24,251 nucleotides of DNA from a virus: positions 1 to 24,251 of the IMG/VR virus record IMGVR_UViG_3300005294_000073; one strand, given 5' to 3'. Each line of letters begins with the position of its first letter. Position 1 is the stretch's first letter. The translations under genes were made by a program, and so were the position numbers. This document shows positions 1 through 24,251 of this stretch, in pieces. The notes below the pieces were generated by a model. The model did not search any database. It was given only the letters and a program-made list of their open reading frames with translations, and was not told where the DNA came from.

Positions 1-2279
1 AAGATCACATAACCGACCTGTCCGTTAAGCGGATTTACTCCAAGCGCGCAAACTCCCCAGGCAGTATTACCGGGTAATTTTGCCGCGATGGAAGTGAGAT
101 CCTCGAGAATTGTGAACGTTCCGCCGATCGAGGGAGCGTAAGCAATGAATTGATCTCCAGAGGACGCGAGGGGAGCTTTGTAAGCGACATAGATCGCTCC
201 GTTCGGAGCGATCACGATCTTATTGATCGCCTGGTATTGGGCCGCGGTCAGTCCGGCATTGACCGCGCGCCAGGAGGGTGATGTGGCGTCGAAGTTCTCT
301 GTATAGATCAGTCCCTTGCTGGTATCGTGGGTGATCACGGCGACTGCCCCGTTTGGCGACAGGTCGATCCCACCCGGCAGGATGACCGGGAAGTCCGGCA
401 GGGGAGGGAAAGAGGGAGTCGGCGGGACGGAGGTATCCGCGCGCCCACCGGGGATATCGCCATTCTGCGTGATGAGCTCAAAGGTTTCCGCTTCGAAAGT
501 CACCTCCCGGTGGACGTAGCCGGTCTCCGGGTCCGTTACGATGGAAACGGCAGTGGGGATCAGGTTGCCGCTGTAGGCAATGCCGCGCGGCGTATCGGCG
601 GCATCGATCGTGATCGCGCACTTGGAGTTCGGGAAGCAGTCGATCAGGCGGATGTCTGCCGCGAGGGAGATCGTGATCTCCGGGAATTGGTTATTGCGCC
701 AGCCGCGATATAAGCCGGCTAATTGATTTGCCTGCGACTGACCGGAGACCAGCAGCTTGTCCTGCACGTCGATCGAGCCATAATGGGGATAGGCGTGCCC
801 GGGGGACAGGGAGAAGTAGGAGGCGCCAACCCCGCTGGCATTGATCGCGACGCCCGAAAGAGACACGACCGCGCATTCGGGTTTTGTGATCCGTTCGAAG
901 TCGATCTCGCCCTGCCAGTCCGCTTTGGTGATGGTCATGACGGTGGCCCAGGTGCGACTCGCATACGGTACCAGCTGGGGATGCACCTGAATGGACAGCT
1001 GGTTCCAGGCATTCACGCCGGCGCGCGCGTAGATCTGCAGGAATGCCATCTCCCGGATCTGCTCCCAGAGATTGGATGCGAGACTTGACACTTCTTTGGT
1101 GTATTTGGTGTCATCCGGCAGGAAGACATCCATGATCCTCGTCGCAGTGGTGCGCCAGTGGATGAAGTGCCAAACGCCCTTGGGAACCGTCAGGTCCTGG
1201 AACTCGGTCCAGGCGCTGGGCGTGGCGGTCGTGAACTCCACGCCGTCAGGGAATGCCGGGATCTGCCCGAACCAGTAGTGCGCGGTATAGGCGGTGAAGC
1301 GCACGAAGCCCTGCTCCGGGTTCCAATTGATCGACTCCCGGGCGATCCAGCCCTCCACCTCAATGTTCTCGGCGCCAGCCACCGGTCCGATATCCGACTG
1401 TGTGGACCCGAACTGATCCTCGTTGACCAGGATCACAAGTGTGTGATCACGGATGGTGTCCACGTCACAATCGTCAAGCAGTGTCAGCTCGAATTCCCAG
1501 CCACCGGTTTCTACATCCTGGCGAGGCGTGCCGATCTGCGCGCGGGGCAGGGGATTGTCGTCATTCCACACGAACACATAGCGGACCCCGTAATACGATT
1601 TGCCGTTGGCAGCCGTCACGACTAGGTACACCAGGTGACAGCCGACTGAATTAAATGTAAAGGTCGGCGTAGCGGTCGTGGTGCCGCTGGACGAGCTAGC
1701 TGTCCCGCATTGCCACGCATAGGAAGAAATGGAGGAGAGCCCGCCGACCACATAGGAAGCGGACCCATCGAATTGAGCAGAGACACTGGCGCCTGTGAGT
1801 TTCAACACCCGGTTCGAACCCATGATCGGCGTTGGGTCCGGATTGGCGTGCTGATCGGAATAGGCGATGCCGCCATCCATGTAGGACACGCCGGCGCTGA
1901 TCAGGACGTGGCGCGCCCAGAGCCCAAAGTCATCGATGACGGTCAGATACTGGTTGTCTGCGAAGGTCACATCCGAGGTCTCGCCGATATAGAAATGGGT
2001 GGCGTCCGAGGCGCGAATGCGCACGATCCCGATGTCGTGCGCGCCTGCGCTCGAGCCGATCAGCAGGGTCATATCCGGCAGGACTCCCGGCAGGGACCCG
2101 CTGCCCGTGTCGTAGGTGATCGAGAGCACCCCATCCCAGCTGCTGAAGGTCTGATTGATCCGGGCGGTGTAGACGACGGTTGGCTGGAAGATCGCCGCGC
2201 GCCATTTGGTCCGTTTACCCGGCGTGCGATATAAAGCGAGTTCCGGAGAGGTGGCTGCGCGTGCGACGCCGTAGGTCAT
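1..2279 (-). CDS. Large tail protein with PKD-like domain, 3' end outside window
   Basis: The frame runs from ATG 2279 to the left edge with no stop, 759 codons, so the C-terminus is missing. Residues 1-150 are beta-rich, with Asp/Gly/Ser turns as in tail-tip or baseplate proteins. Residues about 155-240 look like a PKD fold (FDGSASYVVGG, ISSYAWQC, then TATPTFTFNSVGCHLVYLVVT). Residues 245-610 are further beta-rich tail segments. A Pro-rich linker (VPPTPSFPPLPDFPVILPGG) at about 613-635 leads into IDLSPNGAVAVITHD and IVIAPNGAIYVAYKAP, which resemble blades of a propeller. PKD and propeller domains in tail proteins usually bind surface glycans. The gene is probably the host-recognition or tail-hub component. 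Confidence 0.85.
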   Translation of the reverse strand, partial: MTYGVARAATSPELALYRTPGKRTKWRAAIFQPTVVYTARINQTFSSWDGVLSITYDTGSGSLPGVLPDMTLLIGSSAGAHDIGIVRIRASDATHFYIGETSDVTFADNQYLTVIDDFGLWARHVLISAGVSYMDGGIAYSDQHANPDPTPIMGSNRVLKLTGASVSAQFDGSASYVVGGLSSISSYAWQCGTASSSSGTTTATPTFTFNSVGCHLVYLVVTAANGKSYYGVRYVFVWNDDNPLPRAQIGTPRQDVETGGWEFELTLLDDCDVDTIRDHTLVILVNEDQFGSTQSDIGPVAGAENIEVEGWIARESINWNPEQGFVRFTAYTAHYWFGQIPAFPDGVEFTTATPSAWTEFQDLTVPKGVWHFIHWRTTATRIMDVFLPDDTKYTKEVSSLASNLWEQIREMAFLQIYARAGVNAWNQLSIQVHPQLVPYASRTWATVMTITKADWQGEIDFERITKPECAVVSLSGVAINASGVGASYFSLSPGHAYPHYGSIDVQDKLLVSGQSQANQLAGLYRGWRNNQFPEITISLAADIRLIDCFPNSKCAITIDAADTPRGIAYSGNLIPTAVSIVTDPETGYVHREVTFEAETFELITQNGDIPGGRADTSVPPTPSFPPLPDFPVILPGGIDLSPNGAVAVITHDTSKGLIYTENFDATSPSWRAVNAGLTAAQYQAINKIVIAPNGAIYVAYKAPLASSGDQFIAYAPSIGGTFTILEDLTSIAAKLPGNTAWGVCALGVNPLNGQVGYVI

Positions 2280-2656
2280 TGTTCTACCATGGCAATGAAT
2301 CGGATCGTGAAATCAACGACGCAGTTGTTCTCCCACCGCTCGCGCTCCGGCCAGATCATATTTGCGAGGAAATCATCATAGGTGTTTCCTCTCTTCCGAT
2401 CCCGGATATATACCTGGGTGGTCTTGGCCGTACGAAACGCAGCGAGCGCGTTGTATTGTGCAGCTGTCAGATATCCCCAGTGCCATTCCGAGACCGGCCA
2501 GCCATTGCCCTCGATCGTGGCATCGCCCATGGCAGTCTCCTGGGAGAATTCCTGGAAATCCATCAGCGGCGCAGGGATGCCCAGCGATTTGAGGGTGACC
2601 ATCCCGCCTGTGCCGCCCGCATAGGTTCCGATCTTGACGTCGTTTGGATTAGGCAT
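2276..2656 (-). CDS. Minor tail protein, tail-tip region
   Basis: The protein has 126 residues and starts at ATG 2656 after a very strong AGGGAGGGGGA. It has short beta strands, a GNGWPVSEWHWGYLTAAQYNAL segment and a Trp-rich end with ERWENNCVVDFTIRFIAM. Its stop overlaps the next ATG (ATGA). A small gene between tape measure and the large tail protein is usually a distal tail or tail-tip component. I cannot place it in a known family. Confidence 0.7.
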   Translation of the reverse strand: MPNPNDVKIGTYAGGTGGMVTLKSLGIPAPLMDFQEFSQETAMGDATIEGNGWPVSEWHWGYLTAAQYNALAAFRTAKTTQVYIRDRKRGNTYDDFLANMIWPERERWENNCVVDFTIRFIAMVEQ

Positions 2657-2701
2657 TCCCCCTCCCTGAAAATTGGGGGTTGAGAGTTGAAACTATGCGG
2701 C

Positions 2702-4930
2702 TCATGTGCCCAGAAACTCCTTGATAATTTCATCCCGGGTATCGCGCCTGATCATGCGGACCTCAGCCGAGGAAATTCGCCCATCAAATCGGCTGTTCTC
2801 GTGGATGGTCAGGGACCGTCCGCTTCCTGCACCTCGAGCCAAAGTGTTCAGAAGCGCATCCTGGGTCAAGCCTCCGCCGATGATATTCTCTGCGGCGCGG
2901 GTGGTCCGGTTGGATAGGAGGTACTCCACACCCATTTCACCGGTCCGCACGACCCCTGCGGTGTAACCACCTGCAGCATGTGCCGTCATAGGGGCCATGG
3001 TCGTACTTGTAGAGCCTCCAACGCTTGCCAGTTTCGCGCGATACTTTGCCAACCAGACGTCCGCGTCTGTCAGCATGGCGTTATAGTATTTGACCTTCAG
3101 GTTCTTTTCCCCGAGTAGGCTTGCGTCCAAGTCCCGAATCTCGGCAATGAACACTTCACGCCTTCTGGCGCGTTCAGCGTTTAAGCCTTCCTGCAGTTCT
3201 CGTAACTGCTGCATGCGCTGTTCATGGATCTGCCGCAGTTCCTCGGCGTGGGCGGCAGCGGCTTCCTGGAGTTGTTCCTTGCGCTGGGCTTCGTTCTCTG
3301 CCAGGTCCTGCTGGAACTGTGCCAGGCGCTGTGCCTGCTCAGCCGCGTGTTCATGGTCCAGCTCTGCCAGCCGTTCCGCCAAATCCTGGCGACGCTTGGC
3401 GATCTCGATCCGAGTGTTGCGGTTCTCCTCTTCCTGCTGTTCACTGAATCGTCTCTGCTCTTTTGCCAACCCAAGCGCGTCGCGCGAAGCTGTCAGATCC
3501 TGCACGCGCTCAGCATGTTCCTTGGTTAGCTCGCGCAGTCGTTCCTGATGGTCCGCTTCGATCTCACGGATCTCCTTGCCCCCATCCTTGATGATCTTGG
3601 CGCGCTGCTCCTGGTAGTTGGCTTCGTCCTGGGCAGTCGCCTGGAGATAGTTAGCCGTGATCGAGGCGGCGCGTTTATTAGCACTTTCGTTGATCTTGGA
3701 GACCTGGCTGGTATATTTTTTCGTCTCGTCGGCGACGCGTTTCTCAGAATCCGCGACGATCTTGACCCTCTTGTCGGCAGCGTCCTGAACCAGTTTTGCA
3801 TCGTCCTCCTGCCAGGACTGCCAGGCAGATGCAACCTTTTGTTGCATCTCTGACGAAAGACCACCCAATCCAGTTGCAGCATTTTGAACACTGGCAGCTG
3901 TCTTGTCAGCTTCCTGTTTAAGGATGTGTAGTTTTTCTCCAATCAGTTTCCAAAACACTTCCGGCGATTCGAAACCAAACGCCCGCGCGCCGAAATTACT
4001 GGCGGCTCTTCCAATACCGGAATACAGAGCCGCGCCGGAAAGGATTGCCGCAAGCGGTCCGAGTCGTAACAATGAGGCGCCTCCCACCACCTTTTCGGCG
4101 GTTTTGGCTGCCCCAGGCACATCCACGCCAGCCCGTATCCGCGCCGCGATCAGTTGCTTGTCCGCGGCAGTGTCCTGCAACTTGGCAGCCGTTAGTTGCT
4201 GCGTGCCAAGTGCCAATGCCTGGACATCTGCATACAGCCGGATCCCTTTTGAGACTGCCACACCCACCGCGCCGAGTGCGACCAGGACCTCGCCGGTCTT
4301 GAGCGCGGCCGATACGATCTCGGGATTTTTCTCGACAAATGCCGCGGCTTCATTGGCGACACGAGCAGCCTGTTTGAGCAAAGGCAACGTCTCGCGCAGC
4401 AGCACCGTATCCACACGGGCACGCGCCTGGGCAAGTTCCTGCGTGGCTCTTGTCCATTCTCTTGTCGCCTGGGTCGCTTTGCCGGTGTCTTCGGCTTCCT
4501 TCGCAAACCGATTCGATTCGGCAAAGGCGCCACCCAGGATGGCGCCGCCCGCAACCAGCGCGCCGCCGGACGCCCTGCCGATCTGATCGCCAATGCTTTT
4601 GATCTGCGCGAGGCGTGCTTTTTCGAAGTCACTGGTCAGCGATGCGGCTTCCGCGCGAAGAACCCGCGCCTGCAAAGAGTAGGCTTTGGTGATTTCGGTG
4701 ACCTGCTTTTCGACGTCCTTGAGCTGGCGCTGGAGGCCTTCAATCTCCTTGACACTCGTGGCTTCCTTGATCTTCTTATCCAGCGTGTCGAAATCTTTGT
4801 TGACGGCATCCAGGATCTTATCTACGTCGCCGATCTCGCCGGTCAGCGCGTCGACGCCAGCCTTCGTCTTTTGTTGCGAAGACTGGTCCATGATAAAGCG
4901 CAGGATCAGATCATAATTATTGCTTGCCAT
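2702..4930 (-). CDS. Tail tape measure protein
   Basis: The protein has 742 residues. The first ATG overlaps the chaperone extension by 14 bases and has only a weak ribosome binding site, so it is probably translated by coupling. Hydrophobic helices near residues 133-155, 210-230 and 285-310 are typical of tape measures that enter the host membrane. Residues about 360-605 form one very long charged coiled coil rich in Glu, Gln, Arg and Ala. The C-terminus has a Gly-rich stretch and ends in RDEIIKEFLGT. At a usual 0.15 nm per residue, the tail would be near 110 nm. No peptidase or lytic transglycosylase motif is seen. Confidence 0.92.
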   Translation of the reverse strand: MASNNYDLILRFIMDQSSQQKTKAGVDALTGEIGDVDKILDAVNKDFDTLDKKIKEATSVKEIEGLQRQLKDVEKQVTEITKAYSLQARVLRAEAASLTSDFEKARLAQIKSIGDQIGRASGGALVAGGAILGGAFAESNRFAKEAEDTGKATQATREWTRATQELAQARARVDTVLLRETLPLLKQAARVANEAAAFVEKNPEIVSAALKTGEVLVALGAVGVAVSKGIRLYADVQALALGTQQLTAAKLQDTAADKQLIAARIRAGVDVPGAAKTAEKVVGGASLLRLGPLAAILSGAALYSGIGRAASNFGARAFGFESPEVFWKLIGEKLHILKQEADKTAASVQNAATGLGGLSSEMQQKVASAWQSWQEDDAKLVQDAADKRVKIVADSEKRVADETKKYTSQVSKINESANKRAASITANYLQATAQDEANYQEQRAKIIKDGGKEIREIEADHQERLRELTKEHAERVQDLTASRDALGLAKEQRRFSEQQEEENRNTRIEIAKRRQDLAERLAELDHEHAAEQAQRLAQFQQDLAENEAQRKEQLQEAAAAHAEELRQIHEQRMQQLRELQEGLNAERARRREVFIAEIRDLDASLLGEKNLKVKYYNAMLTDADVWLAKYRAKLASVGGSTSTTMAPMTAHAAGGYTAGVVRTGEMGVEYLLSNRTTRAAENIIGGGLTQDALLNTLARGAGSGRSLTIHENSRFDGRISSAEVRMIRRDTRDEIIKEFLGT

Positions 4931-5222
4931 GTTTCGGTTTTTGTTCTTCTAATTGTTGCTTCGTCTTGGCGTAAATGGATTCCAGCTCTAACAACAAAGT
5001 AATGACACCCCCGTAACCGCTAGCGATCTCATTTACCAGCACAGATACATTCGGCGGCTTTCCAAGTGCCCGCCACTGCACCCATAAGTCATACGCCCAC
5101 TCCGTCTCGCTGGCTGAGATCCCCCATTCAGATGGATCGGGCAAACTGCTGTCCGGCGTCTTGTTCTCTTCGACCGACAATCTCTGCATGCGGTCGTAGA
5201 GACGCAAGATCGCCGTTATGCG
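4917..5222 (-). CDS. gpT-like extension read by -1 frameshift from the gpG-like gene
   Basis: This frame is in the -1 phase to the gpG-like gene and stays open from the slippery site at 5222 to TAA at 4917, adding 101 residues after residue 117 for a 218-residue fusion. A separate start is unlikely: the frame's first in-frame start codon is a TTG at 5207 with no ribosome binding site, and its first ATG is at 5189. The region is helical with a Trp-rich stretch (SETEWAYDLWVQWRALGKPP). By analogy with lambda gpG/gpGT, the extension recruits the tube and the N-terminal part recruits the tape measure. Confidence 0.85.
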   Translation of the reverse strand, partial: RITAILRLYDRMQRLSVEENKTPDSSLPDPSEWGISASETEWAYDLWVQWRALGKPPNVSVLVNEIASGYGGVITLLLELESIYAKTKQQLEEQKPKHGKQ

Positions 5223-5572
5223 TTTTTTTCTTTCTCCTCCTTGACCCTTTTCGGCTCATTCTGGATGGAGAACCAATCCGGGTTCAAATCCGAAGCGACG
5301 TCCATCCACTTCTGAACATCCTCTTCCAGCAGATTCAGAAACTCCTCCTCGGTGGGGAGCTTGCCATGACTGCAGGCCACCAGCGATGGAAATAACAGCT
5401 GGTGTACATAGGTCACAACGGACGAATCCAGGTTCTTATATTCGCCGTTCGGCTTTTCCTTGTTCGCATCGGCGATCAGCACCGATCGTTGCAGGCTCAT
5501 CACGTAGGACGCCTTGAAGACGGTGATCGCGCGGCCTGCAACCTTGATTTTTTTGGAAGGTAATTCGGCCAT
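5216..5572 (-). CDS. Tail assembly chaperone, gpG-like
   Basis: I choose ATG 5572, which begins one base after the tail tube stop region, giving 118 residues. It starts with a PSKKIKVAGRAITVFKASYVMSL segment and ends in a charged Lys/Glu tail. Proteins at this point between tube and tape measure bind the tape measure during tail assembly. Near its end the gene carries A AAA AAC in the zero frame just before its stop, so a share of ribosomes should slip into the next frame and make a longer product. Confidence 0.85.
   Translation of the reverse strand: MAELPSKKIKVAGRAITVFKASYVMSLQRSVLIADANKEKPNGEYKNLDSSVVTYVHQLLFPSLVACSHGKLPTEEEFLNLLEEDVQKWMDVASDLNPDWFSIQNEPKRVKEEKEKNA
5222..5242 (-). promoter_or_regulatory. 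Programmed -1 frameshift site with Shine-Dalgarno-like stimulator
   Basis: Reading the minus strand, AAGGAGG (5236-5242) is followed seven bases later by the heptamer A AAA AAC (5222-5228) in the correct phase of the gpG-like frame. The next zero-frame codons are GCA and stop TAA. The -1 frame continues without a stop into the downstream gene. An internal Shine-Dalgarno element upstream of such a heptamer is the known stimulator type in bacterial dnaX. Confidence 0.88.
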
Positions 5573-5573
5573 G

Positions 5574-6395
5574 TTACGCATTCGCCTGTGGGAACTGATG
5601 AATTGCCATCAAAATATGACCTGTAGGGACAGCGTAATCGAAGTCCAACATAGTGGTGGTCTTGGTGAGTCCGGATGAGATGGGCGTAATGACACCCGAC
5701 GCGTTCGCGCGGAACACGCTGTAGGATGCGTCTGTGGGCTGGTGACTCGTATCGAACAGGAAATCTGTTACGACCCCATCGGCTTTCCAGGCCGTGACCA
5801 TCGCCGGGTTGGGGGAAAAGGCTTCCACCCAGCCAGCGTGCTGCGTGCCATCCGCCAGGTCTGTCATCACCTCACCCCACAAGTGCGAATCGGAGGCACT
5901 GGGCGCCAGGTTATAGGTCGTCTCGTAATTGGCATCGCCAAACGAGCCGTCCTGCTTGATAGCCGTGGTGCGCGGCACGATCCTCGTATGCCAGCCGATA
6001 TTCCCAGAAGAGTCCTTTGCCGCCTGGTAGACCAGGATCCCGACCAACGGCTCATTGCCGCGCTGGTCTGTCATGGATGGCAGGATCTCAATGCCCGAGA
6101 TATCTCGTTTGATGACACTGCCGACCAGGGCGGAAATATCCATGTCCGAGCCATCGATCGTAATGGCTCCGGAAGAGGCATCCGTCGGCGGGAACGTCTG
6201 CTGCTGGGCGACCTTGTCGCCGTCGAAGTGGGAGATGATCCGGGCGGGTGGATCAGTCAGGTTGAAGGCCCGGATCCCGTAGAGATTCAAGCCGATGTAG
6301 GGACTGGTGCTGGGCGCTTTGGGATGACCATAGGTATCCAATTCATAGATCCTGCCCCGCCTGACGCCAAATCCGACAAAAGGTTTATCTGCCAT
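5574..6395 (-). CDS. Major tail tube protein
   Basis: The protein has 273 residues with AGGAG six bases before ATG 6395, a strong signal fitting an abundant product. It has many beta strands and a C-terminal domain rich in Ser, Thr and Asp, and is the last large gene before the tail chaperones and tape measure, the usual place for the tube subunit. No sheath gene is next to it, which points to a non-contractile tail. Identity comes from synteny; I see no unique motif. Confidence 0.75.
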   Translation of the reverse strand: MADKPFVGFGVRRGRIYELDTYGHPKAPSTSPYIGLNLYGIRAFNLTDPPARIISHFDGDKVAQQQTFPPTDASSGAITIDGSDMDISALVGSVIKRDISGIEILPSMTDQRGNEPLVGILVYQAAKDSSGNIGWHTRIVPRTTAIKQDGSFGDANYETTYNLAPSASDSHLWGEVMTDLADGTQHAGWVEAFSPNPAMVTAWKADGVVTDFLFDTSHQPTDASYSVFRANASGVITPISSGLTKTTTMLDFDYAVPTGHILMAIHQFPQANA

Positions 6396-6403
6396 AGTAG
6401 CTC

Positions 6404-6859
6404 CTATTTTTCTGCAATCTCAACGATGATTCGCTGCGAGAGAAAGACCGGCAGGCTTTCCGGCTCGTTCTCCACATAGCGGTCGTAGACAAAACCGATC
6501 GGGCCGCCCGAACGGATCGAGCGCAGCCCGAAATTCAGGTTGCCGCTGGCAGCGGCGTAGGCCTTGTTCACCAGGTGGTCCAGGACCGGCTGCCGTGTGG
6601 CCGCGAAGGCGACCTCACTCGTTCCCCAGTCCAACCATTGGACGAACAGGGTGAACGGGATCATCCATAGCCGGCTCGGGCTGGTCTGAATGGCGGCGAT
6701 CGCAAAATCATCGCTGTTCTCGATGACGATGTAGGGCGCGTTTGCGATGGGACCGTCCAGCACATCCCAGTCATTGATCGTCACATCGCCCGTGCTGAAG
6801 AGAGAAGAAAGTGTCAGGAACTCTCTCTGCAGGTCGGCTTGCAGGGTCGCCTCGCTCAC
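6404..6859 (-). CDS. Tail terminator candidate
   Basis: The protein has 151 residues. The GTG start at 6859 overlaps the previous stop and follows GGAGG by six bases. The sequence has an N-terminal helix, then alternating beta strands (YIVIENSDDFAI, MIPFTLFVQWLDW) and a C-terminal strand FLSQRIIVEIAEK. This alpha/beta shape and place between the gp10-like gene and the tube gene fit tail terminator proteins, which cap the tail tube. The call rests on order and shape. Confidence 0.65.
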   Translation of the reverse strand: MSEATLQADLQREFLTLSSLFSTGDVTINDWDVLDGPIANAPYIVIENSDDFAIAAIQTSPSRLWMIPFTLFVQWLDWGTSEVAFAATRQPVLDHLVNKAYAAASGNLNFGLRSIRSGGPIGFVYDRYVENEPESLPVFLSQRIIVEIAEK

Positions 6860-7383
6860 CGGGCGCCTCCATGAATGATCTGGATCCAGCGATCACCCAG
6901 AGTCTTGAGCACCTTGTCCACATCGACCTTCAACCGTTCAAGTGCACGCGACGGGAAGGGATTCGGCGGGGTCCCCGGATGCTGGACAAAGCCCTTGCCG
7001 ATCCACAGCTTCCCGTTTGCCTGATGGGTCTTGAAGCCTCCACCTTTGGGGACCACGGTAAAGACACCGACTTTGGTCCAGAAGAAGGCAAGAGCACCAG
7101 CGCGCCGCGGTGCGATCTTGTGTGGCTTCGTTCCCAGGATGATGAAGTGTCCAATGGGTTTAGCACTCAAGCCGTAGAAACCAAACGAGTCCTTGTTCCC
7201 GAATTCCTGGAAGGAGATCGACTCGGAGAAACGCCCTGGCTTCGATAACTCTTCACGCGCAAGCTCTACATATCTCTTTCCCAGCACCCGCACCAGGGGA
7301 CGCGCTTCTTCGGCAAGTTGATCGATACTCTTGCCGATATTGTGAAGCACGGATCGATCATAGGACAGCTCGAGCGTGATCAT
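6856..7383 (-). CDS. HK97 gp10-like neck or tail completion protein
   Basis: The protein has 175 residues. Family marks are GTKPHKIAPRRAGALAFFW, a following VFTVVPKGGG segment, and the near-terminal FVQHPGTPPNPF with helices after it; this PHxI ... ALxF ... HPGTxxNPF order is characteristic of the HK97 gp10 family. The protein closes the neck between connector and tail tube. Its TGA overlaps the GTG of the next gene (GTGA). Confidence 0.85.
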   Translation of the reverse strand: MITLELSYDRSVLHNIGKSIDQLAEEARPLVRVLGKRYVELAREELSKPGRFSESISFQEFGNKDSFGFYGLSAKPIGHFIILGTKPHKIAPRRAGALAFFWTKVGVFTVVPKGGGFKTHQANGKLWIGKGFVQHPGTPPNPFPSRALERLKVDVDKVLKTLGDRWIQIIHGGAR

Positions 7384-7386
7384 GAT

Positions 7387-7896
7387 CTACTCGTCCGTCC
7401 AGTTCTCGAACACATTCCCAAAGGCATTCCGCTGGAAGATGGGGAACGATTCCTTGCCTGCCGGATCCACACCGCGCGTCAGGATCTCCATGCCGCTCGG
7501 CTGGTCACGCTGCGCGCCGAGGTTCTCCAGTCCATCCGCATGTTCCAGGATAAAGGCGCTGATATCCTCCATGATGATCTGGAAGCGGGATTGGTTCGGC
7601 GTCTTGGTGGTCGGACCGAATCGCCCGCTGCCGTTGATCCCCTCGGCGATCGCCGCGACTTCCTGCTCGACAAAGATGGTGATGGCCAGCTTGGCGTCTG
7701 CCTGTGTGATAGGGATATGAAAGCCATTGCTTACCAGGATCGCGTTGACGAGGCTGGAGATCTGGTCAATGAACGACTCGATCTGCGTCAGCTTCGGACG
7801 GGTGTTGGTGTCGAAGGTCGCGCTTGTATTGGCGTAGCGCGGGACGTACGAGGCCACACCGGGAGCAGAGCCGTAGGAATTGGCAGCGACCGTCAC
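7387..7896 (-). CDS. Head-tail connector-type adaptor protein
   Basis: The protein has 169 residues and starts at GTG 7896, adjoining the upstream TAA. The N-terminus YGSAPGVASYVPRYANT followed by a helix with TRPKLTQIESFIDQISSLVNAIL matches the look of adaptor proteins that pack under the portal: a short variable arm and a four-helix body. Position between the capsid gene and the HK97 gp10-like gene agrees. It would join the head to the tail. No single residue proves the family. Confidence 0.65.
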   Translation of the reverse strand: MTVAANSYGSAPGVASYVPRYANTSATFDTNTRPKLTQIESFIDQISSLVNAILVSNGFHIPITQADAKLAITIFVEQEVAAIAEGINGSGRFGPTTKTPNQSRFQIIMEDISAFILEHADGLENLGAQRDQPSGMEILTRGVDPAGKESFPIFQRNAFGNVFENWTDE

Positions 7897-8271
7897 TTAT
7901 TCCTCTGCCGCGCCTGCCCTCTTCGAGGGCGTGCGACGGGTCTTGGGCTTCTCTTCGGGCTCAGATGTGGCGGGCGATTCTTTTGCCGGTGCTTCCGCCG
8001 TTTCGGTGGAAACGGCAACGACTGTTTCCGTTGTCGGCTCAGGGGTAGATTCTTCACCTGCACTGCGCGCAGGCGCAAGTGTCAAGCCTGGCGCCATTGT
8101 GCCACCCCTGCGCACTTCCTCCAGGGATGGCTGGGTGTCCAGTAGTGGATGATTCTTGGCCTGTTCCTCGAAGCCGGCCGGAACCTCGCGCCATTCGCCG
8201 CGGACGTACTCACGACCAGAGAACGCGATCACCGGACCCGCTGCATAGTCTTGTTTCACTCTTGCCAACAT
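7897..8271 (-). CDS. Small hypothetical head-tail protein with disordered C-terminus
   Basis: The protein has 124 residues. The first 60 residues are structured (MLARVKQDYAAGPVIAFSGR and a Trp-Arg-Glu-Val-Pro stretch), and the rest is an Ala/Glu/Thr/Pro-rich tail ending in basic KPKTRRTPSKRA. That shape fits a small Mu gp35-like head protein but no firm family is recognised. The gene sits just after the capsid terminator, with GAGGTGA before its ATG, and its TAA is immediately followed by the GTG of the next gene. Confidence 0.65.
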   Translation of the reverse strand: MLARVKQDYAAGPVIAFSGREYVRGEWREVPAGFEEQAKNHPLLDTQPSLEEVRRGGTMAPGLTLAPARSAGEESTPEPTTETVVAVSTETAEAPAKESPATSEPEEKPKTRRTPSKRAGAAEE

Positions 8272-8289
8272 GATTCACCTCATCAAGCG

Positions 8290-8327
8290 AAAAAGGCGGG
8301 CGGCTGCGAAAGCGTACCCGCCTTTTT
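8290..8327. terminator. Bidirectional Rho-independent terminator after capsid gene
   Basis: An 11-base perfect inverted repeat (AAAAAGGCGGG against CCCGCCTTTTT) encloses a 16-base spacer. The ends give an A tract on one side and a T tract on the other, so it can stop transcription in both directions. It fills most of the 82-base gap between the capsid gene and the next tail-side gene, and would lower transcription of the neck and tail genes relative to capsid. Confidence 0.93.
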
Positions 8328-8353
8328 GATTTTGGTTCTCAGGGATATGTCTG

Positions 8354-9253
8354 CTAACTATTTCCCATATAGGCGGTCCGCCAGTCACCATAGACATGGT
8401 TGTAGGCCGCGTGGAACTTGAAGAAATACGTCCCACCATCTGGACCATGCGGATCGAACCAGGTTGCTTGCAGATTGGGTTTCTCGCGCATGACGACGAT
8501 GATCGGCTTGACGTTTTCGGTGGAGGCGACCAGGATCCAGGCCGTGCTATCCAGCTGTGGAGCAACGATGTGCTTCACGACTCCCGCATATTGATTACCC
8601 TTGGTGGGATCATCACTGCCGCCTCGGACCGCCGTGATCTGCCAGGCGACGTTCGCCAGGTCAGGCGACACAACCAGCAAATCGTAGGTGTACTGAGTGA
8701 ACACACCCTGATCGTCGCGTGTTTTCTGTGCCTTTGTATAGACGGTCGGGAAGTTCGTGGTGCTCAAAGTCAGCGCGTCCAGGTTGTCCTGGACTGTCTG
8801 GTAGGCAGCACCCTTGTCGACGTGAGCGTTATTGAAAAACGACAGCCCGTCGTAGCCTGCGCCGAAACTGGGGGTCCCATCGCCATCGTTCAAGGCCTGG
8901 TAGGCTTGCTGGGCGATGTGGCGCTGGAAGTTATCGCCGGCAGCGCGGGCACGCTTTTCCAACTGCCCGGTCTTGTCGTCGCGGACGGCATTGTAGGAGA
9001 TCATCACTTCGATATCCCAGTCGAGCGGCTTGACCGGCAGGGTCTTCTCGATGAAACCCTGGATGTTCGGTTGGCCTTTGGTCTGGGTCGGCATGGGCGC
9101 GCCGCCGATATCCACCAGGTCGATGGCGTTGGCGGGCATATCATAAGTCGATGCAATCGGAGCATAGAGAGGGACGGGTGGCTGCGCGCTGGTTAGAAAA
9201 CCAGTCTGGGCGGCCATCTTGAGCAGGGTAGGGACTTCGCCACTAATAGTCAT
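8354..9253 (-). CDS. Major capsid protein, Mu gpT-like
   Basis: The protein has 299 residues and AAGGAG before ATG 9253. Its pattern fits the gpT major head subunit family: an N-terminal helix-rich arm, DWDIEVMISYNAVRDD, a run GDNFQRHIAQQAYQALNDGDG, YDGLSFFNNAH, LLVVSPDLANVAWQ, and the C-terminal TAWILVASTENVKPIIVVMREKP followed by FKFHAAYNHVYGDWRTAYMG. It forms the HK97-fold capsid shell. It comes after protease/scaffold and decoration genes and ends just ahead of a strong terminator, as is usual for this highly expressed gene. Confidence 0.9.
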   Translation of the reverse strand: MTISGEVPTLLKMAAQTGFLTSAQPPVPLYAPIASTYDMPANAIDLVDIGGAPMPTQTKGQPNIQGFIEKTLPVKPLDWDIEVMISYNAVRDDKTGQLEKRARAAGDNFQRHIAQQAYQALNDGDGTPSFGAGYDGLSFFNNAHVDKGAAYQTVQDNLDALTLSTTNFPTVYTKAQKTRDDQGVFTQYTYDLLVVSPDLANVAWQITAVRGGSDDPTKGNQYAGVVKHIVAPQLDSTAWILVASTENVKPIIVVMREKPNLQATWFDPHGPDGGTYFFKFHAAYNHVYGDWRTAYMGNS

Positions 9254-9265
9254 TTCGTCATCTCC

Positions 9266-9724
9266 TTATGCTCGCGACGCGTTTCTGGGCGTGGTGAGTT
9301 CGACAAAGCAATAGCCGTCTTCGATCTTACGCAGGATGCCGATCTCGGGATTGTCGGCATACACCATATCCGCCAGCGTGCCCGAATCGGACATATATAC
9401 GATCTTACCGAGGTCATCATTCGTGCTGAACACGGTGGATTTGAAGCCGACCCAGGTCGGGGCGACATAGACCTCGATCTCCTTGGTCTCCGGATCGCCG
9501 GCCGCCACAGTCTTGCCTTCGGCGGCAATGCCCAGCACCACATCAGATGGGGCGATCACCGTCGCGTCCACGTAGCCGCGCGCGTTTTCTGTGTCCTCGC
9601 TCACATCGATGATCATCGGCTGGCCGCGGTAGAGGTTCTGGGCAGTCGAACTGTCCAGGTTCCAGCGCTCGGAAACGGGCGTTCCTTTGAAGCGCAGAGG
9701 GGCATTTGCAGTAAGGTCGGTCAT
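9266..9724 (-). CDS. Capsid decoration-like protein
   Basis: The protein has 152 residues. AAGGAG precedes its ATG 9724, with the start two bases from the protease stop. The sequence is beta-rich with a pattern of short strands (VVLGIAAEGKTVAAGDPE, EIEVYVAPTWVGF) seen in small head proteins placed between scaffold and capsid genes in Mu-type heads. Such proteins cement the capsid lattice. I have no decisive motif, so the call rests on position, length and strand pattern. Confidence 0.65.
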   Translation of the reverse strand: MTDLTANAPLRFKGTPVSERWNLDSSTAQNLYRGQPMIIDVSEDTENARGYVDATVIAPSDVVLGIAAEGKTVAAGDPETKEIEVYVAPTWVGFKSTVFSTNDDLGKIVYMSDSGTLADMVYADNPEIGILRKIEDGYCFVELTTPRNASRA

Positions 9725-9726
9725 GG

Positions 9727-10311
9727 CTACGACTCCTTCTTTGCAAATTCGGCGAGGTTGTAATCCTCGGGGTTGCCGAGTTCCAGGTTGAGCTTGAAGA
9801 ACTCGCCGACGGTCTTACCCGCCTCCACCCAGGTCTTGAGGTAGGGCTTGACCTCTTTGGGGAGCTCAGGCTTCTGGATGAAGCCGTTACCATCCAGGCC
9901 GCGCATCGAGAAGTTGATCGCGCCATCCAGGGCATTCGCCAGGATCTTCTCTACCGCCAGGGCCTGCGGCTCGGGCAGGGAGAGCAGGAGCGCGACGACT
10001 TCGTTCGGGCGGACCTTCAACCCGACCGGATGCTCCGCCGTACCGCCTGCGAGTTTCGACGCAAATTGAACGGTGTGCATCTTGCGCTTTTCCAGATGGA
10101 TCGCATCGCGCGCCAGTTCCTGCGCTTTCTTGCCCAGCTCCTCGATCCCTTCCGGGGTCCGCAGGAGTTCCTTGAGCTGCGGGCTGATCTCCGTTTCCAA
10201 TTCGACAGGGGCGGTTGGGGTGGGGGGCGTTTCCTGTGGCTTCCCACCGCGCACCGCCTCGGCCACCTTGCCGGGAAGCTCGGCAAGGATTTCCATGAGT
10301 GTCTTTTCCAT
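9727..10311 (-). CDS. Scaffolding protein from an internal in-frame start
   Basis: Inside the protease gene, AAAGGAG lies six bases before ATG 10311, in the same frame. Translation from here would give 194 residues that match only the C-terminal part of the protease gene: a helical start, a Pro/Thr-rich linker (PPTPTAPVELE), and a charged helical end. In Mu the protease gene I and scaffold gene Z share this nested plan. The strong internal ribosome binding site is the evidence; the protein itself has no unique motif. Confidence 0.75.
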   Translation of the reverse strand: MEKTLMEILAELPGKVAEAVRGGKPQETPPTPTAPVELETEISPQLKELLRTPEGIEELGKKAQELARDAIHLEKRKMHTVQFASKLAGGTAEHPVGLKVRPNEVVALLLSLPEPQALAVEKILANALDGAINFSMRGLDGNGFIQKPELPKEVKPYLKTWVEAGKTVGEFFKLNLELGNPEDYNLAEFAKKES

Positions 10312-11277
10312 ATCGATCTCCTTTATGGATTGGCTAAGTTCGACGGGGCGCAACAGGATCTGCCCCTTCGCATTTCGTGAAGCTGGCCAGTTGGTCAGCG
10401 AACCACCTAGAATCATTTTGTTCTCCGTATCCACGGAGGGAGAGAAGAACCGGCTGAAATTCCCCTTGATGAGATCGATCCCCTTCTCGGTCCAGTTGAC
10501 CAGGAAGCGGATGACCCTTCGCGCGCTGTCCAGTTCCAGCCCGACGATCCAGCCCGCGCCGCCCTTGTGGTTATGGCCTTCCATATCGATGGGCAGTCCG
10601 ACGATCTCCCCGCTTTCGGTCTTCGTGCTCTCGATGATCGCCTGTGTGTTTTCGATGTAGGCAGCCAGGTCACCGCTCTTGATGTATACCTCCTGCCCGC
10701 TCATGGAGATATACGGGTCGTTGTCATTGGCAGCCAGGCCGTCGATCGCCTTGTGGGAGGCCGACAGCTCTGTGAAGGAGAAGGCCCACAGGTCTTCGTG
10801 GGGTTTAGGTTCCTGTCCGGGCTCAGCTTTCAGCCCGAGGAACTTAAGAACGCGGTCCAGGAAAGACATGTCCACGTAATCGATCTTGACGGCCTGCCAT
10901 TGGTCGCGGGCCGCGAAGGTGAGCTCGTTGTCGGTTTTGGTGTAGGTGACTTTGTAGAGCTTTCCCCTGTTCTCTACGATCACGTACTCGTCGTAGATCT
11001 CACGGATATAACAATAGGAGTCCTGTTCGGGTTGATACTGAGGCTGGAAGGTGTTGACAAAGCCCTCGCGCACCGCGGTCGCGCGCTGGTCCAGGGAATC
11101 CCCGGAGAGATGGACCTGCATATCGGCATTCGCATACAACGCCTTCATGTATTTCTTGGCCTGCGCTTCGGCCTCATTGCCTTCATAACAATGCAGGCTG
11201 TCCCCTTCTGCTTCGCCGTCCGCGCCTTTTTTATAGACACAGAACTTCTCGCCATTTTTTTTGACTAACCAGGGCAT
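9727..11277 (-). CDS. Prohead protease with C-terminal scaffold, Mu gpI-like
   Basis: The start at ATG 11277 follows GGAGAG by five bases and gives 516 residues; a longer TTG frame would run through the terminator. Residues 1-50 form the small module often found at the front of prohead proteases (KFCVYKKG ... LHCYEGNEAEAQAKKYMKALYAN). The middle carries the Mu gpI-type core: LPIDMEGHNHKGGAGWIVGLEL near residues 227-248, a Trp-Thr-Glu-Lys strand, and SRFFSPSVDTENK near 276-288, giving likely His and Ser catalytic residues. After about residue 322 a helical, Pro-rich scaffold region follows, with its own start. The protease trims the scaffold and itself during head maturation. Confidence 0.88.
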   Translation of the reverse strand: MPWLVKKNGEKFCVYKKGADGEAEGDSLHCYEGNEAEAQAKKYMKALYANADMQVHLSGDSLDQRATAVREGFVNTFQPQYQPEQDSYCYIREIYDEYVIVENRGKLYKVTYTKTDNELTFAARDQWQAVKIDYVDMSFLDRVLKFLGLKAEPGQEPKPHEDLWAFSFTELSASHKAIDGLAANDNDPYISMSGQEVYIKSGDLAAYIENTQAIIESTKTESGEIVGLPIDMEGHNHKGGAGWIVGLELDSARRVIRFLVNWTEKGIDLIKGNFSRFFSPSVDTENKMILGGSLTNWPASRNAKGQILLRPVELSQSIKEIDMEKTLMEILAELPGKVAEAVRGGKPQETPPTPTAPVELETEISPQLKELLRTPEGIEELGKKAQELARDAIHLEKRKMHTVQFASKLAGGTAEHPVGLKVRPNEVVALLLSLPEPQALAVEKILANALDGAINFSMRGLDGNGFIQKPELPKEVKPYLKTWVEAGKTVGEFFKLNLELGNPEDYNLAEFAKKES

Positions 11278-11293
11278 ACGCTCTCCAGAAATG

Positions 11294-11325
11294 AAAAAAA
11301 CCCGCGCCTCCGTAGGGAGGGCGGG
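11294..11325 (-). terminator. Rho-independent terminator, minus strand
   Basis: On the minus strand, CCCGC and CCTCC pair with GGAGG and GCGGG around a four-base loop CTAC, with one bulged C, and seven T residues follow directly. The plus strand has no T tract after the hairpin, so it acts in the operon direction. It lies between the HAD gene and the protease gene, ahead of the protease ribosome binding site. Confidence 0.85.
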
Positions 11326-11360
11326 CCAACAAAGACCACGTGCGTTATTCGATTGGCAAA

Positions 11361-11389
11361 AGTCTAGCACAAAAACAAATTTTTTACAA
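11361..11389 (-). promoter_or_regulatory. Candidate sigma-70-type promoter with extended -10
   Basis: Reading the minus strand, TTGTAA (11384-11389) and TAGACT (11361-11366) are separated by 17 bases, and TGC directly before the -10 gives an extended -10. The spacer is AT-rich. It would start transcription near 11354, upstream of the terminator hairpin and the protease gene. The match is imperfect (TAGACT against TATAAT), so it is only a candidate. Confidence 0.45.
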
Positions 11390-11400
11390 TAGCGGATAGG

Positions 11401-11952
11401 TTACAAACCTGTTCGACCGAAAAACTCATGAGCCCATTGAAAAGCTATGCCTGCATTTTTGGCACACTGTTCATCTTCGGGACGATCACCGACAAACAAA
11501 CTATTGTCCCAATCCACGATAATGCCTGCTTCAAATGCTTCAACTTCGCACAAAGCCAACATGCCGATATCAGGCTTGCGAAGTAGTGAGCGATGGTTAT
11601 ATGGCTCCACTTTTCCAAAGGGATGATGGAAGCAGGATTTTATGATATGGAATGGATTCTCGAAAAACAAGGCGAGCATCGCGTCCAGTTCTGCAAGATG
11701 ATCATTATGAGTTTTGAAGCCATAAGCGACACCGCCTTGATTGGTAATACCGAAAACCAAATAACCCTTGTTGCGATATTCCCATAACTTGGGTTCAACA
11801 CCTTCAAATAAAGCTACGTCTTCGGGCTTGTTGATAAACTCGCCGTTCTTGGAATAGCGAATCGTGCCATCCAGGTCAAGGCATAGGGCGGGGGCGACTT
11901 TATCAGGAACAAGTGTCACGGTCCTTTTTTGAGCGTCGATAACTGTTTTCAT
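11401..11952 (-). CDS. HAD phosphatase, GmhB / histidinol-phosphatase type
   Basis: The protein has 183 residues with AAAGGTGA before its ATG. HAD-IIIA motifs are clear: motif I LDLDGT (D26, D28), motif II GITNQGG (T70, N71), the RKPDIGM lysine (K126), and motif IV VGDRPEDEQCAKNAGI (D156). GmhB enzymes have a Cys-rich zinc loop with paired cysteines near RKP; here only C107, H109 and H110 are left and the second Cys pair is missing, so the substrate may differ. A DNA 3'-phosphatase role is another option. It sits between the minor head and protease genes, is AT-richer than they are, and is followed by a terminator: a moron-like insertion. Confidence 0.88.
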   Translation of the reverse strand: MKTVIDAQKRTVTLVPDKVAPALCLDLDGTIRYSKNGEFINKPEDVALFEGVEPKLWEYRNKGYLVFGITNQGGVAYGFKTHNDHLAELDAMLALFFENPFHIIKSCFHHPFGKVEPYNHRSLLRKPDIGMLALCEVEAFEAGIIVDWDNSLFVGDRPEDEQCAKNAGIAFQWAHEFFGRTGL

Positions 11953-11996
11953 CTTTCACCTTTCCTGTGCATCAAGTATATCGTTACCTTACAAAT

Positions 11997-12230
11997 CTAC
12001 TCCGCTGAATACGATCCAGACTTTGACACGTAGAACTGCTCAACCTTTTTGAACTCGACCTGAAGAATCTCGCCAGTCCAATCCGCGGCGCGCACTTCGT
12101 TCTTGATGATGGTAAGTTGGTAAGTGCCGGGCGGCAGACGGTCGAGCCGCTGCATCAGCTCATGCACGCGCGGTGAAACATCGTTGAGGGCAGTTTCGAC
12201 CTGGGTTTGGATGGGGTTAGTTGTATCCAT
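11997..12230 (-). CDS. Small hypothetical head-region protein
   Basis: The likely start is ATG 12230, eight bases after AGGTGA at the end of the MuF-like gene, giving 77 residues. An upstream frame from 12362 would lie wholly inside that gene. The protein has a helical N-half (TQVETALNDVSPRVHELMQRL) and a beta C-half (PPGTYQLTIIKNEV, EILQVEFKKVEQFYV). A 44-base gap follows before the HAD gene. No family is recognised. Confidence 0.6.
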   Translation of the reverse strand: MDTTNPIQTQVETALNDVSPRVHELMQRLDRLPPGTYQLTIIKNEVRAADWTGEILQVEFKKVEQFYVSKSGSYSAE

Positions 12231-12234
12231 AATT

Positions 12235-12993
12235 TCACCTGTATTTGATATGGCATTGGCAATGACTGTAACAAGTCGCCTCTCCGATGGGGACCATCTC
12301 GCCGATCGGCACCCAACCCTTTTTCCATAACTCCCAGCAGCCCGATCGGTCGCTGCTGTCACGACAATGGATCTCCGTGGGACCCAGGATCCGCCGCGCC
12401 TCGGTCAATCCCTTTTTCTTCGAGTGCTCCAATCCGAGGTTCTGCCAGAAGCTGTATCCGTAGCTGCCATACAGTCCGGCGCGGCTCATGGCCCGTCCGT
12501 CCAGTTTCTGAATACCCGTCTCGAGCTGGCGCTCGAAGTTATCCAGCCGGGCGAATTGAGGCAGGACCAGCAGATAGAAGAGATTGCGGGCGGTGTCGTC
12601 CTCGAAGAGAAAGCCGCCGATCGACAGGAGGAAGACCGTGCGGTAAAGGGCGGACATCAACGAGCGCATCTCCTCATACCAGGCTGCCAGCAGGATCACG
12701 CCGGCGATCAGCTGCTGGGTGGTCTTCTTCATCCGCAGGTTCGCCTGGTTGGAGACGTTGAAGACATATCGGCGCAACTGCGCATCCGTCACCGTGCGTC
12801 CACTGGCTACATTGGTGTAACGCTCGGCGTCCGGATCGTAAACATAACCAAAGCGTCGCTGGCTGGTCACAGGTGCCGCGTTGAGTAGTCCCGGCGCGCC
12901 CGAGTAGCGATCCCATAGGTCCAGCGCCAGGGCAGTGTCCGGGTCGCGTAGGAAAAGAGTGGAAACGGCGGTGCCGCGGGAAGGGAGAACCAT
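12235..12993 (-). CDS. MuF-like minor head protein
   Basis: It starts at ATG 12993, two bases after the portal TAA, and has 252 residues. The C-terminus has a cysteine-rich pattern (CRDSSDRSGCWELW ... CYSHCQCHIKYR) that matches the end of phage head morphogenesis proteins (Mu gp30/SPP1 gp7 family), where two Cys pairs follow a Gly/Pro-rich loop. A hydrophobic helix near 93-105 and another near 118-130 are probably buried, because the family is not a membrane family. Its position right after the portal is the usual one. The family helps load DNA or proteins into the prohead. Confidence 0.75.
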   Translation of the reverse strand: MVLPSRGTAVSTLFLRDPDTALALDLWDRYSGAPGLLNAAPVTSQRRFGYVYDPDAERYTNVASGRTVTDAQLRRYVFNVSNQANLRMKKTTQQLIAGVILLAAWYEEMRSLMSALYRTVFLLSIGGFLFEDDTARNLFYLLVLPQFARLDNFERQLETGIQKLDGRAMSRAGLYGSYGYSFWQNLGLEHSKKKGLTEARRILGPTEIHCRDSSDRSGCWELWKKGWVPIGEMVPIGEATCYSHCQCHIKYR

Positions 12994-12994
12994 A

Positions 12995-14542
12995 TTACAC
13001 GCTGTACTCGCGGATCAGCCGGTTCGCATCCCGCAGGCTCATCATATCGAATTCCTGGTGGGACACGTCAGGGAAAGAGAATTCACTGGAACCCTTCGAG
13101 CCGTTCGCTTTGACCTTGACGTCAGGCGGCAGTTGGTTATCGGGGTTCAGTGGCACTGGCGGCTCCTGCTTCCCGGCGTCATCCAGCGCGCGGACCTCTT
13201 CCACGTCGCCAGGCTCCGGGTTGTTCTCCGGCAGGAAGCCGCTCCGCTGCCGGAAAGCCTTGTAGTCGTCCAGCGACAGAGGAAGGATCCCGTTGATCTG
13301 GCTAAGGAATGTCCCCAGTGCCCCCAGGTCGATATTGTTCTCCACGTGGCTGAAACGGATATTCGGCCGCCTGGTGGCGTTCGGGAAGGCCTGTTTGTTC
13401 CATTCCCACAGCCGGCGCCCGATCTGGTCGTCGTATTGATTGGCGAAGCCATCCATCATGGAGTTAAAAGAGAAGATCGCCAGCTGCGTGCTATCCACGG
13501 CAGCGGCCCGCGCGCCGGTGTCGGTCAGAGTGTTGAGGATGATCGTCTGCATCATATAGACCGAGAGTGCCAGAATGGAATAATGCTTGATCGCCTCGAG
13601 CAGCGAGCCTGCCGCCTGGAAGGGGATGTCGATCACTTCGCCCTCGACCCCAAAGGGCAGGAACATATAGTTGCCTTCCTGCGCGCTGAGCAGGTTCTTG
13701 GCAGCCGTCGCCACGTTCTGCTTATCTTCCGTGGAGAGTGTGCCCTGCTCCGTCTTTTTGAACTTGGCGTGCCCCGCGGCGTGCTCGAAGCCGATGCCCT
13801 GAATGACCTCCAATCCATACTTGATACGCTCCAGGCGCCAGACCGCCTCGAGCGGCGTGGAACCTTCCGGATTATTTGGATCGCCGAAGGTCATGTGCAG
13901 GGAATCCTTCTTACTCAGCGTCACGGCGCGGTTGGGAAAGTCCTGCTGCTTCATGCCGATCATCTTCTTGGTGCCGTCGAATTCCCAGCCGTAGAAGGTG
14001 GATGTGTCGCGCCAGGCCAGGCGGCGTAGGCCGATCAAGCCGTCATCCTGCTCAGAGCGCCATTCATCCGGCGTGATATTCCCTTGCTGGTCGACATGAT
14101 AAGGTGGGACCCAGGTTGGATCCCGGAGCGCCGGCACCGCCTCCCACCAGCCCCAGCCATAAAAGGGGACGTGGTTGACCATCGTATCCAGCAGCTTTGC
14201 GCTGCCGCCCTCGATGTTCTCGAAGTCGGAATAAATGAAGTCCTGGTAGCGCTTATCATCGTCGGTCGGTTTTTCTGGCAGGTCGACGACAGGCTGCATG
14301 TTGCGCGCCCAGGAAGAGAAGGCGCGCCGCACCATCACGATCTCCGGCATAGAGGTCCGGAGTCTCGAGTAGAGTGGCTGAACGTTCGGCCAGTAGAGTG
14401 CGGCGTTATAGGCGGCCTGGATAAAGCCACCCCATTGTCTCAGTCCGCTGGTGCCTTTCTCGTCGGCGTTGTTTAGGAGGATGCGGACTTGCACCTCCTC
14501 TTTTGCGTGACCGTTGGATTTCGTCTTCGTGGTGGTAGGCAT
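12995..14542 (-). CDS. Portal protein, DUF935 / Mu gp29-like
   Basis: The start at ATG 14542 follows AAAGGAG by seven bases and gives 515 residues; an earlier GTG lies inside the previous gene. The order after terminase and the Mu-type head that follows support a gp29-like portal. Visible features are a variable N-terminus, a Trp-rich wing (FYGWGWWEAVPAL), a long helical stretch around EAVWRLERIKYGLEVIQG (stem), and a conserved-looking LFSFNSMMDGFANQYDD clip or crown region before a Pro-rich, disordered tail. The portal ring sits at the head vertex and carries DNA in and out. Confidence rests on synteny and general shape more than on a single motif. Confidence 0.85.
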   Translation of the reverse strand: MPTTTKTKSNGHAKEEVQVRILLNNADEKGTSGLRQWGGFIQAAYNAALYWPNVQPLYSRLRTSMPEIVMVRRAFSSWARNMQPVVDLPEKPTDDDKRYQDFIYSDFENIEGGSAKLLDTMVNHVPFYGWGWWEAVPALRDPTWVPPYHVDQQGNITPDEWRSEQDDGLIGLRRLAWRDTSTFYGWEFDGTKKMIGMKQQDFPNRAVTLSKKDSLHMTFGDPNNPEGSTPLEAVWRLERIKYGLEVIQGIGFEHAAGHAKFKKTEQGTLSTEDKQNVATAAKNLLSAQEGNYMFLPFGVEGEVIDIPFQAAGSLLEAIKHYSILALSVYMMQTIILNTLTDTGARAAAVDSTQLAIFSFNSMMDGFANQYDDQIGRRLWEWNKQAFPNATRRPNIRFSHVENNIDLGALGTFLSQINGILPLSLDDYKAFRQRSGFLPENNPEPGDVEEVRALDDAGKQEPPVPLNPDNQLPPDVKVKANGSKGSSEFSFPDVSHQEFDMMSLRDANRLIREYSV

Positions 14543-14556
14543 GGGTAAACTCCTTT

Positions 14557-14772
14557 TCAATTCCACCGGGTTCGCTTTTCGTCCGGTGGTGGAAATTCGA
14601 TCAAATACTCGACAAGAAATTTCGGGAAGGCGCGATCCCGCCAGACTATATCTCCGGACTCGTTGACCAGTGCGATCAGCCGTCCGAAGTAAAAGACGGT
14701 CATCACGCCCGAGAGAATGATCTTCGAGCCAATGAAATGGGCCGGGAAGGGTTGTATGAAAAATTTAGACAT
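14557..14772 (-). CDS. Small hypothetical protein between terminase and portal
   Basis: The protein has 71 residues and starts one base after the large terminase stop region. It has a hydrophobic first half (FFIQPFPAHFIGSKIILSGVMTVFYFGRL) and a Trp/Arg-rich second half; the hydrophobic part looks like beta strands more than a membrane helix. Its stop precedes the portal start by 14 bases, with the portal ribosome binding site overlapping its end. Small genes in this spot are common in siphoviruses, but I recognise no family. Confidence 0.65.
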   Translation of the reverse strand: MSKFFIQPFPAHFIGSKIILSGVMTVFYFGRLIALVNESGDIVWRDRAFPKFLVEYLIEFPPPDEKRTRWN

Positions 14773-14775
14773 CGG

Positions 14776-16335
14776 TTACTCCCATGGGGATCTGTAACCC
14801 TCGACTTTTCCAAGACCTTCGGCGGCGCTCCAGTCGACGCCGATGAACACAGACCACCACGCAATGGCGACTGCATCGGCACAATCAGGGGAACGTCCCA
14901 GTCTTTTGATAATCTCTTCTTTACTCTCAATGTAGATCTTGCCTGTTCGGATCTCCCATTTTGGTGCACATAAATCACCCAGCAATTCCTTGTCAGGAGG
15001 CAAAGCAAGCGTTGCTCCGTAATCAGGATCCAGTGCCTCGCGTAATTTCCAATAAGCTTCCGCGCGGATGTTTGCAAACTTAAACTTTTTACTCTTGTCG
15101 AACTTATCGGAGCCTCTACCGAAATTCACGCCAATCACGGCTCTTTCGCCATCGTTCATCGCATCGTAGGCAGCCGCACCGATACCAATGACGTCCACGC
15201 CGATGATTGGTTTATGTTTCTCTATGATGATCTGCCCTGCCAACATGGCAACGGTTTTACCGTCCGGGGTTGCCGCGCCGGGGTATTTCTTCAGTTCATC
15301 AAATCTGTCCCCGCGCAATGGCGCAAGCACTGTTTTGTCATTACCCCCTCGCGCGACATCTATTCCGATCGAGGTGATTCGTAGACCTGCTTCGCTGTTG
15401 AGCCAGCGCTCTTGCGCGGCGCGCACCCATGCGGCGGGTATCACCTGGAATGGGTCAACGATCTTATATGCGCCGAACTTGCCTTTGAGCAGTGTCCGGA
15501 TCGGCTCCGGCATGGCATCAATGGTCGAGCCGTATCCCGTCGCCTCCAGGATCGGGTTGTCCGAAAGCTTGGCATGAAAGAACGTGCGACTCTTGGGAGA
15601 GATGATTTCCCCTTCATGTTCGAAAGGCTCTTTGCTGGGACGCTCAACTTCCTGGCCGTCCACCATGGCAAACCAACGCAACTCGCCATCTTTAGCAGGG
15701 GAGGGATGTGTGTCATCTAACCACGGCGCGAAGTAGCGCGTCACCCATTCGCCAGCTTCGTCCATCGGCGGGTTGAACGTCATAACCACACGGCATTTTT
15801 GCCCCTCGCGCGTCGTGCGGTTCCAGCCCGTCACGAAGCGGACTTGTGTCTCCGTGAATTCCGTCGCTTCATCAAAGCCGTAGAAATCAAATGGGCGACC
15901 TTGAAAGTTCTTTTTATCGTTCTCGTATTGCATCGCCGCCAAACGAACCGTCCGACCCTCCGTCAATTCCCACCTGTGTAAGGATTCATTGTAGCGGTCT
16001 TTCTGGCGGTTTTGGGAATCCTGGTTATAGATCTCTCGGCTGCGAGCCTCGATGCCTTCCAGAAGTGGAAATATTCGTCGAAAGATGATCGAACGGTGAT
16101 GCTTCGTACCGGCAAAACCGAGCAGCAGATCTGTCTTGCCCCCACCCGCCGCGCCACCATATCCGATGACATCCGCGTCGGACTCGTACGCGGCTGTTTG
16201 CGGGCCTGCCTGAGGCGTCCACGAAATCCGGACATTACTCAGAAGGTCATCGAGTTCGTCGCGCTCTTGCGGCGTCAAGAATTGCCACAACTCTCGCAAC
16301 TCGCTGCTCGTCGGTAATTGGGTTTCCTTCGTCAT
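14776..16335 (-). CDS. Terminase large subunit
   Basis: The protein has 519 residues. The ATPase half has Walker A GYGGAAGGGKT (58-68) and Walker B FYGFDEA (D155, catalytic E156). The nuclease half has an RNase H-like fold with D326 in IGIDVARGG, D381 in GVDVIGIG and the SPDCADA aspartates at 484 and 487. It powers DNA packaging into the prohead and cuts the genome at the end. ATG 16335 sits next to GGAGAAGG within the small terminase gene. A sampled 60-base stretch (14881-14940) holds only 23 G or C bases, less than the neighbouring glycan and portal genes, which suggests a mosaic origin. Confidence 0.97.
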   Translation of the reverse strand: MTKETQLPTSSELRELWQFLTPQERDELDDLLSNVRISWTPQAGPQTAAYESDADVIGYGGAAGGGKTDLLLGFAGTKHHRSIIFRRIFPLLEGIEARSREIYNQDSQNRQKDRYNESLHRWELTEGRTVRLAAMQYENDKKNFQGRPFDFYGFDEATEFTETQVRFVTGWNRTTREGQKCRVVMTFNPPMDEAGEWVTRYFAPWLDDTHPSPAKDGELRWFAMVDGQEVERPSKEPFEHEGEIISPKSRTFFHAKLSDNPILEATGYGSTIDAMPEPIRTLLKGKFGAYKIVDPFQVIPAAWVRAAQERWLNSEAGLRITSIGIDVARGGNDKTVLAPLRGDRFDELKKYPGAATPDGKTVAMLAGQIIIEKHKPIIGVDVIGIGAAAYDAMNDGERAVIGVNFGRGSDKFDKSKKFKFANIRAEAYWKLREALDPDYGATLALPPDKELLGDLCAPKWEIRTGKIYIESKEEIIKRLGRSPDCADAVAIAWWSVFIGVDWSAAEGLGKVEGYRSPWE

Positions 16336-16810
16336 CCTTCTCCGTAAATAAATTGTGATGCTTGCCGATCAGTTCCAGGGCTTCCTTGGCGCTGTAGACT
16401 TCTATCTTGAAACCGCCGGCGGACGCGGGTGTGATCGACTTGATCAGGTGACCATATTGCTCAAACGTTTCTGGCTTGAGCCGCACCATTTGACGATCAC
16501 CCATGTAGGTTCCCTCTTTGTCCAGGATGGGCACATCATAGAGCTCCGTGAGTTCAGCCATGTTTGTGCGTGCCATATCCGCCAGGCGAGCCATGACCTC
16601 CTCCTGCTCCATCAATTTATCCTTCATCAGCTCCTTGATTCGTGCCCGAATGTCTAGTTTTGACAAGTTTTGGGAAGCTATTTTCCTGGCTGTCTTTTTG
16701 GAATAGCCGGCTTCGATCGCAGCGCGCGTGCCATTCCAGTTGACGACATACGCTCTGCAAAAGGCGTCTTCCCTATCGGTCAGGGTCTTTCCCTTCGGTG
16801 GCTTTGGCAT
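16247..16810 (-). CDS. Terminase small subunit
   Basis: The protein has 187 residues and starts at ATG 16810, four bases after the fusion gene stop. The N-terminus TDREDAFCRAYVVNWNGTRAAIEAGYSKKTARKIASQNL is the classic helix-turn-helix opening of the Terminase_2 family (TerS), which binds the packaging site on phage DNA and hands it to the large subunit. Residues 45-130 are helical and would form the oligomerisation core. The C-terminal arginine-rich tail (DAARARRTR) is likely the part that touches the large subunit. It overlaps the large terminase gene by 89 bases. Confidence 0.93.
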   Translation of the reverse strand: MPKPPKGKTLTDREDAFCRAYVVNWNGTRAAIEAGYSKKTARKIASQNLSKLDIRARIKELMKDKLMEQEEVMARLADMARTNMAELTELYDVPILDKEGTYMGDRQMVRLKPETFEQYGHLIKSITPASAGGFKIEVYSAKEALELIGKHHNLFTEKDDEGNPITDEQRVARVVAILDAARARRTR

Positions 16811-16814
16811 GCCG

Positions 16815-18926
16815 TTACCGTCGTAACGCCTCCACGATCTGCAAATAGTATGCTGGCAAAACGAAGTCCTTCACGTGACCCTTCGCGCCGCGGGCATATA
16901 GAACGATATTCTGCCGGTACCAAAATTCCATTTCCTCGCAACTCCGGATGTCCGGCTGATGCCAGGCGGGCCCGAATCCCTCCTGGGCAAACAGATCCGC
17001 CCACCAGGATTGCCATTGCTCGTTGACATGCCCGGTCCCGCCCTGGCGGGGAATGGCAGCCGAGAACAAGACTCGGTCCGACAGGGAGCACAGAAAGTGG
17101 ACCAATCCTGCCGCGCGACTGGGTTTCAGATGCTCAGCCACTTCCAGGCACAGGCACAAGTCGAATGTGCGGTCCAGCTGGGGGAACTCCCGGTTGAGGT
17201 CGCATTCGACGAGCCGCTCAGGCAGGATCAATAAGTCCTCGCGCCTCACCCGGTAGTCGACCCCGGTGTAATCCGAGTGCCCATTGCTCCATTCGCCCAC
17301 GCCACAGCCGATGTCGACGATCGATTTCGGTTTGATACCGATTTCACCCAGAGCGCGCATAACCACACGGGCAGAAGCAATGCTCCCTTCGCTGATGGCG
17401 TCGTAATAACGCGTGGTGTATTGGTGACGCCAGGACCAGGTGCCGATATATTCACGAAGCGTGCGCTGATCCATCCGTCTGATCTTCTCGATCTCCTCGT
17501 TGTTATGCTGGAAGTACGGATTGCTTGGGGTCGAGTCGGGCCCGACCCAGTGGTTCATGTGGAAGAGCGATCCCCTTACGCGACGGATATCGAAGCCCAG
17601 GATCTTCGCCCGGTCGTGCCGCTCACAGTCCTCCGGCCCAAACGAGATGAAGTTTTCGTTCTCCATCCCCGCATCAATGAACGATTCCTTGTTCCACAGC
17701 ACTGCACCGCCCACGCTGTTGTGGTCAAGCGTACGGCCTTTGAAGACCGTATTCCCCACGATCCCAATATCGCGTGCGCCATGGATCCGCGGCCACCAGT
17801 CCTCCCGACGCATGCGAGCAAAACGACCATCATATGGGTAAACCATATCCGCGCCTGCCCGCAAGCTTTCCACAGCCATCAGGATCTGCGCGGGCGGAAT
17901 GATCACATCCACGTCCCAATTGGCGATGTAGGGCGTTTCCGCCGAAACGGCCATGTCGTTGAGCATCTTCGTCCGGTGAAACACATCCGAGTCCAATGTC
18001 ATATACTTGCCCCACTGAGCGGTGTACTCAAATTTATTTCCGCCCTGCTCGCAAAAGATGTAGTTTGCATCGATGGAGGATTGGAGCATATAGAGGATCA
18101 GATTAAGATTTTCCTTCCGGTGTTCATGGTCATAGCGGAGAGGGATGGTAAACGTCAGGTCGCGCAGCGGGATTTTATACGACTCTCTCTTGTACTCCGT
18201 CCAGCGCGCGGGGCGGTAGTCACGGATGTCCTTGCGTGCCAGGTGACCGGCATACATGTGCCCGCTGTGGATGATCTTCGAGTGGGATTTCTCTCCAAAC
18301 CAGGCGCACCACCAGCCAAAGGAGGAATTCGAGATAATGAAATGATCGCAGGCGCTTGCCAGGGCCAGGTCCTGGATGTCAGTATTGGATGAGGAGAAGT
18401 AGGCGTTAGGCAAGCCCTCGAACATCGTCCGGCAGTATTCGATATCGTCGGACGTGATCAGCAGGTTGAAGTCCTGCCAGTTGGGAAAGTGGGTCACCAG
18501 TGCATCAAGATAGAAATTCGGGGAGAGTTGGTAATAACCCGGGTTGCCGACATAATCGCCGCGGCGGACCTGGATGCAAATTGTTTCTCGCTGGAAAACA
18601 TCGAAGGCCGCTTTGCATTCCTGGACGAAAGAAGGCTTGAGCTTCAACCGCTGCGTGCCGAAGTATTTCTCGCTCTGCATATAGCCCAACAGGTCGCAAT
18701 CCCCGTGCAGGTCCCATTCGTAGTGGTGGAAGAATCGCTCCTCGACTTGAGTCGTCTGCAGGGGACCGTGAGGGATCTCGGTTTCGAAGTATGGCTCATA
18801 TGCCCAGGCGGGGAAGGCAGCCTGCGCGCCGTGCTTTTCGGCGAGACCCATCGTGGAGGCAATCTGAAAGAGCTGGTTGCCCAGGCGGCCGTATTTGCCG
18901 AGCTGAGAAAAGGAAATCGTGGTCAT
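16815..18926 (-). CDS. Three-domain GT11 fucosyltransferase / GT-A / methyltransferase fusion
   Basis: I place the start at ATG 18926, which overlaps the previous TAA; a GTG 15 bases earlier is less likely. The protein has 703 residues in three parts. Residues 1-245 resemble GT11 alpha-1,2-fucosyltransferases: GRLGNQLFQ at 13-21, IQVRRGDY at 118-125 and SNSSFGWWCAWFG at 199-211. Residues 255-480 look like a GT-A glycosyltransferase with a DVD metal motif at 338-340 and a Glyco_transf_7C-like stretch GGAVLWNKESF (406-416) plus PEDCERHDR. Residues 495-703 are a SAM methyltransferase: VDIGCGVGEW at 537-546 and CLEVAEHL at 593-600. All key motifs look intact, so one chain could add two sugars and a methyl cap. 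Acceptor and exact sugars are unknown. Confidence 0.9.
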   Translation of the reverse strand: MTTISFSQLGKYGRLGNQLFQIASTMGLAEKHGAQAAFPAWAYEPYFETEIPHGPLQTTQVEERFFHHYEWDLHGDCDLLGYMQSEKYFGTQRLKLKPSFVQECKAAFDVFQRETICIQVRRGDYVGNPGYYQLSPNFYLDALVTHFPNWQDFNLLITSDDIEYCRTMFEGLPNAYFSSSNTDIQDLALASACDHFIISNSSFGWWCAWFGEKSHSKIIHSGHMYAGHLARKDIRDYRPARWTEYKRESYKIPLRDLTFTIPLRYDHEHRKENLNLILYMLQSSIDANYIFCEQGGNKFEYTAQWGKYMTLDSDVFHRTKMLNDMAVSAETPYIANWDVDVIIPPAQILMAVESLRAGADMVYPYDGRFARMRREDWWPRIHGARDIGIVGNTVFKGRTLDHNSVGGAVLWNKESFIDAGMENENFISFGPEDCERHDRAKILGFDIRRVRGSLFHMNHWVGPDSTPSNPYFQHNNEEIEKIRRMDQRTLREYIGTWSWRHQYTTRYYDAISEGSIASARVVMRALGEIGIKPKSIVDIGCGVGEWSNGHSDYTGVDYRVRREDLLILPERLVECDLNREFPQLDRTFDLCLCLEVAEHLKPSRAAGLVHFLCSLSDRVLFSAAIPRQGGTGHVNEQWQSWWADLFAQEGFGPAWHQPDIRSCEEMEFWYRQNIVLYARGAKGHVKDFVLPAYYLQIVEALRR

Positions 18927-19330
18927 TATTTCTTGTTCCACGGCTTGAAGTTTTTCAATGTTTTGATGCTTGGAAATGTGCCGTTGAATGTGAGTACCCG
19001 ATCATCCAAGCCTACAAATGCACTGGGTTTGGATGAAGGAAAGTCGATATTCAGGATCAGTGCTGTGCGAGGTCGAGCAAGATTCGGATGATCGTTCCAG
19101 TATGCGGCGTCCCACTTTGCCAGCCATTCCCGCATCGCTTCGTTGCCACTCAGGGCTTCACTGCGTGTGGAGTAGATGCAAACATTGAAATGTTCGATCG
19201 CCTCGTAGAGAAATTCAATGGCACCATCGACCGGCGGATCAGGGATCACGTCGATACCTTTCCAGCCAGAAGTATAGGAATGGATGACACCATCGAAGTC
19301 GAGACAAAGGATAGGCTTCTGGTCTGGCAT
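18926..19330 (-). CDS. Small HAD-superfamily phosphatase, phage type
   Basis: I choose ATG 19330, preceded by GGCAGG, rather than a TTG six bases earlier; this gives 134 residues. HAD motif I is CLDFDGVIHSYT (nucleophile D11, acid/base D13). IYSTRSEAL gives motif II (T/S), and the GLDDR stretch gives the C-terminal acidic motif. No cap domain fits in this length. Proteins of this compact form (DFDGVIHSYTSGWKG-like N-terminus) recur in phage genomes and are annotated only as HAD hydrolases. It may act on a nucleotide or sugar phosphate. It follows the helical protein gene and its TAA overlaps the ATG of the large fusion gene, so it is in the same operon. Confidence 0.85.
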   Translation of the reverse strand: MPDQKPILCLDFDGVIHSYTSGWKGIDVIPDPPVDGAIEFLYEAIEHFNVCIYSTRSEALSGNEAMREWLAKWDAAYWNDHPNLARPRTALILNIDFPSSKPSAFVGLDDRVLTFNGTFPSIKTLKNFKPWNKK

Positions 19331-19332
19331 TC

Positions 19333-19515
19333 TCAACCTGCCATTCCCAAAACATAGGCCATATAGTAAGCCATCATCTTTTCGTATTCGGTAATGGTGA
19401 CCTGAATACGGCGCGCCTGTTCGCTCCGCTCTTCTGGCTTGATCTTCCGCAGAGCTTCAAGGGTTTCCTGCATTTTTTGTAAAACCTCTTCCGCTTCGTT
19501 TACCATCGTATTCAT
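19333..19515 (-). CDS. Small helical protein of about 60 residues
   Basis: It starts at ATG 19515, overlapping the upstream stop as ATGA; a second ATG at 19506 has a better-placed AAAGG and would give 57 residues. The protein is predicted to be almost all helix: a charged heptad-like N-half (EEVLQKMQETLEALRKI) and an aromatic, Met-rich C-terminal helix (EKMMAYYMAYVLGMAG). That fits a two-helix hairpin. It is also in the -1 frame relative to the zinc-ribbon gene, so it could be made as a frameshift extension of it. No family is recognised. Confidence 0.6.
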   Translation of the reverse strand: MNTMVNEAEEVLQKMQETLEALRKIKPEERSEQARRIQVTITEYEKMMAYYMAYVLGMAG

Positions 19516-19844
19516 CCTTTCTTGTTTTTTTTCTTGGGCTTTGAACCAAAACGCTTACGATAGTCAGGCTGGCTATTCTTGCCAGATTTATGCAACCTTG
19601 TGAGGGGCAAAAGCTGCTCTCCTATCGTCTTTCGAAGTTGCGGTGCGGGAATGGGACGCGCGGCCGGAACGGCTGCCAGATCTTTCTCGAACTCCATCTT
19701 GCGTTCCGTTTCCCAATCATTGAACCAGTTATTTTTATGGAATACCTCATCCTGCTTGACGCCGTATGTCTTGACACAGTTGTCACAGTATTTCTCATAC
19801 CCGCCTACGATTCGTTCACATTTGATGCACTGAGACGCGCTCAT
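19512..19844 (-). CDS. Small zinc-ribbon protein with basic tail
   Basis: The start at ATG 19844 gives 110 residues, with GGAG 13 bases upstream and only five bases after the methyltransferase stop. A longer frame from 19880 would overlap that gene. Cysteines 6, 9, 20 and 23 form CxxC-x10-CxxC, a classic zinc ribbon. The middle has a Trp/Glu/Lys helix (NNWFNDWETERKMEFEKDL), and the end is strongly basic (KPKKKNKKG), which suggests nucleic acid or RNA-polymerase contact. The basic tail codes through eight adenines and a C, giving an in-phase A AAA AAC slippery site (19524-19530). Function is unknown; a small transcription or nucleic acid-binding factor is the most natural guess. Confidence 0.75.
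   Translation of the reverse strand: MSASQCIKCERIVGGYEKYCDNCVKTYGVKQDEVFHKNNWFNDWETERKMEFEKDLAAVPAARPIPAPQLRKTIGEQLLPLTRLHKSGKNSQPDYRKRFGSKPKKKNKKG
19524..19530 (-). promoter_or_regulatory. Possible second -1 slippery heptamer
   Basis: In the zinc-ribbon gene, codons AAA AAA AAC give the heptamer A AAA AAC in phase. A -1 slip would continue as CAA GAA AGG and reach the ATG of the 60-residue gene in its frame, with no stop in between. No Shine-Dalgarno-like element or clear stem is seen near it, so it may be only the result of a Lys-rich tail. Confidence 0.35.
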
Positions 19845-19849
19845 TTTGA

Positions 19850-20503
19850 TCACCACTCCAGTTGTTTGTTCCCCTTGCACAGCAAAGGGGTTTCATCGGT
19901 AACAGTACACTCGAAATCAATCACGTCACTCGCGCTGCTGTGCGGGTTCCAGATCACGAATCCGTGCGGACACTTCCGGACCACATGCTCGACGTACCAG
20001 GCTTTTGTCTCATCGTCGAATTCCCCGAGGGCGTAGAAGGAAACGCAGAAATCGTAAGATCTCGGGTATTGGAAATGAGGAAGCGATAATCCAGTCTGCC
20101 TCTCCACTTCTGATAGATATTTATCCTGGAATTCTTTGACCTCATCCAGATCGAAGATGTAGTATCTGCCTGTATACCCCAGCGCGCGCAAGGTGGCATA
20201 GAACTGTCCCACACCCCCACCGATCTCCACGATGGATGACGGGTGTCGCTCGATCACCTTCTGCGCGTAGTGAATCATACGCAAGGCCGTCCCGGAGATC
20301 CCTGAAGGCTGACTTCGCCCGATGCTATCGATGCGGGTCAAGAGCTCCAGATCCACACCCTGGGGGGTTGGCCCGGGCCACTCGATCTCACCGAGCATGC
20401 GCTTGACCATCGGGTGATCTTTGAAATTGTGGACCGTGGAGGACGCGAGCGCTTCTATCCATTGCTGATACTCATGCTCCAGCCAGGCTTTATGATCGCT
20501 CAT
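19850..20503 (-). CDS. SAM-dependent methyltransferase, sugar O-methyltransferase-like
   Basis: The protein has 217 residues. A helical N-terminus of about 85 residues is followed by a Rossmann methyltransferase: motif I VEIGGGVGQF at 92-101 and an acidic strand end IFDLDEV near 117-122. The later stretch with FYALGEF matches the post-II region. The long N-terminal helical cap and GGGVG form are typical of putative sugar O-methyltransferases found in surface-glycan clusters. It overlaps the glycosyltransferase gene by 14 bases and has AGAGGTGG before its ATG. With a GT-B enzyme before it and a glycosyltransferase fusion after it, methyl capping of a glycan is the likely role; the acceptor is unknown, and a small-molecule methyltransferase cannot be excluded. 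Confidence 0.82.
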   Translation of the reverse strand: MSDHKAWLEHEYQQWIEALASSTVHNFKDHPMVKRMLGEIEWPGPTPQGVDLELLTRIDSIGRSQPSGISGTALRMIHYAQKVIERHPSSIVEIGGGVGQFYATLRALGYTGRYYIFDLDEVKEFQDKYLSEVERQTGLSLPHFQYPRSYDFCVSFYALGEFDDETKAWYVEHVVRKCPHGFVIWNPHSSASDVIDFECTVTDETPLLCKGNKQLEW

Positions 20504-21497
20504 CTATCCACCTCTCCAATATGTCGACCGCGCGCCGGGCACTGTGTCCGACATAGGGATATAGATCGGCGATCGCTTGGCGCCGTTCCTGCAGGCAGAT
20601 CGTTGCGTATTGTTCGAGTGTCTGATCTATCGCGTCGAATAATTCAAAGGGACTTTCCACGTTGATCCCGACATCCGAGTAATCCCAGAACCGGATCCCC
20701 CAGTGGATCTCTCTCCGGAACCAGGGCGCATTGAGCACGACGACCGGCTTGCCGGTCAAGAGAAACTCATACATCGTCGAGGACAAATCGTTGAGATAGA
20801 TATCCGCCAGGCGGCAGACCTCCCGGAAGTCTTCCACCCATTCGATTCCCACTCGCTCGAATGCCTCCCGGTAGATTGGCGCGGCCAGCGGGTGACTATG
20901 ACCGATTACCTGATAACGCTCCCCTAGCGCGAGCAGAATATCCTTGTAATGTTCCCAGGCGGAGCCGGATTCGGGTGGGTTCTCGTTTCTATTTCCCCAG
21001 TGGAAGGCGATTGCCAGCACAGGGCGACCGGGATCGACCGGGCGGGTCACCGGGACCCATTCCGAAAGATAGGCATCCATCTTCGGCGTGCCGATGACTG
21101 CACAGGGAGTTTGTCGGACCGCGCGGAAATGCCGGGCTACGTATTCATTTGGCAGGAGGGCAAAGCTGGCCCGGTCCCGATTCCCGATTGTCCCGTTCGG
21201 ATAGGCGGCCGTCCCGAATCCCTGGGTAACCCCGTGCTCGATGGTGATGATCTTGCGCTGCGGGTTGCGGATGACCTTGTTAAGATCACCATAAGCAGCG
21301 ACGATGATGGGGTTGTCGCCAGCAGGGATACCGCCCTGAAAGATTTCCAGGCGCGGCTCCCGGAGCTCCTGCCGCGCATAAGACTCGAGTTCCTGGGCAA
21401 TGTGGAACACGCCACGCCGCGCGTGTGGTAGGGCGTTATACACAGGCGCCATGTGATCGACATAATGAGGGCGGCGAGCAAAGAAGTCGAGCTGCAT
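20490..21497 (-). CDS. CDP-glycerol glycerophosphotransferase-like GT-B enzyme
   Basis: I place the start at ATG 21497, which overlaps the upstream TGA by one base and follows an AGGAGG six bases upstream; this gives 335 residues. An upstream in-frame start at 21536 would lie inside the previous gene. Motifs fit the TagB/TagF family of wall teichoic acid-type transferases: TIEHGVTQG with H88, IGHSHPLA with H200 and H202, and a donor-binding region LNDLSSTMYEF (D237, S239, S240) followed by GKPVVVLN. Family members move glycerol phosphate or related polyol or sugar units from CDP-linked donors to a glycan or lipid acceptor. At 335 residues this is the catalytic GT-B half only, with no extra membrane-binding N-terminus. 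The exact donor cannot be read from the sequence. Confidence 0.82.
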   Translation of the reverse strand: MQLDFFARRPHYVDHMAPVYNALPHARRGVFHIAQELESYARQELREPRLEIFQGGIPAGDNPIIVAAYGDLNKVIRNPQRKIITIEHGVTQGFGTAAYPNGTIGNRDRASFALLPNEYVARHFRAVRQTPCAVIGTPKMDAYLSEWVPVTRPVDPGRPVLAIAFHWGNRNENPPESGSAWEHYKDILLALGERYQVIGHSHPLAAPIYREAFERVGIEWVEDFREVCRLADIYLNDLSSTMYEFLLTGKPVVVLNAPWFRREIHWGIRFWDYSDVGINVESPFELFDAIDQTLEQYATICLQERRQAIADLYPYVGHSARRAVDILERWIDERS

Positions 21498-22039
21498 CAG
21501 GGTCCTCCTCGATTCAAATACAATTGGAATAGCCACCAGATAAAGGCGATGGTCCCGGTAACCGCGCCGACTGAGAGACTGACCAGCACTGCTTTGATGA
21601 TCGACCGCTTGAGATCGAGAAGGAAGGCCGCGGACTCGTCTTTCCGTCGCTTCTCAATGTCTGAGAGAGCCGAAGCCGCGGCGGCTTTGTACTTGTCTCC
21701 GGTATCCTGGTTTTGATCCTTTATATTCTGCTTCTGTGAGATCTTCGACTCAATCGCCCTGAGATTCTCTTCGGCGACCTTTCTCTCCCGCTCCGCTTCT
21801 TCGATCTCAAGCTCAAGTCTCTTTAATCGACTGTCAGAGGATTCCGCCTCGATCAATTGCAGAAGCTCGAGGATCTTGATATCGTTCCTTTGCATGATCG
21901 CGAGCCGGTTCGATTGCTCTTCCAGTGTGCTCGAAATCCGCTTCGTCATGGTGTCGATCAATGTGAAAAGCCGGGCGCCATCCTGCGCGGTAAATGGATC
22001 GGCGGGCCTAGGGGTGACGGGGATATCTTCCTTTGTCAT
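21497..22039 (-). CDS. Coiled-coil protein with C-terminal membrane anchor
   Basis: The protein has 180 residues. After a Pro-rich start, residues 22-65 are helical and residues 65-110 form a highly charged Glu/Arg/Lys coiled coil. A single hydrophobic segment at about 149-173 (SLSVGAVTGTIAFIWWLFQL) is preceded by Lys/Arg and followed by a short basic tail, so it is probably a tail-anchored inner membrane protein. The layout (coil, then one C-terminal membrane helix) recalls XhlA-type phage lysis accessory proteins, although those are much shorter. A partner role with the adjacent HD-GYP regulator is another option, because the two genes overlap as ATGA. Function is unknown. The gene's TGA overlaps the next ATG by one base. 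Confidence 0.75.
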   Translation of the reverse strand: MTKEDIPVTPRPADPFTAQDGARLFTLIDTMTKRISSTLEEQSNRLAIMQRNDIKILELLQLIEAESSDSRLKRLELEIEEAERERKVAEENLRAIESKISQKQNIKDQNQDTGDKYKAAAASALSDIEKRRKDESAAFLLDLKRSIIKAVLVSLSVGAVTGTIAFIWWLFQLYLNRGGP

Positions 22040-23016
22040 CCTCGTCCCACCATCTCTACAAATGTGTCGACCACCTCCGGATCAAATGACTTATTGCGCT
22101 CCTCGAGCAGATACGCGATCACCTTTGCCTTCTCCCAGGAGGCGCGATAGGGTCGATCATTGCTCAGCGCATCGTAGACGTCCACAACGGCAAAGAGCCG
22201 CGCGGCAAACGGGATATTGTTCCCCATCAGCCCGAGGGGATAGCCGGTGCCGTTCCACTTCTCGTGGTGGGAGCAGGGAATGTCCAGGGCATCCTTGAGG
22301 AAAGGGATATTCGCCAGCATCTCGCATGCCAGGGTCGGGTGCATCTCGATGATCTGCCGCTCCTCCTCGCTCAGCACATCCCGCTTAAGCAGCACGGCAT
22401 CCGGGACGCCCATCTTGCCGACGTCGTGCAGGAGGGCCCCGCGATAGATGCTCTTGAAGTCCTCACCGCCGAGCTCGAACGCCCGTGCCAGGCGCAAGGC
22501 CAGGTCCGTCGTGCGTTCCGTGTGGCCCTGGGTATAAGTGTCGCGCAGTTCCAATGCTTTGCCCCAGGCCATGATCGTCTGCTCGTAGGCGATCTCCATC
22601 TCCAACCGATTCTGGGCGCGATTCTGTTTCGCTCGAAGCTCCCGTCGGATTGCCAGGATCAGACGGGGCATGCGGTCCTTTGTAATGAAATCCGAGGCGC
22701 CGGCTTTCAGCAATTCCACCGCCACGTCTTCCTGGACCGTTCCGGAGAAGACAATCAACGGGACATCCAGACCGCTCGCCCGCAGCAGTTCGAGTGCCCG
22801 GTACGGTGTAAAGCGCGGCATACGATAGTCACAAACAATCACGTCCCAGGCGCTCTCGAGCAAAGCGACCTGCATGGTCGCTCCCGTCTCCACGCGCTGG
22901 TGGGTCAGTAGGAACCCCGCACGTTTTAAGGCATCCACGATCAGATCCTCGTCTTCGCGCGAGTCTTCGATCAATAACATGAGCAGCCGGAGGGATGAAG
23001 ATGAAGTCGGGCTCAT
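22036..23016 (-). CDS. Response regulator with REC and HD-GYP domains
   Basis: The protein has 326 residues. Residues 10-125 form a receiver domain: acidic pair E17/D18, phospho-acceptor D63 in VCDYRMP, S91 in VFSGT and K113. Residues 145-320 form an HD-GYP domain: H165, HD at 197-198 with K201 (LLHDVGKMGVP), H226, HHE at 250-252 and GTGYP at 256-260. These are the metal ligands and signature residues of this family, which hydrolyses cyclic di-GMP to pGpG or GMP, so the enzyme looks intact. The receiver suggests control by a host histidine kinase; no kinase lies nearby. It shares ATGA junctions with both neighbours, so it belongs to the phage operon rather than to a stray host gene. A degenerate receiver that signals without phosphorylation is possible but not suggested by the residues. 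Confidence 0.92.
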   Translation of the reverse strand: MSPTSSSSLRLLMLLIEDSREDEDLIVDALKRAGFLLTHQRVETGATMQVALLESAWDVIVCDYRMPRFTPYRALELLRASGLDVPLIVFSGTVQEDVAVELLKAGASDFITKDRMPRLILAIRRELRAKQNRAQNRLEMEIAYEQTIMAWGKALELRDTYTQGHTERTTDLALRLARAFELGGEDFKSIYRGALLHDVGKMGVPDAVLLKRDVLSEEERQIIEMHPTLACEMLANIPFLKDALDIPCSHHEKWNGTGYPLGLMGNNIPFAARLFAVVDVYDALSNDRPYRASWEKAKVIAYLLEERNKSFDPEVVDTFVEMVGRG

Positions 23017-23870
23017 GCGGACCTGTAGGGACTGGGGAGGGGTGCGTCTGGAGCGATCGGCACCAGGTTCGCCAGCGGATAGAGCACATCGCCATACCCG
23101 TGATTGGAGATGTGGGGCATGAAAGAATAGGGCGTATGATCACCGGTCCAGGGATAGAGCCCGCCGCGCGGGAACTGGACCACCTCGCCGGCGTTGTTCA
23201 CGATGTTCGCCACAGCGAACTTGTCAGGGTCGGTCTGGGGTGAATACAGATAATCGTCCGGGTTGACATCCTCGACTCTCTTTGGGTAGATCCTGCCGGG
23301 TTTCAGTGGGGGAGGCTGGCGGCTGTCAAAGGTCCAGACATTGAGAACGTTACTCGCGGTGGTCAGGAGCGAGGCGAACGAGGCTCGAGCCGCCATGAAT
23401 GTGGTCTGCCTCCTGATCAGTGTCACGGCAAGCGTGTACACCTCCTTGATCGCCTGGATCAGGCTGTATTGCGGCATGCCGGTCAGCACGTTGCGCACGC
23501 AGCTGCGGACCTTGTCCAGGTTGGGCGGCTTGCAGTCCAGATCTCGCCGGTGGAAATAGTCTGCCTTCGGGCTGCCGGGTTTCCGGAATCCCGTCTGGTT
23601 GGAAAATGCCAGCGCTTTATCCAGGAGCAGATAGACATCCTCCAGGTCCATGGCATAGTTCGCAGATCGAAGACCATATTGCCACTGCTCATCCATGAAG
23701 GCGTGAGGATCATCCTTGAGGATCACCACAGCTGGGCAGGGCGCGCAGGGACGAATGAAGCCGAACAGCTCCCGGTCCTCGCGAATCATCCACATTGGCG
23801 CGTGTGTCGGCTGGATGACCTGGCCGGTCGGTCGCTTCTCGATCGCTGTTTGAACAGAAACAAATTTCAT
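23013..23870 (-). CDS. Hypothetical protein of 285 residues
   Basis: It starts at ATG 23870, inside the stop of the upstream gene, and its own TGA overlaps the next ATG at 23016. This double ATGA coupling supports a real gene. The N-terminal half has a Cys pair in a PCAPCP context and Trp-rich segments, and the middle is helical. The C-terminal 90 residues are rich in Pro, Tyr, Gly and Asp and look like an extended, loop-rich beta domain. No transmembrane segment or signal peptide is seen. Position at the upstream edge of the packaging genes would fit a virion-associated or host-interaction protein, but that is only inference. I recognise no family. Confidence 0.75.
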   Translation of the reverse strand: MKFVSVQTAIEKRPTGQVIQPTHAPMWMIREDRELFGFIRPCAPCPAVVILKDDPHAFMDEQWQYGLRSANYAMDLEDVYLLLDKALAFSNQTGFRKPGSPKADYFHRRDLDCKPPNLDKVRSCVRNVLTGMPQYSLIQAIKEVYTLAVTLIRRQTTFMAARASFASLLTTASNVLNVWTFDSRQPPPLKPGRIYPKRVEDVNPDDYLYSPQTDPDKFAVANIVNNAGEVVQFPRGGLYPWTGDHTPYSFMPHISNHGYGDVLYPLANLVPIAPDAPLPSPYRSA

Positions 23871-24251
23871 TCAGGCCTGAGGGTGACCGTCACCGTCTCC
23901 GACTGGTAGCCGACCGCGGAGAATGTTTGCGTGAAGACGATATCCTCCTTGGGGGTTGGCGTTGGATCCGGCGTGCTCAGCTGCGTGATCGTCGCATAGC
24001 GTGTGCCCAGGTGGATCTCGGCGATATAGGCCGGTGCGTTGAGCTGCACGCCGTCGACCTCGAGCACTTCCAGCCAGACATCTCCGGCTTTGTTCACCTG
24101 CTTGTTCACGCCATTGACCATTTCCCATTTGTCCTCGGCGATGGTGATGCGCCTGTTGCCGAAGGCATATTTGCCATAGGGCAACGCAATGGTGAGCGGG
24201 ATGCTGCCAGTGTCGGGCTCCGGGCGGACCTTGCTGCCCGTGGAATTGGTG
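23867..24251 (-). CDS. Hypothetical protein, 5' end outside window
   Basis: The reading frame is open to the right edge of the window, so the true start lies beyond 24251; 127 codons are visible before the TGA at 23867-23869. A TTG at 24184 sits in frame but nothing favours it as a start. The visible part is rich in beta-branched residues (short VTVTL and ITIAEDKW strands) and has a Pro/Asp/Thr linker around TPDPTPTP, which is common in multi-domain virion or surface proteins. Its stop overlaps the next start as ATGA, so the two genes are translationally coupled. I do not recognise a family, and no function is offered. Confidence 0.7.
   Translation of the reverse strand, partial: TNSTGSKVRPEPDTGSIPLTIALPYGKYAFGNRRITIAEDKWEMVNGVNKQVNKAGDVWLEVLEVDGVQLNAPAYIAEIHLGTRYATITQLSTPDPTPTPKEDIVFTQTFSAVGYQSETVTVTLRPE

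Follow-up and report, generated by a model that had tools for sequence, protein, structure and literature searches.

A GT11-like, a GT-A and a methyltransferase domain joined in a single protein encoded beside the terminase genes of tailed phages

What might a tailed phage do with a protein that carries the motifs of three different enzymes in one chain? The question is raised by a gene of the window, the 24,251-nucleotide stretch of DNA analysed here, which is a fragment of a tailed-phage contig whose minus strand carries the genes for packaging, the head and the tail. The sequence-only reading of this DNA had proposed, naming no strand, an open reading frame at exactly 16815-18926 in which the motifs of a GT11 fucosyltransferase-like, a GT-A and a methyltransferase domain follow each other. 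The ORF list and the translation bear this out, with 703 residues plus a stop codon on the minus strand (Table 1), and all of the quoted motifs are located in this order in the chain: GRLGNQLFQ at residue 13, IQVRRGDY at 118, DVD at 338 and VDIGCGVGEW at 537. A membrane segment was also looked for in the 703-residue protein and none was found.

Table 1. Positions in the window of the fusion gene, its domains and motifs, and the neighbouring genes
Feature	Position	Strand	Evidence
Terminase large subunit	14776..16335	(-)	phrog_979 E 2.6e-40
Terminase small subunit	16247..16810	(-)	PF03592 E 1e-27, phrog_51
GT11 - GT-A - methyltransferase fusion ORF	16815..18926	(-)	703 aa, coordinates include stop; ORF and translation
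Class I SAM-dependent methyltransferase domain, residues about 501-703	16818..17426	(-)	PF13489, domain model
DIGCGVGEW SAM-binding motif, residues 538-546	17289..17315	(-)	Conservation
GT-A glycosyltransferase domain, residues about 247-500	17427..18188	(-)	phrog_15655, VIA-align, family profile
HMNH, predicted metal-ligand histidine region, residues 456-459	17550..17561	(-)	Conservation
GPED (ED motif of GT-A enzymes), residues 430-433	17628..17639	(-)	Conservation
DVD metal-binding DxD motif, residues 338-340	17907..17915	(-)	Asp conservation
GT11 (alpha-1,2-fucosyltransferase-like) domain, residues about 1-246	18189..18926	(-)	PF01531, phrog_2644, BFVD
VRRGD, residues 120-124, HxRRxD-type motif core, His replaced by Gln	18555..18569	(-)	R121/D124 conservation
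Small HAD-like gene upstream of the fusion	18926..19336	(-)	phrog_23773
Probable sugar O-methyltransferase (NanM-like)	19850..20503	(-)	TIGR04371 E 2e-10, just below cut-off
Glyphos_transf-like transferase	20490..21536	(-)	PF04464 E 1.7e-6, above cut-off

The N-terminal domain matches the Pfam GT11 family (PF01531) over residues 81-221 (E 4.5e-21; 75.8 bits against a curated cut-off of 23.9) and the PHROGs glycosyltransferase family phrog_2644 over residues 3-243 (E 2.8e-41). Fut1_Fut2_like and viral alpha-1,2-fucosyltransferase models are among the BFVD structure matches to the full model; the BFVD list prints no ranges, and these fucosyltransferase-like matches are placed at the N-terminus by their names. 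Matches to the GT-A domain take up the PDB structure listings, the GT11 profile matched no PDB sequence, and the GT11 fold rests on the BFVD matches, Pfam and the motif. R121 and D124 of the HxRRxD-type motif are kept in 16 of 16 fusions, and the first Arg of this motif is reported to be critical in the enzyme WbsJ (PMC4202792). Its His, however, is a Gln in the 703-residue protein and varies among the fusions (Q, H, S, G, F); because this residue is not conserved we speak of a GT11-like domain and not of a proven fucosyltransferase. One row of the GT11 profile (L004, 3998-4813) turned out to be a GT-A and not a GT11, and the domain HMM was made without it.

The middle domain was the one for which structure prediction had been set beforehand as a test. 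In the AlphaFold model this part of the chain matches GT-A enzymes with VIA-align Z scores of 17-20: GalNAc-T2, a ppGalNAc-T (Z 19.7, rmsd 3.4, 225 aligned residues), the chondroitin polymerase K4CP (Z 18.7, rmsd 3.1, 212 aligned), WrtF (Z 17.1, rmsd 2.7, 194 aligned) and beta4-GalT1 (Z 16.9, rmsd 3.7, 203 aligned). In addition, a profile of the GT-A family matches beta4-GalT7 (E 3.5e-7). The residues expected of such enzymes are constant, with D338 and D340 of the DxD motif, E432 and D433 of the ED motif, and H456 and H459 all invariant in 17 of 17 sequences; both Asp residues of the DxD motif are also present in cyanophage homologues. Considering the modelled fold together with the DxD motif, the middle domain is best assigned to the GT-A superfamily. 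The more specific resemblance noticed in the sequence-only reading, to Glyco_transf_7C (PF02709), does exist at residues 404-459, but it scores 19.0 bits against a cut-off of 23, and although several relatives of the protein pass that cut-off we do not claim GT7 membership. The PHROGs family phrog_15655, which covers residues 253-501 (E 1.6e-41) and is now labelled "unknown function", can thereby be assigned concretely to the GT-A glycosyltransferases.

The C-terminal domain matches PF13489 (Methyltransf_23) over residues 520-648 (E 5.9e-8; 33 bits against a cut-off of 27), and D538, G540 and G544 of its SAM site are invariant in 17 of 17 sequences. When folded alone it gives a pLDDT of 88, and the top structure matches of this lone domain are the sugar methyltransferases CalS10 (Z 14.2) and TylM1 (Z 14.0), whose scores are tied within one unit with those of other small-molecule methyltransferases; these matches point to a resemblance of fold and do not prove a substrate. 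The model of the whole chain, predicted from an alignment of 17 fusion sequences, has a mean pLDDT of 90 and a pTM of 0.77. It is also loosely aligned by the BFVD entry A0A1V0S9B9 of Catovirus CTV1, a giant-virus protein annotated "Glycosyltransferase and methyltransferase domain protein". With a GT-A fold in the middle of the model, and with key residues present in all three pockets and lost from none of them across the fusions, the early impression of three intact domains is upheld, and predicted structure and conservation together support a multi-enzyme protein.

Is such a protein peculiar to this one phage? Viral contigs were scanned with the protein itself and with domain profiles, followed by HMM typing of every ORF, and the three domains occur in a single ORF at 25 loci. 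Once each contig and each protein is counted a single time, these comprise 16 distinct full-length fusions, the window's included, in contigs of uncultured phages from many metagenomes, plus contigs cut within the fusion. A 17th full-length fusion, a 760-residue ORF that is 39% identical, lies in a phage region of a contig from a Bacteroidetes MAG, with a terminase large subunit downstream. The same domain order, which the sequence-only reading had proposed to seek in other phages and bacteria, is therefore found well beyond the window. Among the named phage records, none covers 80% of the 703-residue protein. Identities to the window protein are 31-85% for the GT11 domain, 41-81% for GT-A and 25-81% for the methyltransferase, and across pairs of fusions the identities of one domain follow those of the others, with correlations of 0.89-0.94, a level reached in 0 of 2000 permutations; the three domains have therefore mostly been inherited together within the fusion family.

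On a longer time scale, the constant and old core is the GT11 and GT-A pair, while the third module differs between phages. The core is joined to a GT25 in L022 and L026, to a second GT-A in L050 and to an N-terminal GT6 with a GT2-like part in L038. The last two are themselves large multi-glycosyltransferase ORFs of phages, with 962 residues in L050 (3266-6151; GT11 and two GT-A copies) and 990 in L038 (1802-4771; GT6/GT2-like, GT11 and GT-A). An opposite order, with the methyltransferase first and then a weak GT-A-like match, is seen at L109 1899-3269 and also in L110, L111, L112, L115 and L116. In the non-fused phages G023, G024, G025, G027 and G030 a separate methyltransferase gene adjoins the GT11-GT-A gene, and in named cyanophages GT11 and GT-A are separate genes of the same cluster, often neighbours. 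That GT11, GT-A and methyltransferase occur both fused and as neighbouring genes speaks for a single pathway common to both arrangements. A core tree of 33 rows needs four changes between the methyltransferase-fused and non-fused states, at least three of them forced by well-supported branches, and with three to four changes a single origin of the methyltransferase fusion is not supported.

The genomic neighbourhood of the fusion is of two kinds. On one side are the packaging and virion genes of the window (small and large terminase subunits, portal, protease, the major head protein at 8354-9253 and tape measure), with the ATG of the small terminase subunit only 4 bases past the stop codon of the fusion. 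On the other side the TAA stop of the HAD-like gene overlaps the ATG of the fusion (TAATG), and further upstream lie the NanM-like and Glyphos_transf-like genes, which have homologues in 5 and 6 related contigs, respectively. Upstream of this sugar cassette, at 22036-23016, is a response-regulator-like gene (phrog_731, unknown function) with an HD-domain-like C-terminal part and a homologue at L192 4684-5682. The head gene cluster contains, at 11401-11952, a HAD-family phosphatase resembling histidinol/heptose-bisphosphate phosphatases and PNK3P.

The position beside the terminase is a recurrent one: in 10 of the 11 fusion records with a detectable terminase, the large subunit lies downstream of the fusion on the same strand. 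The distance is 0-3.2 kb in the window, G002, G003, G006, G007, G010 (a weak match), G012, G021 and the Bacteroidetes contig, and about 1 kb in G004, provided that this contig is circular; G011 is the exception. The terminases of L016, L021 and L106 are only 25-30% identical to that of the window, whereas their fusions are 82, 46 and 52% identical. L016, the closest, shares the portal and head genes of the window and differs there only in the terminase, while L021 and L106 have no portal or head match to the window at all. These comparisons suggest that the sugar cassette and the packaging genes have been reshuffled between phages with this order being kept. The large terminase subunit of L190 (4648-6087) is only 30% identical to that of the window (14776-16335) although the portal, protease and head proteins are shared, which looks like a terminase swap.

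From the gene, its domain order, folds, intact residues, conservation and synteny, which the analysis establishes, we infer the sugars, the order of the reactions and the target as follows. A single soluble, cytoplasmic protein would build the outer part of a short methylated glycan, most likely on a virion protein, an interpretation to which we give a little better than an even chance. A GDP-sugar would supply the GT11 domain with the deoxy sugar that it transfers, for instance L-fucose, the GT-A domain, which depends on a metal, would add a second sugar from a nucleotide sugar, and the C-terminal methyltransferase would methylate the glycan, in the simplest form as a terminal O-methyl cap. 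This addition of two sugars in sequence and then of a methyl group, which the sequence-only reading had envisaged, has a biochemical precedent in the chlorovirus protein A064R (PMC9614988). The nucleotide-sugar donors probably come from the host, since no Epimerase family gene was matched in 14 related records. As for the carrier, a virion protein (capsid, tail tube or tail fibre) modified before or during assembly is the most likely one because the gene is in the late packaging and head operon, although operon position is not proof of a glycan target.

The main rival to a virion target is that the enzyme modifies surface glycans of the host (LPS, capsule or lipid-linked precursors), perhaps as a block to superinfection. 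We regard this as unlikely, though it has to be taken seriously. The Glyphos_transf-like neighbour recurs beside the fusion, and the family that it resembles is known from wall polymer synthesis; moreover, three of the related contigs have integrase genes, which keeps alive the idea that a lysogen alters the surface of its host. Enzymes of the GT11 family are familiar from bacterial O-antigen and LPS synthesis (PMC4202792), and GT25, one of the alternative third modules, is by its Pfam name likewise tied to LPS synthesis. However, such a role fits poorly with a fusion protein that has no membrane segment and a gene that adjoins packaging genes, and no GtrA-type flippase is present in the 14 related records. 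Quite improbable, in our view, is a protein in which one or more domains are an inactive scaffold, so that it adds one sugar only or acts as a glycan-binding part. The replacement of the GT11 motif His by Gln would be in keeping with this, but hardly any change is seen in the DxD, ED and HxxH residues of GT-A, in the GT11 Arg and Asp or in the residues of the SAM site, even in members down to 25-41% identity per domain. A shade less probable again is the glycosylation of hypermodified bases in the phage DNA. Viruses are known to encode glycosyltransferases by which DNA is hypermodified with diverse glycans, as PMC12619734 cites from Pyle et al. 2024, but no thymidylate synthase family gene is found in the 14 related records, several of them fragments, by a search that detected its controls. 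The same records have no Tet_JBP match, but that search was run without a positive control and the absence is uninformative. Finally, an assembly or sequencing artefact, conceivable for a metagenomic contig, can be rejected, given the many independent full-length fusions described above and an overlapping contig that is 99.8% identical over 10.6 kb.

With a modified virion protein as the preferred target, how does the phage fusion compare with known systems? Its nearest analogue, although no sequence relationship came out of the comparisons made, is A064R of PBCV-1, a 638-residue protein with beta-L-rhamnosyltransferase, alpha-L-rhamnosyltransferase and 2-O-methyltransferase domains (PMC9614988, PMC7826918). 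In vitro work has demonstrated the activities of A064R, which jointly make the methylated end of the N-glycan of the PBCV-1 capsid (PMC9614988). Both proteins are single soluble viral chains in which a class I methyltransferase comes after two glycosyltransferase domains. They differ in the N-terminal domain, which is GT11 in the phage fusion and a GT-A rhamnosyltransferase of solved structure in A064R, and in their setting: an algal virus with a capsid glycan as target in the one case, a phage with a putative virion target in the other. A search of the fusion protein against PDB sequences matched no glycosyltransferase chain, the sole match at an E of 0.1 being a methyltransferase. Because the first domain lacks homology to that of A064R, we consider that the phage protein works like A064R without being filed as a member of its family. 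A second PBCV-1 protein, A111/114R (860 residues; galactosyl-, xylosyl- and fucosyltransferase; PMC7826918), also has three transferase domains per chain, including a fucosyltransferase. Unlike the phage fusion, however, it has no methyltransferase, and its fucosyltransferase is C-terminal and modelled on an alpha-1,3 enzyme of H. pylori (PMC7826918).

Among phages, the cyanophages P-TIM68, S-SSM7, S-SCSM2R and others have homologous GT11 and phrog_15655-type GT-A domains in their sugar gene clusters, 27-31% identical over about 70% of the fusion protein. In these phages the two are separate genes with no fused methyltransferase, and nucleotide-sugar epimerases, absent from the fusion records, are often their neighbours. 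Mycobacteriophage glycosyltransferases (Che8 gp110, Corndog gp38) decorate capsid and tail tube proteins, according to Freeman et al. 2023 as cited in PMC12363180. This virion glycosylation by phage-encoded enzymes resembles the role that we propose, but no GT-GT-MT fusion is described for it in the literature searched. Nor did we find a phage fusion of this type elsewhere in the open-licence papers, and the GT11-GT-A-methyltransferase family of phages was not found described in these papers or in the libraries searched. The earlier remark that no such phage system had been described thus holds within this scope, whereas the GT-GT-MT design itself is already known from giant algal viruses.

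It is tempting to go a step further and to suppose that tailed phages have independently evolved a single-chain glycan assembly line, convergent with A064R, in which a GT11-GT-A core and an exchangeable third module (a methyltransferase, a GT25, a GT6 or another GT-A) build capped glycans on the phage's own virion proteins in the bacterial cytoplasm, and whose gene has stayed directly ahead of the terminase genes in phages that are only distantly related. We put this forward tentatively, as something that falls somewhat short of probable. If it is true, phage virion glycosylation would extend beyond single transferases to modular multi-enzyme chains across distantly related phages. Glycosylated phages could then be traced by the fusion, soluble glycosyltransferases that carry out several steps could be drawn from it, and it would be an example of convergence with the giant algal viruses.
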